Shown: positions 1 through 64,000 of the stretch, piece by piece
How the letters are laid out: every line of letters begins with the position of its first letter
Numbering within the stretch: the first letter of the stretch is position 1
Assembly (NCBI GenBank): GCA_020161065.1
Contig: JAIUPH010000028.1
Coordinates: 124,001 to 188,000, forward strand
Direction of reading: 5' to 3'
Length of the DNA: 64,000 nucleotides
From: Pseudomonadota bacterium
GTDB lineage: Bacteria; Pseudomonadota; Gammaproteobacteria; Burkholderiales; Burkholderiaceae_C
Translations under genes and position numbers: made by a program
Notes under the pieces: generated by a model
Seen by the model: only the letters and a program-made list of their open reading frames with translations
Told to the model about the DNA's origin: nothing
The model's database searches: none

Positions 1-717
1 GGCCGCAAAGCCCACCAGCCCGAGCAGCACGATGCCGGCGAACAGCTCGCTGGCGCGGAACGAGCGCGCCGCCAGCAGCACGGCCTGGCCGAGGCCCGGC
101 TGCGAGGCGATCATCTCGCCGACCACCGCGACGATCAGCGAAACCGTCAGCGACAGCCGCATGCCGGCCAGCACGTCGGGCAGCGCGCTCGGCAGGCCGA
201 CCTTGCGCACGAAGTCCAGCGCCGGCAACTGCAGCGCCGCCGCCACTTCGCGCAGCCGCGGCTCGACGTGGGCAAAGCCGTGCAAGGTGGCCAGCAGCAC
301 CGGCCACATCGCGCCGAAGGCGACGACGAAGAGCACCATGTTCGGCCCCAGGCCAAAGATCGAGATCGCCAGCGGCATCACCGCCGAGGCCGGCAGCGGG
401 CGCACGAACTCCAGCATCGGCTGCAGCCAGCCGCGGGCGGCCGGCGAGATGCCGATCAACGCCCCGAGCGCGACGCCGGCCACGCAGGCCAGCAGCCAGC
501 CCTGCAGCATGCGCAGCACGGTCTGGCCGGTCTGTTGCAGCAGCTCGCCGCCGGCCAGGCCTTCGCGCAGGCTGGCCAGCGTGGCTTCGGGCGTCGGCAG
601 GAAGACGCGGCTGACCCATTGCCCGTGGCTGGCCAGCCACCACAGCGCCAGCAGCGCGGCCAGCACCAGCAGCGATGGCACGGTGTCGCGCCAGGCCACC
701 CGGTTTACCCGGTTCAC
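1..717 (-). CDS. ABC transporter permease, NitT/TauT/SsuC type (C-terminus beyond window)
   Basis: This is the second inner-membrane permease of an importer of the nitrate/sulfonate/taurine/pyrimidine-precursor class. It runs off the left edge, so only about 239 N-terminal residues are visible. Reading the minus strand from GTG at 717 gives an N-terminal hydrophobic helix, then the segment VEPRLREVAAALQLPALDF, which is the EAA-loop region that docks with the ATPase. The GTG overlaps the TGA of the upstream permease (GTGA junction), so translation is probably coupled. Together with the genes up to 3248 it forms SBP - ATPase - permease - permease. Two different permeases imply a heterodimeric membrane channel, whereas most SsuABC systems use a homodimer. 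The substrate is unknown. Confidence 0.85.
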   Translation of the reverse strand, partial: MNRVNRVAWRDTVPSLLVLAALLALWWLASHGQWVSRVFLPTPEATLASLREGLAGGELLQQTGQTVLRMLQGWLLACVAGVALGALIGISPAARGWLQPMLEFVRPLPASAVMPLAISIFGLGPNMVLFVVAFGAMWPVLLATLHGFAHVEPRLREVAAALQLPALDFVRKVGLPSALPDVLAGMRLSLTVSLIVAVVGEMIASQPGLGQAVLLAARSFRASELFAGIVLLGLVGFAA

Positions 718-1478
718 CCGGCAGCCCCCATGCGCCGCGCCGCGCGCTGCTGCAGCCACAGCGCCAGCGCGTTGACGGCAAAGCCGACCAGCGCGATCCA
801 GAACAGCCAGGCCAGCATCAGCGCCGGGTCCAGGCTTTGCTGCGCCAGCATGATGGCGTAGCCCATGCCGTGCGGGTTGGCGGCGATCTCCACCGTCACC
901 GCCACCACCAGCGCGATGGCCACCGCCAGCCGCAAGGCGACGAACAAGCGCGGCAGCATGGCCGGCAGCACGATCTTCGCAAAGCGCGCGGCCGGCCCCA
1001 GCTGCAGCGCCGCCGCCACCTCCAGCAGCCGCGGGTCGACCTGGCGCGCCGCCGCCTGCACCAGCACCAGCAGCGGCCAGAACACCGCGAAGGCGACCAC
1101 CGAGAACTCCATGCGCGCGCCGAAGCCGAACACCAGCATCGCCAGCGGAATCAGCGCGACCGAGGGCACGGGCCGCAGCAGTTCCACCGTCAGGAAGCTC
1201 CAGCGCCCTGCCCTGGCCGACAGCCCCAGCCAGGTGCCCAGCAGCAGCGCCAGCGCAAAGCCGATGGCCAGCCCCGCCGCCGCGCTGCCCAGCGTGAAGG
1301 CGGTGGCGCCCCACAGGCTGCCGTCGGCCGCCGCCTGGCCCAGCGCCAGCAGCGCCTTGCTGGGCGGCGCCAGCGCGTCGCTGTCGCGGCCGGGGCCGCG
1401 GGCGTAGCCCTCCAGCGCGGCCAGCAGCAGCAGCGGCACGGCCAGGCCTTTGAGGATAACCGTTAGCCTGGGCGGCAT
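714..1478 (-). CDS. ABC transporter permease, NitT/TauT/SsuC type
   Basis: Inner-membrane permease of 254 residues, about the usual SsuC/TauC length, with roughly six hydrophobic helices. The N-terminus is a long helix (residues 9-25). The segment VDPRLLEVAAALQLGPAARF near residue 150 is the cytoplasmic EAA loop that contacts the ATPase. It starts one base after the ATPase stop and overlaps the next permease by four bases, so it sits inside a tight operon. It is clearly homologous to the following permease but not identical, which suggests an old duplication and a heterodimeric channel. Family assignment is firm; the substrate is not readable from sequence. Confidence 0.88.
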   Translation of the reverse strand: MPPRLTVILKGLAVPLLLLAALEGYARGPGRDSDALAPPSKALLALGQAAADGSLWGATAFTLGSAAAGLAIGFALALLLGTWLGLSARAGRWSFLTVELLRPVPSVALIPLAMLVFGFGARMEFSVVAFAVFWPLLVLVQAAARQVDPRLLEVAAALQLGPAARFAKIVLPAMLPRLFVALRLAVAIALVVAVTVEIAANPHGMGYAIMLAQQSLDPALMLAWLFWIALVGFAVNALALWLQQRAARRMGAAG

Positions 1479-1479
1479 C

Positions 1480-2265
1480 TCAATGGCTCAAGTATTGGTA
1501 CAGCTCGCGGCGCAGGCGCAGGTACTCGGGGTGTTCCTTGGTTTCGAGCTGGCTGCGCGGGCCGGGGATGCCGATGTCGACGATGGCCGCCACGCTGGGC
1601 TTGGCGGCGGTCGGGTTGGCGCGCAGCGCGATCACGCGGTCGCCGAGGTAGATCGCCTCTTCCAGGTCGTGGGTGACGAACAGCACCGTCAGCCCGCGCT
1701 CGCGCACCAGGCGCGAGACCTCGTCCTGCAGCGATTCGCGCGTCATCGCGTCGAGCGCGCCGAAGGGCTCGTCCATCATCAGCAGCGCCGGCTGCTGCGC
1801 CAGGCAGCGGGCGATCTGCGCGCGCTGCTGCATGCCGCCCGAGAGCTGCAGCGGAAACTTCCCGGCATGCGCCGCCAGCCCCACGGTCTGCAGCACCTGG
1901 GCGATGCGCGGCGCGCGCTCGGCCGCCGGCACGCCGGCCGCTTCCAGCGCCAGGCCCACGTTGCCGGCCACGCTGCGCCAGGGCAGCAGCGCGCGGCCGT
2001 AGTCCTGGAACACGAAGGCCGCCTCGCGCGAGGGGCCATGCACCGCCTGGCCGTTGCGCAGCACGCGGCCGGCGCTGGGCGCCACGAAGCCGGCCGCGGC
2101 GCGCAGCAGCGTGGTCTTGCCGCAGCCCGAGGGGCCGATGATGCAGACGAACTCGCCGCGCCGCACGTCCACCGTGGTCGGCGACAGGATCTCGCGGCCG
2201 CCCAGGTGGATGGCCACGCCGTCGAAGCGCAGGATGGGTTCGCCGCCGCCGGGCGCCACCGTCAT
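1480..2265 (-). CDS. ABC transporter ATP-binding protein, NitT/TauT/SsuB type
   Basis: Cytoplasmic ATPase of 261 residues that energises the two permeases downstream. All motifs are present in order: Walker A GPSGCGKTT near residue 40, signature LSGGMQQRAQIARCL near 140, Walker B LLMMDEPFGALD directly after it, and the switch histidine in FVTHDLEEA. The LSGGMQQR form and the FGALD D-loop are typical of the SsuB/TauB/NrtD group. The open frame runs further upstream, but ATG at 2265 overlaps the TGA of the receptor gene (ATGA), and the protein then begins where the family does. The upstream extension is only a shadow of the receptor gene. Confidence 0.9.
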   Translation of the reverse strand: MTVAPGGGEPILRFDGVAIHLGGREILSPTTVDVRRGEFVCIIGPSGCGKTTLLRAAAGFVAPSAGRVLRNGQAVHGPSREAAFVFQDYGRALLPWRSVAGNVGLALEAAGVPAAERAPRIAQVLQTVGLAAHAGKFPLQLSGGMQQRAQIARCLAQQPALLMMDEPFGALDAMTRESLQDEVSRLVRERGLTVLFVTHDLEEAIYLGDRVIALRANPTAAKPSVAAIVDIGIPGPRSQLETKEHPEYLRLRRELYQYLSH

Positions 2266-3248
2266 GCGACGATCAGCCGCGCCAGGTCGGGCCGCTCGCG
2301 CAGCATCTTCTGGTCGATCATCGTGTCGGCCCACCAGCCCAGGCTCTTGGCGGTGACGATGGGGCCCGGCGGGCTGATCTGAATCGTTGCCAGCACCTCG
2401 GGCGGCAGCTTGATGTAGCGGCCGATCGATTCGCGCACCTTGGCGCCGTTGCCCGGCTTGTTGATGAAGGCGGCGGCCTCGACGATGGCTTCGCGGAAAC
2501 CCTTGGCCGCGGCGGCGTTCTTCTGCGCCCAGTCGCGCCGCGCCGCGTAGACGATGGTCGGCAGCCCTTCGGGCAGGAAGGTGGTGTAGTACGAGACCAC
2601 GTAGCCGACGCCCGACGACAGGATGCGCGCCATGAAGGGGTCGGCGGTGACCACCGCGTCGAGCGAGCCGCCGCGCAGCACGTCGCCATGCTGCGGGAAG
2701 GCCGACTCGACGAAGTTGACCTTGGTGTAGTCGACGCCCTGCGCCTTCAGCCAGGCGCGCAGCGAGACGTGCAGGTAGGCGCCGAGCCCGGGCACGCCGA
2801 TCTTCTTGCCCACGCAATCGGGCGCGGACTTGATGCCGCTGCCGGCGCGCGCGACGAGCCCCACGCCGGTCATGCTCTTGGCCGTGGTGCCGGCGCCCGC
2901 CAGCACCACGTGGTCGAGCCCGCCGTCCACCGCCTGCAGGAAGACCGACGGCGTGGGCCCCGCGACCTGCAGCGAATCGGACTGCAGCGCCGCCGGCAGC
3001 GAGGGGTTCAGCGGAATCAGCTTGCACTCGACGTCGAGCCCGCGCTTGCCGAAGTAGCCTTCGTCGCGCGCGATGAAGGCCGATGCGAAGTCGCTCACCG
3101 CGGTGTAGCCGAGCAGGATCTTCACGCGCTCCTGCGCGCGTGCGGGAGTCCCCGGCAGCGCCAGCGCGCTGGCCGCGCCGGCACCGATGAGCCGCAGCGC
3201 GCGGCGGCGGTGGATGGGGTGGTCTTGGGCCTTTGGCTGCGCCTGCAT
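2262..3248 (-). CDS. ABC transporter periplasmic receptor, NMT1/SsuA-like
   Basis: Periplasmic substrate-binding protein of 328 residues for the ABC importer. The N-terminus carries a twin-arginine-like export signal (HRRRALRLIGAG followed by a hydrophobic stretch and an ALPGTPARAQ cleavage region), so export may be through Tat. The mature part has the NMT1/SsuA architecture, including YTAVSDFASAFIARDEGYF near residue 50, where many family members have a first ligand-contact helix. ATG at 3248 is preceded by a good AGGAGA ribosome-binding site, which decides this start over the longer open frame. It is the first gene of the importer operon. Related receptors bind sulfonates, nitrate, thiamine precursors or aromatic acids, so the ligand is open. 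Confidence 0.86.
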   Translation of the reverse strand: MQAQPKAQDHPIHRRRALRLIGAGAASALALPGTPARAQERVKILLGYTAVSDFASAFIARDEGYFGKRGLDVECKLIPLNPSLPAALQSDSLQVAGPTPSVFLQAVDGGLDHVVLAGAGTTAKSMTGVGLVARAGSGIKSAPDCVGKKIGVPGLGAYLHVSLRAWLKAQGVDYTKVNFVESAFPQHGDVLRGGSLDAVVTADPFMARILSSGVGYVVSYYTTFLPEGLPTIVYAARRDWAQKNAAAAKGFREAIVEAAAFINKPGNGAKVRESIGRYIKLPPEVLATIQISPPGPIVTAKSLGWWADTMIDQKMLRERPDLARLIVA

Positions 3249-3328
3249 CGCGATGTCTCCTGATTCTGCTTCGTGGTCGATCGGGCGCCGATTCTCGCAG
3301 CGCCGCCGGCGCGGGCGCCTGCGCGCCC

Positions 3329-4114
3329 TCAATCGGCGAAGATGGCCACGGCGCGCGTCCAGCCGGCGCTGGCGCCGCGGATCTTGTGCGGGAAGCAGCA
3401 GATCGTGAAACCGTGGCCGGGCAGCGCTTCGAGGTTGTGCAGCTTTTCCAGGTGGCAGTAGCCGATGTCGCGGCCGGCCTTGTGGCCTTCCCAGATCAGC
3501 GCCTTGTTGCCGGTGGCGGCGACCTTCTTCGCGGTGTAGGCAAACGGCGCGTCCCAGCTCCAGGCGTCGGTGCCGGTGAGGCGCACGCCGCGCTCCAGCA
3601 AATGCATCGTCGCTTCGTAGCCCATGCCGCAGCCGGCCTGCACGTAGTCGTTGTTGCCGTAGCGGCTGCCGGCGCGGGTGTTGACGACGACGATGTCCAG
3701 CGGCTGCAGCTCGTGGCCGATGCGCTGCAGCTCGGCCTGCACGTCGGCGGCGCTGGCCACGTAGCCGTCGGGGAAGTGGCGGAAGTCGAGCTTGACGCCA
3801 GGGCGGAAGCACCAGTCCAGCGGCACCTCGTCGATGGTCATCGACGGCTTCTTCTCGCCGAGCTTGGCGTCTTGCGTGGAATGGAAGTGGTACGGTGCGT
3901 CGAGGTGCGTGCCGTTGTGGGTGGTCAGCGTCACCCATTCGGCGGCCGCGGCCTCGCCGTCGGGGTAGTCCTCGGGCCGCGTGCCGGGAATCATCTGCAG
4001 GAACTCGGGCAGCGTGTCGGCGTGCTTCTGGTAGGTGATCTTCGGCGCCAGCGGCGGCGGGTCGGACAGCACGTCGTTTTCGAGATAGATCGACAGATCG
4101 ACGAAGCGCGGCAT
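3329..4114 (-). CDS. cyclase family protein (kynurenine-formamidase-like metal hydrolase)
   Basis: Soluble metal-dependent hydrolase of the cyclase family (PF04199), 261 residues from ATG at 4114. The hallmark metal-binding stretch HNGTHLDAPYHFHS lies near residue 66, and a later conserved region reads RLTGTDAWSWDAPF. The family includes bacterial kynurenine formamidase and isatin hydrolase, which open amide or lactam bonds of aromatic compounds. This start was chosen because GGAAGG lies seven bases upstream; two in-frame ATGs further upstream have no spaced ribosome-binding site. It starts two bases after the stop of the SMP-30-like gene. With the ABC importer next to it, it probably acts on the imported compound (inference). 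Confidence 0.82.
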   Translation of the reverse strand: MPRFVDLSIYLENDVLSDPPPLAPKITYQKHADTLPEFLQMIPGTRPEDYPDGEAAAAEWVTLTTHNGTHLDAPYHFHSTQDAKLGEKKPSMTIDEVPLDWCFRPGVKLDFRHFPDGYVASAADVQAELQRIGHELQPLDIVVVNTRAGSRYGNNDYVQAGCGMGYEATMHLLERGVRLTGTDAWSWDAPFAYTAKKVAATGNKALIWEGHKAGRDIGYCHLEKLHNLEALPGHGFTICCFPHKIRGASAGWTRAVAIFAD

Positions 4115-4116
4115 GG

Positions 4117-5139
4117 TCATTCCTTCCAATGCACCAGCGGCAGCCCGGCCACCGGCGCGCGAAAACTCGGCAGCGTGCTGCCCCTCAAGCTACCCAGGTA
4201 GACGGTGTGCAGGTCGGCGCCGCCGAAGGTCAGGCTGGCCATCCACGGCGCCAGCGTGCCGGCACAGGCGGCCATGATCTCGGGCGTCAGCGTGCGCGCT
4301 TCGTAGTGCTGGTCCAGCGTGCGCCGCGCCTGCGCGTCGCTGTCGTCCAGCAGCGTCAGCACCTCGCCCTCGGGCGTGATGGCGACCAGCACGTCGGCCA
4401 TCACCAGCGTGACCCACAGGTTGCCGAAGGCGTCGAAGGCGAAGCCGTCGGGAAAGCCGGCCAGGCGGCTGGGGCCGTAGACCTGGCGGTCGGTGAGCGA
4501 GCCGTCGTCCTGCACGCGCAGGCGCGAGATGCGGCGTGCATTGCTCTCCACGACATAAAGCCACTCTTCAGCGGCATCCAGGCGGACTTCGTTGGTGCCC
4601 TCGAAGCCGTCGGCCACGATGCGCACGCCGCGCTCGTCGATCAGCGCGATGTAGCCGTCGGCCGCGCGGGCGTTGATCGATTCGGTCCACGGCTGCATGC
4701 GCGTGGTCACCGTCAGCCAGATGCGGCCGCGGCGGTCGCGCAGCACGAAGTTGGCCTTGCCCAGCGGCCGGCCGTCGATGCGGTCGAACCAGCGGCGCAC
4801 GCGGCCCTCGCGCGTCATCACCTCCACCGCGTCGCTGCCCCAGTTGGCGATCACGAAGTCGCCGTTGGCGAGGAACGCCATGCCGTTGGGCAGCGAGCCC
4901 TGGGCCTGCACGTAGCGCCGGTCGAAGTCGACGGCGGCGTCGGCCGCCGGCGGCGTGGGCACGACGAGGCGCTGCGCGCCGTCGGCGCCGATGCGCATCA
5001 CGCCGCCGCGCGCATCGGCGGCCCACAGCGTGCCGTCGCGCTCGGCCAGCACGCATTCGGGGCGCTGCAGGTCGTGGCCGACGTGGCGGATGGCGGCGCG
5101 GTCGACCTGCCAGCCCTTCAGAGGATTGTCGTTGCCCAT
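4117..5139 (-). CDS. SMP-30/gluconolactonase-like beta-propeller protein
   Basis: Protein of 340 residues with the blade-type repeats of the SMP-30/gluconolactonase/LRE family, for example GTLWAADARGGVMRI, NGDFVIANWGSDAVEV and FPDGFAFDAFGNLWVTLV. It has no signal peptide. Such enzymes hydrolyse lactones or related esters with a single divalent metal. The acidic and Asn residues of the blades (EGTNEVRLDAAEEWLYVVES near residue 180, FPDGFAFD near 240) match the metal-ligand regions. It is the first gene of a two-gene unit with the cyclase-family gene and is divergent from a LysR regulator 99 bases away. Lactonase activity in an aromatic or cyclic-compound pathway is inferred from context. The nearby LysR product is the obvious candidate regulator. 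Confidence 0.75.
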   Translation of the reverse strand: MGNDNPLKGWQVDRAAIRHVGHDLQRPECVLAERDGTLWAADARGGVMRIGADGAQRLVVPTPPAADAAVDFDRRYVQAQGSLPNGMAFLANGDFVIANWGSDAVEVMTREGRVRRWFDRIDGRPLGKANFVLRDRRGRIWLTVTTRMQPWTESINARAADGYIALIDERGVRIVADGFEGTNEVRLDAAEEWLYVVESNARRISRLRVQDDGSLTDRQVYGPSRLAGFPDGFAFDAFGNLWVTLVMADVLVAITPEGEVLTLLDDSDAQARRTLDQHYEARTLTPEIMAACAGTLAPWMASLTFGGADLHTVYLGSLRGSTLPSFRAPVAGLPLVHWKE

Positions 5140-5238
5140 GGGGAGCGCAGCTTAAGAACGCCGCGGCCGCGGCGCCAACGGATTGTCCCGATGGCTGGCA
5201 TCGGGGGCCGCGATACCTCACCGATATCATCGGCCGCC

Positions 5239-6153
5239 ATGCGTTACCAGCGCATCGACCTCAACCTGCTGATCGCGCTCGACGCGCTGCTGGCCGAACG
5301 CAACGTGACGCGCGCCGCCGAGCGCATGCACCTGACGCAATCGGCCATGAGCGGCGTGCTGGCGCGCCTGCGCGAATACTTCGACGACCCGCTGCTGGTG
5401 CCGGTGGGCCGCACCATGCGGCTGACGCCGCGCGCCGAGAGCCTGATGCAGCCGGTGCAGGACATCATCGCCAAGGTCGATTCGACGCTGGGCGTGCGGC
5501 CCGACTTCGAGCCCGCCAGCGCGCGCCGGCACTTCACGATCATCGCGTCGGACTACGTCACGCACGTGATGCTGGCCGAGGTGCTGCGCCGCATCGAGCC
5601 GCTGGCGCCGGGCTTGAGCTTCGACATCCGCCCCAGCAGCGCCGGCATGGCGCAGGAACTGGAGCAGGGCCGCGTCGACTTCCTCGTCACGCCGGCGCAC
5701 CTGACGGTGCCCGAGCATCCGCAGGCCGTGCTGTTCGACGACACCTACCACGTCATCGCCTGCCGCCAGCACCGCGCGCTGGCGCGCGGCATCACGCTGG
5801 AGCAGTACCAGTCGCTGGGCCACGTGGTCTACCAGCAGGACCACGGCGCCAACCCCTGGTTCGAGCAGTGGTACGCCAACGAGCATGGCGCCACGCGGCG
5901 CATCGACGTCGTCGCGCGCAGCTTCGCGCTGATGGCGCGCTTCATCGTCGGCACGCAGCGCATCGCCACCGTGCAGACGCGGCTGGCCATGCAGTTCGAG
6001 CAAGCGATGCCGGTGCGCCTGCTGGACCCGCCGCTGCCCACGCCGCGGCTCACCGAGGTGCTGCAATGGCACCGCTACCGCGCCGACGACCCCGGCGTGC
6101 AGTGGCTGCGCGATCGCATCATCGACGGCGCCGCCGGGCTGCCGGCGCTTTGA
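5239..6153 (+). CDS. LysR-family transcriptional regulator
   Basis: Cytoplasmic DNA-binding regulator of 304 residues, the usual LysR length. The winged HTH occupies about residues 6-65, with NVTRAAERMHLTQSAMSGVL as the recognition unit and the conserved start RIDLNLLIALDALL. The C-terminal effector domain is of the NodD/LinR/NahR-like kind (FTIIASDYVTHVMLAEVL, then VDFLVTPAHL), a branch that often responds to aromatic or chlorinated cyclic compounds. The open frame continues upstream to about 4129, but that part is an antisense shadow of the SMP-30-like gene; ATG at 5239 gives the family N-terminus. It is divergently transcribed from the lactonase/cyclase pair and probably controls it from the 99-bp shared region. 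Confidence 0.88.
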   Translation: MRYQRIDLNLLIALDALLAERNVTRAAERMHLTQSAMSGVLARLREYFDDPLLVPVGRTMRLTPRAESLMQPVQDIIAKVDSTLGVRPDFEPASARRHFTIIASDYVTHVMLAEVLRRIEPLAPGLSFDIRPSSAGMAQELEQGRVDFLVTPAHLTVPEHPQAVLFDDTYHVIACRQHRALARGITLEQYQSLGHVVYQQDHGANPWFEQWYANEHGATRRIDVVARSFALMARFIVGTQRIATVQTRLAMQFEQAMPVRLLDPPLPTPRLTEVLQWHRYRADDPGVQWLRDRIIDGAAGLPAL

Positions 6154-6162
6154 AGCGCCGGC
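6141..6162. terminator. perfect hairpin across the LysR stop, between convergent genes
   Basis: The 10-base arms GCCGGCGCTT and AAGCGCCGGC are exact inverted repeats separated by two bases. They cover the LysR stop codon and face the Bug-receptor gene that ends at 6181. No T-tract follows on either strand, so it is a terminator-like or RNA-stabilising hairpin rather than a proven intrinsic terminator. Confidence 0.45.
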
Positions 6163-6180
6163 GCACGTTGCGAACGCTGC

Positions 6181-7170
6181 TCAGGCGCCCTTCAGGTCCA
6201 GCCGCTTGACCAGCGGCGGGAACTCGCTCATGTCCTGCGCGATGGTCTCGGCCAGCACCTGCGGCGCGCCGCCCACCAGTTCCCAGCCGTTGACCTGGGC
6301 GCGCGCCTTCATCGGCGTTTCGGCCAGCGCGGCGTTGAGCGCCTGGTTGAGCCGCGCCACCACCGGCGCCGGCGTGGCGCGCGGCACGGCCAGGCCGATC
6401 CAGAACGACGGGTCGTAGTGGCGAAAGCCGCTCTCGGCCAGCGTCGGCACCTCGGCCAGCGACGGCAGCCGCCGCGCCGCCGTCTGCACCAGCGGGCGCA
6501 GCGAACCGTTCTTCAGCCCCGGCTGCGCCGAGGCGAAGTCGAGCAGCGCCAGCTGCACCTCGCCGGCCATCAGCGCGGTGATCATCGGGCCCGAGCCTTT
6601 GTAGGGCACGTGCGTCAGCTCGATGCCGGCCAGCGACTTGAACTGCTCGATGGCCACGTGGTTGGTGGCGCCGACGCCGGCGCTGCCGTAGAACAGGCTG
6701 CCGGGCTTGGCCTTGGCCTGGGCGATCAACTCCTGCAGCGTCTTGAACGGCGCCTGCGCCGGCACCACGAACAAGCCCACGGCGCGCAGCGCCAGGCCCA
6801 CGGCGGCCAGGTCCTTGGGCGGATCGACCGTCGCGTTCTTCTGCACCAGCGGCGCCATCACGTGGTTGGAGCGCGAGGTCACCAGCACCGTGTAGCCGTC
6901 GGCCGGCGCGGCGGCCACCGACGCGGTGCCGATCAGCCCGGCGGCGCCGGGTCGGTTGTCCACCACCAGCGGCTGGCCCAGCACAGCGCGCATCGGCTCG
7001 GCGAGGAAGCGCGCGACGATGTCCGAAGGCCCGCCCGGCGGGTTGGGCACCACCAGCTTGATCGGATGGTCGGGGTAGGCGCCGGCCTGCGCCCAGGCGC
7101 GGCCGGCCGCCGCGGCGGTGCCCAGGCCGCCGGCCACGGCCAGGAAGCGGCGGCGGTTGCTAACGTGCAT
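6181..7170 (-). CDS. tripartite tricarboxylate transporter receptor (Bug/TctC family)
   Basis: Periplasmic binding protein of 329 residues of the Bug family, which is greatly expanded in Burkholderiales. It has a twin-arginine-like signal (NRRRFLAVAGGLG, cleavage near AWAQ), then the family-defining start YPDHPIKLVVPNPPGGPSD. Later family blocks are GYTVLVTSRSN, THVPYKGSGPMITALMAGEVQ and the AEVPTLAESGF stretch. ATG at 7170 has an AGGAGA ribosome-binding site. No TctA/TctB membrane partners lie nearby, as is usual for orphan Bug proteins, which may use a shared transporter or act as sensors. It lies 29 bases downstream of the hydrolase and is probably co-transcribed with it. Confidence 0.9.
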   Translation of the reverse strand: MHVSNRRRFLAVAGGLGTAAAAGRAWAQAGAYPDHPIKLVVPNPPGGPSDIVARFLAEPMRAVLGQPLVVDNRPGAAGLIGTASVAAAPADGYTVLVTSRSNHVMAPLVQKNATVDPPKDLAAVGLALRAVGLFVVPAQAPFKTLQELIAQAKAKPGSLFYGSAGVGATNHVAIEQFKSLAGIELTHVPYKGSGPMITALMAGEVQLALLDFASAQPGLKNGSLRPLVQTAARRLPSLAEVPTLAESGFRHYDPSFWIGLAVPRATPAPVVARLNQALNAALAETPMKARAQVNGWELVGGAPQVLAETIAQDMSEFPPLVKRLDLKGA

Positions 7171-7199
7171 GTTGAACGTCTCCTGCGGCAGGGTTGGAT

Positions 7200-8363
7200 T
7201 CAGGCCGCCGCCGTGCGCGCGCCCAGCGTCTCGGCCACCCAGTCGGCGATGTAGTGGCCGGCGTTGATCGAGTTGTCGAAGCTCGAATGCTGGCAGCCGC
7301 CTTCGCGCTCGGTGAAGATCTTCAGCTCGCGTTTCGGGCTGTTGACGAGCTGCTCGTAGGTGCGATGGGCCCACTTCAGCGGGATCTGCGAATCCTTCTC
7401 GCCATGGGTCACGAGGAAGGGCACGCGGATCCGCTCGACCACGCCGTCCAGGTGCACCTGCTCGGCGATGCGCATGAACTCGGCCACATCGCGCGCGCCC
7501 CACACCCAGCAGACATGCGCCCAGTAGTGCGGCACGGGGAAGTTGCCCTCCTTCTCCAGGCGGCGCTTTTGCACGTCGCGCCAGTCGTGATTGGCGCCCC
7601 ACACCACGCCGCAGGCAAAGCGCGGCTCGAAGGCCACCGCGCGCGGCGCGTAGTAGCCCCCCAGCGAAACGCCTTCGAGGCCGATGCGCGCGGGGTCGAC
7701 GTCATCGCGCGCCTGCAGCCAGTCGACGACGCGGTTGGCCCAGTGCTCGCTGTCGAACCGCGCCGTCAAGCCCTGCAGGCGCAGCGCTTCGCCGGTGCCC
7801 GGCTGGTCGACCACCAGCGACGAGACGCCACGCCGCGCCAGCCACGCCGGCAGGCCGACGCGGTACTTCATCTCCTTGGTCGAATCGAGCCCGTTGACCT
7901 GCACCAGCAACGGCGCCGGCCCGGCCACGCCTTCGGCGCGCACGTACAGCGCGGCCAGCGTCTTGCCCTCGTAGGGGATCTCCACGCGCCGGCAGTTCTC
8001 GCCGCTGAGCGCCAGGCCTTCGGCGAACAGGTCCAGGTGCCGCCGGTACAGCGCCAGCCGGCCCGGCGCGTCGTGGGCCTGCAGACGCTCGGCGGTGATC
8101 AGGTAGCTGGCGGCGCGGTTGAGCTTCTCGCCGGCCGAGAGCAGCCGGCCGCGCGCCTTGTCTTCATCGGCCAGCGCGCACAACTGGTCGGCCATGTGCA
8201 CCCAGGTCTCGCGGAAGGCCTGCGTGCCGGCGGCGTCGGGCGCCAGGGCGGCTTGCTGCAGCGGCGCGCACATCGCCTCGACCTCGCCGATGCGCGCGCC
8301 CATCTCGATGGCCAGGTCGACCGACAGGTTCCAGACGTAGTTGGTGGGAAAGTACTTGAACAT
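7200..8363 (-). CDS. alpha/beta hydrolase, FrsA / 2,6-dihydroxypseudooxynicotine-hydrolase-like
   Basis: Cytosolic serine hydrolase of 387 residues. An N-terminal helical cap domain (about residues 1-110) precedes the alpha/beta core. The nucleophile elbow is GVSLGGYYAPR near residue 225, the acid probably lies in LVTHGEKDSQIP and the histidine in the GGCQHSSFDN stretch near 355. This two-domain form matches the family of the C-C bond hydrolase that cleaves 2,6-dihydroxypseudooxynicotine and of related esterases. The start is ATG at 8363; the much longer open frame upstream is an artefact of high G+C. It is followed 29 bases later by the Bug receptor. With the FAH-family gene upstream, C-C cleavage of a 1,3-diketone-type intermediate is a fair inference, but the substrate is unknown. 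Confidence 0.8.
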   Translation of the reverse strand: MFKYFPTNYVWNLSVDLAIEMGARIGEVEAMCAPLQQAALAPDAAGTQAFRETWVHMADQLCALADEDKARGRLLSAGEKLNRAASYLITAERLQAHDAPGRLALYRRHLDLFAEGLALSGENCRRVEIPYEGKTLAALYVRAEGVAGPAPLLVQVNGLDSTKEMKYRVGLPAWLARRGVSSLVVDQPGTGEALRLQGLTARFDSEHWANRVVDWLQARDDVDPARIGLEGVSLGGYYAPRAVAFEPRFACGVVWGANHDWRDVQKRRLEKEGNFPVPHYWAHVCWVWGARDVAEFMRIAEQVHLDGVVERIRVPFLVTHGEKDSQIPLKWAHRTYEQLVNSPKRELKIFTEREGGCQHSSFDNSINAGHYIADWVAETLGARTAAA

Positions 8364-8482
8364 GGCGGCCGCGATGCTACGGACCGCCGCCGCATCTGAC
8401 GAATGGCGGCTGCTGATGCGAGGTATCGCCGCCGCACATACCTGCGCGCGGCGGCGGCGCGCGGCACGCCGCGCGTGGCGGC

Positions 8483-9463
8483 TCAGCCGCGCTGCACCAC
8501 GCGCTGGTGGATGGCGCCGAAAGGCCCGTCGCGGCCGTCTTCCAGCCGCGCCGCCATGCGCACGCGGTCGCCGAACGCCAGGTAGCGCGTGCGCGCCTGG
8601 CCTTCGTCGAGCAGCTCGATGGCGCGCCGCTCGGCGATGCACGACGAGCCGACGCGGCGGTAGTCCTCGTTGGACACCGTGCCCGAGCCGATCACCGTGC
8701 CCGGCACCAGCTCGCGGCTGTAGGCGGCGTGCGCCACCAGCTGGTCGAAGCCGAAGGCCATCGCGCCGCCGTGCGCGGCGCCGAAGCGGCGGCCGTTCAG
8801 GTCGACCTCCAGCCGCATCTGCACGCGCGCGTCGCGCCAGCCGTCGCCCAGCTCGTCGGGCGTGACGGCGATCGGCGCCATCGCGCAGGCCGGCTTGGCC
8901 TGCACCCAGCCGAAGCCGGTCTTCATCTCCACCGGCGCCAGGCGGCGCAGCGACCAGTCGTTGATCAGCACCACCAGTCGCACGTGGCCGGCCGCGTCGG
9001 CGGCGCTGCAGCCCATCGGCACGGCATCGGTGATGACGCCGAACTCGCCCTCGAAGTCGATGTCGTCGTCTTCCGACGGCAGCGGCACGTCGGCGCCGGG
9101 CGCGATGAAGCGGTCCGACAGGCCCTGGTACATCAGCGGCCGGTCGGTCGGCAGCTTGTCGAGCTTGAACACCACCTGCATCAGGTCGCCGTGCGACTGG
9201 AACGCCGAGCCGTCCAGCCACTGCCAGGCGCGCGGCAGCGGCGCCAGCGCCAGCGCCGGATCGAACGGCATCGCCTGCGCCGCCTGCCCGCGCTCCAGCG
9301 CCGCGGCCAGCTCGCGCAGCGCCGGCTCGGCGCGCGTCCACTGTTCCAGCGCCAGCTGCAGCCGCGGCGCGACCGTCGTCGCCGCGACGCAGCGCCGCAG
9401 GTCGGAAGACACGACGACGAGCCGGCCGTCTGGCGTGCCGTCAGGAAGGGTGGCGAGTTTCAT
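8483..9463 (-). CDS. fumarylacetoacetate-hydrolase-family protein
   Basis: Protein of 326 residues with an N-terminal cap domain followed by the FAH catalytic fold. Metal ligands are visible in DIDFEGEFGVI near residue 135 (two Glu) and the Asp of LVVLINDWSLR near 168. PGTVIGSGTVSNEDYRR near 255 is the conserved loop next to the active site. The family hydrolyses C-C bonds of fumarylacetoacetate or decarboxylates/hydrates oxo-acids in aromatic meta-cleavage pathways. The gene has no close operon partner upstream: a terminator lies in the 96-base gap before it, and 119 bases separate it from the downstream hydrolase. That arrangement suggests its own promoter in the gap 9464-9515. Confidence 0.85.
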   Translation of the reverse strand: MKLATLPDGTPDGRLVVVSSDLRRCVAATTVAPRLQLALEQWTRAEPALRELAAALERGQAAQAMPFDPALALAPLPRAWQWLDGSAFQSHGDLMQVVFKLDKLPTDRPLMYQGLSDRFIAPGADVPLPSEDDDIDFEGEFGVITDAVPMGCSAADAAGHVRLVVLINDWSLRRLAPVEMKTGFGWVQAKPACAMAPIAVTPDELGDGWRDARVQMRLEVDLNGRRFGAAHGGAMAFGFDQLVAHAAYSRELVPGTVIGSGTVSNEDYRRVGSSCIAERRAIELLDEGQARTRYLAFGDRVRMAARLEDGRDGPFGAIHQRVVQRG

Positions 9464-9515
9464 GCGGGTCCTTGAGCTCGGGCGACGGAGTATCCGTCAG
9501 CGGCGCGGGCGCATG

Positions 9516-9538
9516 AAAAAAGCCGCGCGGCGGCGGCT
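9516..9538 (-). terminator. intrinsic terminator downstream of the PLP-enzyme gene
   Basis: On the minus strand AGCCGC - six-base loop - GCGGCT forms a perfect six-pair stem followed by a run of five to six T. It lies 21 bases past the stop of the PLP-enzyme gene and would end the long minus-strand operon that begins at about 21 kb. Confidence 0.7.
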
Positions 9539-9559
9539 GGGCTGACGATCGAGCTGGCA

Positions 9560-10693
9560 TCACAGGTGTGGCGTGTCCCGGATGGCTCCGCCCGCGCTCA
9601 CGCGCGCCAGTGGCCACGGCAACGGCAGGCCGCGCGTCGCAGTCGCTTCGATGGCCGTCTGCGCGGGTCCGATGTCCAGCCCGCGTGATGCCAGCCAGGC
9701 GTCGCTGTAATAGCTGTGACCGTAGCGTTCGCCGCCGTCGCACAGGATGGCCACGATGGAGCCGCGTTCGCCGCCATCGTGCATCTCACTTGCCAACGCC
9801 AGCGCCGCGATGTAGTTGGTGCCGGTGGAACCGCCGCAGCGGCGCCCCAGCAATCGCTGCAAGTCGTGGATCGCGGCCAGCGAAGCAATGTCGGGGACCT
9901 TGATCATCGCGTCGATGACGCCGGGCACGAAAGAGCGCTCAAGACGCGGGCGGCCAATGCCTTCGATCAGAGATGCACACGTCAGATGCCGTGGACCGTC
10001 GCGTCCGGCGTAGGCGTCGAAGAACACCGAATTCTCCGGGTCCGCGGCGCAAACCCGGGTCTCGTAGCCGCGGTAGCGCACGAAACGCCCAATCGTTGCG
10101 GTGGTGCCGCCGGTGCCGCAGCCACAGATCACCCATTTCGGCACCGGGTGCGGCTCGAGCCGCATTTGTTCGAATATCGATTCGGCGATGTTGTTGTTGC
10201 TGCGCCAATCGGTGGCTCGCTCGGCATAGGTGAACTGATCCATCCAATGCCCCTGGAGTTCTTGCGCCAGGCGCTCGGATTCACTGTAGACGGCATGCGG
10301 CTCTTCCACGAGGTGACAGCGGCCGCCGTACAGGCGTATCGCAGCAACCTTCTCCGGCGAGGTGCTTCGCGGCATGACGGCGACGAACGGCAGGCCCAGG
10401 AGCCGCGCGAAGTAGGCTTCCGACACGGCCGTCGAACCCGACGAGGCCTCGATCACCGCGCTGCCTTCACCGAGCCAGCCGTTGCAAAGGGCATAGAGGA
10501 ACAGCGACCGCGCCAGCCGGTGCTTGAGGCTGCCCGTGGGGTGGCTGGATTCGTCCTTCAGGTACAGGTGCACACCCGGGAAAGCCGGCAGCGGCACGGG
10601 GATCAGGTGGGTGTCGGCCGAGCGCTGGAAATCGGCCTCGATGCGGGCGACGGCGGCACGCACCCATGTACGCCTGGCATCACCGGTGGACAA
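9560..10693 (-). CDS. PLP-dependent cysteine synthase-family enzyme (Cds1 cysteine-desulfhydrase-like)
   Basis: Fold-type II PLP enzyme of 377 residues. The Schiff-base lysine lies in the stretch [11 protein letters not shown] near residue 55, the substrate loop reads [13 protein letters not shown] near 85, and the phosphate-binding glycine loop is [17 protein letters not shown] near 195. [11 protein letters not shown] and the long C-terminal half resemble the bacterial L-cysteine desulfhydrase Cds1 and related proteins rather than classical CysK/CysM. It could therefore release sulfide and pyruvate from cysteine, or act by beta-replacement/elimination on another amino acid. It is the last gene of the island operon, 11 bases after the thioesterase and followed by a terminator. 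A role in sulfur release from the imported compound is an inference. Confidence 0.78.
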
Positions 10694-10704
10694 GTCCAGG
10701 CTCC

Positions 10705-11139
10705 TCAGCTCGGCGTGGCGTAGTTGGCGCGGCCGATGGCCACGACTTTGTGGGCGTCGTCGCTCACCGTCACGTCGGCAACGCAGACCGAGCGACCGAT
10801 CCGCCAGACGCGTGCGCTGGCCAGGAGACCGGTTTGCACGGCCGGGCGCAGATAGTCGACGCGCAGATTGATCGTGGCCAAGGGCTTACCCAACTGCATC
10901 ATCAGCGCGTACTGGCCCACGGTATCGATGAATGCCGAGAGGATGCCGCCGTGAAACTGTCCGCTACCGGACATGCGCTCGAATTCGGGGCGCAATTCCA
11001 TGCGCATGTCCAACTCGCCGAGTTCGGCGTCGGCTTTCAGCAGCCGCAATCCCATGAATCCATTGAACGGGGAACGCTCCAACCGCTGCTGCATTTCGGC
11101 GACGCTCATCGGCGTCGGTGCTGGGGTGGCGCTTTTCAT
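10705..11139 (-). CDS. PaaI-family hotdog-fold thioesterase
   Basis: Small cytosolic acyl-CoA thioesterase of 144 residues, typical for PaaI/YbgC-like single-hotdog proteins. The catalytic helix region [17 protein letters not shown] lies near residue 62, with the HGG motif and the acidic Asp on the helix. The end GRANYATPS is also family-like. Its ATG overlaps the stop of the dehydrogenase gene upstream (ATGA). Next to an acyl-CoA-ligase-like gene it would release free acid from a CoA thioester, either as a pathway step or as housekeeping for stalled CoA esters (inference). Confidence 0.85.
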
Positions 11140-12143
11140 GGCGTGACCATCACCTTGCCAATCACCTCGCGGTCCTCGATCAGGCGCAGGGCTTCGGCCG
11201 CTTGTTCCAGCGGAAACACGCGGTCCACGGGTATCTGCATGCGACCGCTGGCCACCAGCGCGAGCAGCGCCTGCAAGTCTTCACGCGTCCAGCCGGTGGA
11301 TCCGCGGATATTGAGCTCGAAGGTCCATATGAAGCGGATGTCGGTCTTCGGGTCATAGCCCGCGGTGGCGCCGCAGGTCACCAGGCGACCACCCCGGCGC
11401 AACGCGCGCATCGAAGGCACCCAGGTCTCGCCGCCGGTGAAATTGACCACCAGGTCGACGCCGCCGTCGAAGCGGCGCCGATGGGGCTTGCCGTACAACT
11501 GGTGGACGGCCTTGACAAAATCCTGTTCCGTGTAGTTGACGACGTGGTCGGCGCCGAGCGCGCGCAGCCGCTCCATCTTGGCCGCGCTGCTGGCGCAGGC
11601 CACCACCTCGGCGCCCGCCAGCTTCGCCAACAGCACGCAGCAGGCACCGACGCCGCCACTGGCCCCGAGCACGAGGACGTGTTCGCCGGCTTGGACCTGG
11701 CCGATGGTGGTCATCATGCGATGCGCGGTACCGAAGGCCACCGGCAATGCGGCGGCCTGCTCGAAAGTGACACCGTCCGGGATCCGCAGCAGTTGATGGG
11801 CGCGCACGCGGCAACGCTCGGCCAGACCGCCGTGGGTCGTTTCGCCGAGCAGGCCGCCTTCGACGCGGTTGATCGGATCGACCAGCACGCGGTCGCCGCG
11901 CCGCCACCCCGCGACGCCGGGCCCGACCTCATCGATTTCGCCGGCGACGTCCAGCCCCATGATGATGGGGAAATCCAGCCTGATGCCCGGCATCCCGCGG
12001 CGCGTGAAGACGTCGTGGTAGTTCAGCGAAGTGGCACGGACGCGGACGACGACGTCGCCCTCGCCTGCCACGGGGTCGGCGAACCGGGTTTCGAGCTTCA
12101 TCTGCTCGGCGCCGCCATGGGCGTAGATGACGATGGCTTTCAT
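11136..12143 (-). CDS. zinc-type/quinone-oxidoreductase-like dehydrogenase (MDR superfamily)
   Basis: NAD(P)-dependent medium-chain dehydrogenase/reductase of 335 residues. The N-terminal GroES-like domain (TSLNYHDVFTRRGMPG near residue 40, IIMGLDVAGEIDEVGPG near 63) is followed by the Rossmann motif VLGASGGVGACCVLLAKLAG near 155. It lacks the four-cysteine structural zinc loop of classical alcohol dehydrogenases, as in quinone oxidoreductase and enoyl-reductase branches. ATG at 12143 overlaps the ligase stop (ATGA) and its own stop overlaps the thioesterase start. In an operon with a CoA-ligase-like enzyme and a thioesterase, reduction of an enoyl or carbonyl intermediate is plausible but not shown. 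Confidence 0.84.
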   Translation of the reverse strand: MKAIVIYAHGGAEQMKLETRFADPVAGEGDVVVRVRATSLNYHDVFTRRGMPGIRLDFPIIMGLDVAGEIDEVGPGVAGWRRGDRVLVDPINRVEGGLLGETTHGGLAERCRVRAHQLLRIPDGVTFEQAAALPVAFGTAHRMMTTIGQVQAGEHVLVLGASGGVGACCVLLAKLAGAEVVACASSAAKMERLRALGADHVVNYTEQDFVKAVHQLYGKPHRRRFDGGVDLVVNFTGGETWVPSMRALRRGGRLVTCGATAGYDPKTDIRFIWTFELNIRGSTGWTREDLQALLALVASGRMQIPVDRVFPLEQAAEALRLIEDREVIGKVMVTP

Positions 12144-13714
12144 GGAACTCCTGCAATGGCGCCCGGGCTCGCGCCCTTGGGCGGATAGTCTGTCGCTTGC
12201 GCTGGGTCGAGGTTGGAGGCATTCGCCCAGCCGGCGACAGTCTTGCGGTCGACCTTGCCGCTTCCCGTCAATGGCAGGGAATCGACGAAGACGATCCGGC
12301 GCGGATGCAAGTGCGGCGGCGCCAGCGCCAGCACATGCGCCTTCAACGCCTGCTCTGTGGGGCGCGCATCGGTCCGCGGTACGACGTAGGCCACGGGCTT
12401 GAACCCCTTGAGCGTGTCCGGCACCCCGATGACGCAGGCCTGCATCACTTGCGGGTGGCGTTCGAGCAGGCGCTCCGTTTCGCTGGGGAAGACGTTCTCG
12501 CCACCGCAGACGAACATGTCGTCGGCGCGGCCGACAAAGTAGTGAAAGCCTTCGGCGTCGCGGCGGATCACGTCGCCCGTCGCGTAGTAGCCATCGGCAG
12601 TGAATGCCGCCGCGCTTTCGGTCGGCCGCCGGTGATAGCCCAGCATCAGGGCCGGGCTGCGCACCTGCAGGACGCCTTCGGGGGCGGCCGCGTCGTCTGC
12701 GGCGACCAGGCGGATCTGCACGGACGGCTGGGCACAACCCAGGGACAGTGCCGGCGTCGGAAGGCCGCCTGGGTGCGGGCCGAAGATGACTGCCCCGGTT
12801 TCGGTGGTGCCGTAGCCGTTGCTGATGGCGGCGCGGGGAAACAAGGTGCGCGCCGATTCGAGCACGCGGGCGCCGACCGGCTCGGAACCCAGCCGCACCC
12901 GCTCGACGAAGCTCAGGTCGGCGTGGCGCAGGCGCTCGGTCTCGAGCGCCAGCAGCGAGATCATCGTCGGTATCGCGGTGATCCAGGTGCAGCGCTGGCT
13001 CTGCAGCGCATCGAGATAGGCGGCGGCATCGAACTGAGGCATCAGCACCAGCGTGCCCCGGCCGGTGAGCGCGAGCTGCGCGGTATTCAGCGCATTCATG
13101 TGATACAGCGGTGCGGCGACGAGGAAACGATGGCGCGCCAGATCGACCTCCTGCGTGCGAACCCGCGTGCCCCATCGGTAGCCGTGATGCGACAGCATCA
13201 CGCCCTTCGGTCGCCCGCCCGAGCCCGAGGTGTAGAGGAACAATGCCGCGTCGTCGGCGGCCGGTTGTACGGCGGCAAAGCTGCCGTGATCCAACAAGGC
13301 CGGCAGCCCCTGCTCGAAGTCCAGCGTCGGCAGTCCGGCCGGGCACAGCGGGCGCCGCGGCGCGTCGCACAGGACCAGTGCAACGTCGGCGTCGGCCAGG
13401 ATGTCGGCAATGCCGGCCGCCGGCTGGCGCCAGTTCACCGGTACCGCCACCAGTCCCGCGCGCAGGATCCCGAGATACGACGCGACGAAGTCGGCGCTGT
13501 TCGCGGCCACCAAGCCCACCCGCTGCCCGCGTTCCAGGCCGCGCCTGAGCAGCCCGCGTGCCACCGCATCGGCCCAGGCGTTCAGCGTGCCGAAGTCGAC
13601 CGTGCGCGGCACTGCGCCGGGGGTGACTTCCACCAAGGCCACGCGATCGGGATCGGGGCCTGCGCACAGCAGCGAGCCGAGGTTGCCGGGGTCACCGGCC
13701 GGTCGCGCGATCAC
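12140..13714 (-). CDS. AMP-binding (acyl-CoA synthetase-like) enzyme
   Basis: ANL-superfamily adenylating enzyme of 524 residues. The phosphate-binding loop is LYTSGSGGRPKGVMLSH near residue 150, where the usual Thr-Thr of TSGTTG is Ser-Gly. It continues with GYGTTETGAVIF near 285, YYATGDVIRR near 370, the hinge region VGRADDMFVCGGENVFPSE near 390 and the C-terminal lysine motif LTGSGKVDRKTV near 490. This is the full order for a carboxylate-CoA ligase. GTG at 13714 overlaps the TGA of the DUF2817 gene (GTGA) and gives the family-length N-terminus; the longer open frame from 14047 is spurious. It probably activates a pathway acid to its CoA thioester ahead of the dehydrogenase and thioesterase. 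Confidence 0.85.
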   Translation of the reverse strand: MIARPAGDPGNLGSLLCAGPDPDRVALVEVTPGAVPRTVDFGTLNAWADAVARGLLRRGLERGQRVGLVAANSADFVASYLGILRAGLVAVPVNWRQPAAGIADILADADVALVLCDAPRRPLCPAGLPTLDFEQGLPALLDHGSFAAVQPAADDAALFLYTSGSGGRPKGVMLSHHGYRWGTRVRTQEVDLARHRFLVAAPLYHMNALNTAQLALTGRGTLVLMPQFDAAAYLDALQSQRCTWITAIPTMISLLALETERLRHADLSFVERVRLGSEPVGARVLESARTLFPRAAISNGYGTTETGAVIFGPHPGGLPTPALSLGCAQPSVQIRLVAADDAAAPEGVLQVRSPALMLGYHRRPTESAAAFTADGYYATGDVIRRDAEGFHYFVGRADDMFVCGGENVFPSETERLLERHPQVMQACVIGVPDTLKGFKPVAYVVPRTDARPTEQALKAHVLALAPPHLHPRRIVFVDSLPLTGSGKVDRKTVAGWANASNLDPAQATDYPPKGASPGAIAGVP

Positions 13715-14799
13715 CAGCTGTGAAGGCCGTCGACGGCCTGTGTCGTGATTCGCAATGCGTGGGCGATCGTGCTGTCGCGCCACACCTGATCCACCGGGCA
13801 GAAGGCGTCGAGCAGGTCGGCGCGCAGCATCGTGTTGCGCGGGCTCGCCGGGCCGGCCTTGAATTTCAACCAGAGGTCCAACCGCAGGATGCGGCGCATG
13901 TGCCAGCCTCGGGTTCCGAACTCGACGACCGCGCCGCAAACAGGAATGCCGGGCACAAACGCCTGGACACCGTAGAACAGCAGGCCGTGGTAGCCAGGCC
14001 GCGCGCGTCCGTGCGGTCGCTGTCCAACAATGGCGTCGCGACCCCACCAGCGCACCGCTTGGTCCTGCAGCTCGCTGCCTTCCTCGCTGAAGCAGAGGAA
14101 AAAGGGTTGACCGTATTCACCGACACCCGTGTGCCAATCGATGAAGCCGATCCTCTCGGCGCCGGCCAAATGCTCGCGCGCAATGGCTTCCATCGTGAGG
14201 TTGGACCACTCGCGGTGCGTGCCACCGTAGTTCAGTCCGCTCGGATGCGTGTACTGGCCGCGAGCCAGAGCGTCGAAGAGCGCGTCGGCGCCGTGGCGCT
14301 GCGCGTAGCCGTCCATGGCCTGCTGTGCCCTGTCCAGGCTGGCGGTACTCCAATCGTCGTCCAGCAGCGGCCCATGCAGTTCGGCGTATGCCGGGTTGGC
14401 GGGATGCGGAGCGGCGTGATCGACGAAATTGCGGTTGAGGTCGACGTTGTTCTCGGTCGTGCGGCTGTGATGGGCGAATCCCCAGGGATTGATCGCGTGC
14501 ACCATGACGACGGCGGTGTCGTCGGTCAGTCGCGATGCTGCGCCGCTCGCAATCCAAGCAATCTGGGCAGCCGACCCCGTGTATCCCTCGAGCCCATGCG
14601 TCCCGCTGACGACCAGCAGCCGCCGCGGCGCACCGGCGCGGCCGAAGCGGGCGACATCGGTGTACAGCGCCACGCCGCCAGGCCCCTGATGTCGGGTCAA
14701 TGCATAGGCCGACAGTGCGGCGCCCGAGGCCTGCGCCGCAGCGCGGAACTTCTCACGCGCGCTCACATAGTCCAACGCGTAGCACTCATGAAACTCCAT
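13711..14799 (-). CDS. DUF2817 / M14-like zinc carboxypeptidase-fold protein
   Basis: Protein of 362 residues of the DUF2817 group within the M14 carboxypeptidase/aspartoacylase fold. Zinc ligands are visible as His and Glu in VVSGTHGLEGYTGSA near residue 68 and a later His in IGFIDWHTGVGEYG near 215. The TTENNVDLNRNFVDH stretch near 125 contains the Asn-Arg pair that binds substrate carboxylate in M14 enzymes. ATG at 14799 has AGAGGA upstream; the open frame further upstream is low in family resemblance. Its position between an ABC importer and an acid-activating enzyme suggests it splits an amide or N-acyl amino acid after uptake. That function is inferred, and no substrate is known for the group. 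Confidence 0.78.
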   Translation of the reverse strand: MEFHECYALDYVSAREKFRAAAQASGAALSAYALTRHQGPGGVALYTDVARFGRAGAPRRLLVVSGTHGLEGYTGSAAQIAWIASGAASRLTDDTAVVMVHAINPWGFAHHSRTTENNVDLNRNFVDHAAPHPANPAYAELHGPLLDDDWSTASLDRAQQAMDGYAQRHGADALFDALARGQYTHPSGLNYGGTHREWSNLTMEAIAREHLAGAERIGFIDWHTGVGEYGQPFFLCFSEEGSELQDQAVRWWGRDAIVGQRPHGRARPGYHGLLFYGVQAFVPGIPVCGAVVEFGTRGWHMRRILRLDLWLKFKAGPASPRNTMLRADLLDAFCPVDQVWRDSTIAHALRITTQAVDGLHSW

Positions 14800-14821
14800 G
14801 ACGGTCCTCTGCCACGCGGCG

Positions 14822-15604
14822 TCACTCGCCCTGCACCGTAAGGTTGTCGCGACGATCCCAGAACACCAGGCGCTGGTGCAGCACCCGCATGAGCTGAGTG
14901 CCCGCCAGGCCGATGACGACCAAGCTAAGCAGGCAGGCGAACATGGTCGCCAGGTCGACATTGATCGACGCAGCCTGGATCAGGAAGCCGAGGCCCTTGG
15001 TGGATGAGACGAATTCGGCCACCACGGCACCGATCAGGCTCAGCACGACCGAAATCTGGAGACCTGCAAAGATGTGGCCGGCAGCCGCCGGCAGCTTCAC
15101 GTGAAAAAAGATGTGCAGGCGCGAAGCAGAGAACACGCGCATCAGGTCGAGCATGGCCGGGCTGGTCTGGCGGATGCCGACGATGGTGTTGATGAACATC
15201 GGAAAGAAGCTGATCAGCGCCACCATCACCACCTTGGACGCCATGCCGAAGCCGAACCAAACCAGGATCAACGGCGCGATCGCGACCTTGGGCGTGGACT
15301 GCAGCGCAATGATGTAGGGGTACACGAACTGCTCGAAGGTTTTCGACTCGGCCAGCAATGAACCCAGCACCAGCGCCAGCCCGCAGCCGATCACGTAGCC
15401 CAACACGGTGCATTGCAGCGTGAACAGGAAGTGCGGCCAATACTGACCGTCAACGTAGCCGGTCTTCAGCGCCTGCAGTACCGACTGCGGCGTGGGAATC
15501 AGGTAGTCCGGCACGTCGAACAGGCGGATCGCCATCACCCAGGCCAGCAGCAACACCATCGCGGTGATCAGGGGAAAGACGATGGCTCGCGACTTCGACG
15601 ACAT
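14822..15604 (-). CDS. ABC transporter permease, NitT/TauT/SsuC type
   Basis: Inner-membrane permease of 260 residues with about six helices. The N-terminal sequence FPLITAMVLLLAWVMAIRLF is the first helix, DYLIPTPQSVLQAL is the family periplasmic loop, and the EAA region is TSPAMLDLMRVFSASRLHIF near residue 150. ATG at 15604 is preceded at good distance by GAGG; a TTG nine bases upstream is a poorer choice. Only one permease is present in this importer, unlike the heterodimeric set at 1-3.2 kb, so a homodimer is likely. The gene lies 15 bases after the ATPase gene and is the last transport gene before the catabolic enzymes. Confidence 0.87.
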   Translation of the reverse strand: MSSKSRAIVFPLITAMVLLLAWVMAIRLFDVPDYLIPTPQSVLQALKTGYVDGQYWPHFLFTLQCTVLGYVIGCGLALVLGSLLAESKTFEQFVYPYIIALQSTPKVAIAPLILVWFGFGMASKVVMVALISFFPMFINTIVGIRQTSPAMLDLMRVFSASRLHIFFHVKLPAAAGHIFAGLQISVVLSLIGAVVAEFVSSTKGLGFLIQAASINVDLATMFACLLSLVVIGLAGTQLMRVLHQRLVFWDRRDNLTVQGE

Positions 15605-15619
15605 GACAATCAACCTCGT

Positions 15620-16450
15620 TCAGACGTGCACCAGCTGCTCGAACAACTGGCGCAATTCGCTGCAGATGGCGGTGAAGCGGGGATCGACAAGCGTCGACAG
15701 GTCGCGCGGGCGTGGCAGCTCGATACGGAGTTCGCGAATGATTCGCCCGGGGCGTGCCGACATCACCAGCACGCGGTCCGACAGAAACACCGCCTCGGGG
15801 ATGCTGTGGGTGATGAACAGCGCCGACTTGCGCTTGGCCATCCAGATGCGCTGAAGTTCCAGGCTCATGTGGTCGCGCGTCATCGTGTCCAGAGCCGAGA
15901 AAGGTTCATCCATCAGCAGCAGCGCCGGGTCATGGATCAGGCCGCGAGCGATGCCCACGCGCTGCTGCATGCCGCCGGAGAGCTCGCTCGGATAGTGCTT
16001 GGCGAAATTCGACAAGCCAACGAGGCGCAGCAATTCCTCCGCATCGTGCTCGGCCTTGCGCCGGTCCAGCTTCAGCGCGCGTGCTGGTACCAGGACGTTG
16101 GCGAGCACCGTCTTCCAAGGCAGCAGCGTGGCTTGCTGGAACACCATGCCGACATCGGGGCGCGGACCGTCGATGGCCGAGCCACGGAAAGTGACGCTGC
16201 CGCAGCTTGGCGCCAACAGCCCGCTGAACACCTTGATCAGGGTGGATTTGCCGCAGCCCGATGGGCCGACCACGGAGACGAATTCACCCTGGCCGAGTGT
16301 CATCGACAGCCGCTCGATCGCCGCCACCGGACCCCGGCTGGCCCGATACGTCACCCCCAGATCGCGAGCCTCCACCATGGGAGTGGACACCGGCGCAGGG
16401 CTTGCGTCGGTGGCGTGCTCGTTGTCGCGCGCCTGCAAGGCGATGGCCAT
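15620..16450 (-). CDS. ABC transporter ATP-binding protein, NitT/TauT/SsuB type
   Basis: ATPase of 276 residues for the island importer. Walker A GPSGCGKSTL lies near residue 64, the Q-loop at VGMVFQQATLLPW, the signature LSGGMQQRVGIARGL near 160, Walker B LLLMDEPFSALD next to it, and the switch His in FITHSIPEAVFLSDRV. The SIPEA and VLVMSARPGRI stretches mark the SsuB/TauB subgroup. ATG at 16450 has GGAG upstream, and the first 35 residues are a short linker-like extension. It sits 22 bases after the receptor gene. No frame damage is seen, so the transporter looks functional. Confidence 0.9.
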   Translation of the reverse strand: MAIALQARDNEHATDASPAPVSTPMVEARDLGVTYRASRGPVAAIERLSMTLGQGEFVSVVGPSGCGKSTLIKVFSGLLAPSCGSVTFRGSAIDGPRPDVGMVFQQATLLPWKTVLANVLVPARALKLDRRKAEHDAEELLRLVGLSNFAKHYPSELSGGMQQRVGIARGLIHDPALLLMDEPFSALDTMTRDHMSLELQRIWMAKRKSALFITHSIPEAVFLSDRVLVMSARPGRIIRELRIELPRPRDLSTLVDPRFTAICSELRQLFEQLVHV

Positions 16451-16472
16451 CACGGGCTCCCGGCTGCCACGC

Positions 16473-17576
16473 TCAACGCGACTTGGCCGAGGCGGCCACC
16501 GCCGCGGCATCGAAGTTGTCGATCCGTTCCACGAAGTCGTTGGTGTAGAGGTCATCGACGGGGATCTTGTCGCTCGCGACCTGGCCGCCGGTGTGCAGCA
16601 CGCCGACGTAGTCCGCCCAAGCCTGCGCGCTGTAGCGGCCCATCTTGCGGGCACCGTCGGCAGGCAGCATCGTCGCCAGCCGCATCTTCAGAATCTTCAA
16701 CGCCTCGGCCAGCTTCTGCTCGTCGCTGCCCTTGGTCGGCTTCGCATTGGGGTAGAGCTTCCAGAAGTTCTGAACGCAGGCCTCAGGGTTGGCATTGCAC
16801 GCGACGACACCCTTTGCCGCCGCCTGGCCGAAGGCCACCACCAGTTCCGGGCGCTCAGCCAATGTATCTTTGTGCGCCACCCAGCCGCTGGAGAACAGTG
16901 CGACGTACTTGGCCGGCTGGGGCACCCGTCGGACTTCAATGCCGCTGAGTTCCATCTGCAGATGGAACGTGTCGAACAGGTTCAGGGCGTCGATCTTGCC
17001 GTCGGCCAATGCCCGAAAGGCCGTGCTGCCGACGCCGACGGGCACGAACTCATAGTCGCGCTGCATCGCCATGCCATTCTCGGCGAGCAGCGCCTTGGTG
17101 ATTGCCACATTGCCCCAGGACATCGCGCCGACGCCGATCTTCTTGCCGCGAAGATCGGCCACCGTCCGGACGGCACTGTTCTTGAGCACCACGATCTCGT
17201 AGGGTGACTCGTAGATTCCGTTGTAGAACATCTTGACCGGCAGCGCATCCCGACCCGGTTGACGCGCCGTGATCAGCACGTCCGGATTGATCCAGCCGAA
17301 CATCACGTGCTTCTGCGTGACCTGCGGCAGCAGCACCGCAGCGCCTTGAAAGAAGGTGATCTCGACGTCGAGACCGGCTTCCTTGAAATAGCCCATGCCA
17401 ACTGCCATCAAGGTCGGAGCGTTGGACAAAGAGATATTCGTCGGATATGCGTAGACGACCTTCTCGAGCCGCTTGGACGTTTGGCTCCATGCATCTGCGG
17501 TGGCGAAGACGCCGACGAGAGTCAACAGCAGACTCGACAGCGCGAGGGCGCGCACGGGACGGGTGGCTTGCTTCAT
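16473..17576 (-). CDS. ABC transporter periplasmic receptor, NMT1/THI5-SsuA-like
   Basis: Periplasmic receptor of 367 residues, slightly longer than usual. A Sec signal peptide is clear (positively charged MKQATRPVRAL, hydrophobic core, cleavage near ADAWSQ). The mature domain carries the NMT1-like blocks YPTNISLSNAPTLMAVGMGYF and VADLRGKKIGVGAMSW, which is the hinge region around residue 140. ATG at 17576 has AGGAG at the right distance. It opens the transport part of the island operon, followed by ATPase and permease. Family ligands include sulfonates, nitrate, thiamine precursors and aromatic acids. The C-terminal half, with several Cys-containing stretches (VVACNANPEACVQNF), is unlike the receptor at 2.3 kb, so the ligands probably differ. 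Confidence 0.85.
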   Translation of the reverse strand: MKQATRPVRALALSSLLLTLVGVFATADAWSQTSKRLEKVVYAYPTNISLSNAPTLMAVGMGYFKEAGLDVEITFFQGAAVLLPQVTQKHVMFGWINPDVLITARQPGRDALPVKMFYNGIYESPYEIVVLKNSAVRTVADLRGKKIGVGAMSWGNVAITKALLAENGMAMQRDYEFVPVGVGSTAFRALADGKIDALNLFDTFHLQMELSGIEVRRVPQPAKYVALFSSGWVAHKDTLAERPELVVAFGQAAAKGVVACNANPEACVQNFWKLYPNAKPTKGSDEQKLAEALKILKMRLATMLPADGARKMGRYSAQAWADYVGVLHTGGQVASDKIPVDDLYTNDFVERIDNFDAAAVAASAKSR

Positions 17577-17595
17577 CTCGATACTCCTGTCGCAT

Positions 17596-18441
17596 TCAAC
17601 CCAATTCGGGCTCAAACAGAATCTGCACGCCGGCGGCCCATGCGGCATCGACGCGCAATCGCGGCCCCACGCGTGCATAGGGCACGCCGTGGGCCTGCAG
17701 CAGCGCGGCAGCAGCGTCGGTGGTCTTGACGGCAATCGTGATGCGGGCCGGAAACGGCAGTGCCGGCGGTCGAAAGGCGGCGCCGGCGTCCGCGCTGCAA
17801 AGCACGAATGCCCCGGCGGCCAGCGTGTAGCAGGCCGTTCCCGGCCTGCGCTGAGGATTGACGCCGAACAGCCGCGTGTACCGGACGACGGCATCGTCGA
17901 GGTCCTGCACGACGACCACCACCTCGCGCAGCGCCACCGCCCCGTTGGGGTGATGCAAGTGAGAAGCCTGCCACAGCAGTTCCGGCGTCTCGTGGCGCAG
18001 CGCGAGCACGCGGGCCTCGGGGAACTCGGCCGGTGGCAATCTGACCTGCGAGAATCGCGCCAGTTGCCGGCCTTGCGGGCCATCGATTTCTCTTTGCAGG
18101 TGCGAGCGCGACGCATCGACACCCGCGGCCTGCAGCCGCAGCGTCTCGGCCTGCGGATCATCGGTGCGAAAAGCCATGATGTGCACGCCCGGATGACGAG
18201 CGAGGGCCTCGGGAACCCCGCCCTGGTCCAGCGTCTCGTCGATCACCGCCAGGAGTTCGAGGTAGCCTTCGTGCAGCATCGCGCAGCGGTTCGCCGTACC
18301 GCGCAACTTGATGGGCTCGCCGACGCGGTAGCTGCCGGCGTGCTGCGACGGTGCCGTCAACCTGAAACCCAGGCGCTCGTACACCTTGGCCAGTTCGTCC
18401 AGCTCGTGACCGAAGATGCCGACGTGATCGAGCCCCAGCAT
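17596..18441 (-). CDS. VOC/glyoxalase-like domain protein
   Basis: Protein of 281 residues with two linked vicinal-oxygen-chelate modules. The first begins MLGLDHVGIFGHELDELAKVY, and the second is recognisable near residue 170 as LREVVVVVQDLDDAVVRYTRLF. The spacing of the leading His and later Glu residues is that of the glyoxalase-like PF13468 group, whose activities are mostly unknown; relatives are extradiol dioxygenases and glyoxalases. ATG at 18441 has GAGG upstream, and it begins eight bases after the stop of the ThDP enzyme. Being second in the operon it may act directly on the ThDP-enzyme substrate or product. Metal-dependent chemistry is inferred only. Confidence 0.72.
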   Translation of the reverse strand: MLGLDHVGIFGHELDELAKVYERLGFRLTAPSQHAGSYRVGEPIKLRGTANRCAMLHEGYLELLAVIDETLDQGGVPEALARHPGVHIMAFRTDDPQAETLRLQAAGVDASRSHLQREIDGPQGRQLARFSQVRLPPAEFPEARVLALRHETPELLWQASHLHHPNGAVALREVVVVVQDLDDAVVRYTRLFGVNPQRRPGTACYTLAAGAFVLCSADAGAAFRPPALPFPARITIAVKTTDAAAALLQAHGVPYARVGPRLRVDAAWAAGVQILFEPELG

Positions 18442-18448
18442 CTCGACC

Positions 18449-20164
18449 TCAGACGATCCATTCGCTGACCGGCGCCGCGGATTCGGGCAGCGGCTGGCAG
18501 ACGATGTCCAGCAGCGTCGGCCCCGGATACTGGACCGCGGCTGCGATCGCGGCACGCAATTGAGCCGGATCCTCCACCCGCCAGGCCTTGACGCCGAAGG
18601 CCTCGGCAACGCGTGCGTGCTGCGTCTGCTGGAAATCGACGCCGAAGTAGCGCCCGCCGTACGACGTCTTCTGGCCGGCCTTGATCCAACCGTACATGCT
18701 GTTGCTGAGGACGACGAAGGTGATCGGCGCCTTGCAGCGCACCACCGTCTCAAGTTCTCCGCAGGTGAATCCGAAGCTGCCGTCTCCCATCACGGCAACC
18801 ACCTTCGACTGCGGCCGGCCATGCCAGGCGCCGAGTGCGGCCGACAGTGAATAGCCCAGCGCCCCATGTGCACGGTTGCTGATGAAATGACGACCCGGGT
18901 CGTCGAACTGGTAGTAGGCCGCGAAATAGGGGCACGGCGTACCGGGGTCGGCAACGATGATGGCGTCGCGAGGCAGCACTCTTTGCAGTTCGGCGACGAC
19001 GCGTTCCGGGCGGATTGGTGTTGCGGCGGATTCGGCCAGGCTGCGGAAGGCATCGAATTTGCCCCGCTTGGCTTCGGCGATGGCGGCTGCCGCGAGCTTG
19101 TCGGGGCGGGCCTTGTGGTTTCGCGCGAACTCGGCGTTTAGCGCGGCCAGTGTCAGTTTGGCGTCACCCACCAGTGCCACCTCGGTCGGGTAGCTGACCC
19201 CGATGACGCCGGGGTCGATGTCGACATGGACGATGCGCGTTCCCCGCTTCGGCACGCTCCACTTCTCCGTGGTCACCGAACCGGCTCGGCAGCCCACGAA
19301 GACCACGAGATCCGCGCGCGAGACGAGCTCGCGCGTAGCCGGCGTGCCGCCGTTGCTGCCCACGACGCCGAGCGCCAGCGGGTGGTTCTCGGCGATCGAG
19401 CCCTTGCCGCTGATGGTGGTCGCCACCATCGCGCCGGCGTGCTGCGCCAGCGCGGCGAGTTCGACCTCGGCACCGGCGATGACGACGCCGCCGCCGCAGA
19501 TGAACAACGGCCGTTCGGCGGCGGCCAGCAACGCTGCCGCACAGGTCACCGCGGCCGGATCGGGCGCGCTGCGCCACGCCGGGCAAAGGCCCAGTTCGCG
19601 CTGCGCCCAGATGTCCGAGGCGTCGACCGGCTCGCGCTGCACGTCCAGCGGCAGGCCGATATGGGCTGCACCCGGCTTGCCGGTGGTCATCTGGCGGAAC
19701 GCGGTGCGAACCGTTTCGGGCAGCTTGGAGGCGCGGTCGATGACCGTGTTCCACTTCGTCAAAGGGCGGAACAGGCTCTCCTGGTCGAGTTCGGTCAAGG
19801 TGTAGCGGCCCCGTGCGCTGACGCTGATGTCGGTGGTAATGCCAAGCACGGGCACGGATGACTCGTTGGCCTCGACGAGACCGGGCAGGATGTACGTGGC
19901 GCCGCCGCCGCTGGGCCCTTCGCAGACCCCGACGCGACCGCTGACGCGTGCATAGGCATCCGCCATGTAGGCCGCAGAGCGTTCGTCCCGGGTGAGCACG
20001 TGCGCGATGCCGTGGGGAAGGCGCGCAAAGGCGTCGTACAGCGGCAAGCTCGTGTCGCCGCAAAGGCCGAAGACGTGCTTCACGCCATGCGCGTGCAGCA
20101 TGTGCACAAGGGCTTCGGCGCCGCCCAGCGTGCCGTCGGACGGGATTGTTCGATGGGAGTCCAT
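18449..20164 (-). CDS. thiamine-diphosphate-dependent enzyme (acetolactate-synthase/decarboxylase family)
   Basis: ThDP enzyme of 571 residues with the three-domain layout of the acetolactate synthase/benzoylformate decarboxylase family. The N-terminal PYR domain has the catalytic Glu in LTRDERSAAYMADAYARVSG near residue 61. A central nucleotide-like domain follows (LFICGGGVVIAGAEVELAAL). The C-terminal PP domain holds the ThDP motif GDGSFGF near 430 ending in VVLSN. The segment EGPSGGGATYILPGLVEANE is well conserved in an uncharacterised branch. It could decarboxylate or carboligate a 2-oxo acid or cleave an acyl group. It is the first enzyme gene of the island operon, 12 bases after gntR, so it probably carries the key step. 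The exact reaction cannot be read from sequence. Confidence 0.82.
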   Translation of the reverse strand: MDSHRTIPSDGTLGGAEALVHMLHAHGVKHVFGLCGDTSLPLYDAFARLPHGIAHVLTRDERSAAYMADAYARVSGRVGVCEGPSGGGATYILPGLVEANESSVPVLGITTDISVSARGRYTLTELDQESLFRPLTKWNTVIDRASKLPETVRTAFRQMTTGKPGAAHIGLPLDVQREPVDASDIWAQRELGLCPAWRSAPDPAAVTCAAALLAAAERPLFICGGGVVIAGAEVELAALAQHAGAMVATTISGKGSIAENHPLALGVVGSNGGTPATRELVSRADLVVFVGCRAGSVTTEKWSVPKRGTRIVHVDIDPGVIGVSYPTEVALVGDAKLTLAALNAEFARNHKARPDKLAAAAIAEAKRGKFDAFRSLAESAATPIRPERVVAELQRVLPRDAIIVADPGTPCPYFAAYYQFDDPGRHFISNRAHGALGYSLSAALGAWHGRPQSKVVAVMGDGSFGFTCGELETVVRCKAPITFVVLSNSMYGWIKAGQKTSYGGRYFGVDFQQTQHARVAEAFGVKAWRVEDPAQLRAAIAAAVQYPGPTLLDIVCQPLPESAAPVSEWIV

Positions 20165-20176
20165 GTCGGCGGGACC

Positions 20177-20998
20177 TCAGGTGTTTGGGGTGGGCGGCAC
20201 GTCGCGGGTGTAGATCTCCGCGTAACCCGCTTTGATGACGTCGACGATCTGGTCCAGGCGGCGCGAGATGTGGTTGCGGATCAAACCGGCAGCGGCTTGC
20301 GCGTCGCGTTGGCGTATCGCCCGCGCAATCTGAAGGTGCTCGCTCTGGGTGTGGCGACGGCGACCGTTCTGCATGTCGATCCAGCGCACATAGTGGATGC
20401 GGCCGTTGATGTTTTGCAGCAAGCGGAGATATTCACCGTTGCGCCCCAAGCGGGCGATGGTCTCGTGGAAGTTCTCATCCACGCGCAGATGCTCAAGCGC
20501 ATGGCTGTAGTCGCTGGCGGCTTCAACGCGGCTGTCGCGCTGGACCGTGCGCACGCCTTCTTCCAACGCCGCCAATTCGTCGTCACTGGCGCGCTCGCAG
20601 GCCAGCGCCACGGCGCTGCTCTCCATCATGCTGCGCAACTCGTACAGGTCATACACCTGCTTGGCATCCAGCGGGCGGGCCGAGAAGCCCTTGTTCGCCG
20701 TGTGCGTCAGATAGCCTTCGGTGACGAGTCGACTGAGCGCTTCGCGCACCGGCGTGCGGCTGACGGCGAGTTGCTTGGCCAGCTCGATTTCGTTGAGCCT
20801 TTCACCCGGGCGAAATCGATACGTCATGGCCATCGACTTGATCTGCTCGTAGATGCCCTCAGGCCCGATCAGTCGTGCCGTTCGTCTGGGCTGCGCCGGT
20901 GGGAGCCCCTGATCGGCCGGCCGCGGCTCGCTATCTGAAATCGCGGCTGGGTCGAGCTCTTGGGCCCGAATGGCGCGCGCGGGGACGTGTCGGCTCAT
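20177..20998 (-). CDS. GntR-family (FadR/FCD subgroup) transcriptional regulator
   Basis: Regulator of 273 residues. The N-terminal winged HTH spans about residues 45-110 (YRFRPGERLNEIELAKQLAV, SRTPVREALSRLVTEGYL). The FCD effector domain begins near 118 (DLYELRSMMESSAVALACERA) and holds metal-site-like Asp/His residues (HLRVDENFHETIARLG, SEHLQIARAIRQRD). It heads the island operon, so it is probably autoregulated and controls the catabolic genes. The first 40 residues are a Pro/Arg-rich extension without similarity to the family. The candidate promoter lies so close to the ATG at 20998 that the transcript may be nearly leaderless, or translation may start internally. Confidence 0.87.
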   Translation of the reverse strand: MSRHVPARAIRAQELDPAAISDSEPRPADQGLPPAQPRRTARLIGPEGIYEQIKSMAMTYRFRPGERLNEIELAKQLAVSRTPVREALSRLVTEGYLTHTANKGFSARPLDAKQVYDLYELRSMMESSAVALACERASDDELAALEEGVRTVQRDSRVEAASDYSHALEHLRVDENFHETIARLGRNGEYLRLLQNINGRIHYVRWIDMQNGRRRHTQSEHLQIARAIRQRDAQAAAGLIRNHISRRLDQIVDVIKAGYAEIYTRDVPPTPNT

Positions 20999-21004
20999 GT
21001 TGAT

Positions 21005-21035
21005 ATTCTATCTTGAATTCTAAAGATTATACAAT
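21005..21035 (-). promoter_or_regulatory. AT-rich dyad and candidate promoter of the GntR-led operon
   Basis: A sharply AT-rich stretch in a GC-rich genome carries the half-sites ATTCTAT and ATACAAT as a 31-base interrupted dyad. On the minus strand the same bases read TTGTAT, 18-base spacer, TAGAAT, which is close to a sigma-70 promoter. Operator and promoter would overlap, as expected for an autoregulated GntR gene. The -10-like box ends only six bases before the ATG. Confidence 0.5.
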
Positions 21036-21040
21036 AGAGC

Positions 21041-21574
21041 ATGCAAACTGTCGGAACTCCAACCACCCCTTGGTCTCGTTCATACCGGCTCGTCGATCCG
21101 GGCTCGGAATGGCGCCCGCCCCGTCAGTGGTTCGATGCCAGCGCGGCGGCCGACTTGCTGGACGCGGACTTCAGCCTGGCTGGCCGAGCAGGACACGCGG
21201 TACCGCCACCTGGACCGCCTCGTGGAGCCCAAGGACCAGCTGCTCAAGTGCCGGTTGCAGCGCTGGGAAACGCGCTCCGGCGCGAAGTTCACACTGCGCC
21301 TGTACGCCCTGACCAGCACCGACTTCGAGACCGACGAGGATCGAGGCGCGGACGATCTGCGCCAGTTCGGCTACGGCGGCGGCAAGCGCGGCGACTGCCG
21401 CCAATTCGTCATGGCGCCTACTGCCTGCAAATCATCGTTGAGGCCAAGCTCAGGCGACCAGCCGACGGCTCCACGCCGCACGAGGTGCCCAGCAAGTTCA
21501 AGGCGATGCAAATGCCCGACCTGCACCTGCCCACTACCGACAGGCGCAAGTTGATCATGTCGTGCTCCACGTAA
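21041..21574 (+). pseudogene. decayed IS1634/IS4-like transposase fragment
   Basis: Three pieces of one transposase are spread over two reading frames. Frame 1 has a start-like segment with EWRPPRQWFDASAAADLLDA. At about 21180 the match moves to the frame of LAEQDTRYRHLDRLVEPKD, with the family block FTLRLYALTSTDFETDEDRG and FGYGGGKRGDCRQFV. Beyond about 21420 the match returns to the first frame with LHLPTTDRRKLIMS, which resembles a C-terminal stretch of such transposases. The whole is about 180 codons against an expected 450-600, so an internal deletion plus two frameshifts are needed. It lies between the GntR-led island and the tRNA-Ser gene. No intact terminal inverted repeats were recognised. 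Family naming rests on remembered motifs. Confidence 0.65.
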
Positions 21575-21648
21575 CCCGAGGGGCGAAGCTGAGAAGGACG
21601 GGCTAGCGGCAGCGTGATGCCGGGCGAGCGTGCGCAAGCCCGCGAACG

Positions 21649-21673
21649 AAAAAGCCCCGGTCGACGGGGCTTT
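21649..21673 (-). terminator. intrinsic terminator after tRNA-Ser
   Basis: On the minus strand AAAGCCCCG - five-base loop - CGGGGCTTT forms a perfect nine-pair stem that runs into further T residues. It lies 49 bases beyond the tRNA 3' end, so it ends the serS/tRNA-Ser transcript. Confidence 0.85.
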
Positions 21674-21721
21674 GAGGCGGCGGGTTTAGCGCATGGTCGT
21701 GAAGCTGCCTGAGCAGCTTCT

Positions 21722-21812
21722 TGGCGGAAAGGGAGGGATTCGAACCCTCGATACGGGAGACCCGTATACCGGATTTCGAGTCCGGCGCATTCGACCACTC
21801 TGCCACCTTTCC
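21722..21812 (-). tRNA. tRNA-Ser, anticodon CGA
   Basis: Type II tRNA of 91 bases including an encoded CCA. The acceptor stem GGAAAGG pairs with CCTTTCC, followed by discriminator G. The anticodon stem CCGGA/TCCGG holds the loop CTCGAAA, giving anticodon CGA (reads UCG serine codons). A long variable arm (ACGGG...CCCGT) and the T-loop GGTTCGAATCC are present. It lies 54 bases downstream of serS in the same direction with one terminator behind it. The seryl-tRNA synthetase and one of its substrates are therefore probably on one transcript. Confidence 0.95.
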
Positions 21813-21866
21813 TGATGCGTGGTCTCGCTTTGAGCGAAGCCACGCATTCTAGCCCATGCCCGATGC

Positions 21867-24255
<2,389 letters not shown>

Positions 24256-24313
24256 CAGGCGTTCCTTCGCGCTGCGCGCGCCGCAGCGAGCGCTTCGGTG
24301 CGGCCCGGCGCGC

Positions 24314-24769
24314 TCACTCCAACACCCCCAGCACCTGCACCTCGAACTGCAGGGCCTGGCCCGCCAGCGGGTGGTTGAAATCGAACAGCAGCCAGCCGTC
24401 GCCCTTGTCGCGCACCACGCCGGCGTAGCGGCCCTGGCCGTCGGGGGTGGGGAATTCGACCACGTCGCCGCAGTCGTAGCTGGCGCCGGGTTCGCCCATC
24501 TCCTGCAGCAGCGAGAGCTTCACGCGCTGCAGCAGCTCGGGGTTGCGCTCGCCGAAGGCGGCGCCGGCCGGCACGTCGAAGCGCGCGTGGGCGCCCTCCT
24601 CCAGGCCGATCAGGTGCTGCTCCAGCGCCGGCGCCAGTTGCCCGGTGCCGAGCGACAGCGTGGCCGGCTTGCCGCCGAAGGTGTTGACCACGTCGGCGCC
24701 GTCGGCGCCGGCCAGGCGGTAGTGCAAGGTGAGAAAGGAGCCCGGCTGGATGCGGATCACGGTGGCCAC
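24314..24769 (-). CDS. fkpB: FKBP-type peptidyl-prolyl isomerase, SlpA/FkpB type
   Basis: Small cytosolic prolyl isomerase/chaperone of 151 residues. The FKBP strands LTLHYRLAG and [20 protein letters not shown] flank an inserted flap with [12 protein letters not shown], which marks the SlyD/SlpA branch. It lacks the His-rich metal-binding tail of SlyD, so the SlpA (FkpB) form is the better name. The start shown is GTG at 24769; a second GTG nine bases later is possible. Pairing with ispH downstream is conserved in many Proteobacteria. It is divergent from radC across 72 bases. Confidence 0.9.
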
Positions 24770-24841
24770 GCGCGCCGCAACGGCGGCACGCCTCGAATAG
24801 ACTGCAGCCGATTTTACGCGGCAGCCTCAACGACGCCGACC

Positions 24842-25516
24842 ATGACGCCCAAGGACCTGCCCGCCGACCAGCGCCCGCGCGAGAAGCTGCTGGCGCGCGG
24901 CCCCGGTGCGCTGGCCGACGGCGAACTGCTGGCCCTGCTGCTGCGCACCGGCGTCGCCGGCCAGGGCGTGCTGGCGCTGGCGCAGGCGCTGCTGCAGCGC
25001 TTCGGCGGCCTTGGCGGGCTGCTGAACGCCGGCGCGGGCGACCTGGCGGCCATCAAGGGCCTGGGGCCGGCCAAGCGCGCCGAGATCCTGGCGGTGATGG
25101 AAATCGCCCGCCGCGCGGTGGCCCAGCCGCTGCACGCGGCGCCGGTGTTCGATTCGCCGCAGCACGTGAAGGATTACGTCGCGCTGCAACTCGGCGGCCT
25201 GCGGCAGGAGGTGTTCGCGGTGCTGTTCCTCGACCAGCAACTGCGATTGCTGCTGCTGGAGGAGATGTTCCGCGGCACCGTGACGCACACCGCGGTGCAC
25301 CCGCGCGAGGTGGTGCGCCGCGCCATCGCGCTGAACGCCAGCGCGGTGATCCTGGCGCACAACCACCCTTCCGGGCTGGCCGAGCCGTCGCGCGCCGACG
25401 AAGCGCTGACGCAGCGGCTGCGCTCGGCGCTGGCGCTGGTCGACGTGCGCGTGCTCGATCATTTCGTCGTCGGCCAGGGCCAGGTGGTCTCGATGGCCGA
25501 GCGGGGGCTGATGTGA
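24842..25516 (+). CDS. radC: RadC-family JAB/MPN-domain protein
   Basis: Protein of 224 residues. An N-terminal helix-hairpin-helix region (about residues 20-80, with [20 protein letters not shown]) precedes a C-terminal JAB/MPN metalloprotease-like domain. The metal motif HNHPSG followed by Asp lies near residue 178. The historical name comes from radiation sensitivity, but its biochemical role is unsettled and a DNA-repair function is not supported in all studies. ATG at 24842 starts [16 protein letters not shown], the normal family beginning, and the open frame further upstream is antisense to fkpB. The stop overlaps the start of the Smr gene (GTGA). Confidence 0.93.
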
Positions 25517-26265
25517 CCCCCCCGAAGCGGCCTGCGGCCGCCTCCCCCCGAGGGGGCGCCGCCAGCGGACCGGCGAAGCCGGATCCGCGGCGGCCGCTTG
25601 ACAGGCGGCGCACCCGCCATGGGCCGCGGCAGGCCCTGACGCTGGCCGACCTGGGCACGCTGCACGATGCCCTGCAGCGGCGCGAGCGCGAGCGCGTCGA
25701 GGACGCTGCCCGCCGGACGCGCGAACGAGCGGCCGCCGAACGCGCGCGCCAGCTCTTCGCCACGGCGGTGGGGCCGGTGACGCCGCTGCCGCCCAGCGGC
25801 CGTGCCGAGTTGCGGTGGCCGAAACCGCCGCCGCTGCCGCTGCAGCGCGAGGCCGACGAGCGCGCCGCGCTGCGCGAGGCCTGGTCCGACGAGGTGGACC
25901 TGGAATCGCTGCTGCTCACCGACGACGGCCTGAGCTTTCGCCGCCCCGGCGTCGGCCCCGACGTGACGGCGCGGCTGCGCCGCGGGCACTGGGCGATCCA
26001 GGGCGAGATCGACCTGCACGGCCTGCGCCGCGACGAAGCGCGCACCGCGCTGCTGGGCTTCCTGGGCGAGGCCAGCCGCCGCGGCCAACGCTGCGTGCGC
26101 GTGGTGCACGGCAAGGGCCACGGCTCGCCGGGGCGGCGACCGGTGCTCAAGGCCAAGGTGCAGCGCTGGCTGGCGCAATGCGCCGAGGTGATCGCCTTCG
26201 CGCAGGCCAGCGGCCCGCAGGGCGGTGCCGGCGCCTTGATCGCGCTGCTGGACCGCGGCGGCTGA
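25513..26265 (+). CDS. Smr-domain protein (YdaL/SmrA-like)
   Basis: Protein of 250 residues. The C-terminal Smr (MutS-related) domain is clear: [20 protein letters not shown] near residue 158 holds the DLHG signature, and [14 protein letters not shown] near 195 holds the HGKG signature. The middle part is an Arg/Ala-rich helix (residues 55-80). Stand-alone Smr proteins are nucleases or RNA/DNA-binding proteins. GTG at 25513 overlaps the radC stop. The first 35 codons look like an intergenic repeat of this bacterial group read in frame, and no other in-frame ATG is present early, so the true start is uncertain and the N-terminus may be unstructured. Confidence 0.82.
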
Positions 26266-26290
26266 CGCGCGGCCCGGCCGCTTGGCGCCT

Positions 26291-27073
26291 TCAGTTGCGC
26301 GCGGCCACCAGCCGCGACGCCACCGCCACCACCGCCTGCGCGGCCAGGGCGCCGGGCATGGCGTCCAGCAGCAGGTGGCGGCGCTGCACGGCTTCGCGTA
26401 CGGCGGCGTCGGCCGGCACCTCGCCCACCAGTTCCAGCCGCACGGGGCTGTCGAGCCCGGTGCTGACGTAGCGGTCCAGCACCTGCTGCAATTGCTGGCG
26501 CACGGCGCGCCCTTCGCCGGCGCGGCGCGTCTGGTTGACCAGCAGATGGATCTCGCGCCGGCCCTGCGTGGTGGCCAGCACCTTGATGGTGGCGTAGGCG
26601 TCGGTCATCGAGGTGGGCTCGGGCGTCGCGACGACCAGCACGTCGTCGGCCAGCGAGACGGCGTACAGCACCACGTCGGAGATGCCGGCGCCGGTGTCGA
26701 GCAGCACGCGGTCGAAGCGCGGCGCCACCTCGGCGATCACCTTCTGCAGCTGTGCGCGCACTTCGGGCGTCATGCGCGAGTACTCGACCATGCCCGAGCC
26801 GGCCAGCAGCACCGAGAAGCCGCCCGGCGCCGGCAGGATGGCTTCGTCCAGCGTGCACTTGCCGGTGAACACGTCGTGCAGCGTGATTTTGGGGAAGAGA
26901 TTCAGCACCACGTCGAGGTTGGCCAGGCCGAGGTCGGCGTCGAGCACCAGCACCTTCTCGCCCTGGCGCGCCAGCGCGGCGGCCAGGTTGGCGGCGACGA
27001 AGGTCTTGCCGACGCCGCCCTTGCCGCTGGTGACGGCCATGATGCGCGATCGCCGCGCGCCGGCCGTGCTCAT
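26291..27073 (-). CDS. MinD/FleN (FlhG/YlxH)-like ATPase
   Basis: P-loop ATPase of 260 residues of the SIMIBI class. It has the deviant Walker A SGKGGVGKTFVAANL near residue 18, then LVLDADLGLANLDVVLNLFP near 45, which is typical of FleN/FlhG rather than cell-division MinD, and a switch region LLDTGAGISDVVLYAVSLAD near 120. FleN-type proteins control flagellar number and often act against FleQ/FlhF. Here it is second in an operon with a diguanylate cyclase (ATGA overlap) and near cheRDB, which fits a motility-control role. flhF and flhA, the usual neighbours, are absent, so a broader polar or other role remains possible. Confidence 0.8.
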   Translation of the reverse strand: MSTAGARRSRIMAVTSGKGGVGKTFVAANLAAALARQGEKVLVLDADLGLANLDVVLNLFPKITLHDVFTGKCTLDEAILPAPGGFSVLLAGSGMVEYSRMTPEVRAQLQKVIAEVAPRFDRVLLDTGAGISDVVLYAVSLADDVLVVATPEPTSMTDAYATIKVLATTQGRREIHLLVNQTRRAGEGRAVRQQLQQVLDRYVSTGLDSPVRLELVGEVPADAAVREAVQRRHLLLDAMPGALAAQAVVAVASRLVAARN

Positions 27074-27798
27074 TCCAGACCCTCGGAGAAGGTGGAGTCG
27101 AACAGCGCGCTGCGCTCGGCGGCGCTCACCAGCGAGATCGCCGCGGCTTCCATCTGCACCCGGTTGCGGCCATGGGCCTTGGCCTTGTACAGCTGCTGGT
27201 CGGCGCGTTCGATCCACAGCGTGGGCGTCGAGCGCACCCACTGCGGCGCGAAGGCGCCGCCGACGCTGATGGTCACCGCGATCGACGGGCCCGACGGCGT
27301 CACCGCCACCGGCGTGCACTCGACGCGGCGGCGGATGCGTTCGGCCACGGTGGCGCCGAAAGCGGCATGGCAGTTGGGCAGGATGATCGCGAACTCCTCA
27401 CCGCCGATGCGCGCCACCAGGTCCATCGGGCGCACGCTGTCCTGCAGCGCGCTGGCCACGGTGCGCAGCACCTGGTCGCCGGCGGCGTGGCCGTGGCCGT
27501 CGTTGACGCGCTTGAAGTGGTCGACGTCCAGCGCCAGCAGCAGCGCCGGTTCGCCGCTGCGCGCCACGCGGTCGACCTCGCGGGCCAGCGCCAGCTCGAA
27601 GCTGCGGCGGTTGGCCAGGCCGGTCAGCGCGTCGCGGCTGGACAGTTCCACCAGCGCGTCGATCAGCCCTTGCATCCACGCCGCGCTGCCCGGTTCGCCC
27701 GCCGGCAGCGGGCGCCCCGAATGCGTCAGCAGCTGCAGCGCCCGCTCCAATTGCAGCGGGGCCAGCTCGGCATCAGCGGTTGCCGTGTTGCAGGGCAC
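27070..27798 (-). CDS. GGDEF-domain diguanylate cyclase
   Basis: Diguanylate cyclase of 242 residues. The GGDEF domain fills the C-terminal two thirds, beginning at SRDALTGLANRRSFELAL near residue 54. The active-site signature is RIGGEEF near 130. Five residues upstream lies RPMD, a match to the RxxD product-inhibition site, so feedback inhibition by c-di-GMP is likely. The metal-binding Asp is in LALDVDHFKRVNDGHGH near 90. The N-terminus of about 45 residues shows no sensor domain or membrane segment. The start shown is GTG at 27798 without a clear ribosome-binding site, so it could lie a little further downstream. Overlap with the FleN-like gene ties c-di-GMP synthesis to that ATPase. Confidence 0.87.
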   Translation of the reverse strand: MPCNTATADAELAPLQLERALQLLTHSGRPLPAGEPGSAAWMQGLIDALVELSSRDALTGLANRRSFELALAREVDRVARSGEPALLLALDVDHFKRVNDGHGHAAGDQVLRTVASALQDSVRPMDLVARIGGEEFAIILPNCHAAFGATVAERIRRRVECTPVAVTPSGPSIAVTISVGGAFAPQWVRSTPTLWIERADQQLYKAKAHGRNRVQMEAAAISLVSAAERSALFDSTFSEGLE

Positions 27799-28001
27799 GG
27801 AAGTGAGGGCGAGGCCCAGGTTGACTAGGGTGGCGGCCAGTCTAGCAGCGGCTCTTGCCGCGGCGGGCCGTGAAATAGGCCGTCACCACCGCCCATTTCC
27901 CGCGCTTGCCCGGGCGCCGGCGGCCGCACACTGGCCAGGCCCCTCAAACCGTTGCTTCATCCCGCCCTCCCATCGCGCCCGGACGCCGACCGACGCCGTT
28001 C

Positions 28002-28844
28002 ATGAACCCCACCATCATCGTCCCGCAGGACCTCGCCGACCCCGAATTCACGCTGAGCCCGGCCGAGTTCGACCGCGTGCGCACGTTGATTCACCAGCGC
28101 GCCGGCATCAGCCTGCACGCCGGCAAGCAGGCCATGGTCTACAGCCGCCTGGCGCGCCGCCTGCGCGAGACCGGCTACAGCAGCTTCGGCAGCTACCTGC
28201 ACTGGCTGCAGAACGGCGCGCCCGATGCCGAATGGCAGGCCTTCATCAACTGCCTGACCACCAACCTGACCTCGTTCTTCCGCGAAGACCACCATTTCCA
28301 CGCGCTGGCCGAAGACCTGCGCGCGCGCGCGGCGCGGCCCATCCGCATCTGGTGCAACGCCGCCAGCACCGGCGAGGAGCCGTACTCGCTGGCGATGACG
28401 GCGGTGGAAGCGCTGGGCCTGTCGGCCCAGGTCAAGCTGGTGTGCAGCGACATCGACACGCAGGTGCTGGCCACCGCGCGCCGCGGCGTGTATGCGGCCG
28501 ATGCGCGCGGCCTGTCGTCCGAGCGCTTGCGCCGCCACTTCATGCGCGGCACCGGCAGCAACGCCGGCTTCATCCGCGTCAAGCCCGAGCTGGCGCGGAT
28601 GATCGAGTTCCGCCCCTTCAACCTGATGAGCCGCGACTGGTCGGCGCTGGGCGATCCGTTCGACATCGTGTTCTGCCGCAACGTGATGATTTATTTCGAC
28701 TCGCCCACGCAGCGCCAGGTGCTGGAGCGCACGCATGCCCGCATGCGCCCGGGCGGGCTGCTGTACGTGGGGCATTCGGAGAACTTCACCGACTCGTCGG
28801 ACATCTTCCGCCTGCGCGGCAAGACCGTCTACGAGCGCGTATGA
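28002..28844 (+). CDS. cheR: chemotaxis protein methyltransferase CheR
   Basis: S-adenosylmethionine-dependent methyltransferase of 280 residues that methylates glutamates of chemoreceptors in the cytoplasm. The N-terminal helical domain (FDRVRTLIHQRAGISL, then MVYSRLARRLRETGY) contacts receptors. The SAM-binding motif IWCNAASTGEEPYSLAM lies near residue 115, and FCRNVMIYF near 220 is the later catalytic strand. ATG at 28002 gives the normal family length. It is 10 bases before cheD, forming cheR - cheD - cheB. It is divergent from the GGDEF operon across about 200 bases in which no sure promoter was seen. cheA, cheW, cheY and cheZ are not in the window. Confidence 0.95.
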   Translation: MNPTIIVPQDLADPEFTLSPAEFDRVRTLIHQRAGISLHAGKQAMVYSRLARRLRETGYSSFGSYLHWLQNGAPDAEWQAFINCLTTNLTSFFREDHHFHALAEDLRARAARPIRIWCNAASTGEEPYSLAMTAVEALGLSAQVKLVCSDIDTQVLATARRGVYAADARGLSSERLRRHFMRGTGSNAGFIRVKPELARMIEFRPFNLMSRDWSALGDPFDIVFCRNVMIYFDSPTQRQVLERTHARMRPGGLLYVGHSENFTDSSDIFRLRGKTVYERV

Positions 28845-28854
28845 GGCCTGCTGC

Positions 28855-29517
28855 ATGAGCCCAGCGCCCGCCTTCCCGGCCACCGCGGCACGCCCCGCGC
28901 TGGGCAGCACGCCGCGGCTCGAACGCCTGAAGGCGCAACGGCGCGCGCCGGGCGAGGCCTCGTTCTTCTTCTACGACGCGCATTTCCGCTGCGAGGCGGT
29001 GAAGGTGCTGCCCGGCGAATACTTCGTGTTCGACGAAGACATCGCCGTCATGACCACGCTGGGCTCGTGCATCGCCGCCTGCCTGTGGGACCGCGAGAAG
29101 CGCGTCGGCGGTATGAACCACTTCATGCTGCCCGACAGCGGCGGTGCCGCCGATGGCGGACGTTATGGTTCCTACGCGATGGACCGGCTGATCGGCGAGC
29201 TGGTCAAGCGCGGCGCCACGCGCTCGACGATGGAGGCCAAGGTCTTCGGCGGCGGCGCGGTGATCAGCGGCATGAACACCATCAACGTCGGCGAGCGCAA
29301 CACCGCCTTCGTGATGAACTACCTGCGCACCGAGCGCATCACCGTGGTGTCCAAGGACGTGCTGGACATCTACCCGCGCAAGGTGTGTTTCCTGCCCGCC
29401 AGCGGCAAGGCCATGGTCAAGCGGCTGGCGTCCACCAACACCGAGATGCTGCTGGCGCAGGAACGCGCCGCGGCGGCGCCGGCAGTGGCCGGCGGCGGCT
29501 CGATCGATCTGTTTTGA
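28855..29517 (+). CDS. cheD: chemoreceptor glutamine deamidase CheD
   Basis: Cytosolic deamidase of 220 residues that converts specific receptor glutamines to glutamates before methylation. The catalytic Cys is in [13 protein letters not shown] near residue 70, the His in [10 protein letters not shown] near 86, and the later conserved block is [22 protein letters not shown] near 130. The N-terminal 40 residues are a family-unrelated Pro/Ala/Arg-rich leader. It is placed between cheR and cheB, five bases before cheB. No stop or frame damage is seen. Confidence 0.94.
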
Positions 29518-29522
29518 CTGCC

Positions 29523-30611
29523 ATGACGCACAGACAAGCGACGAAGACGCGAGTGATCGTGGTCGATGATTCGGCCCTGGTGCGCGGCCTGCTGGCCGAG
29601 ATCATCAACCGCCAGCCCGACATGACGTGCATCGGCGCCGCCGCCGACCCGCTGGTGGCGCGCGAGATGATCCGCAACCTCGACCCCGACGTGATCACGC
29701 TGGACGTCGAGATGCCGCGCATGGACGGGCTGGACTTCCTCAGCCGCCTGATGCGCTTGCGGCCGATGCCGGTGGTGATGGTCTCCACCCTCACCGAGCG
29801 CGGCGCCGAAGTCACGCTGCGCGCGCTGGAACTGGGCGCGGTGGACTTCGTCGCCAAGCCCAAGATCGGCGTCGCCGACGGCCTGCGCCGGCTGGGCGAC
29901 GACATCACCGAGAAGATCCGCGCCGCCTCGCGCGCCACCGTGCGCCGGCTGGCGCCGGCCGCGCCGGCCGCCGGCGGCGGCGCCGCCGCGCCGGTGTCGC
30001 TGGGGCGGCTGTCGACCGAGAAGATCGTCTTCATCGGCGCCTCCACCGGCGGCACCGAAGCGACCAAGGAAGTGCTGATTCAGCTGCCGCCCGACAGCCC
30101 GGCGGTGATGATCACGCAGCACATGCCGCCGGGCTTCACGCGCAGCTACGCGGCGCGGCTGAACACGCTGTGCCGCATCCGCGTGGCCGAGGCCAACGAC
30201 GGCGAGCGCGTGCTGCCGGGCCATGCCTACATCGCGCCGGGCGGGCTGCACCTGTCGGTGGAGCGCTCGGGCGCCAACTACATCGCGCGCGTGCGCGACG
30301 GCGAGCCGGTCAACCGCCACAAGCCTTCGGTCGAAGTGCTGTTCCGCTCCGCGGCGCGCGTGGTCGGCCCCAACGCCCTGGGCGTGATGCTCACGGGCAT
30401 GGGCGCCGACGGCGCGCGCGCGATGAAAGAGCTGCGCGACGCCGGCAGCTACAACATCGTGCAGGACGAGGCGAGCTGCGTCGTCTTCGGCATGCCGCGC
30501 GAGGCCATCGCGCAAGGCGCCGCGCACGAGGTGTTGCCGGTCACGCAGATCGGGCCGCGGCTGATCGAGCGGCTGCGCAGCACCGCCGGGATGAACACGA
30601 CGCGGGTCTGA
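29523..30611 (+). CDS. cheB: chemotaxis response regulator protein-glutamate methylesterase CheB
   Basis: Two-domain enzyme of 362 residues that removes methyl groups from chemoreceptors when phosphorylated. The receiver domain has Asp15/Asp16 ([10 protein letters not shown]) and the phosphorylated Asp61 in [14 protein letters not shown] Gly/Ala/Pro linker follows (about residues 142-160). The methylesterase domain has the nucleophile Ser in [10 protein letters not shown] near 176, His in [10 protein letters not shown] near 203 and Asp in [11 protein letters not shown] near 295. It is the last gene of cheR - cheD - cheB. Adaptation chemistry (methylate, deamidate, demethylate) is complete here, while the signalling kinase must be encoded elsewhere. 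Confidence 0.96.
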
Positions 30612-30808
30612 AGCGCCGCCGGCGACGTGCGGCGCCGGAACGTCGAATCCGTCACGGCCGCCGTTCTTCACCGGTTGGTGCCGATGGTCGATGTGTAGGG
30701 AAAGCTCAACTTCGGCGGCACGGTCGATTGCAGTGCCCGACCGGCGCCACGAAGCCAGTCGAAGTGGAGCTTGGTGTCCAACAACAATCACACTCAACGC
30801 ACCCGGCC

Positions 30809-32356
30809 ATGCGCAACAACCAGCCCGTCACCCAGCACGAATACGAACTGCCCGACCACGTGACCTTGATGTCCAGCACGGACGTCAGCAGCCACATCAC
30901 CTACGCCAACGCGGCCTTCGTGGCGGCCAGCGGCTTCGAGATGGCCGAGCTCCTGGGCCAGCCGCACAACATGGTGCGCCACCCGGACATGCCGCGCGAA
31001 GCCTTCGCCGACCTCTGGGCCACGATGAAGGGCGGCAGCTCGTGGTCGGCCCTGGTCAAGAACCGGCGCCGCAACGGCGACCACTACTGGGTGCGCGCCA
31101 ATGCCGCGCCGGTGTGGCGCGGCGGCCAGGTCAGCGGCTACCTGTCGGTGCGCACCAAGCCGACGCGCCAGGAAGTGGCCGCGGCCGAGGCGCTGTACCG
31201 GCGCTTCCGCGAAGGCCGCGCCGGCAGCCGCCGCTTCCACCAGGGCCTGGTGGTGCGCACCGGCTGGATGCGCTGGGCCTCGTGGCCGCAGACGCTGCCC
31301 ACGCGCTGGCGGCTGCGCCTGCCGACCGCCGCGCTGGGCCTGGCGGCGGTTGCCGGCGCCGCCTTCGCCGGCCTGGCCGGCCCGGCGCTGGCCGGCTTTG
31401 CCGCCGGCATGCTGCTGCTGTGCACGGCCGCGGTGCTGCTGCTGCAGCAGCAGGTGTCGCGGCCGCTGGAGCGGTTGCTGCAGCAGGCCTTGCGCGTGGC
31501 CTCCGGCCGCACCGACCCCGACGTGCAGATGAACCGGGTCGACGAGATCGGCATGATCCTGCGCGCCGTCAACCAGGCCGGGCTGAACCTGCGCGCGCTG
31601 GCCGACGACGTCGGCGAACAGGTGGGCGGCCTGCAGACCGCCAGCAGCGAAATCGCGCAGGGCAACGGCGACTTGAGTTCGCGCACCGAGCAGACGGCGG
31701 CCAGCCTGCAGCAGACGGCGGCGTCGATGGAGCAGATGACCTCGGCCGTGCGCTCCAACGCCGACACCGCGCGCGAGGCGGCGCAACTGGCCAGCGGCGC
31801 CGTCACCGCGGCGGCCGAGGGCGGCAGCGTGGTCAGCGGCGTGGTCGGCACGATGAAGGAGATCAGTGACTGCAGCAAGCGCATCGTCGACATCACCGGC
31901 GTCATCGACACCATCGCCTTCCAGACCAACATCCTGGCGCTCAACGCCGCGGTGGAGGCGGCGCGCGCCGGCCCGCAGGGCGCCGGCTTCGCGGTGGTGG
32001 CCACCGAGGTGCGCGGCCTGGCGCAGCGCAGCGCGCAGGCGGCCAAGGAGATCAAGACGCTGATCGACGACAGCGTGCGCAAGGTCGAGGGCGGCGCGCA
32101 GCAGGTCGACCGCGCCGGCCAGGCGATGGGCGAGATCGTCACCCAGATCGGCCGCGTCAACACGCTGATCGGCGAGATCAGCACCGCCAACGGCGAACAG
32201 TCGGCCGGCATCGGCCAGGTCAGCGTGGCGGTCTCGCAGCTCGACCGCATGACGCAGCAGAACGCCGCGCTGGTGGAACAGACCGCAGCCGCCGCCGACG
32301 CGATGAAGGGCCAGGCCGGGCGGCTGGTGGAGGCGGTGGCGGTGTTCCGCCGCTGA
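30809..32356 (+). CDS. Aer-like PAS-domain methyl-accepting chemotaxis protein
   Basis: Inner-membrane chemoreceptor of 515 residues. A cytoplasmic N-terminal PAS domain (about residues 20-115, with [20 protein letters not shown] and [17 protein letters not shown]) is of the FAD-binding Aer type for redox or energy taxis. A hydrophobic hairpin (about 165-210) anchors it without a periplasmic domain. A HAMP-like segment ([19 protein letters not shown]) and the MCP signalling domain follow, with the conserved tip [19 protein letters not shown] near residue 380. No CheR-tethering pentapeptide is seen at the C-terminus. It lies 197 bases after cheB, possibly with its own promoter, and its 3' end meets the hemW operon convergently. 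Confidence 0.9.
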
Positions 32357-32360
32357 CGTT

Positions 32361-32420
32361 GGTCAGCGGCGATGCTTCGCCGCTGGTGTGGGTCAGCGGC
32401 AATGCATCGCCGCTGGTGTG
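32361..32420. repeat. two tandem 30-bp hairpin repeats between convergent genes
   Basis: Two adjoining 30-base copies (32361-32390 and 32391-32420) differ at two positions. Each contains an inverted repeat: CAGCGGCGA - TGCT - TCGCCGCTG is perfect in the first copy, and the second copy has CAGCGGC...GCCGCTG. They fill almost the whole gap between the MCP stop and the hemW stop. No T-tract is present. They may serve as a bidirectional mRNA-end structure or be a repeat-family insertion. Confidence 0.8.
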
Positions 32421-32422
32421 GA

Positions 32423-33628
32423 TCAAGCCTTCGGTGCCGCCAGAAAAAGCTGCTGCACGTCGCTGAGGAAATCGAAGCCGCGCGCCGTGGGCCGCAGCCG
32501 CTGGCCCTGCTGCTGCAGCCAGCCGCGATCCAGCGCCTGCTGCAGCCCGGGCTCCAGCGCCTGCAGGCCGAGGCCCGTGCGCTCGGCCAGCAGCGGCCGG
32601 TCGAAGCCCTCGGCCAGGCGCAGCGCGCCGAGCATGAACTCGAACGGCAGGTCGTCGGCGCTGACAGCGTGCTCGTTGGACACCGCCCGCCCCTGCAGCG
32701 CCTGGCGCAGGTAGGCCGCCGGCTCGCGCCAGCGCACCTGGCGCACGATGCGGTCAGGGAACGACAGCTTGCCGTGCGCGCCGGCGCCCAGCCCCAGGTA
32801 GTCGCCGAAGCGCCAGTAGTTCTGGTTGTGCACGCAGCGGTGGCCGGCGCGCGCGAAGGCCGAGACTTCGTAACGTTCGAGACCAGCCGCCGCGGTGCGC
32901 GCGACGATGGCGTCCAGCATTTCGCTGGCTGCGTCGTCGTCGGGCAGCCCGGCCGGCGGGCGGGCGGCGAAGGCGGTGTTCGGCTCGATCGTCAGGTGGT
33001 AGACCGACAGGTGCGGCGGCGAGAAGGCCAGTGCCTCATCGAGGTCGGCCTGCAGCGCCGCGGGCGTCTGCCCCGGCAGCGCGTACATCAGGTCGACGTT
33101 GAAGGTCTCGAAGGCCTGCGCCGCCTCGGCCAGCGCGGCGCGCGCCTGTGCGCCGTCGTGCACGCGGCCGATGGCGCGCAGCGCCGCATCGTCGAAGCTC
33201 TGCACGCCCAGCGACAGCCGCGTGACGCCGGCGGCACGAAAGGCGCGGAAGCGGTCGCGCTCGAAGGTGCCGGGGTTGGCTTCCAGCGTGATCTCGCAGC
33301 CCGGCTCCAGCGGCAGCCGGGCGCGCACGTCGGCCAGCAGGCGGTCGATGCCGGCCGGCGAAAACAGACTGGGCGTGCCGCCGCCGATGAAGACGCTGAC
33401 CACGCGCCGGCCCCACACCAGCGGCAACGACGCTTCGAGGTCGGCGCGCAAGGCGTCGAGGTACTGCGTCTCGGGCAGGTCGCCGCTCGCCCGTTCGTGC
33501 GAATTGAAGTCGCAGTACGGGCACTTGCGCAGGCACCAGGGCAGGTGCACGTACAGCGAGAGCGGCGGCAGCGCACTCAAGCGCACGTCGCCGCGGCGCT
33601 GCAGCCGGATGGGCTCAGGCCTTGCCAA
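32423..33628 (-). CDS. hemW: HemW-like radical SAM heme chaperone
   Basis: Radical SAM protein of 401 residues. The cluster motif CLRKCPYC lies near residue 32 (CxxxCxxC), followed by the SAM-binding glycines VFIGGGTPS near 80. A C-terminal HemN-like domain is present (EFMLGALRLAEGFD near 330). It lacks the extra N-terminal motif of true coproporphyrinogen dehydrogenase HemN, and its gene partner rdgB is the usual neighbour of hemW, so a heme-binding/transfer role is the better call. The start lies 14 bases inside the rdgB coding end, meaning the two genes overlap and are probably translationally coupled. Confidence 0.92.
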   Translation of the reverse strand: MARPEPIRLQRRGDVRLSALPPLSLYVHLPWCLRKCPYCDFNSHERASGDLPETQYLDALRADLEASLPLVWGRRVVSVFIGGGTPSLFSPAGIDRLLADVRARLPLEPGCEITLEANPGTFERDRFRAFRAAGVTRLSLGVQSFDDAALRAIGRVHDGAQARAALAEAAQAFETFNVDLMYALPGQTPAALQADLDEALAFSPPHLSVYHLTIEPNTAFAARPPAGLPDDDAASEMLDAIVARTAAAGLERYEVSAFARAGHRCVHNQNYWRFGDYLGLGAGAHGKLSFPDRIVRQVRWREPAAYLRQALQGRAVSNEHAVSADDLPFEFMLGALRLAEGFDRPLLAERTGLGLQALEPGLQQALDRGWLQQQGQRLRPTARGFDFLSDVQQLFLAAPKA

Positions 33629-34277
33629 GCGCCCAGGCCTCGCGCAGGCGCTCGCGCATCTGCGCCGCCGCCAGCGCGCGGTGGCTGACGCGGTTCTTGG
33701 TGGCGGCGTCGAGCTCGGCCACGCTGCGGTCGAGCCCGGGAATGAACATCAGCGGGTCGTAGCCGAAGCCGCCGCTGCCGCGCGGCTGCTGCAGGATGCG
33801 GCCGACCCAGCGGCCGCAGGCCAGCAGCGGCTCGGGGTCGGCGGCGTGGCGCAAGGCCACCAGGGTGCTGACGAAGGCGGCGCGCCGGCGGCCGTCGTCA
33901 GTCTGGTCGGCCAGGCGCTGCAGCAGCAGCGCGTTGTTGGCCGCGTCTTGCGCGCGGCGCAGCGCCTCGCGGTCGCCGCCAACTTCGGGAACCGGCGCAT
34001 AGTGCGCCGAGATCACGCCCGGCGCGCCGCCCAGCGCATCGACGCACAGGCCCGAGTCGTCGGCCAGCGCCGGCAGGCCGCTGTAGCGCGCCGCGTGGCG
34101 CGCCTTGGCGAGGCCGTTCTCGACGAAGGTGTCGTACGGTTCCTCGGCCTCGGCAATGCCCAGGCTGCCCTGCGTCACCAACTCGACCGGCAGCCCGGCG
34201 AACAAGGCCTGCAACTCGGCCAGCTTCTTGGCGTTGTTGGAGGCCAGCACGATGCGCACGGGCACGGGCATGGGCAT
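33615..34277 (-). CDS. rdgB: XTP/dITP diphosphatase (Ham1/RdgB)
   Basis: Cytosolic house-cleaning pyrophosphatase of 220 residues that hydrolyses inosine and xanthosine triphosphates to keep them out of DNA and RNA. The start IVLASNNAKKLAELQALF is the substrate-binding family opening. EEPYDTFVENGLAKARHAA near residue 45 and ALADDSGLCVDALGGAPGV near 72 hold the catalytic Glu and Asp residues, and GSGGFGYDPLMFIP near 168 is the purine-binding block. Its ATG overlaps the rph stop by one base. Two alternative ATGs (34277 and 34271) exist, and only the extreme N-terminus differs. Confidence 0.95.
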   Translation of the reverse strand: MPMPVPVRIVLASNNAKKLAELQALFAGLPVELVTQGSLGIAEAEEPYDTFVENGLAKARHAARYSGLPALADDSGLCVDALGGAPGVISAHYAPVPEVGGDREALRRAQDAANNALLLQRLADQTDDGRRRAAFVSTLVALRHAADPEPLLACGRWVGRILQQPRGSGGFGYDPLMFIPGLDRSVAELDAATKNRVSHRALAAAQMRERLREAWALGKA

Positions 34278-35005
34278 CAATCCTCGGCCAGCGCCCGGCG
34301 CTGCGCGGCCACCAGTTCGCCGATGCCTTTTTGCGCCAGCGCCAGCAACTGGTCCATCTGCTCGCGCGTGAAGGGCGCGCCCTCGGCCGTGCCCTGCACT
34401 TCGACGAAACCGCCGGCGGCCGTCATCACCACGTTCATGTCGGTGTCGCAGGCCGAATCTTCCACGTACTCCAGGTCGAGCAGCGGCGTGCCCTGCACGA
34501 GGCCCACCGAGACGGCGGCGACCGCATCGCGCACCGGCGAGGCGGCAATGCGGCCCTGCCCGATCAGCCAGCGCACCGCGTCCTGCGCGGCGACGAAGGC
34601 GCCGGTGATGGCCGCGGTGCGCGTGCCGCCATCGGCCTGCAGCACGTCGCAATCGATCAGGATCGAACGTTCGCCGAGTGCGCCCAGGTCGAACACGCTG
34701 CGCAGGCTGCGGCCGATCAGGCGCTGGATCTCCTGCGTGCGGCCGCTTTGCTTGCCGCGCGCGGCCTCGCGGTCGCCGCGCGTGTGCGTGGCGCGCGGCA
34801 GCATGCCGTATTCGGCCGTCACCCAGCCTTCGCCGCTGCCGCGCTTGTGCGGCGGCACCTTCTCGTCGACCGAGGCGGTGCACAGCACCTGGGTGTCGCC
34901 GAAGCACACCAGCACCGAGCCTTCGGCGTGGCGCGTGTAGCGGCGGCGGATGCTCACCGGGCGCAGGGCGTCGGCCGCGCGGCCGCCCGATCGTTGAAAC
35001 GTCAT
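34277..35005 (-). CDS. rph: ribonuclease PH
   Basis: Phosphorolytic 3'-5' exoribonuclease of 242 residues that trims tRNA precursors and forms a hexameric ring. Family blocks are the opening [38 protein letters not shown] near residue 60, and [19 protein letters not shown] near 90 with phosphate-binding Arg residues. [19 protein letters not shown] near 118 and [19 protein letters not shown] near 178 hold the catalytic acids. The length is normal. It is upstream of rdgB and downstream of the PP2C gene, the order also known in other Burkholderiales. Confidence 0.97.
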
Positions 35006-35068
35006 CTGTTCGGTCCTTGGAGTGGAAAAGCGCGGCGCGCGGGCGCCACGATGCCGGGCGCCGGCGCT

Positions 35069-35983
35069 TCAGCGCCGCTTGGCCGACGAGCGCTGGATGG
35101 CCTCGTTGATCTCGCGGATCGAGCGTTCGATCTCGGCCTCGTCGAGTTCGTCGGTGTCCTTGTCGCCCAGCAGGCTGGCCTGGATGGTCGACGCGAAGAC
35201 CTCGTCGCCGAGCGATTGCGTGGACACCTGCGGGCCGGCGCTGATGTCCTCGGCCGACTCCCACTCGACCGCCAGCGCGGTCACGTTGTCGCTCTTGGGG
35301 CCGGCCTGGCGCAGCGCCTGCTCGACCAGTTCGGGCACGGCATCGGAGAGCGGCCGCGAGGCCAGCACGTTCGTGATCGCGGCGTCGGGCAAGGCGCTCC
35401 ACAAGCCGTCGGAGCACAGCAGCAGCCGGTCGCCCGGGTGCATCAGCAAGGGCCCGGCGGTGTCGATCATCGGCTTGCCGGGGCTGCCCAGGCAGGTGAA
35501 CAGCACGTTGCGGTTGAGCCGCTCGCCGATGGGCACCACCTGCGACATCGTCTCCTGCAGCTCGGTGTAGGAATGGTCGCGCGTGCGGGCGATCAGCTTG
35601 TCGCCGCGCATCAGGTACAGCCGCGAATCGCCGCAGTGCGCCCAGTAGGCGGCCGCGCCCTGCAGCACGCAGGCGACCACCGTGGTGCGCGGCGTGTCGA
35701 CCAGCGAGCGCGCGGTGGCGTACTGCAGCAACTGGTGGTGGCCGGCGATGATGGCGTCTTGCAGGAAGCGCAAGGGGTCGGTCAGCGCCGACTTGGCCTC
35801 GTGCTGGAAGCGCGCCGCCAGCGACTGCAGCGCCACCTGCGCGGCAATGTCGCCCTCGGGGTGGCCGCCCATGCCGTCGGCCAGCGCGAACAGGCCGGCG
35901 TCGCGCGTGTAGCAGTAGCCCATGCGGTCTTCGTTCTTCTCGCGGCCGCCGCGGCGGCTGATCTGGTGAACGGTGAACCTCAC
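35069..35983 (-). CDS. PP2C-family serine/threonine phosphatase
   Basis: Metal-dependent phosphatase of 304 residues. PP2C motifs appear in order: RRGGREKNEDRMG near residue 12, ALADGMGGHPEGD near 34, WAHCGDSRLYLMR near 115, LLLCSDGLWSALPD near 187 and GPKSDNVTALAVEW near 232. A C-terminal acidic tail of about 60 residues without family similarity follows (DKDTDELDEAEIERSI). GTG at 35983 overlaps the kinase stop (GTGA). The longer frame upstream is spurious. With the adjoining kinase it forms a reversible Ser/Thr phosphorylation pair whose targets are unknown. Confidence 0.9.
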   Translation of the reverse strand: MRFTVHQISRRGGREKNEDRMGYCYTRDAGLFALADGMGGHPEGDIAAQVALQSLAARFQHEAKSALTDPLRFLQDAIIAGHHQLLQYATARSLVDTPRTTVVACVLQGAAAYWAHCGDSRLYLMRGDKLIARTRDHSYTELQETMSQVVPIGERLNRNVLFTCLGSPGKPMIDTAGPLLMHPGDRLLLCSDGLWSALPDAAITNVLASRPLSDAVPELVEQALRQAGPKSDNVTALAVEWESAEDISAGPQVSTQSLGDEVFASTIQASLLGDKDTDELDEAEIERSIREINEAIQRSSAKRR

Positions 35984-36948
35984 GTCTTGGCCCCGGTCTT
36001 GATGGTCTCCAGCTGCAGCTTGAGCCGCTCGCTGAAGCTCAGCTTGGTGTAGCGGCGCTCGGTCTCGCGCGAAAGCTCCTTCTGCAGCGCGAACACGCTT
36101 TGCGGGCGCGACAGCGGGTCCAGCGACATGCACCACTCCGTCACCTCGATCAGGTTGTCGGAGTAGACATTGCGCAGCCGCGACAGGCTTAAAGCGAGGC
36201 GGTCCTTCTCCAGCCGCTGCGGCGCGTCGTTGGGCGGATAGCCCTGCATGCAGGCGTAGATGCAGGCGCCGATGGCGTAGATGTCGGTCCAGGGACCTAA
36301 CGAGCCATCCCGGCGGTACATCTCCGGCGCCGCGAAGCCCGGCGTGTACATCGGGCGGATGAAGTTGCCTTCCTTGGACAGCACCTCGCGCGCGGCGCCG
36401 AAGTCCAGCATCACCGCCTTGTTGTCGTTGGTGATGAAGACGTTGGCCGGCTTGATGTCCAGGTGCAGCATCTTGTGCTGGTGCACGATGCGCAGGCCGC
36501 GCAGGATCTCGTCGAACAGGCTGCGGATGGTGCTCTCGCGGAACACCTTGTCGCGCTTCATCTCGCGCGCGGTGACGATGAAGTCCTGCAGCGTGTCGCC
36601 CTGCAGGTAGTTCATCACCATGTAGACGGTTTCGTTCTCGCGGAAGAAGTTCAGCACCGAGACCACGCTGGGGTGGCTGATCTGCGCCAGCGAGCGGCCT
36701 TCTTCGAAGAAGCTCTTCAGCCCCAGCCGGTACAACGGCTGCTTGTCGGGCTTGACGCGCGGCGTCAGCTCGCCGGGCGAACGCTCGGCCAGCGACGAGG
36801 GCAGGTACTCCTTGATCGCGACGAGCTGCTGGCCATCGCCTTCGGCCAGGTAGACCACCCCGAAGCCGCCGGCGGCGAGCTTCTTGACGACCTGGTAGCC
36901 CCCGACCACCGTGCCCGACGGCAACGGGGCTGGTTTGGGCTTTGACAT
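35980..36948 (-). CDS. serine/threonine protein kinase (Hanks type)
   Basis: Cytosolic kinase of 322 residues with no transmembrane segment or sensor domain. The glycine loop KLAAGGFGVVYLAE lies near residue 24, the ATP lysine in VAIKEYLP near 45, and the catalytic loop in MLHLDIKPANVFI near 155. DFGAAREVL follows near 177 and the activation-segment end GFAAPEMYRRDG near 200. The HLD form (rather than HRD) of the catalytic loop is a variant: position 2 is Leu instead of Arg, which often marks kinases that are not activated by loop phosphorylation. It overlaps the PP2C gene and is divergent from yicC with only 33 bases between the two starts. Confidence 0.9.
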   Translation of the reverse strand: MSKPKPAPLPSGTVVGGYQVVKKLAAGGFGVVYLAEGDGQQLVAIKEYLPSSLAERSPGELTPRVKPDKQPLYRLGLKSFFEEGRSLAQISHPSVVSVLNFFRENETVYMVMNYLQGDTLQDFIVTAREMKRDKVFRESTIRSLFDEILRGLRIVHQHKMLHLDIKPANVFITNDNKAVMLDFGAAREVLSKEGNFIRPMYTPGFAAPEMYRRDGSLGPWTDIYAIGACIYACMQGYPPNDAPQRLEKDRLALSLSRLRNVYSDNLIEVTEWCMSLDPLSRPQSVFALQKELSRETERRYTKLSFSERLKLQLETIKTGAKT

Positions 36949-36981
36949 AATCGGCGGACGGTAGGTATCGACAGATCTGAC

Positions 36982-37905
36982 ATGCCAGTTTACAGCATGA
37001 CCGGCTTCGCGAGCGGCACCTGCGAAGCCCCTGCTGCCGCAGGTGGCGCCGCGGCCGCGGTGACCGCGGAGCTGCGTTCGGTGAACGGCCGCTTCCTCGA
37101 TCTCAGCCTGCGCCTGCCCGACGAATTGCGCGGACTGGAACCGGCGCTGCGCGAGCTGATCGGCGGTGCCATCCGCCGCGGCAAGGTCGAACTTCGCATG
37201 GCCGCCCAGCAGGCCGCCAGCGACCCCTGGCCCAACCCCGGCGCCGACCAGCTCAACCGGCTCTCGAGGCTGGAATCGCAGATCCAGGGCTGGTTGCCGC
37301 AGGCGCGTGGCCTGTCGGTCAACGAAGTGATGCAGTGGTGCCGCGGCGGCAGCACCGCCGAGAAGTTGGACGAAACCGCGCTGGAGGCCGCCCGCCGCTG
37401 CGTGGAAGGCCTGCGCGAGGCGCGCGCGCGCGAAGGCGCGCGCCTGGCCGCCATGCTGCTGGACCGCGTGCGGCAGTTGCGCGCCCTGGCCGGCCGCGCC
37501 GCCCCGCTGGTGCCGCAGGTGGTGCAGCGCCAGCAGCAGCGTTTCCTCGAACGTTGGAACGAAGCGCTCGGCGCCGCCACCGCCGGCGCCGGCGCGGCCG
37601 CTCTGGCCACCCCCCTGCCCGCCCAGGCGCTGCAGGAACGCGCCCTCAATGAAGCCGCCGCCTACGCGATCCGCATCGACGTGGCCGAGGAGTTGACGCG
37701 CCTGGCCTCGCACCTCGACGAGATCGAACGCCTGCTGCAGGCCGGCGGCGAACTGGGCAAGCGGCTCGACTTCCTGATCCAGGAACTGCAGCGCGAAGCC
37801 AACACCCTGGGCAGCAAGTCACCCGCGCTGGAGCTGACGGCGATCTCGGTGGAGATGAAGGTGCTGGTGGAGCAGATGCGGGAGCAGGTGCAGAACCTGG
37901 AGTAG
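36982..37905 (+). CDS. yicC: YicC-family endoribonuclease
   Basis: Protein of 307 residues with the N-terminal YicC-like domain (VYSMTGFASG at the start, AELRSVNGRFLDLSLRLPDE near residue 30) and the C-terminal DUF1732 domain. The latter is marked by RLDFLIQELQREANTLGSKS near residue 258 and the end VEMKVLVEQMREQVQNLE. Members have been described as RNA-binding endoribonucleases. A Gly/Ala-rich insertion near residue 200 is not typical. In related bacteria yicC is followed by gmk, rpoZ and spoT. Here a toxin-antitoxin module and accessory genes follow instead. Confidence 0.93.
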   Translation: MPVYSMTGFASGTCEAPAAAGGAAAAVTAELRSVNGRFLDLSLRLPDELRGLEPALRELIGGAIRRGKVELRMAAQQAASDPWPNPGADQLNRLSRLESQIQGWLPQARGLSVNEVMQWCRGGSTAEKLDETALEAARRCVEGLREARAREGARLAAMLLDRVRQLRALAGRAAPLVPQVVQRQQQRFLERWNEALGAATAGAGAAALATPLPAQALQERALNEAAAYAIRIDVAEELTRLASHLDEIERLLQAGGELGKRLDFLIQELQREANTLGSKSPALELTAISVEMKVLVEQMREQVQNLE

Positions 37906-37924
37906 CCCCGTGGCGTCTCGTGCC

Positions 37925-37953
37925 GTCCCGGTGCGGAGCGCAGCCATCGGGAC
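37925..37953 (+). terminator. hairpin downstream of yicC
   Basis: GTCCCGGTG and CATCGGGAC can pair at eight of nine positions, with an 11-base loop, 20 bases after the yicC stop. There is no T-tract, so it is a weak terminator candidate at the boundary with the accessory region. Confidence 0.35.
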
Positions 37954-37978
37954 CCGATTGACCAACGGTCGCGCCATG

Positions 37979-38005
37979 CTCCTTACGTTGGTAGACTGTA
38001 AGGAG
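37979..38005 (+). promoter_or_regulatory. inverted-repeat operator upstream of the vapBC-type module
   Basis: CTCCTTAC and GTAAGGAG form a perfect eight-base inverted repeat with an 11-base spacer, 27 bases before the antitoxin start. This is the usual place and form of an operator bound by a VapB antitoxin or VapBC complex. No good matching -35/-10 pair was found. Confidence 0.6.
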
Positions 38006-38031
38006 TCCGTCGGTTCAGAAAGGATGCCGCT

Positions 38032-38310
38032 ATGTTCGCCACACTGACCAGCAAGGGCCAGATCACCCTGCCCAAGGAGATTCGCGACCGGCTGAGCCTG
38101 GATGCCGGAGCGATCCTCGACTTCCAGGTCCAGGCCGACAACACGATCACCGCCCGGCACGTCCAGCCCGACGCTCGGCGCATCCGAGGTTTGCTCAAGT
38201 CGCCTCATGCCGCGCCACTGACCATCGAGCAGATGGACGAGGCCGTGTCGAAGCACCTGCGAGAAAAGCACGCCTTCAGTCCGGCGAGCCGTAAGTCGGC
38301 TGGCCGATGA
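38032..38310 (+). CDS. AbrB/MazE-fold antitoxin (VapB-like)
   Basis: Antitoxin of 92 residues. The N-terminal swapped-hairpin DNA-binding domain starts FATLTSKGQITLPKEIRDRL, the standard AbrB/MazE/VapB sequence. The C-terminal half (about residues 48-92) is the part expected to wrap around the toxin. An AAAGGA ribosome-binding site lies seven bases before the ATG. Its stop overlaps the toxin start (ATGA), giving coupled translation. The upstream inverted repeat is the likely autoregulatory operator. The module sits at the left edge of an accessory region. Confidence 0.88.
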   Translation: MFATLTSKGQITLPKEIRDRLSLDAGAILDFQVQADNTITARHVQPDARRIRGLLKSPHAAPLTIEQMDEAVSKHLREKHAFSPASRKSAGR

Positions 38311-38702
38311 TCGGCATCGATACCAACATCCTGCTGCGACTATGGCTCAACGATGACCCGGCGCAGAACAAGCGCATCGACGCTCTGCTGGCCGAGCACG
38401 GCGCCATGCCAGGCTCCTTGCTGGTCACGGACGTCGTCTTGGTCGAGGCGGTTTGGACGCTGAAGTCGGCCTTCGAACTGGACAAGCAGGCCCAAAGTAT
38501 CGCGGTGCGCAGCCTGCTGGAGGAGACCGCGTTTGCCTTCGAAGACCGCGATGCCGTCGCAGGAGCCCTCACCCTGTTCGAAGCCGGCACCTGCGGGTTC
38601 GCCAACTGCCTGGTCGTCGCCAAGCATGCCCGGCAGGGTTGCGATTTCACCGCAACCTGCGATCGAGGCATGCGCAAGCTTCCGGGGGTCAAGGTGCTCT
38701 GA
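38307..38702 (+). CDS. PIN-domain VapC-type toxin with Asn in place of one conserved Asp
   Basis: PIN-domain ribonuclease toxin of 131 residues. Conserved acids are Asp5 (IGIDTNILLRLWL), Glu47 (VVLVEAVWTLKSAF) and Asp119 (ATCDRGMRKL). At the position of the third conserved acid, the block that in VapC proteins usually reads FAD followed by Cys/Ala-Leu-Ile, this protein reads FANC, so residue 100 is Asn. That acid helps hold the catalytic magnesium, and the toxin may therefore be weak or inactive. Otherwise length and fold elements are normal. Partner of the overlapping antitoxin gene. Kept as an intact coding gene because the frame is undamaged. Confidence 0.85.
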   Translation: MIGIDTNILLRLWLNDDPAQNKRIDALLAEHGAMPGSLLVTDVVLVEAVWTLKSAFELDKQAQSIAVRSLLEETAFAFEDRDAVAGALTLFEAGTCGFANCLVVAKHARQGCDFTATCDRGMRKLPGVKVL

Positions 38703-38962
38703 TCTGACGCGGCCAATCGCGCTAAATCGAAACCGCGCTGCGCGTCCAGGGAGACGGCGCCACCAACGACCCGTCTCCCGATCCATCGCTGCCGTCTTCA
38801 CGCAGACGCCGAGCGACCGCTCCAGGGCGCACTGACGGCGGACTTGATTGGCACGAACCGACCCAAAGCTGCCGATGGCAGTCCCTGAAAGCCCTCGTTC
38901 CGACATCAAGCGGCGCTTCTGGCAGCGGACGCCGTGGCACCGGAGCGAAGAGCCCCCCTGCT
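38703..38962. other. intergenic stretch between vapC and the aceE-like pseudogene
   Basis: These 260 bases hold no supported gene. A minus-strand open frame (peptide containing GLSGTAIGSFGSVRANQVRR) resembles the translated junk often annotated in intergenic DNA of this group; the DNA may be a degraded repeat-like spacer. No clear terminator for either convergent gene was seen. Confidence 0.5.
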
Positions 38963-41679
38963 TCAGCCGCGCCAAGATGGCTGGCGTTCCGTGTCCAGAC
39001 AGTAACGCTCGATGACCTGGGTGCAGGCGGCCGAATCGACTTTTCCCTGGCCGCGCAGCGCCGTCAGCGCAGCCAGGACGATCTGGTGGCGGTCCACCTC
39101 GAAGAACTCGCGCAGTGCCGCGCGGGTATCGCTGCGTCCGAAACCGTCGGTGCCGAGCGCGACCAGGGGCGCATCGACATACGCGGCAATCATCTGCGGC
39201 CAGGCGCAGACGTAGTCGCTGGCTGAGATCACCGGCTCGACGCCAGGCAGGCAATTCGCGACGTGGCTGGTGCGCGGCGGCTGCTCCGGATGCAGCCGGT
39301 TCCAACGAGCGGTTTCGCGAGCATCGCGCGCCAGCTCCGAGAAGCTGGTCGCGCTCCAGACCTCGGCATCGACCTGCCAGTCCGACGCCAGCGGCTCGGC
39401 CGCCGCGAGGACCTCGCGAAGAATCGTTCCGGAGCCGGTGAGCCGCACGCGCGCCCGAGCGTTCGCGGCCTTGTGCTCGGCGAACCGATAAAGACCCTTG
39501 ATGACATCGGACTCCACGCCTGTCGGCAATGACGGCTGCGCGTAGTTCTCGTTCATTACCGTCAGGTAGTAGAACTCGTCGACTTGGTCCTCGAGAATCC
39601 GGCGCATGCCGTGATCGACGATGACGGCGAGTTCACCCGCAAAGCAGGGGTCGTACACGCGGCAGTTCGGCACGGAGGCCGCCTGGACGAGGCTGAATCC
39701 GTCCTGGTGCTGCAGGCCTTCGCCACCGAGGGTGGTACGTCCGGCGGTCGCGCCGAGCAGGAAGCCGCGCGAGCGCTGGTCGGCGGCAGCCCAGATAAGG
39801 TCGCCCACGCGCTGGAAGCCGAACATCGAGTAGTAGATGTAGAACGGCAGCATCGCCTGTCCGTGCACCGAGTAGCTGGTCGCCGCGGCGGTCCAGCTAC
39901 TGATGGCGCCGGCCTCGCTGATTTCTTCGAGGATCTGCCCGTTCTCGGCTTCGCGATAGCTCATCAGTGAGCCGATGTCCTCCGGTTCGTAGCACTGGCC
40001 GCTGCTCGAGTAGATGCCGACCTGCTTGAAGAGATTCGCCATGCCGAAGGTGCGCGCCTCGTCGGCGACGATCGGTACAACACGCGGCCCGAGCTGCGGA
40101 TCCTTCAGCAGGTTGGTGAGCGTGCGCACGAACGCCATCGTCGTGCTCATCTCCTTGCCGTCGGCGGCCAGCGCGAAGCCGGCATACCGGCCGAGCGCCG
40201 GGACCGGCACCGCTGCGGCCTGGGCCCGCCGGCTCGGCAAGTAGCCGCCGAGCGCGCTGCGGCGGGCGTGCAGGTACGTCATCTCGTCGCTGTCGCCGGC
40301 TGGGCGGTAGAACCCGAGTGTGGCGGCCTGCTCGTCGGACAGCGGCAGCTGGAAGCGGTTGCGGAAGGCGATCAGGTCTTCGCGCTCGAGCTTCTTCTGC
40401 TGGTGCGTCGTCATGCGGCCCTGGCCGGCCTCGCCCATGCCGCAGCCCTTCTTGGTCTGCGCGAGGATGACGGTCGGTCGGCCCACCGTACGCACCGCCG
40501 CGTCGTAAGCGGCAAAGATCTTCACGAGGTCGTGGCCACCGCGCTTGAGGCGATCGATCTGCTCGTCGGTCAGGCCCTGCGCCAGTGCGGCGAGTTGCGG
40601 GCTCTGACCGAAGAAGTGGTCCCGGTTGTAGCGGCCGTCCTTCGCGGCGAAGGTCTGGAACTGGCCATCCACGGTCTGCGCGAAGGCTTTTGCAATGGCG
40701 CCTTCGCTGTCGCGGGCGAAGAGGCCATCCCAGTCGGATCCCCACACCAGCTTGATCACGCGCCAGCCGGCACCGGCGAACAGTGCCTCGAGCTCGTCGA
40801 TGATGCGACCATTGCCGCGCACCGGCCCGTCAAGCCGCTGCAGGTTGCAGTTGACGACCCAGACCAGGTTGTCGAGCTTCTCGCGCGCCGCCAGGGTCAG
40901 CGCGCTCATGCTCTCCGGCTCGTCCATCTCGCCGTCGCCGAAGACGCCCCAGACGCGCCGCGTTGCAGCGGTCGAGGTGTCCCCGTCGAGCAGTCCGCGG
41001 TGTTGCAGGTAGCGCATGAAGCGGGCCTGGTAGATCGAGCTGATCGGGCCGATGCCCATCGAGCCGGTCGGGAACTGCCAGAAGTCGGGCATCAACCAGG
41101 GGTGCGGGTAGCTCGACAGCCCCTTCGCGCCGCTGCGGCGCGCGGTGATCTCCTGTCGGTAACGGGCAAGGTCGTCTTCGCTCAGCCGCCCTTCGAGGAA
41201 CGCACGCGCGTACACGCCGGGCGCGGAGTGCGGCTGGTAGAAGACGAGGTCGCCGCGTTCGCCGCCGCGGAAGAAGTGGTTGAAGCCCACCTCGAACAGG
41301 TCGGCGGCGCTGGCGTAGCTGGCGATGTGGCCGCCGAGCTCGCCGTACGCCTTGTTGGCGCGCACGACCATCGCGAGCGCGTTCCAGCGTATTAGCGATG
41401 CGAGTCGTTCCTCGATCGCGAGATAGCCCGGAAAGGCCGGCTACTGGCCCGTGGTGATCGTGTTGACGTAAGCCGTGCCCAGCGCGCCGCCGGCTGCCAG
41501 CCGATGCAAGGATCGCGCGCCCGCTGCGCGAGCGCGTCCATGATCTGGCACACGCGCTCCGGTCCCGCGCTCGCGAGCAGCGATGCGAGTGAATCGAGCC
41601 ACTCGGCGGTTTCCTGTGGATCGGTGTCGCCGTCGATCGGGGTAGCGACAGCGTGTCGCCCGATTGTAAGGTCGCTCAT
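38963..41679 (-). pseudogene. pyruvate-dehydrogenase E1 (AceE)-like gene with N-terminal frameshift and nonsense codon
   Basis: Homodimeric 2-oxoacid dehydrogenase E1 of the AceE/MdeB type. From ATG at 41679 the N-terminus is normal: DTDPQETAEWLDSLASLLAS, continuing to CIGWQPAA at about 41490. There the family sequence moves to another frame (LGTAYVNTITTGQ), meets TAG at 41443-41441 where CAG (Gln) fits, and then continues PAFPGYLAIEERL and RWNALAMVVRANKAYGE to the end. Restoring one missing base gives 2718 bases, that is 905 residues, the family length. The remaining 802-codon frame keeps the ThDP motif GDGEMDEPES and looks intact. It lies 14 bases after a Bug receptor gene. No aceF or lpd is nearby, so it is a paralogue rather than the housekeeping E1. 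Confidence 0.85.
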
Positions 41680-41693
41680 GTCCGTTGGCCCGA

Positions 41694-42671
41694 CTACTCC
41701 ACCGTCACGCCGGTCGTCGCAACCAGCGTCTTCCAATAGGGCACTTCCTTCTTCACGAACTCGCCGAACTCGGCCGCCGAGAGGTCTGGCACCCGGGAAT
41801 CGAGCTTCGCCAGGTTGTCGACGACCTCGGGCGACTTCATCGACTGCCGGATCGCTGCATTGAGCCGCGTCACGAGGCCGGGCGGTGTGTTGGCGGGTAC
41901 GAAGACGCCGTACCAGTTCGTCGCGACGAACTTGGAATGGCCCAGCTCCTTCAGCGTGGGCACGTTCGGAAGGGTCACCGAGCGCTGCGCGCCGCTCGTC
42001 GCCAGCGCGCGGACTTTGCCGCTTGCGATATGGGGTGCGATGGCGCTCGTGCCCTCGAACGCAAAGGCAAGGTGGCCGGCGATCACGTCCTGGATCGCAG
42101 GTCCGGAGCCCTTGTACGGCACGTGCGCCGCGTCCAGGCCGAACTCGATCTTCATCATCTCGGTCAGCAGATGGTGCGTGCTTCCTGCTCCCGGCGTGGC
42201 GTATGAGTACTTCCCGGGATTTTTGCGGACAAGTGCGATGAACTCCTGGAACGTCGCCGCCGGGACCGCCGAGCTGACGTAAAGCACCATCGGCACAGCG
42301 GCCACCTGGGCGACCGGCGTCAGATGCTCGACCGGATCGCGTGTCAGCTTGTACAGGTTCCGACTGATGACGACGTTGGAGCTGTTCCCGAGCAACCACG
42401 TGCAACCATCCGCATCCGCCGACATGGCTTGTGCCGTGCCGATGTTGCCGACGGCACCGGCTTTGTTCTCGACGACGATCGTGACGGCGAGCTGCTTCGA
42501 CAGGTCTGGTACCAACAAGCGGGCCAGCAGGTCGCTCGAGCCGCCCGGCGGATACGGGACGACAAACTTGACCACCTTGCGCGGGCACGTGGGCGCCTGC
42601 TGCGCCGGTGCCGTCTGCGTCAGTGCAAGCAGCGGCAGCGAGGCGAGAACGCTCAGAATGGATCGATGCAT
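41694..42671 (-). CDS. tripartite tricarboxylate transporter receptor (Bug/TctC family)
   Basis: Periplasmic Bug receptor of 325 residues. A Sec signal peptide (MHRSILSVLASLPLLAL, cleavage near APAQQ) precedes VVKFVVPYPPGGSSDLLARL. The blocks NKAGAVGNIGTAQAM near residue 70, AAHVPYKGSGPAIQDVIAGH near 180 and NVPTLKELGHSKF near 235 are the family set. No TctA/TctB genes are near. It lies between an aldolase-like gene and the broken aceE-like gene in the same direction, so its ligand may be a carboxylic acid handled by the RraA-fold enzymes (inference). Confidence 0.9.
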   Translation of the reverse strand: MHRSILSVLASLPLLALTQTAPAQQAPTCPRKVVKFVVPYPPGGSSDLLARLLVPDLSKQLAVTIVVENKAGAVGNIGTAQAMSADADGCTWLLGNSSNVVISRNLYKLTRDPVEHLTPVAQVAAVPMVLYVSSAVPAATFQEFIALVRKNPGKYSYATPGAGSTHHLLTEMMKIEFGLDAAHVPYKGSGPAIQDVIAGHLAFAFEGTSAIAPHIASGKVRALATSGAQRSVTLPNVPTLKELGHSKFVATNWYGVFVPANTPPGLVTRLNAAIRQSMKSPEVVDNLAKLDSRVPDLSAAEFGEFVKKEVPYWKTLVATTGVTVE

Positions 42672-42708
42672 GGATGGGCTCTCGAATCGATGACAGAGGT
42701 CGTGCCGA

Positions 42709-43386
42709 TCACCGCTTGACGGCGATCGCCTCGAATTCCTTGTCGTGCATGACCTCCTCGACCGAGCGACCGGCGAGGATCGCCCGGACCATCCCGTCCT
42801 GACGCCGAGCGATGCGTTCGCCTAAGTCGAGCACCTCGTCGATGCGCGCCGCCGGAACGAACACCGTGCCGCAGCGATCGGCGATGAGGTAGTCGTCCTG
42901 CGCCACCGTGACCCCGGCCATCTTCACCGGCTCGCCCGAGGAGACCTGGATGGCGCGGTTGCGCGCGCTGATCATCGTGATGCCGCGGCCGTAGACCGGA
43001 TAGCCGATCGACTCGCTGCCTTCGATGTCGCGGCTGCATCCGTCGATGACCGTGCCGCGGATGCCCTTGGCTTTCGAGGCGTTCGCGACCAGGTCGCCCC
43101 AGCACGAGACGCCTTCGAGTCCCCCGGCGATCACGAGGATGCGATCGGTCCCGCGGCTGGCGGCGATGACCGGCGTGATCGGGTGGACCGTCGAGCCGGC
43201 GCCCGGGGTTTTTGCAGCGAACTGGATCGTCGATGCGCGGCCGACGATCTTCGGGCAATTCCACAGCGGGCGCAGGCCGAAGGTAGCGCCGGGCAGCTGA
43301 AGGAAGTCGAGCGCGTCGGAGACGGTGTTGGAGTCGAGCGCGGTGAGTCGTTCCAGGCGCGCGTCAACGGTGTTGTCGGTGGTCAT
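42709..43386 (-). CDS. RraA-fold protein, class II pyruvate-aldolase-like (HMG/CHA aldolase group), copy 1
   Basis: Protein of 225 residues with the RraA/MenG-like fold. It keeps Asp98 (CWGDLVAN), then 20 residues, then Arg119-Asp120 (VIDGCSRDIEG). This D-X20-R-D spacing is the metal and pyruvate-binding signature of 4-hydroxy-4-methyl-2-oxoglutarate / 4-carboxy-4-hydroxy-2-oxoadipate aldolases, which true RNase-E inhibitors lack. A divalent-metal aldolase or oxaloacetate-decarboxylase-like activity is therefore the best inference. The glycine-rich loop IAGGLEGVSCWGD lies before the Asp. It is one of three related genes within 4.2 kb, separated from the other two by a receptor and an aminotransferase gene. 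Confidence 0.82.
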   Translation of the reverse strand: MTTDNTVDARLERLTALDSNTVSDALDFLQLPGATFGLRPLWNCPKIVGRASTIQFAAKTPGAGSTVHPITPVIAASRGTDRILVIAGGLEGVSCWGDLVANASKAKGIRGTVIDGCSRDIEGSESIGYPVYGRGITMISARNRAIQVSSGEPVKMAGVTVAQDDYLIADRCGTVFVPAARIDEVLDLGERIARRQDGMVRAILAGRSVEEVMHDKEFEAIAVKR

Positions 43387-43395
43387 GGCGGGTAC

Positions 43396-44295
43396 CTACT
43401 TGGCAGCGAAGGTTTCCATCGGCAGATCGTTCGGCTGCGCCCACAGGCGCTGCAGCGTCTCTGGCGGCTCCATGTTCAGCTTCGCACCGCGCGGCGGGAT
43501 GGGCTCCATGAACCACTTGGTCCACAGCGCCTTCATCTGCCCGTTCGCGATCAGCTTGCGGATTGTGTCGTCGACGACCTTCTTGAAGGCCGGATCGTCC
43601 TTGCGGAACATGATCGCGATCGGTTCGCTATTCAGCACTTCGCCGACGACCGCAAAGCCTGCCGGGTTGCGCGAGTTCGCGATCGTCGCCTTCATCACGC
43701 CCTGGTCGAGGATCCATGCGTCGGCGCGGCCCGTCTCGACCATCAGGAAGCTCTCGACGTGGTCCTTGCCGAACACCTCGTTCAGCTGCAGGCCGGTCGC
43801 CCGCTCGTGGCGGCGCAGATGCTGCACCGAAGTGGTCCCCGTCGTGGCGACCACCGTCTTGCCGGCAAGGTCGCGGATCGAGCGGATCCCGCTGTCGGCC
43901 TTGACCGTCATCCGGACCTCTTCGACGTAGGTGGTCAGCGAGAAGGCCACGTCCTTCTGGCGGGTCGCGTTGTTGGTCGTCGAGCCGCACTCGATGTCGA
44001 CAGTGCCGTTCTGCACCAGCGGGATTCTGTTCTGCGACGTGACGCCCTGGTACTTGACGTCGAGCTTGCTCAGGGCAAGCTGGGATTGGATTGCTTCGAG
44101 GACGCGGCGGCAAATGTCGATCTGGAAGCCGATCGGCCCTCCGTCGGGACCGGTGTAGGACAGCGGCAGCGAGCTGTCGCGAACGCCGACGGTGATCGCG
44201 CCCGACGCCTTGACCTTCGCCAAGGTCGTCTCCTGCGCCGCGGCGCTCCAGGTGAGTACGGCACCGACAATGCCTACAAGGATGCGTGCCTTCAT
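43396..44295 (-). CDS. family 3 (amino-acid type) periplasmic binding protein, GltI-like
   Basis: Periplasmic receptor of 299 residues. From ATG at 44295, with AGGAGA upstream, there is a short signal peptide (MKARILVGIVGAVLTWSAAAQ). The start of the mature domain, KASGAITVGVRDSSLPLSYT, is typical of glutamate/aspartate receptors (SBP_bac_3), with DICRRVLEAIQ and CGSTTNNATRQKDVAFSLTT following. These match the GltI branch, which normally pairs with GltJKL. No permease or ATPase is nearby, so this is an orphan receptor. Next to an aminotransferase, an amino-acid-like ligand is plausible. The longer open frame from 44403 lacks a signal peptide. Confidence 0.85.
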   Translation of the reverse strand: MKARILVGIVGAVLTWSAAAQETTLAKVKASGAITVGVRDSSLPLSYTGPDGGPIGFQIDICRRVLEAIQSQLALSKLDVKYQGVTSQNRIPLVQNGTVDIECGSTTNNATRQKDVAFSLTTYVEEVRMTVKADSGIRSIRDLAGKTVVATTGTTSVQHLRRHERATGLQLNEVFGKDHVESFLMVETGRADAWILDQGVMKATIANSRNPAGFAVVGEVLNSEPIAIMFRKDDPAFKKVVDDTIRKLIANGQMKALWTKWFMEPIPPRGAKLNMEPPETLQRLWAQPNDLPMETFAAK

Positions 44296-44329
44296 GATGT
44301 CTCCTGATCGAAGTGTTGGGGTGGCTAGT

Positions 44330-45547
44330 TCAGGCGGACGTGGCGCGACAGAAGTCGTGGATCGCCGTGCAGGCCTCGGCAAGGGATCGATCGTCGAGCG
44401 CATAGGCCAGACGGATGTACGGCGCGAGGCCGAAGGCGCTGCCCTGCACGACGGCGACGCCGGCCTCGTCGAGCAGCGCCAGCGCGACGGCCTCGTCCGA
44501 ATCGAGCCGCGTCCCGGCGGCGCTCGTGCGCCCGATCAGCCCCTGGCAAGACGCGAACGCGTAGAACGCGCCACCGGGCTTGGCGCAGCGCAGGCCGGGA
44601 ATGTCGTTCAATGCGGCGACCATCGCGTCGCGGCGGCGCTCGAACACGGCGCACGTGTCGGCGACGAACTGTTGTGGTCCGGTCAGCGCCGCGAGCGCCG
44701 CGAACTGCGAGATCGAGCAGGCGCCGGAGGTCTGCTGGCCTTGCAGCTTCTCCATCGCATCGAGCAGCCAGCGCGGCCCGGTGCCGAAGCCGATGCGCCA
44801 GCCCGTCATGGCGTAAGCCTTCGAGACGCCGTTCATCGTCAGCGTGCGCGACGCGAGAAGCGGCTCGACTTGCGCCAGCGTGTGGAAGCGCGCGCCGTCG
44901 AAGATCAGGTGCTCGTAGATGTCGTCGCAGAGCACGAGCACCTGCGGATGGGCCAGCAGCACCTGCGCGAGCGCGTGCAGCTCGTGGCGCGAGTAGACGG
45001 CGCCGGTCGGGTTCGACGGCGAGTTCAGGATCAGCCAGCGCGTTCGCGCGGTAATCGCGCCGGCGAGCGCGTCCGGCGACAGCTTGAAGCCGCTGTCTTC
45101 GTCGCACGCGACGATGACGGAACGTGCGCCACACAGCTGCACCATCTCCGGATAGCTCACCCAGTACGGCGCGGGCACGATGACCTCGTCGTCGCCGTTC
45201 AGGCTGGCTGCCAGCGCATTGAAGATCACCTGCTTGCCGCCGCTGCAGACCATGGTGTCCTGCCAGTCGACATCGAGACCGTTCTCATTGCGGAACTTTG
45301 CGGCCACCGCTTCGCGCAACTCACGCACGCCGGCGACCTGCGTGTAACGCGTGCGGCCGCCTTCGATGGCCGCGATGGCGGCCTGGCACACGTGCTTCGG
45401 CGTGTCGAAGTCAGGCTCGCCGGCGCTGAGCGAGATGGTCCGCGCGCCCGACGCGCGCCGCTCCGCCACGCGGTCGATCATCCGGTACGTGGCCGATGGC
45501 TGCGCGGCGGCCAGATGGACGTTCAGGCGCTCGAGATCCACGGTCAC
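44330..45547 (-). CDS. class I/II aminotransferase (aspartate-aminotransferase fold)
   Basis: Fold-type I PLP aminotransferase of 405 residues. SAGEPDFDTPKHVCQAA near residue 41 is the substrate/Gly loop, and CSGGKQVIFNALAASL near 100 the cofactor phosphate region. ILNSPSNPTGAVYSRHEL near 170 holds the Asn contacting PLP, LCDDIYEHLIFDGARF near 200 the Asp-Tyr pair, and NGVSKAYAMTGWRIGFG near 240 the Schiff-base lysine. The branch resembles bacterial aspartate/aromatic aminotransferases of the Ib type. GTG at 45547 overlaps the stop of the neighbouring RraA-fold gene (GTGA); a TTG 15 bases upstream is less likely. Deamination to a 2-oxo acid that the aldolase-like proteins could cleave is the contextual inference. 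Confidence 0.88.
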   Translation of the reverse strand: MTVDLERLNVHLAAAQPSATYRMIDRVAERRASGARTISLSAGEPDFDTPKHVCQAAIAAIEGGRTRYTQVAGVRELREAVAAKFRNENGLDVDWQDTMVCSGGKQVIFNALAASLNGDDEVIVPAPYWVSYPEMVQLCGARSVIVACDEDSGFKLSPDALAGAITARTRWLILNSPSNPTGAVYSRHELHALAQVLLAHPQVLVLCDDIYEHLIFDGARFHTLAQVEPLLASRTLTMNGVSKAYAMTGWRIGFGTGPRWLLDAMEKLQGQQTSGACSISQFAALAALTGPQQFVADTCAVFERRRDAMVAALNDIPGLRCAKPGGAFYAFASCQGLIGRTSAAGTRLDSDEAVALALLDEAGVAVVQGSAFGLAPYIRLAYALDDRSLAEACTAIHDFCRATSA

Positions 45548-46179
45548 ACCCGATCGCGCCAAGCCGAGAGGCCCAGCAGGTCGACGGTCGTCGCCCCGTC
45601 GGCGAGCCGCTTCATGAAGTCGGCCTCCTTGGCGGCCCGTGCTTCACCCGCTGCCAGCACGCGAGAAAGCTCGGCCGCCGGCAGCATGATCACACCGTCG
45701 TCATCGGCGACGACGAAGTCGCCCGCCGAGATCGGCGCGCCGGCAAACAGGAACGACTTGCCGACCGACGCCACGCTCGCCTTGACCGTGCCCCGCACCG
45801 AGACGCCGCGCGAGAAGACCGGGAAGCGGCGTCGGGCCAGGGCGGCGACGTCACGCACGCCGCCGTCGATCACCAGGCCGACGATGCCGGCCGCCTCGGC
45901 AGCGACGGTCAGCACCTCGCCCCAATAGCCGGCGATGAAGTCGGAGGTACCGACGACGAGCACGCTGCCGCGCGGCGCGCGCTCCACTGCGAGGTGGATA
46001 GCCAGGTTGTCGCCGGGCGAGCACTGCAGCGGGTAGGCCGGCGCCGCGATGGCCGCGCGGGGCCAGGCCGCGCGGATGGCAGGGTCGACGGCACAAGGCA
46101 GGCCTGACGCTTCGTACAAGGTCGACGTGCCGAGCGCGAGCGCGCGCTGGACCACATCGGTAGATGCGGCAGTGCTCAT
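45544..46179 (-). CDS. RraA-fold protein, aldolase-like, copy 2 (Glu variant)
   Basis: Protein of 211 residues with the same fold as the genes on either side of this cluster. The metal signature is present with one change: Glu88 (AGYWGEVL) replaces the usual Asp, followed after 20 residues by Arg109-Asp110 (VIDGGVRDVAAL). The GTSDFIAGYWG loop before it is also shorter and differs from the other two. Metal binding may be kept, but substrate preference probably differs. ATG at 46179 overlaps the stop of the third copy (ATGA) and its own stop overlaps the aminotransferase start, so three genes are translationally linked. Confidence 0.8.
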   Translation of the reverse strand: MSTAASTDVVQRALALGTSTLYEASGLPCAVDPAIRAAWPRAAIAAPAYPLQCSPGDNLAIHLAVERAPRGSVLVVGTSDFIAGYWGEVLTVAAEAAGIVGLVIDGGVRDVAALARRRFPVFSRGVSVRGTVKASVASVGKSFLFAGAPISAGDFVVADDDGVIMLPAAELSRVLAAGEARAAKEADFMKRLADGATTVDLLGLSAWRDRV

Positions 46180-46841
46180 GCACCCTTCCTTTGCAGCGTG
46201 TGGTAGCCGAGCGCAGCGCGAGCCTCTCCGATGGTCTTGCCCGCCGCGATCTGCCCACGGATCTGCGACTCGACGCCTTCGATGCGACGTGCCGTTTCGG
46301 CCACTTCGCAGGCGCGAGAGCGGGGCACGATGATGACGCCGTTCGCATCCGCGACGACGATGTCGCGCGAGCAGACGCGCGCAGTGCCGATGGATACCGG
46401 CACGTTGATGCCGGCGACCTCGACGCGATCCTTGCCGGTACGCATGAAGCGACCGCGGCTGAACATGGGGTACCCGTCGCCAAGCGCCTTCGCGACATCA
46501 CGGCAGACGCCGTCGATCACGGTCGCAGCAATGCCCCGAATGCCGGCGTACTGGGTCATGATGTCGCCCCAGACCGTGCAATCGGTGCGCCCGTCGTTGT
46601 CGATGACGACCACGTCGCCCGGCGCCACGTCGTCGATGAAGTCACCCACGCTGCCGGGCGGCACGGACGCCGTGACGTACTTGACCGTGAACGCCGGGCC
46701 GACGATCGGCTGGCGGTAGTTGTCCAGCGGCGCGATGCCGAGGCACTGACCAGGCAGGCCGAGCTTGTCCATCGCGTCGGACACGCCCGGCGTATCCAGG
46801 CCCTCGAACAGGGCGATGAGTTCCTTGTCGTCTGCGGTCAT
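46176..46841 (-). CDS. RraA-fold protein, class II pyruvate-aldolase-like, copy 3
   Basis: Protein of 221 residues from ATG at 46841; a GTG 27 bases upstream (46868) is an alternative. The signature is complete: Asp93 (TVWGDIMTQ), 20 residues, Arg114-Asp115 (VIDGVCRDVAKAL). It is closest to copy 1 in sequence and length and could share the 4-hydroxy-4-methyl-2-oxoglutarate-aldolase type of chemistry. As the first gene of the operon it faces a divergent LysR gene across 113 bases. It shows no sign of an RNase-E-regulating role beyond the shared fold. Confidence 0.82.
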   Translation of the reverse strand: MTADDKELIALFEGLDTPGVSDAMDKLGLPGQCLGIAPLDNYRQPIVGPAFTVKYVTASVPPGSVGDFIDDVAPGDVVVIDNDGRTDCTVWGDIMTQYAGIRGIAATVIDGVCRDVAKALGDGYPMFSRGRFMRTGKDRVEVAGINVPVSIGTARVCSRDIVVADANGVIIVPRSRACEVAETARRIEGVESQIRGQIAAGKTIGEARAALGYHTLQRKGA

Positions 46842-46908
46842 CGGTCGTCTCTCTGAGGCTTCGATCACGGGATTGCCGCACTGTCCTCTCGCCCGACCGT
46901 TCTGTACA

Positions 46909-46927
46909 TTCGCTTCTCAGGAACGAA
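46909..46927. promoter_or_regulatory. imperfect dyad in the divergent LysR/aldolase control region
   Basis: TTCGCTTCTCAGGAACGAA is an imperfect palindrome with outer arms TTCG and CGAA, placed 28 bases before the lysR start. It is a candidate LysR binding site within the 113-base region shared with the divergent RraA-fold operon. Confidence 0.35.
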
Positions 46928-46954
46928 TCAATACTCCAAACCTATGAAAGTCCG

Positions 46955-47896
46955 ATGATCAACTTCCGCCTGATCCGGCACCTCTGGTTGTTTCTGGCGG
47001 TTGCCGAAGAGCAGCACTTCGGCCGCGCCGCCAAGCGGCTCGGGATGTCGCAGCCTCCGCTGACCGAGCAGATCCAGGTGCTCGAACAGGCGCTCAAGGT
47101 CAAGCTATTCGACCGCGGGCGCCGAGGCGCGCAACTCACCCCTGTGGGGCAGGCCATCCTGCCGGCGGTGCGCAAATTCGCCGCGCAGATGGAGCAGCTA
47201 GAGCTGGCGGTGCGTGAAGCGGCCTCAGGCCAAAGCGGCACCCTGACGATCGGCGCAATCGCCACGGCCATGGTGGAGGTGCTGCCACCGGTGCTGGAAC
47301 GCCTTCGAGCCGCGCAGCCCAACGTGACGATCTCGGTCCGGGAGATCGACAGTGCAGAGGCCGTTCCAGCGCTCGAAGCAGGCGATGTCGACCTGGCGCT
47401 CGCACGGCTGCAAGGCGAACTCGGTGCGTCGATCTCCTCTATGCCGCTGGCCCGCGATCGCCTCGCTGTCGCGCTGCCTGCGTCGCACCCGCTCGCCGCC
47501 AGCAAGCGCGTGCGCCTGGCCTCGCTTGCGGACGAGCCGTTCGTGATGTTCGCCAGGCGCGTGAGCCCGGACTACTTCGACAGCATCATTGCCGCGTGCA
47601 AGGCGCATGGCTTCTCGCCGCGCATCCTGCACGACGTGCGAACCGTGTCAGCGCAGGTAGCGTTCGTCAGCTGCGGCCAGGGAATCGCGCTCGTTCCGTC
47701 GATGCTGCGCAAGCTGGCACCAGAGAACGTGGTGCTGCTGCCGCTGGTCGAGGATGTCGACGTCGTGACAATCGCGGCAGCGTGGAGCACGAGATCGACC
47801 AATCCGATGGTGACCGGTGCGCTGGAGGCATTGACCGAGAGTCGACGCAGCGAGCGGCAGCAGTCGAAGCGCGCACGGCGGGCGCACGCCAACTGA
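46955..47896 (+). CDS. LysR-family transcriptional regulator
   Basis: Regulator of 313 residues. The winged HTH covers about residues 4-62 (LWLFLAVAEEQHFGRAAKRL, then SQPPLTEQIQVLEQ), in the CbnR/BenM/CatM-like wording often found with aromatic and carboxylate pathways. The effector domain begins near 90 (GTLTIGAIATAMVEVLP), and later FVSCGQGIALVPSML is the conserved back-wall loop. A short basic tail (RRSERQQSKRARRAHAN) ends the protein. It is divergent from the RraA-fold operon and probably regulates it in response to a pathway intermediate. Confidence 0.9.
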   Translation: MINFRLIRHLWLFLAVAEEQHFGRAAKRLGMSQPPLTEQIQVLEQALKVKLFDRGRRGAQLTPVGQAILPAVRKFAAQMEQLELAVREAASGQSGTLTIGAIATAMVEVLPPVLERLRAAQPNVTISVREIDSAEAVPALEAGDVDLALARLQGELGASISSMPLARDRLAVALPASHPLAASKRVRLASLADEPFVMFARRVSPDYFDSIIAACKAHGFSPRILHDVRTVSAQVAFVSCGQGIALVPSMLRKLAPENVVLLPLVEDVDVVTIAAAWSTRSTNPMVTGALEALTESRRSERQQSKRARRAHAN

Positions 47897-48284
47897 TGCT
47901 GTCCTTCGTCGATGGGCGGTCAAGGACAGATGTCGGACAGACCCTGTACCACAGCCTGCATTGCTTTGACTTCACCTGCGACCGCTTTCCGTGCGGCAAA
48001 CGAGCGGCGTCTGCTTGTGGCCGACCGCGTGATACGGCGACTGACCGGTTTCGGGCACCTGGCCCAAGTGAAACGCGTCGGGGAGGTGCGCGACACCTGC
48101 AACGAGCGCTACATTCATGCCGCTGCGAGGCGAACCGACAACGGTCACGGCGTGCTGCTGCATGATCGACTTGTCGGGTTCGCCGTGGGGCTTTCTGGGC
48201 AAAGCCAACGAAATGTGAAGACACGACAAGCACTTGGCTTCGCACTCGAAGCTCAGGTGCAGAACATCGAGTGACGCGCGCGCC
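47897..48284. other. gene-poor stretch between LysR and the CUT1 operon
   Basis: These 388 bases hold open frames on both strands (plus 47912-48274, 120 codons; minus 47972-48229, 85 codons), but neither shows a recognisable domain or a ribosome-binding site. G+C and codon pattern are less extreme than in flanking genes. A decayed gene or mobile-element remnant is possible. No tRNA, repeat array or clear terminator was seen. Confidence 0.5.
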
Positions 48285-49109
48285 TCAGCCCTTCACCGCG
48301 CCCGCCGTCAATCCCGTGATGATCTGCCGGGCCGCCACGAAGGTGAAGATCAGCGGCGGAATGGCGATCAGGCTGCCCATGGCCATCACGCGGCCCCAGT
48401 CGACGCCGAGGTCGGTGATGAACAGCGATGCGGCCACCGGCAGCGTGCGCGTCTGGCGGTCGGTCAGCACCAGCGCCAGGATGAACTCGTTCCAGGCGAT
48501 GCGGAAGGTGAAGATCGATGCCGCCGCCAGCCCGGGCGCCATCAGCGGCAGCAGCACCTTGCCGAACACGCGCAGCGGGCCGCAGCCGTCGATGGCGGCG
48601 GCCTCTTCCAGTTCCACCGGCACCTGCAGCACGAAGCCGTAGAGCAGCCAGATGGTGAACGGCAGGTTCACCGCCACGTACAGCAGCACCAGCCCCCACA
48701 GGCTGTTGACCAGCTTCCACTCGCTCCAGATCAGGAACACCGGGATGGCCAGCACGGCCAGCGGCACCGTGCGCAGCAGCATGCTGGTGTAGGCGATGGC
48801 GCTGCGCCCCTTGAAGCGAAAGCGCGCCAGGCCGTAGGCCGCCATGCAGCCCAGCACCAGCGTGATGACGGTCGACACCAGGCCGACGAACAGGCTGTTG
48901 GCCAGGTAGCGGTCGAACTTGTCTTCCTCCAGCACCGCGCGGTAGTTCTCCAGCGTCGGCGTGAACAGAAAGTTCAGCGGCGCGGCGAAGATGTCCACCT
49001 GCTGGCGCAGGCTGGTGGCGAAGATCACGAGGATGGGCGCCACGCACAGGAAGGCCAGCAGCGCCAGCACCGCGTAGTGCGCGGCCACCAGCCACGCGGG
49101 GCGCTTCAT
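48285..49109 (-). CDS. carbohydrate ABC transporter permease (CUT1, MalG/UgpE type)
   Basis: Inner-membrane permease of 274 residues with six helices. The N-terminal helix is AAHYAVLALLAFLCVAPILV. The EAA loop is LEEAAAIDGCGPLRVFGKVLLPL near residue 185, exactly the MalG-family pattern (EAA---G---------LP). ATG at 49109 overlaps the stop of the first permease (ATGA). It is the last gene of the long minus-strand sugar-acid directon. The pair of permeases, the receptor and the MalK-like ATPase upstream make a complete CUT1 importer. Confidence 0.93.
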   Translation of the reverse strand: MKRPAWLVAAHYAVLALLAFLCVAPILVIFATSLRQQVDIFAAPLNFLFTPTLENYRAVLEEDKFDRYLANSLFVGLVSTVITLVLGCMAAYGLARFRFKGRSAIAYTSMLLRTVPLAVLAIPVFLIWSEWKLVNSLWGLVLLYVAVNLPFTIWLLYGFVLQVPVELEEAAAIDGCGPLRVFGKVLLPLMAPGLAAASIFTFRIAWNEFILALVLTDRQTRTLPVAASLFITDLGVDWGRVMAMGSLIAIPPLIFTFVAARQIITGLTAGAVKG

Positions 49110-49984
49110 CGCGGCTCTCCCTTCATCGGGTTGCTCAGGCGCAGCGCGCCCCAGCTCAGCAGGGCCACCACCACCAGCAGCAGCACGCTGATGGCCGCGG
49201 CCACGCCCAGCTGCTGGCCGACGAAGGCGGTCTTGTAGATGTGCAGGGCCAGGATCTCGGTGCTGTCGCCGGGGCCGCCGAAGGTCAGCACGTAGATCAC
49301 CTCGAGCACGCGGAAGGCGTCGATCAGCCGCATCATCAAGGTGATGGCGATGATGTGCATCACCATCGGCAGCTTGACGAGCAGCGTCTGCTGCCACCAG
49401 CGCGCGCCGTCGATGCGCGCGGCCTCGATGACGGCGCCGTCGACGTTGGCCAGCGCGGCGATCATCATGATGAAGACGAAGGGCGTCCACTGCCAGATGT
49501 CGGCCACGACGATGGCGACGAAGGCCAGCGTGGGATCGGCCAGCCAGGTCTTGGCGCCGAAGCCCAGCGCCTGCAGCGCCGCGTTGATCAGGCCGAACTG
49601 CGCATCGAACAGGTAGCGCCAGGCCAGGCCCACGGCGATGGGGGCGATCATCATCGGCAGGATGAACAGCGTGCGGAAGAAGGCCATGCCGCGCACCGGA
49701 TGCTCCAGTGCCAGCGCCAGGGCGATGCCCAGCACCATCTCGGCCGTCACGCACACGGCGGCGAACAGCAGCGTCGTCGCCAGGCTGCTCCACACCCTCG
49801 GGTTGGAGAAGGCCGAGACGAAATTGCCCCAGCCGACCCAGCGCGCGCTGTCCCACGGCGTGCCCAGCGCCCAGTCGACGCCGGCCAGCCTGAACGCCGA
49901 CAGCACCGGGTACAGGCAGGCCGCGGCCATCACCACCACGGCGGGCCCGACGTAAAGGGCGGCAACCCAGGGGGGCGTTCTCAT
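49106..49984 (-). CDS. carbohydrate ABC transporter permease (CUT1, MalF/UgpA type)
   Basis: Inner-membrane permease of 292 residues from ATG at 49984; GTG 12 bases upstream is possible. Six helices are present, beginning AALYVGPAVVVMAAACLYPV, and the EAA loop IEAARIDGARWWQQTLLVKLP lies near residue 195. It lacks the long extra N-terminus of MalF, as is usual for UgpA-type subunits. It starts 22 bases after the receptor stop and is coupled to the second permease. Sugar-alcohol, sugar or sugar-acid transport is expected. Confidence 0.92.
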   Translation of the reverse strand: MRTPPWVAALYVGPAVVVMAAACLYPVLSAFRLAGVDWALGTPWDSARWVGWGNFVSAFSNPRVWSSLATTLLFAAVCVTAEMVLGIALALALEHPVRGMAFFRTLFILPMMIAPIAVGLAWRYLFDAQFGLINAALQALGFGAKTWLADPTLAFVAIVVADIWQWTPFVFIMMIAALANVDGAVIEAARIDGARWWQQTLLVKLPMVMHIIAITLMMRLIDAFRVLEVIYVLTFGGPGDSTEILALHIYKTAFVGQQLGVAAAISVLLLVVVALLSWGALRLSNPMKGEPR

Positions 49985-50006
49985 CGCGTGTCGCACCGGG
50001 CCGCGT

Positions 50007-51338
50007 TCAGACCTTGTAGCCGCCTTCGCGCATGATCGCCGTCACCTGCGGCACGAGGTCGTTGAGCGCCTGCTCGGCCGACTTCTTGCCGGTCAGCGCC
50101 TCGCTCAGGCCGACGCCCAGCGCCTGGACGTTGATCTTGTCCCACACCGGGATGATCGGGCGCCAGTCGGGGTTGCTGTACTTCAGCGCCTCGACGAAGG
50201 TGATGAACTCGGGGTACTTGCGCACCGCCTCGGCATCGCGCAGCGTGCTGTTGCGCATGGGCGCGCCGCCGGCCAGCGTGACCGCCTTGTCCTGCGACTT
50301 GGTGGTGAGCCACTGCATCAGCAGGAAGCCGGCCTCGGGGTTCTTGGCGTTCCTCGGGATTGCCAGGCCGAGGCCGCCGCTTTGCGAGGCGCGGCGCACG
50401 CCCTTCGGGTGCAGCGCCCAGCTGACGTTGCCCACCACCTTGCTCTTGCTGGAATCGTTCACCAGGCCGGCCAGCGAGGTGCTGTCCAGGTACATCGCGG
50501 CCTGCCCTTGCAGGAAGGCGGTGTTGCTCTCGCCCTGCCCGTAGCCGGGGATGCCGGCCGGCCCGGTGGCCACCACCTCCTGCAGGAAGCGCAGCGCGTC
50601 GACGCCGGCCTTGTCGTTGAAGCGGGCCTTCCATTGATCGTCGAACACGCTGCCGCCCAGCGGGTTGAGGTGCAGCAGCCAGGCGTGCACCACCTGGTGC
50701 CCGGCCTGGCCGCGGCTGGCCAGCGCGCCGATGCCTTCCTTGTCCTTGATGACGCGCAGCAGCTTGCGGAAGTCGTCGTAGGTCTCGGGCGGCTTGAGGT
50801 TGTGCTTGGCGAAGAGGTCGCGCCGGTAGGCCAGCACGCTGGTCTCGGCGCCATACGGAATGCCGTACAGCTTGGCGCCCGGCCCTGCGAGGTAGCCCTT
50901 GGGGCCGCCGACCAGGCCCAGGTTCTCCAGGTAGATGGGCACGATGTCCTTCATGTCGTACGCCGGGTCGGCCAGCGCCGGGTTGTCGAAGAAGGGCTGC
51001 AGCGGCTGGATCAGGTTCTTGGCGACGTACTCGCCCTTCCACATCACCACGTAGCAGCCGAGGTCGAAGTCGCCGCTGGGCTTGGCCATCTCCAGCAGCT
51101 GCTTGTCCTTCAGGCGGCCCATGGCCAGCTTGTCGAGCTCGACCTTGATGCCGGTCTCCTTGGTGAACTCCGGCAGGATCTTCTGCATCGCGTCGTAGTG
51201 CGGGTGCGCCGGCACGCTGAAGACCACGGTCTTGCCGGCGTACTTGGCATAGCGGTTCTGCGCCTGCGCGCCGCTGAACGGAAAGGCCGCGCCGAAGACG
51301 CTGATGGCGCCGGCCTTGAGGGTGTTTCGTCGGTTCAT
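50007..51338 (-). CDS. carbohydrate ABC transporter substrate-binding protein (CUT1)
   Basis: Periplasmic receptor of 443 residues of the family-1 extracellular solute-binding type. The N-terminus MNRRNTLKAGAISVFGAAF is a twin-arginine-like export signal with cleavage near GAQAQN. Family blocks include QKILPEFTKETGIKVELDKL near residue 55 and AAMYLDSTSLAGLVNDSS near 285. The mature protein has the Trp/Tyr-rich clefts common in sugar receptors. It is preceded by the MalK-like ATPase gene and followed by the two permeases. The ligand is not readable; operon position beside an L-idonate-type gene set suggests a sugar, polyol or sugar acid. Confidence 0.88.
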   Translation of the reverse strand: MNRRNTLKAGAISVFGAAFPFSGAQAQNRYAKYAGKTVVFSVPAHPHYDAMQKILPEFTKETGIKVELDKLAMGRLKDKQLLEMAKPSGDFDLGCYVVMWKGEYVAKNLIQPLQPFFDNPALADPAYDMKDIVPIYLENLGLVGGPKGYLAGPGAKLYGIPYGAETSVLAYRRDLFAKHNLKPPETYDDFRKLLRVIKDKEGIGALASRGQAGHQVVHAWLLHLNPLGGSVFDDQWKARFNDKAGVDALRFLQEVVATGPAGIPGYGQGESNTAFLQGQAAMYLDSTSLAGLVNDSSKSKVVGNVSWALHPKGVRRASQSGGLGLAIPRNAKNPEAGFLLMQWLTTKSQDKAVTLAGGAPMRNSTLRDAEAVRKYPEFITFVEALKYSNPDWRPIIPVWDKINVQALGVGLSEALTGKKSAEQALNDLVPQVTAIMREGGYKV

Positions 51339-51367
51339 CGAGCGGTCTCCTTGCTGAGGGACGGGGT

Positions 51368-52471
<1,104 letters not shown>

Positions 52472-52483
52472 GGTGCCCAGTGC

Positions 52484-53188
52484 TCATGCTTGCGGCCGGC
52501 GGATGCCCCAGCCGATCGGCTTGATGCGGTTGCCCGGGTGCCGGGGGTCGGGCCCCCAGATCGCCTGGTAGGTGTCGATGCAGCGGCCCTGGCGCTGCAG
52601 CCGCCAGGCCAGCGCCGCCAGCAGCAGCCACCAGATCGCCAGCGCCAGCGCCATCCAGCGCGGCGCGTCGGCCACCAGCAGCCCCAGCACCGCGACGACC
52701 AGCGCCGCCAGCACGGCCAGCCAGCCCAGGCCCTTGTGAATGCGCTCGAAGCGCCGGCGCGACGGCGTCATGTCGTAGTGGTCGCCGCGCAAGTGCACGT
52801 CGGTCGGCCCGCCCTTGCTGCCGCGGCCCAGCCCATAGACCACCTGCAGCCAGCCCAGCGCCACCAGCGCCCAGCCCAGGCTGCCATGCAGTTGCGCCGC
52901 CGGCGAAGCGCCCGCGGCGCGGCCGACGGCGAGCGCCGCGCCCACCGACATCAGCAGCACGCCGGCCCATTGCAGCGCCCGGTGCGCGTGCCACCACAGC
53001 TTGTTGTCGAGCTGCTGCGGCCAGCGCTGGCGCGGCAGCACCTTGAAGTAACGCGCTACCAGCGCGCCCAGCGGCAGCAGCACGCACCAGCCCAGCACCA
53101 TGCTGCGCGCGTGCCAGTAGGCCCACGGTTCGATGTGGTGCTGCGCGCTGCCGGACAGCGGCAGCAGCAGCCAGTCGAGAAGGCCCAT
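52484..53188 (-). CDS. cytochrome b561-domain-like membrane protein
   Basis: Membrane protein of 234 residues with about five hydrophobic helices. His residues lie on helices in the pattern of b561-type heme ligands: PWAYWHARSMVLGWCVLLPL near residue 25, WHAHRALQWAGVLLMS near 66, LHGSLGWALVALGWLQVV near 100 and ERIHKGLGWLAVLAALVV near 150. That would bind two hemes and pass electrons across the membrane. The C-terminus holds a short soluble segment with RCIDTYQAIWGPDPRHPGN. It stands between two sugar ABC importers, an unusual place; an electron link to a sugar-oxidising periplasmic enzyme is possible but no such enzyme is next to it. Confidence 0.7.
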   Translation of the reverse strand: MGLLDWLLLPLSGSAQHHIEPWAYWHARSMVLGWCVLLPLGALVARYFKVLPRQRWPQQLDNKLWWHAHRALQWAGVLLMSVGAALAVGRAAGASPAAQLHGSLGWALVALGWLQVVYGLGRGSKGGPTDVHLRGDHYDMTPSRRRFERIHKGLGWLAVLAALVVAVLGLLVADAPRWMALALAIWWLLLAALAWRLQRQGRCIDTYQAIWGPDPRHPGNRIKPIGWGIRRPQA

Positions 53189-53258
53189 GCCGATGCGGTG
53201 GGTGCGGTGCGGTGCGGGGCGGATGGCGGCGGGCCGGGCGGGCGCTGGCCGGGGCCGC

Positions 53259-54368
53259 TCAGCGGCCCCAGATCCGCTTGTACTGTTCGCGGTAGCCGTT
53301 GCCGGGGTCGAAGATGTTCTTGTCGCCGCCGTCGCCGCCGACGTTGGCCGCCGTCACCACGTGCGCCAGCGGCACGTAGCCGGACCACGGCGCCTTGGCG
53401 AAGGCACGGTTCATCTCGTCGATGACCTGCCAGCCCTGCAGGTTCAGCGGCCCCGGCACGGTTGCGCTCTGGTGGTTCTTGGCGCGGATGCGCTGGTACG
53501 CGGCCTCGCTGCCGTCGCCGGCCGACACCGCGTGCGGCAGGTCGTCGCCCTTCTTGCCGGCGGCCTTCAGCGCGCTGCCCCAGAAGTCGAAGTACAGGTC
53601 GTTGATCGCCAGCGCGTGCGTCCAGCGGGCGCCGAAGCGCTGCAGCAGCGAGGTGGTCAGGCCCGGCATGCGCGTGGCGCTGTCGGCGATCGGGCTGTCC
53701 TCGAACGACAGCACCGTGCAGCCGCCGCACTTCTTGATCACCGCCTCCATCGCCTTGGCCTTGTAGATGGCGATCGAATACTGGCTGTCGGTGAAGATCA
53801 CGACGCCGGCCTTGCCGTCGGAATCGGCCACCGCCCACAGCGCGGCGGCTTCCGAGATGTCGTCGGCGGTGACCGTCACGTTGGCGAACAGGCCGGCGCC
53901 CGCGTCGGGCCCCGGCTTGGGGCCGGCGTTCCAGCCGACCAGCGGAATGCCCGCCTTGCTGGCGTTGCCGAAGGCCACCTTCTGCTCGGTGGTGTCGAAG
54001 CCGCCGACGATGATGCCGTCGGGCTTGAGCGCCAGCGCCTGGTTCAGCGCCGCGCCGCGGCCGCTGACGCTGCCGCGCCCGTCGATCACGCGGACGGTCC
54101 AGCCGATCGCCTTGCCGGCTTCCTCGGCGCCCTTGCTGACGCCGACGATGCCGCCGTTGTTCATGTCGGCGGCGACGAAGACCACGGTCTTGTTGGCGGC
54201 CGCCTTCGGGCCCGAGGTGGGGCCGTCCCACTGCGTCTTGGCGGCGGCCAGCTTGGCGACCTTGGCCTTGGCGGCATCGACGAAGGCATCGGCGGCGGCG
54301 CCGCCCGCAAAAGCCAGCAGGCAGGCCGCGGCGAGCGCGGCGCGCGCGAAGTTGACGGCTCGGGTCAT
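53259..54368 (-). CDS. sugar ABC transporter periplasmic receptor (CUT2, RbsB-like)
   Basis: Periplasmic receptor of 369 residues. A signal peptide (ARAALAAACLLAFAGGAAAD) precedes the RbsB-like two-lobed domain: TVVFVAADMNNGGIVGVSKG near residue 60, KPDGIIVGGFDTTEQKVAFG near 115, and a later hinge ALAINDLYFDFWG near 250. It carries an unusually long N-terminal lead of about 35 residues in the mature form. It is the third gene of the SMP-30 - ATPase - permease - receptor unit, nine bases after the permease. The usual gene order in CUT2 operons has the receptor first, so this end position is atypical. Confidence 0.85.
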   Translation of the reverse strand: MTRAVNFARAALAAACLLAFAGGAAADAFVDAAKAKVAKLAAAKTQWDGPTSGPKAAANKTVVFVAADMNNGGIVGVSKGAEEAGKAIGWTVRVIDGRGSVSGRGAALNQALALKPDGIIVGGFDTTEQKVAFGNASKAGIPLVGWNAGPKPGPDAGAGLFANVTVTADDISEAAALWAVADSDGKAGVVIFTDSQYSIAIYKAKAMEAVIKKCGGCTVLSFEDSPIADSATRMPGLTTSLLQRFGARWTHALAINDLYFDFWGSALKAAGKKGDDLPHAVSAGDGSEAAYQRIRAKNHQSATVPGPLNLQGWQVIDEMNRAFAKAPWSGYVPLAHVVTAANVGGDGGDKNIFDPGNGYREQYKRIWGR

Positions 54369-54377
54369 GGAGTCTCC

Positions 54378-55496
54378 TCAGTGTGGGCCGTCGGCGGCCC
54401 GGTGGACTGGCGACGCCGGCGGCACCGCCGGCGCTGCGCCTTCGTCGAGCTGCCGCTGCGAGATGCGGCGGCGAATCGATGCATTGCGGCGCTGCTGCGC
54501 CCAGCCGGCGATGCCGATCGAGATCAGCAGCGTCAACCCGTTGAACAAGGGCTCGACGTAGAACGCGCCGCCGAACTGCTGGATGCCCGAGATGCCGATG
54601 GCCAGGATCGCCACGCCGACCAGCGTGCCCCAGACGTTGACGCGGCCCGGGCGGATGGTGGTGCTGCCCAGGAAGGCGCCCACCAGCGCCGGCAGCAGGA
54701 ACTCCAGCCCCACGCTGGCCTGGCCGATCTGCAGCCGCGACGCCAGCAGCACGCCGGCAAAGCCGCTCAGCACGCCCGAGGCGACGAAGGCGCCGACCAC
54801 GTGGCGGCGCACCGACAGGCCGTTCAGCTCGGCCGCCTTGGGGTTGGCGCCGATCACGTACAGCGCGCGGCCGAGCGGCATGAACTCGGTGACCGCCCAC
54901 AGCACCAACGCGATGGCGGCCACGTAGAACGCCGCCACCGGCAGGCCCAGCCATTCGGCGCCGGCCAGCGCCGTGAAGCCGGCCGGCAGCTCGCCCACCA
55001 CCTGGCGGCCGCCGCTGTGCCACATGGCCACCGCGTAGAGCACGGTGCCGGTGCCCAGCGTGGCGATGAAGCTGTCGATCTGCGCCATCTCCACCAGCAG
55101 GCCGTTGAGCATGCCGAACAGCGCCGCGCAGGCCAGCACGATCAGCACCGCCGCCGGCCACGGCAGCCCATAGCGCGTCTGCAGGCTGATCGCCAGGATG
55201 TGCCACAGCACGATGCCGTAGCCCACCGTGAGGTCGATCTTGCCGGTGATCATCGGGATCATCGCGGCCAGCGCCAGCAGCGCGATGATCGACTTGTCGG
55301 CCAGGATGGCGCGCAGGTTGAACAGCGTCGGGAAGGTGGCGGGCAGCAGCGCCGAGAACAGCAGCGCCAGCGCCACCGTCAGCATCACCAGGCCGTAGCT
55401 GGGCACGGCGCGCGCCAGGCGCTGGGCCAGCGAGCGGGCCGGCCCGTCGAGGCTGGCGTCGGGCTCGAGCGCGGTGGACTTGATCGACGCACTCAT
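54378..55496 (-). CDS. sugar ABC transporter permease (CUT2, RbsC type)
   Basis: Inner-membrane permease of 372 residues with 8-10 helices. The first hydrophobic helix is SYGLVMLTVALALLFSALLP. The RbsC-like block IPMITGKIDLTVGYGIVLWH near residue 80 corresponds to the conserved VAGGIDLSVG segment, and YVIGANPKAAELNGLSVRRH near 220 is the ATPase contact loop with the conserved Gly-Asn-Pro and Ala-Ala residues. A Pro/Ala-rich tail of about 30 residues ends the protein. ATG at 55496 overlaps the ATPase stop by one base. It forms a homodimer in relatives. Confidence 0.92.
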   Translation of the reverse strand: MSASIKSTALEPDASLDGPARSLAQRLARAVPSYGLVMLTVALALLFSALLPATFPTLFNLRAILADKSIIALLALAAMIPMITGKIDLTVGYGIVLWHILAISLQTRYGLPWPAAVLIVLACAALFGMLNGLLVEMAQIDSFIATLGTGTVLYAVAMWHSGGRQVVGELPAGFTALAGAEWLGLPVAAFYVAAIALVLWAVTEFMPLGRALYVIGANPKAAELNGLSVRRHVVGAFVASGVLSGFAGVLLASRLQIGQASVGLEFLLPALVGAFLGSTTIRPGRVNVWGTLVGVAILAIGISGIQQFGGAFYVEPLFNGLTLLISIGIAGWAQQRRNASIRRRISQRQLDEGAAPAVPPASPVHRAADGPH

Positions 55497-57058
55497 CAGG
55501 CAGCCCTCCGGTCGTCGCCGGCCGCCGCCGAGCCGGCGGACAGCGCCAGCAGCCGCGCCATCGTGATGTCGCCGCCGCGCAGTTCGGCGGCGATGCGGCC
55601 GCCGCGGAACACCAGCACGCGGGTGCACACGGTGGCCACTTCCTCGTAGTCGGTGGACACCACCACCAGCCCCGCGCCGGCGGCGGCGCGGCGGCGCAGC
55701 AGCGCGTAGATCTGCCGCTTGGCGCCGACGTCGACGCCGGCGGTGGGCTCTTCCAGCACCTGCACCGGCAGCGCCAGCGCCTCCCAGCGCGCCAGCACCA
55801 CCTTCTGCTGGTTGCCGCCCGACAGTTGCTGCACCACCGCCTGCGGCGCGCGCGGGTTGATGTCGAAGCGCTCGGCCAGCGCCTCGGCGCGCGCCAGCTC
55901 GCGGCGGCGGCGCCCGCCATCGAAGCCGCGCTCGCCGTGCAGGCGCGGGTTCGGGAAGAGGTTCTCCTGCACGCTCATCGAGCCGGCCAGGTTCTGCTCC
56001 AGCCGCTCGCCGGCGGTGTAGCCGATGCCCGCGGCGATGGCCTGCGACGGGCTGCGCAGCACGCGATCGACGCCGGCGACCGCCAGCCGGCCGGCCACCA
56101 GCGGCTCGCAGCCGAACAGCGCGCGGCCGATGGCGTCCTGGCCGGCGCCGCGCAGGCCCACCAGGCCGAGGATCTCGCCGGGCTGCAGCGCCAGGTCCAC
56201 CGGGCCGGCGTTGCCGGCCACCGCGCCGTGCAAGGCCAGCAAGGGCGGCCCGGGGTGCGCCGCGGCCGGCGCGGCCGGCGCGTCCGACGCGGCCGGCACG
56301 TCACCGCGCGGCGCGCTGCCGAGCGGCTGGCCGACGATCAGCTCCACCAGCTCGGCCTCGCCGCTGTCGGCGACGCGGCGCACGCCGACCAGGCGGCCGT
56401 CGCGCATCACGGCGGCGCGGTCGGCGAGCTGCATCACCTCGTCGAGCCGGTGCGACACGTAGATCATGCCCACGCCCTGGCGGCGCAACTCGCGCAGCAC
56501 GTCGAACAGGCGTTGCACGTCGGTCGCCGGCAGGCTGGCGCTGGGCTCGTCGAGCACCAGCAGCCGCGCCTGCACCGCCAGCGCGCGGCCGATGGCCAGC
56601 AGCGACTTCTCGGCCCGCGTCAGCGAGAACACGCGGCGCCGCGGATCGATGTCGCAGCCCACGCGCGCCAGCACGCTGCGCGCGCGCTCGTCGGCGGCGG
56701 CCCAGTCGATCAGGCCGCGGCGCCAACCGAAGCGGCGCGGATAGCCCATGCCCAGCGCCACGTTCTCGGCCACCGTCATCCACTCCACCAGGCCCAGGTC
56801 CTGGTGGATGAAGGCCACCGGCTGGCGCAGCGGGTCGCGGCTGCGCCAGGCCGATTCGGGCTGCCCGTCGAACAGCATCTGGCCGGCGTCGGCCTTGTAG
56901 ATGCCCGCCAGCAGCTTGATCAGCGTGCTCTTGCCGGCGCCGTTCTCGCCCAGCAGCGCCAGCACCTCGCGGGCGTCGACGTCCAGGCTGAGGTCGTCGA
57001 CGGCCTGCGTGCCGCCGAAGCGCTTGCTGACGTTGGCGAAGCGAAGCAGCGCCGTCAT
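55496..57058 (-). CDS. sugar ABC transporter ATPase (CUT2, RbsA/MglA type)
   Basis: Double-length ATPase of 520 residues with two nucleotide-binding halves. Half 1 has Walker A LGENGAGKSTLIKLL near residue 38, a degenerate signature FSLTRAEKSLLAIGRAL near 145 and Walker B LLVLDEPSASL. Half 2 has the altered P-loop region GLVGLRGAGQDAIGRALFG near 305 and an intact signature QLSGGNQQKVVLARWEAL near 415. Its Walker B reads VLEEPTAGVD, with Glu where Asp normally stands. Relatives also keep only part of the motifs in the second half, but the LDEP-to-LEEP change is uncommon in the subgroup. It follows the lactonase gene (ATGA overlap) and precedes the permease. Confidence 0.92.
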   Translation of the reverse strand: MTALLRFANVSKRFGGTQAVDDLSLDVDAREVLALLGENGAGKSTLIKLLAGIYKADAGQMLFDGQPESAWRSRDPLRQPVAFIHQDLGLVEWMTVAENVALGMGYPRRFGWRRGLIDWAAADERARSVLARVGCDIDPRRRVFSLTRAEKSLLAIGRALAVQARLLVLDEPSASLPATDVQRLFDVLRELRRQGVGMIYVSHRLDEVMQLADRAAVMRDGRLVGVRRVADSGEAELVELIVGQPLGSAPRGDVPAASDAPAAPAAAHPGPPLLALHGAVAGNAGPVDLALQPGEILGLVGLRGAGQDAIGRALFGCEPLVAGRLAVAGVDRVLRSPSQAIAAGIGYTAGERLEQNLAGSMSVQENLFPNPRLHGERGFDGGRRRRELARAEALAERFDINPRAPQAVVQQLSGGNQQKVVLARWEALALPVQVLEEPTAGVDVGAKRQIYALLRRRAAAGAGLVVVSTDYEEVATVCTRVLVFRGGRIAAELRGGDITMARLLALSAGSAAAGDDRRAA

Positions 57059-57978
57059 GACGTGGCGCCGCGGGTGCGCAGCCGGATGCGGTAGAGCGAC
57101 GTGCTGGCGCAGATGAACAGCTCGTCGCCGGCGGCGCCGCCGAACACCAGGTTGCCCACCTTCTCCGGCACCGGAATGCGGCCGATGCGCGTGCCGTCGG
57201 CGTGGTAGACCTGCACGCTGTCGGCGCTGCTGGTGTAGACGAAGCCGTTGACGTCGACGCGCAGGCCGTCGGCCAGGCCCGGCTCGATGACGGCGAACAC
57301 GCGCGGCCGCCCCAGGTCTTGCCCCGCGACCACGTCGAACACGGCGATGTGATGGTGGCCGCCGCCGTCACTGCGCAGCGCCGCCGAGGTGTCGCTGACG
57401 TAGAGCAGCGATTCGTCGGGCGAGAAGGCCAGGCCGTTGGGCTCTTGCACCCAGTCGCTCACGATGCGCGTGGCGCCGCTGGCCGGGTCGTGGCGGAAGA
57501 CGTAGCAATCGCCGAGCTCGCTCTCGGCCCGGTGGCCTTCGCGATCGGACACGATGCCGTAGGGCGGGTCGGTGAACCAGATGCTGCCGTCGCGCTTGAC
57601 GACCACGTCGTTGGGCGAGTTGAAGCGCCGCCCCTGGTAGCGGTCGACGACGATGTCGTCGCCCAGCGGGCGGCCGGCGGCGTCGAAGCGCGTGCGCAGG
57701 ATGGCGCGGCGCCCGTGCGAGCAATGCAGCAGCGCGCCGTCGGCTTCCAGCACGTGGCCGTTGGTGAACTCCACCGCCTCCTGCCAGACGCGCAGGCCGC
57801 GCTGCTCGTGCCAGCACAGCATGCGGTTGTTGGGGATGTCGCTCCACAGCAGCTCGGCCGACCGCGGCAGCCACACGGGCCCTTCGCTCCAGGCCGCGCC
57901 CGAGCACAGGCACTGCAGCGGCCCCGCGCCGTCGGCGACGGCGGCGAAGCGCGGATCGAGCACCTGGAGGGCCGGCAT
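57055..57978 (-). CDS. SMP-30/gluconolactonase-family lactonase
   Basis: Beta-propeller lactonase of 307 residues. Metal ligands and catalytic residues appear as Glu in AAWSEGPVWLPRSAEL near residue 30, Asn in FNSPNDVVVKRDGSIWFTDP near 120, Asn in WVQEPNGLAFSPDESLL near 178 and Asp in GLADGLRVDVNGFVY near 240. These are the same positions as in human SMP-30 and bacterial gluconolactonase. It would open aldonolactones to aldonates, feeding the idonate/gluconate genes. It heads the CUT2 operon, its stop overlaps the ATPase start, and its 5' region carries the first of four GntR-type palindromes 23 bases from the ATG. Confidence 0.9.
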   Translation of the reverse strand: MPALQVLDPRFAAVADGAGPLQCLCSGAAWSEGPVWLPRSAELLWSDIPNNRMLCWHEQRGLRVWQEAVEFTNGHVLEADGALLHCSHGRRAILRTRFDAAGRPLGDDIVVDRYQGRRFNSPNDVVVKRDGSIWFTDPPYGIVSDREGHRAESELGDCYVFRHDPASGATRIVSDWVQEPNGLAFSPDESLLYVSDTSAALRSDGGGHHHIAVFDVVAGQDLGRPRVFAVIEPGLADGLRVDVNGFVYTSSADSVQVYHADGTRIGRIPVPEKVGNLVFGGAAGDELFICASTSLYRIRLRTRGATS

Positions 57979-58000
57979 GCGGCGAGTGTCGATGAAAAGC

Positions 58001-58014
58001 AGTTACCGGTAACT
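58001..58014. promoter_or_regulatory. GntR/IdnR-type operator 1 (lactonase side)
   Basis: AGTTACCGGTAACT is a perfect 14-base palindrome 23 bases upstream of the lactonase ATG. The TTACCGGTAA core is the form known for E. coli GntR/IdnR operators. It would repress or activate the minus-strand lactonase - CUT2 operon. Confidence 0.75.
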
Positions 58015-58105
58015 AGCACTTACCCGAGGGCGGCCGGGCCTGGCGCTTCGCCTATGATCGACGCGCACCGAGTGCCGTCGCCGCCGCGGCGCCGGCCTCG
58101 ACCTT

Positions 58106-58117
58106 GACACCGGTATC
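58106..58117. promoter_or_regulatory. GntR/IdnR-type operator 2 (repressor side)
   Basis: GACACCGGTATC differs by one base from the palindrome GATACCGGTATC. It overlaps TTGACA at 58104-58109, a perfect -35-like element facing the repressor gene at 58153, although no good -10 box follows. Autoregulation by this site is likely. Confidence 0.65.
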
Positions 58118-58152
58118 GCTTGTTCCTCCAACCGCCCGCATCAGAGGTCGAC

Positions 58153-59412
58153 GTGCCCGCCCGAACCGCATCCGCCCCGCGCAAGGCCTCGCACCAGGTC
58201 TCGCACAAGGCCTCGCACAAGGCCTCGCACCAGGCCGCGCCCCAGCCCACGGCCAAGCCGAAGGCCAAGGCCAAGGCCGCGGCCAAGCCCGTTCCCGTGC
58301 CCAGGCCCGGCGCCCGCGGCGCGGCCGCCAAGCGCGCATCACCGACGCCGAAGCCGACGCCGACGCCAACGCCACCACCGCCGCCGGTCAAGCCGGTCAC
58401 GATGGCCGACATCGCCGCGCGCCTGGGCGTGTCGAAGATGACGGTGTCGCGTGCGCTCAACCGCGAAGGCAGCAACCCGCGCAGCACCAGCGAAGCGCTG
58501 CGCCAGCGCATCCTGCAAGCCTGCCAGGAAATGGGTTATGTGGTCGACCAGACGGCGCGCACCTTCTCGTCCAAGCGCTCGGGCTTCGTCGCCGCGCTGG
58601 TGCCGGCGCTGAACAACTCCAACTTCTCCGACACCGCCCACGGGCTGACCGCCGCGCTGGAGGCGAGCGGCCTGCAACTGCTGCTGGGCTACACCGACTA
58701 CGACGCCGCCACCGAGGAGCGGCTGCTGCGCGCCCTGCTCAGCCGGCGGCCCGAAGCGGTGGTCGTCACCGGCGGCACGCACACGCCGGCGGCGCGCAAG
58801 CTGCTCAAGGCGGCTGGCATCCCGGTCGTCGAAACCTGGGACCTGCCGGCGCAGCCGATCGACCATTGCGTGGGCTTCTCCAACGCCGAAGCGGTGGCGC
58901 AACTGGTGCGCCAGTTGCACGCGCAGGGCCACCGGCGCATCGGCTTCCTGGGCGGCCTGCCGAGCAGCGACGCCCGCGGCGCCGACCGCCGCCGCGGCTA
59001 CGAGAGCGCGATGCGCGAGCTCGGCCTCGATGCGACGCGGCAGCTCAGCGTCGGCCAGGCGCCGGTGTCGATGGAGCACGGCGCCCAGGGCGTCGTGCAA
59101 CTGCTGCACCGCTGGCCCGACACGCAGGCCCTGGTCTGCGTCTCGGACCATCCGGCGTTCGGCGCGCTGGCCGAATGCCAGCGCCGCGGCATCGCGGTGC
59201 CGGGCCGGCTGGCCATCGCCGGCTTCGGCGGCTTCGAGGTCGGCGCCAGCTGCCACCCGCGGCTGACCACCGTGGCGGTCGACTGCGCCGGCATCGGCCG
59301 TGCCGCCGGCGAGCTGCTGCTGCGCGCCATCGCCGCGGCGCGCGACGGCCGGCGGCTGTCGCCGGAGACCGTGCTGATCCCCTATCGCGTGGAGATGCGC
59401 GGAAGCACTTGA
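58153..59412 (+). CDS. LacI-family repressor, GntR (gluconate/idonate) type, with Lys/Ala/Pro-rich N-terminal extension
   Basis: Regulator of 419 residues from GTG at 58153 (AGAGG upstream); TTG at 58120 is possible. The LacI HTH lies at about residues 82-105 (VTMADIAARLGVSKMTVSRA). The ligand domain follows (TFSSKRSGFVAALVPALNNS, THTPAARKLLKAAGIPVVE), the latter block shared with E. coli GntR, which binds gluconate. Unusually, the HTH is preceded by about 80 residues rich in Lys, Ala and Pro, including four ASHK/ASHQ-type repeats coded by a 12-base tandem repeat and a PTPTPTPPPP run. This resembles histone-H1-like tails and may add nonspecific DNA binding. It is divergent from the lactonase operon and convergent with the idnD-like gene. 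Confidence 0.88.
   Translation: MPARTASAPRKASHQVSHKASHKASHQAAPQPTAKPKAKAKAAAKPVPVPRPGARGAAAKRASPTPKPTPTPTPPPPPVKPVTMADIAARLGVSKMTVSRALNREGSNPRSTSEALRQRILQACQEMGYVVDQTARTFSSKRSGFVAALVPALNNSNFSDTAHGLTAALEASGLQLLLGYTDYDAATEERLLRALLSRRPEAVVVTGGTHTPAARKLLKAAGIPVVETWDLPAQPIDHCVGFSNAEAVAQLVRQLHAQGHRRIGFLGGLPSSDARGADRRRGYESAMRELGLDATRQLSVGQAPVSMEHGAQGVVQLLHRWPDTQALVCVSDHPAFGALAECQRRGIAVPGRLAIAGFGGFEVGASCHPRLTTVAVDCAGIGRAAGELLLRAIAAARDGRRLSPETVLIPYRVEMRGST
58186..58233 (+). repeat. 12-bp tandem repeat, four copies, inside the repressor gene
   Basis: Four adjoining 12-base units of the form GCCTCGCAC(C/A)AG encode Ala/Val-Ser-His-Gln/Lys repeats in the N-terminal tail of the LacI-family regulator. Units differ at one or two bases. 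Copy number could vary by slippage and change the tail length. Confidence 0.85.
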
Positions 59413-59422
59413 AGGCGCCGGC

Positions 59423-60523
59423 TCAGGCGGCCTCGGCGGCGAAGTCCAGCAGCACCTTCATCGCACGCTTGCGGTCGCCGGCCAGCTCGAAGGCTTCGCG
59501 CGCGCGTGCCAGCGGGAAGGCGCCCGTGATCATCGGCCGCAGGTCGATGCGGCCTTCGTTGATCAGCCGCACGGCCAGCCTGAACTCGTCGTGGAAGCGG
59601 AAGCTGCCCAGCAGCGCCAGCTCCTTGGCGACGATCAGGTTTTGCGGCACCGAGACGTCGCCGCCCAGCCCCAACTGCACCACGGTGCCGCGCGGCCGCA
59701 TGGCGTCCAGCCCGGCGCGCAGCGCACGCTCGTTGCCGCTGCACTCGAACATCACGTCGAAGCTGCCCTTGTCGGCGCTGAAGCGCTCGGTCCACTGCGC
59801 ATCGCGCGCGGCGTTGATCGTCGCTTGCGCGCCCATCGCCCGCGCCACGGCCAGCGTCTCGTCGGTGAGGTCCACCGCCGTCACCTCGGCCGCGCCATGG
59901 ATGCGCGCCGCCGCCACGGCCAGCGTGCCGATGGGCCCGCAGCCCGACACCAGCACGCGCTTGCCCAGCAGCGCGCCGGCGCGCTGCACGCCGTGCAGCG
60001 CCACCGAGAACGGCTCCGCCAGCGCGGCGTGCTGCAGCGGCACGTGCGCGGCGACGGGTTCGCATTGCACGGCGTCGCACACCAGCACGTTGCGGAAGGC
60101 GCCTTCGACGTGCGGGTCGCGCATGGCGCTGCCATAAAAGCGCATGTCCAGGCATTGGTTGGGCAGGCCTTCGAGGCAGTATTTGCAGCCGCCGCAAGGC
60201 CGGCTGGGGTTGACGGCGACCTTGTCGCCGACCTTGATGCGCACCACGCCCGGCGCCACGGCGCCCACCGTGCCCGCCACCTCGTGCCCGAGGATCATCG
60301 GCCGCTTGATGCGCACCGCGCCGAAGCCGCCGGCGTGAAAGTAATGCAGGTCCGAGCCGCAGATGCCGCCGAAGCCCACCTGCACCACCACCTGCCCGGG
60401 CCCCGGTTCGCCGGCGTCCTGCTCGACGACGCGCAGGTCGTCGGGCGCGTTGATCACCAGGCAGGTGCAGCGCAGCCGCAGCGGCCGCCCGTCGTCGGAG
60501 GCTTCGAGCGTCGTGTTCGTCAT
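59423..60523 (-). CDS. idnD: L-idonate 5-dehydrogenase (zinc MDR family)
   Basis: NAD(P)-dependent zinc dehydrogenase of 366 residues that would oxidise L-idonate to 5-keto-D-gluconate. FGGICGSDLHYFHAGGFGAV near residue 51 holds the catalytic Cys and the family-specific HYFHAGGFG stretch. PMILGHEVAGTVG near 76 holds the zinc His-Glu, and the structural zinc loop is CGGCKYCLEGLPNQC near 110. The Rossmann fingerprint is VSGCGPIGTLAVAAARIHGA near 193. This wording matches IdnD better than sorbitol or threonine dehydrogenases. The gene is divergent from the SDR gene and has its own operator 21 bases upstream. It is convergent with the repressor gene. Confidence 0.85.
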   Translation of the reverse strand: MTNTTLEASDDGRPLRLRCTCLVINAPDDLRVVEQDAGEPGPGQVVVQVGFGGICGSDLHYFHAGGFGAVRIKRPMILGHEVAGTVGAVAPGVVRIKVGDKVAVNPSRPCGGCKYCLEGLPNQCLDMRFYGSAMRDPHVEGAFRNVLVCDAVQCEPVAAHVPLQHAALAEPFSVALHGVQRAGALLGKRVLVSGCGPIGTLAVAAARIHGAAEVTAVDLTDETLAVARAMGAQATINAARDAQWTERFSADKGSFDVMFECSGNERALRAGLDAMRPRGTVVQLGLGGDVSVPQNLIVAKELALLGSFRFHDEFRLAVRLINEGRIDLRPMITGAFPLARAREAFELAGDRKRAMKVLLDFAAEAA

Positions 60524-60543
60524 GTGGGAACTTGTCTGGGATG

Positions 60544-60555
60544 GTGACCGGTAAC
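60544..60555. promoter_or_regulatory. GntR/IdnR-type operator 3 (idnD side)
   Basis: GTGACCGGTAAC matches the palindrome GTTACCGGTAAC at all but one position and lies 21 bases upstream of the idnD-like ATG. Confidence 0.65.
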
Positions 60556-60623
60556 TTTAGTGGTCGCTGGACGAGTCTGCCGCAGGGAAAACACTGCATA
60601 GCCGATTTGCGGCCGACGCCTAC

Positions 60624-60635
60624 GATACCGGTATC
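60624..60635. promoter_or_regulatory. GntR/IdnR-type operator 4 (SDR side)
   Basis: GATACCGGTATC is a perfect 12-base palindrome 72 bases before the SDR start. It has the same TACCGGTA core as sites 1-3 and probably controls the SDR - gluconokinase - dehydrogenase operon. Confidence 0.72.
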
Positions 60636-60706
60636 AACTTTGTCGCGGCGCCTTCAATGCATCGGCGGCGACGCGGCACCCGTTCCCCCACTCGGCGAGG
60701 CTCGAC

Positions 60707-61474
<768 letters not shown>

Positions 61475-61498
61475 CGGCGAGCGCGGCGGGTGGCTGAC

Positions 61499-62086
61499 AT
61501 GTCCCAGCCCAAGCGCGTGGTGGTGATGGGGGTCAGCGGTTGCGGCAAGTCGGCGCTCGCCGGCGGGCTTGCCGAATGGTTGGGCTGGCGAATGGTCGAC
61601 GCCGACGACCTGCACGCGCCGGCGGCGGTGGCGCGCATGCGCGCCGGCCGGGCGCTGGACGATGCCGAGCGGCTGCCGTGGCTCGACCGCGTCGGCGCGG
61701 TGCTGGCCGACGCCGCGGCGCAAGGCCAGGGCCTGGTGGTCGCGTGTTCCGCGCTGCGCCGCGTTCACCGCGACCGGCTGCGCGCGGCCTGCCCCGATCT
61801 GGGCTTCATCTTCCTCAGCGGCAGCCGCGAACGCATCGCCGAGCGCCTGGCGCAGCGCCGTGGCCACTACATGCCGGCGTCGCTGCTGGACAGCCAGCTG
61901 CAGACCCTCGAACCGCCGGGCGCCGACGAGCCCGACGTGCTGCACCTGGGCATCGAGCCACCCTTGGCGCAACTGGTGCGGCAAGCCGCCGACGCCGTTC
62001 AAGCGGGCGAACGAGCGGCTGAACGAACGGCAGAACGAGCGGCAGAACCGACCGCCGCCGCGCCCCCCATGGAGCCTCGCGCATGA
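61499..62086 (+). CDS. gntK: gluconokinase (thermoresistant type)
   Basis: Kinase of 195 residues from ATG at 61499 (GTG at 61490 is possible) that phosphorylates D-gluconate to 6-phosphogluconate. The P-loop VMGVSGCGKSALAGGLAEWL lies near residue 12, the gluconate-binding block MVDADDLHAPAAVARMRAGR near 32, and LPWLDRVGAVLAD near 60. VACSALRRVHRDRLR near 82 and FIFLSGSRERIAERLAQRRGHYM near 104 are the lid region. All belong to the GntK/IdnK family. The C-terminus has an extra Ala/Glu/Arg tail coded by a 12-base tandem repeat. The stop overlaps the next gene's start (ATGA). Confidence 0.92.
   Translation: MSQPKRVVVMGVSGCGKSALAGGLAEWLGWRMVDADDLHAPAAVARMRAGRALDDAERLPWLDRVGAVLADAAAQGQGLVVACSALRRVHRDRLRAACPDLGFIFLSGSRERIAERLAQRRGHYMPASLLDSQLQTLEPPGADEPDVLHLGIEPPLAQLVRQAADAVQAGERAAERTAERAAEPTAAAPPMEPRA
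62009..62056 (+). repeat. 12-bp tandem repeat, about four copies, at the gluconokinase C-terminus
   Basis: Units GAACGAGCGGCT / GAACGAACGGCA / GAACGAGCGGCA / GAACCGACCGCC encode ERAA-ERTA-ERAA-EPTA. They add a charged tail beyond the kinase fold. This is the second in-frame 12-base repeat in the same regulon, the first being in the repressor gene. Confidence 0.8.
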
Positions 62087-63027
62087 CCGATATCGATAAC
62101 GCCACCGCCACCGCCACCCCGCCGCAGCGCTGGCGCGTCGCCGTGATCGGCGTGGGCATCATGGGCAACGCCATCGCGCGCCGGCTCGCCGAGTGCGGCC
62201 ACGACCTGGCCGTGTTCGATCTCGATCGCGGCAAGCTGCAGCCGTTGCTGGCGCTCGGCGCCAGGGCACCGGCCAGCGCCGCCGACGCGGCGCGCGGCGC
62301 GGCGTTCGTCATCACCAGCCTCAACTCGGCGGCCATCGTTCGCAGCGCCGTGTTCGGCGATGGCGGCGTGGCCGAGGGGCTGGGCGCCGACGCGCTGCTG
62401 GTCGACATGTCGTCGATCGATCCGCCGTCCACGCGCGCGCTCGGCGACGAACTGCGGCGGCGCTGCGGCGCGGGCTGGGTCGACGCGCCGCTGTCCGGCG
62501 GCGCGCCCAAGGCCTTGCGCGGCACGCTGACGGTGATGGCCGGCGGCACCGCAGCCGACGTCGCCAGGGCCCGGCTGCTGATGAAGGACTTGTGCGCCCA
62601 CTACACCCACATGGGCCCGGCCGGCGCCGGCCAGACCACCAAGCTGGTGAACCAGTTGCTGTGCGCCATCGGCTTCCAGGCCGTGGCCGAAGCGGTGCGG
62701 CTGGCCGAAGCCGGCGGCGTCGACGCCGCCCGCCTGGCGCAAGCCCTGCAAGGCGGCCGCGCCGACAGCCAGATCCTCGCCGAGTTCGGCCCCAAGATGG
62801 CCGCCCGCGACGACACCCCGACCGGCCGCATCGACAACATGCTCAAGGACCTGGAGGCCGTGCAGGCCTTCTCGCAAAGCCAGCGCCTGCCGCTGCCCCT
62901 GACCGGCCACGTGGCCGAACTGCACCGCGCCTTCGTGGCCGCGGGCCTCGGTGCCGCCGACACGGTGGCCATGATGAAGCAGTTCGACGGTTACCGCGCG
63001 GTGTCGCCGATCGCGCCGGCCGCGTAG
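62083..63027 (+). CDS. NAD(P)-dependent beta-hydroxyacid dehydrogenase (6-phosphogluconate-dehydrogenase-like)
   Basis: Oxidoreductase of 314 residues of the 3-hydroxyisobutyrate/tartronate-semialdehyde/6PGDH family. The nucleotide fingerprint is VAVIGVGIMGNAIARRLAEC near residue 19, the substrate block VDAPLSGGAPKALRGTLTVM near 132, and the catalytic Lys is in AGQTTKLVNQLLCAIGFQ near 185. At 314 residues it is too short for classical 6-phosphogluconate dehydrogenase, so 2-hydroxy-3-oxopropionate reductase-like or a short 6PGDH-like enzyme is likely. Coupled to gntK by ATGA overlap, it should act on the gluconokinase product or on a side branch. Its last 37 bases overlap the end of soxG on the other strand. 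Confidence 0.82.
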   Translation: MTDIDNATATATPPQRWRVAVIGVGIMGNAIARRLAECGHDLAVFDLDRGKLQPLLALGARAPASAADAARGAAFVITSLNSAAIVRSAVFGDGGVAEGLGADALLVDMSSIDPPSTRALGDELRRRCGAGWVDAPLSGGAPKALRGTLTVMAGGTAADVARARLLMKDLCAHYTHMGPAGAGQTTKLVNQLLCAIGFQAVAEAVRLAEAGGVDAARLAQALQGGRADSQILAEFGPKMAARDDTPTGRIDNMLKDLEAVQAFSQSQRLPLPLTGHVAELHRAFVAAGLGAADTVAMMKQFDGYRAVSPIAPAA

Positions 63028-63617
63028 CTCAGCCAATGGGCCAGGTAGTGGCCGTGCGCGCGGTCGACGAGAAGGCCTGCGGCGTCCGGCGCGTCGCGCC
63101 AGACCACGGCGGCGATGTCCGCCAGCCGCATGCGCGAGGCCTGGCCGGCTTCGCGCGGCAAGGCCTGCGCGTCGACCAGGCGCGAGAGCAGCGCCTCCAC
63201 CTGCGCGCCGCGCAGTTGCAGCACCAGGTTGCCGGGCGACAGGTCGAGCGCGCAGGCCAGGCGGCCCGGCGCCGGGTGCAGCGCGGCCAGCAGCGCCGCG
63301 GCCAGCGCGCGGTCTTGCGTCAGCAGCAAGGTCTCATCGGGACGGCACCAGACGAGCCGCGGCTCGGCGCCGCAGCACTGTCCCGGCTGCGGCAGGCCCG
63401 GCAGCCGGTCGGCCGTCGGCTCGGCCGTCAGCGCGGCCGCCAACGCTGCCGTGCCGGCGCCGGCCACGTGCCGCAGCGACAGCACGTGCATCGGCTCGAC
63501 CACCGTAACGGTGACCATCAGCGCCAGCGCCGGCGAAGGCCGCGGCCACAGCGCCGCCCAATCGGCGGCCTCCGCAGCGGCCAGCGGCAAGACGGCGGCT
63601 CGCTCAGCCGAGGCCAT
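62991..63617 (-). CDS. soxG: sarcosine oxidase gamma subunit
   Basis: Small subunit of heterotetrameric sarcosine oxidase, 208 residues. This enzyme oxidatively demethylates sarcosine to glycine and passes the methyl group to tetrahydrofolate. Family features are RPSPALALMVTVTVVEPMHVL near residue 40, RLVWCRPDETLLLTQD near 100, and the conserved end LLVDRAHGHYLAHWLSYAAG. It starts inside the end of the soxA gene (14-base overlap), as is usual in soxBDAG operons. The 3' end overlaps the convergent dehydrogenase gene by 37 bases. soxB and soxD would lie beyond the window's right edge. Confidence 0.85.
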   Translation of the reverse strand: MASAERAAVLPLAAAEAADWAALWPRPSPALALMVTVTVVEPMHVLSLRHVAGAGTAALAAALTAEPTADRLPGLPQPGQCCGAEPRLVWCRPDETLLLTQDRALAAALLAALHPAPGRLACALDLSPGNLVLQLRGAQVEALLSRLVDAQALPREAGQASRMRLADIAAVVWRDAPDAAGLLVDRAHGHYLAHWLSYAAGAIGDTAR

Positions 63618-64000
63618 GCAAGCGCTCGCCGGCCGGGTCGTAGAACGGCGTCTTCGCCACCTCGGCTTCGATCGCGCGGCCCAGGTGCCACACGGTGACG
63701 GCCTCGCCGATGCGCGCACGCCCGTTCGCCAGCATGCCCAGCGCCACCGGGTGGCCGAGCACCGGGCTGTGGTGGCTGGACGTCACGAAGCCCTCGATCG
63801 GCGCCGGCGGCCGGCTCGCGGCCATGTGTCCGCCCACCGGCAGCCGGGTGCGCCCGTCGCGCGGCAGCAGGCCGACCAGTTGCATGCGCCGCGGGTCGCG
63901 CGCCGCCGGGCGCAGCAGCGAACGCCGGCCGACGAAGTTCGCGGCCTTCGCGGCGATGCCGCGGTCCATGCCCACGTCGCCCGGCAGCGTGGTGCCGTCG
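63604..64000 (-). CDS. soxA: sarcosine oxidase alpha subunit (N-terminus beyond window)
   Basis: C-terminal 131 residues of the large subunit; the gene enters from the right edge. TTLPGDVGMDRG and NFVGRRSLLRPAARDPRRMQ, followed by LVGLLPRDGRTRLPVGG, are the folate-binding (GcvT-like) C-terminal domain of SoxA. SHHSPVLGHPVALGMLANG and the end TPFYDPAGERLHGLG complete it. The dinucleotide-binding and FAD domains lie outside. The overlap with soxG supports co-translation. Confidence 0.88.
   Translation of the reverse strand, partial: DGTTLPGDVGMDRGIAAKAANFVGRRSLLRPAARDPRRMQLVGLLPRDGRTRLPVGGHMAASRPPAPIEGFVTSSHHSPVLGHPVALGMLANGRARIGEAVTVWHLGRAIEAEVAKTPFYDPAGERLHGLG

What the first reader, a model, noticed from the sequence alone, without database searches (positions are those of the whole stretch)
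57055..63027. Idonate/gluconate regulon defined by four TACCGGTA palindromes
Four sites (58001, 58106, 60544, 60624) share the core ACCGGTA and are palindromic or one base away from it. They stand exactly upstream of the lactonase/CUT2 operon, the GntR-like repressor, the idnD-like gene and the idnO-gntK operon. The E. coli GntR/IdnR operators have the same core. The site set links lactone opening, import and the L-idonate - 5-ketogluconate - gluconate - 6-phosphogluconate route under one repressor in a betaproteobacterium.
Basis: partly seen in the sequence, partly recalled or inferred. Interest (0 to 1): 0.72.

Follow-up and report, generated by a model that had tools for sequence, protein, structure and literature searches.

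The report
Idonate-type sugar-acid regulon, LacI-family repressor
Four near-identical DNA switches control a gene set that most likely imports and breaks down sugar-acid lactones in an environmental betaproteobacterium; the switch is real and conserved in relatives, and it is a regional variant of a well-known kind of bacterial sugar-acid control.

Summary
Confirmed, with corrections. The four sites are at the stated places; two are exact TACCGGTA, two are one base off. In the 6.29-Mb genome both perfect GWTACCGGTAWC sites, and 4 of the 8 with at most one mismatch, lie here; the other four lie inside ORFs. The motif is concentrated, not abundant (8 against 12 for the reversed control). All 22 lactonase|repressor divergons among 80 fetched relatives carry a perfect site in otherwise diverged DNA. 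Of 25 same-genus genomes, the 3 with a close repressor orthologue have perfect sites at this system; one other genome has one, in coding sequence.
Corrections: the lactonase operon probably runs to 48253; the idnO operon has a third gene; four idnD|idnO divergons in relatives lack sites; 25 of 39 Burkholderia-group loci have the operator upstream of an aldonate-type dehydratase instead; E. coli operators are near matches only; orthology with E. coli GntR/IdnR is unproved. Binding, substrate and effector are untested. A variant of the GntR/IdnR kind with a lactonase and ABC import, no GntP permease over cut-off.

The parts
58001..58014 (.). Operator 1, AGTTACCGGTAACT, 23 bp (near edge) from the lactonase start codon
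   Evidence: 12 of 12 consensus positions; a 12 of 12 site is present in 22 of 22 lactonase|repressor divergons of the 80 fetched loci
58106..58117 (.). Operator 2, GACACCGGTATC, just upstream of the repressor gene (probable autoregulation)
   Evidence: 11 of 12; a second site of at least 10 of 12 is listed in 14 of the 22 divergons, in 10 of these 105-107 bp from the first; 104 bp in the window
60544..60555 (.). Operator 3, GTGACCGGTAAC, 21 bp (near edge) from the idnD-like start codon
   Evidence: 11 of 12
60624..60635 (.). Operator 4, GATACCGGTATC, 72 bp (near edge) from the idnO-like start codon
   Evidence: 12 of 12; 80 bp from operator 3
58153..59412 (+). LacI-family repressor (ORF open from TTG 58120; GTG 58153 has an AGAGG before it and is the likelier start, by eye); HTH GVSKMTVSRALNR, sugar-binding domain
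57055..57978 (-). SMP-30/gluconolactonase-type lactonase, first gene of the leftward operon
   Evidence: Pfam PF08450 135.6 bits; both PDB relatives found are named gluconolactonase; no NCBIfam match
55496..57058 (-). CUT2-type sugar ABC importer, ATPase
54378..55496 (-). CUT2 permease (start uncertain; ORF open to 55628; scanned from 55535)
   Evidence: PF02653
53259..54368 (-). CUT2 substrate-binding protein
   Evidence: PF13407
52484..53188 (-). cytochrome b561-like membrane protein; next to the lactonase in G008
   Evidence: PF03188 25.2 bits, cut-off 23; 76% to L046
51368..52471 (-). CUT1/MalK-type ABC ATPase, probably the same transcript
50007..51338 (-). CUT1 substrate-binding protein
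   Evidence: PF01547
49106..49996 (-). CUT1 permease A
   Evidence: PF00528
48253..49095 (-). CUT1 permease B (no Pfam or NCBIfam hit itself; relatives in the same place, one of them a PF00528 permease)
59423..60523 (-). L-idonate 5-dehydrogenase-like enzyme (IdnD)
   Evidence: 41% to E. coli IdnD; best PDB match L-idonate 5-dehydrogenase 6dkh; NCBIfam 364.6 bits, below its cut-off 469
60707..61474 (+). 5-keto-D-gluconate 5-reductase-like enzyme (IdnO)
   Evidence: 54% to E. coli IdnO; NCBIfam gluconate 5-dehydrogenase 343.4 bits, below its cut-off 408; best model is a general SDR subfamily, 400.9 of 413 bits
61490..62086 (+). gluconokinase, GntK/IdnK type
   Evidence: TIGR01313 170.1 bits, above its cut-off 113.75
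62083..63027 (+). 3-hydroxyisobutyrate/tartronate-semialdehyde reductase-type dehydrogenase, third gene of the idnO operon; follows GntK in several relatives

Best explanation
A LacI-family repressor dimer binds the palindrome GWTACCGGTAWC at four places and represses (a) a leftward operon that opens sugar-acid lactones and imports sugar acids or lactones through one or two ABC importers, (b) its own gene, (c) an idnD-like gene and (d) an idnO-gntK-dehydrogenase operon. When an intracellular sugar acid of the pathway binds the repressor, it lets go and the set is expressed: lactone to aldonate (SMP-30 lactonase), L-idonate to 5-ketogluconate (IdnD), to D-gluconate (IdnO), to 6-phosphogluconate (GntK), then the Entner-Doudoroff route (an edd gene lies elsewhere in the genome, at none of the eight motif places). 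Shown: gene content by homology, site positions, site conservation, concentration of the motif here and co-occurrence with the repressor. Inferred: binding, repression, effector, substrate, and the extent of the transcripts.
For: Sites present and concentrated. Footprint: in 23 lactonase|repressor regions (22 loci and the window) aligned on the site, 1.90 bits per column in the 12 site columns against 0.25 and 0.44 in the flanks (aligned by choosing the best site in each, which favours the site columns). Density: within -700 to +6000 of the repressor helix in 40 orthologues of at least 64% identity, 75 sites of 11-12 of 12 against 5 for the reversed palindrome; 35 of 40 have at least one. Co-occurrence: of 25 same-genus genomes incl. 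own, all 3 with a 71-100% orthologue and 1 of the 22 others have a perfect site, Fisher p 0.0017. Unlinked target: G020 idnD|idnO on another contig has two sites. Negative control: upstream of idnO paralogues of 65-69% identity 0 of 22 have a site of at least 10 of 12. Helix: KMTVSR as in E. coli GntR and IdnR; of the 7 LacI-family proteins of this genome whose helix could be read only this one has Lys-Met. No GntP-family permease above cut-off in the genome; edd present.
Against: Motif count genome-wide is not above control. Four idnD|idnO divergons in relatives have no site (L093, L098, L169, L171), and idnO of L168 and L170 have none upstream either. L070, L072, L088 and L090 have a close repressor and no site within the stretch searched (L090 is a short contig); L083 has its sites about 6 kb off. 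Of 39 Burkholderia-group loci, 13 have no perfect site and 25 have it upstream of a dehydratase rather than idn genes. The link between Lys-Met helix and motif is not independent: all 80 named loci have Lys-Met because the scan used that peptide, and L032, a distant Lys-Met protein, has no perfect site in its locus. IdnD and IdnO score below the NCBIfam cut-offs. No sigma-70-like promoter found by the scan. No binding or expression data.
Confidence: 0.8

Rival explanations
1. The regulon is real but its substrate is another sugar acid or lactone (for example L-gulonate, 2-keto-L-gulonate or L-galactonate); the idn-like enzymes belong to a wider aldonate pathway and the effector is not gluconate or idonate.
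For: In the sister clade 25 of 39 loci have the perfect operator within 2.2 kb upstream of a PRK13017-type dihydroxyacid/aldonate dehydratase, with an MFS carrier in the loci annotated (L111, L108). A Variovorax locus read in full (L075) has a 2-hydroxyacid dehydrogenase between idnD and the divergent sites, and L166 has its homologue there too (63%); this would fit entry of a 2-ketoaldonate. The CUT2 binding protein has no solved relative at 1e-5 and neither binding protein reaches a curated cut-off.
Against: IdnO 54% to E. coli IdnO, a gluconokinase above the curated cut-off, and the idnD-idnO-gntK trio are best explained by a route that ends at gluconate.
Confidence: 0.3
2. The paired operators act as a unit: two repressor dimers interact across 60-92 bp (idnD|idnO) and about 105 bp (lactonase|repressor) to make a repression loop.
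For: idnD|idnO pairs are spaced 60, 69-71, 79-81 and 92 bp; with one value per lineage as I chose them the phase concentration at 10.5 bp is R 0.885, p 0.004 against uniform spacing. Lactonase|repressor pairs are 105-107 bp apart in 10 of 14 loci and 104 in the window.
Against: Post hoc, six or seven lineages chosen by hand; the lactonase|repressor pairs do not keep phase (R 0.46, p 0.19), with 56, 86, 97 and 100 bp also seen; a paired-TACCGGTA scan of 399 family genomes found 4 pairs at 49-79 bp, of which one (G434) is at idnO and three were not followed up.
Confidence: 0.25
3. The sites are chance or a general sequence preference unrelated to this repressor.
For: Genome-wide counts are not above the reversed-pattern control.
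Against: Footprint, density, co-occurrence and unlinked target.
Confidence: 0.02

Closest known systems
E. coli GntII/idn system (idnDOTR + idnK) with IdnR and GntR
   Same: IdnD 41%, IdnO 54%, IdnK 37% and GntR 36% / IdnR 31% identity; identical KMTVSR recognition helix; idnD divergent from a partner gene (idnK); TTAC/GTAAC half-sites
   Different: Here ABC importers and a lactonase, where E. coli has the carrier IdnT (its GntP-family membership is recalled); no GntP-family protein above cut-off in this genome. Repressor in another clade of the tree. Operator core TACCGGTA where the E. coli sites read TACGGGTA, TATCGGTA and TACGCATA
GntR of Pseudomonas (P. aeruginosa, P. plecoglossicida)
   Same: Its NCBIfam model is the best-scoring one for this repressor (278 bits against cut-off 400), though another protein of this genome scores higher with it (297.9 bits); published as a gluconate repressor with autoregulation
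   Different: Published operator is AGCGCT-centred (PMC12195362 abstract and passages; PMC5902321 passages); no match of that motif in the window with up to one mismatch
PtxS of Pseudomonas
   Same: LacI family, ACCGGT-centred palindrome TGAAACCGGTTTCA, 2-ketogluconate genes (passages of PMC5902321 and PMC12195362)
   Different: Outer bases differ (AAACCGGTTT, not TTACCGGTAA or ATACCGGTAT); gene set differs; the protein was not compared by sequence here
LacI-family regulons compiled by Ravcheev et al. 2014
   Same: Even palindromes with central CG, mostly 30-140 bp upstream of starts, several sites per divergon; GntR and IdnR groups (section 9 and passages of PMC4052901)
   Different: A word search of its main text found no Comamonadaceae; its supplements and the RegPrecise database could not be read here, so this regulon may already be listed there

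Membership tests
LacI-family transcription factor | LacI HTH plus periplasmic-binding-protein-like domain | tested here: met
   PF00356 47.2 bits and PF13377 118.8 bits, both over cut-off
LacI-family transcription factor | even palindromic operator with central CG near the regulated starts | tested here: met
   rule from PMC4052901 section 9; three of the four sites lie 21 to 36 bp (near edge) from the nearest start, one 72 bp
E. coli GntR/IdnR orthologous group | curated model score | tested here: not met
   GntR 186.8 of 433 bits, IdnR 202.3 of 500 bits
E. coli GntR/IdnR orthologous group | recognition helix Lys-Met | tested here: met
   KMTVSR in all three
E. coli GntR/IdnR orthologous group | common clade | tested here: inconclusive
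   separate clades in the ML tree; one clade of all Lys-Met rows not rejected, p-AU 0.068
Pseudomonas GntR (NF052440) | curated cut-off 400 bits | tested here: not met
   278 bits
Pseudomonas GntR (NF052440) | AGCGCT-centred operator | tested here: not met
   0 matches of AGNNAGCGCTNTCT in the window with up to one mismatch
idn (GntII-like) gene system | IdnD, IdnO and GntK/IdnK homologues together | tested here: met
idn (GntII-like) gene system | GntP-family carrier (IdnT) | tested here: not met
   best 20.3 bits against cut-off 22.5 in the whole genome, 98.73% complete
idn (GntII-like) gene system | L-idonate and 5-ketogluconate activity and induction | not testable with these tools
   needs enzyme and growth tests

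The most novel reading that the evidence does not exclude
A distinct Burkholderiales branch of LacI repressors has kept one operator (GWTACCGGTAWC) while its regulated pathway was swapped: aldonate dehydratase and MFS carrier in Burkholderia-group genomes, lactonase, ABC importers and idn genes in the Comamonadaceae group, with paired operators held on one face of the helix for looping. The shared effector would then be an aldonate or its lactone rather than gluconate.
Probability: 0.25. Interest if true: 0.5.

Novelty: new variant of a known kind. Interest (0 to 1): 0.33.

Why it matters
It ties two ABC importers and a lactonase of unknown substrate to a defined sugar-acid pathway through one operator, which gives a testable substrate range for them. 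It also gives a case in which repressor and operator stay fixed while the regulated pathway changes between sister clades, and an idn-type system that works without a GntP carrier.

Tried and rejected
Helical phasing of paired sites as a general rule: suggestive for idnD|idnO, not for lactonase|repressor; kept only as a rival. A paired-motif scan of 399 family genomes gave 4 pairs, too few to test spacing; three were not followed up. Motif abundance as evidence: rejected, counts are not above the control. Helix-motif correlation as independent evidence: one search gave 67 of 89 Lys-Met loci with a perfect site against 1 of 42 others (77 against 5 at 11 of 12), but on checking 80 of the 89 came from a scan with that very peptide and 6 of the other 9 are repeats of G000, G008 and G020, so I do not count it; confidence lowered from 0.82 in my draft to 0.8 for this. 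Five of the 136 loci given had no repressor match and were dropped. A first regular expression for the helix missed most proteins and was replaced by aligned positions. A first count of idnD|idnO divergons used too short a gap and found 4 including G020; repeated with a wider gap on the 80 loci and found 16. A first look upstream of idnO in 30 loci did not turn the reversed ones; repeated. Pseudomonas GntR-type operator: sought, not found. Literature for a published betaproteobacterial idn regulon: I saw no such title in the listings (25 of 79 papers listed; 2; 4; 7; 15 of 408 listed; 6; 3 listed of 4). Of the papers I saw only PMC4052901 (section 9 and passages), PMC12195362 (abstract and passages) and PMC5902321 (passages). 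Supplements and RegPrecise were out of reach.
Full report
What was checked. ACCGGTA is over-represented in the window (7 against 1.22 expected, 0 of 100 shuffles).

Genome. The window is part of a 41-contig, 6.29-Mb genome; the closest named repressors are from Comamonadaceae, Rubrivivax and other Burkholderiales assemblies. GWTACCGGTAWC occurs perfectly twice, both here; with up to one mismatch eight times, four here; the other four (contigs 13, 18, 20, 40) lie inside ORFs. The totals are not above the reversed-pattern control (2 vs 1, 8 vs 12, and 207 vs 210 with two mismatches).

Genus. Of 25 genomes including this one, three hold a repressor orthologue of 71-100% identity (G000, G008, G020; the next best in the genus is 44%). 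Perfect motifs occur in those three (2, 2 and 3) and in one other, G021 (1) (Fisher p 0.0017). All seven in the three genomes are at this system: between lactonase and repressor, before idnO here, before gntK in G008, and at an idnD|idnO divergon on a different contig in G020. The G021 site lies within a stretch that aligns to IdnD at 32%, thus coding. Most genomes of other families of the order in that call also have a few perfect motifs (10 of 16 that I count with none or some are listed there: 9 have at least one); these were only partly looked at and are not claimed as this regulon.

Named relatives. A scan of genome contigs with a three-sequence profile returned 80 loci, the best of 469. 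Twenty-two have lactonase and repressor back to back; all 22 carry a 12-of-12 site, and 14 list a second site, 10 of them 105-107 bp away (104 in the window). On 23 regions including the window the 12 site columns hold 1.90 bits each against 0.25 and 0.44 in the flanks. Sixteen have idnD and idnO divergent (up to 1.5 kb apart); 14 of 16 carry a site pair, and L093 and L098 carry none. Among 40 orthologues of at least 64% identity 35 have a site in the stretch searched; L070, L072, L083, L088 and L090 do not, though L083 has a pair about 6 kb away.

Family sample. IdnO was sought in 399 genomes; 30 loci were delivered. Of the 8 of at least 77% identity, 4 have sites upstream (window, L166, L167, L172; L166 and L172 show the same sites as L061 and L096 and are probably the same genomes), 4 do not (L168, where idnO follows the repressor gene directly, L169, L170, L171); of the 22 of 65-69% identity none has a site of at least 10 of 12. 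L093 and L169 share another stretch between idnD and idnO, and L098 and L171 a further one (by eye), which suggests other regulators there.

Repressor. It has the LacI HTH and sugar-binding domains. Its helix GVSKMTVSRALNR shares Lys-Met with E. coli GntR and IdnR; of the 7 LacI-family proteins of this genome whose helix could be read it alone has Lys-Met. Across fetched loci 67 of 89 Lys-Met loci hold a perfect site against 1 of 42 others, but 80 of the 89 were found through that peptide and L032, a distant Lys-Met protein, has none, so this is not independent evidence. In a 37-row tree the window protein sits with the Comamonadaceae group, in one clade with Burkholderia-group proteins (100/99), and E. 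coli GntR and IdnR sit elsewhere; holding all Lys-Met rows together is not rejected (p-AU 0.068). In the Burkholderia group 26 of 39 loci have a perfect site; 29 hold a PRK13017-type dehydratase; 25 have both, with a site within 2.2 kb upstream of the dehydratase in all 25; none of the 41 other loci holds it. Thirteen of the 39 have no perfect site.

Gene set. Leftward from operator 1: lactonase, CUT2 ATPase, permease, binding protein, b561-like protein, CUT1 ATPase, binding protein and two permeases, all on one strand with gaps of at most 70 bp down to 48253. G008 has lactonase-b561-CUT1 and no CUT2 match in the 17 kb read; G020 has lactonase-CUT2, but its contig ends about 1.3 kb past it, so CUT1 cannot be excluded. 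Rightward from operator 4: idnO, gntK and a 3-hydroxyisobutyrate-dehydrogenase-type gene; the last follows gntK in several Variovorax and Polaromonas loci. Identities to E. coli: IdnO 54%, IdnD 41%, IdnK 37%. GntK is over its curated cut-off, IdnD and IdnO are below theirs. The genome has an edd (899.9 bits, over cut-off) and no GntP-family permease over cut-off (20.3 of 22.5 bits).

Mechanism. Most likely a repressor that autoregulates and holds the four transcripts off until a pathway acid is present. The near edges of the operators lie 21 to 23 bp from the starts of idnD and lactonase and 72 bp from idnO, at or slightly closer than the usual 30-140 bp of LacI-family sites (PMC4052901 section 9). 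The promoter scan found no sigma-70-like site, so overlap with a promoter could not be shown. Spacings of the idnD|idnO pairs (60, 69-71, 79-81, 92) suggest helical phasing (R 0.885, p 0.004, lineages chosen by me after seeing the data); the lactonase|repressor pairs do not (p 0.19).

E. coli comparison. The gntR-gntK sites of MG1655 are ATGTTACGGGTAACTG and CTGTTATCGGTAACAT, each 11 of 12 and 13 bp apart; the best idnK|idnD intergenic site is ATGTTACGCATAACGT, 9 of 12. So 'same core' holds for the half-sites, not for the full ACCGGTA.

Verdict. It is a variant of the GntR/IdnR kind, not a new kind. It may already be in RegPrecise, which I could not read.

Noticed in passing
window 58153-58395: The repressor has an N-terminal extension of some 80 residues before its helix, rich in Lys, Ala and Pro with KASH repeats; the match of the G008 orthologue begins only at residue 59.
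   Followed up: no
window 48253-57978: Two different sugar ABC importers (CUT2 and CUT1) stand in one run behind the lactonase; in the stretches fetched, relatives show one, the other or both.
   Followed up: partly
window 62083-63027: A 3-hydroxyisobutyrate/tartronate-semialdehyde reductase-type gene is conserved behind gntK in several Variovorax and Polaromonas loci; its part in the pathway is unknown.
   Followed up: partly
G000 contig 21, 158437-160668: A second idnO-like gene (67%) with a 2-hydroxyacid dehydrogenase homologue (41%) near it, perhaps a second idonate-type cluster; in other genomes idnO paralogues of this kind often have idnD of about 55% behind them and no such operator.
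   Followed up: partly
L075 12123-13076: In this Variovorax locus a 2-hydroxyacid dehydrogenase lies between idnD and the divergent sites, which could feed 2-ketoaldonates into the route.
   Followed up: partly
L093 12180-12275, L169 1370-1510, L098 12100-12235, L171 1370-1510: idnD|idnO divergons without the operator share other stretches, one between L093 and L169 and one between L098 and L171, perhaps sites of other regulators.
   Followed up: no
L108 11269-13049: The dehydratase of this Cupriavidus locus is read in two overlapping ORFs, so its frame is broken in this record.
   Followed up: no
L099: A Hyphomicrobiales MAG holds a 58% repressor with idnD, dehydrogenase and CUT2 genes in another order, perhaps a transfer between classes.
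   Followed up: no
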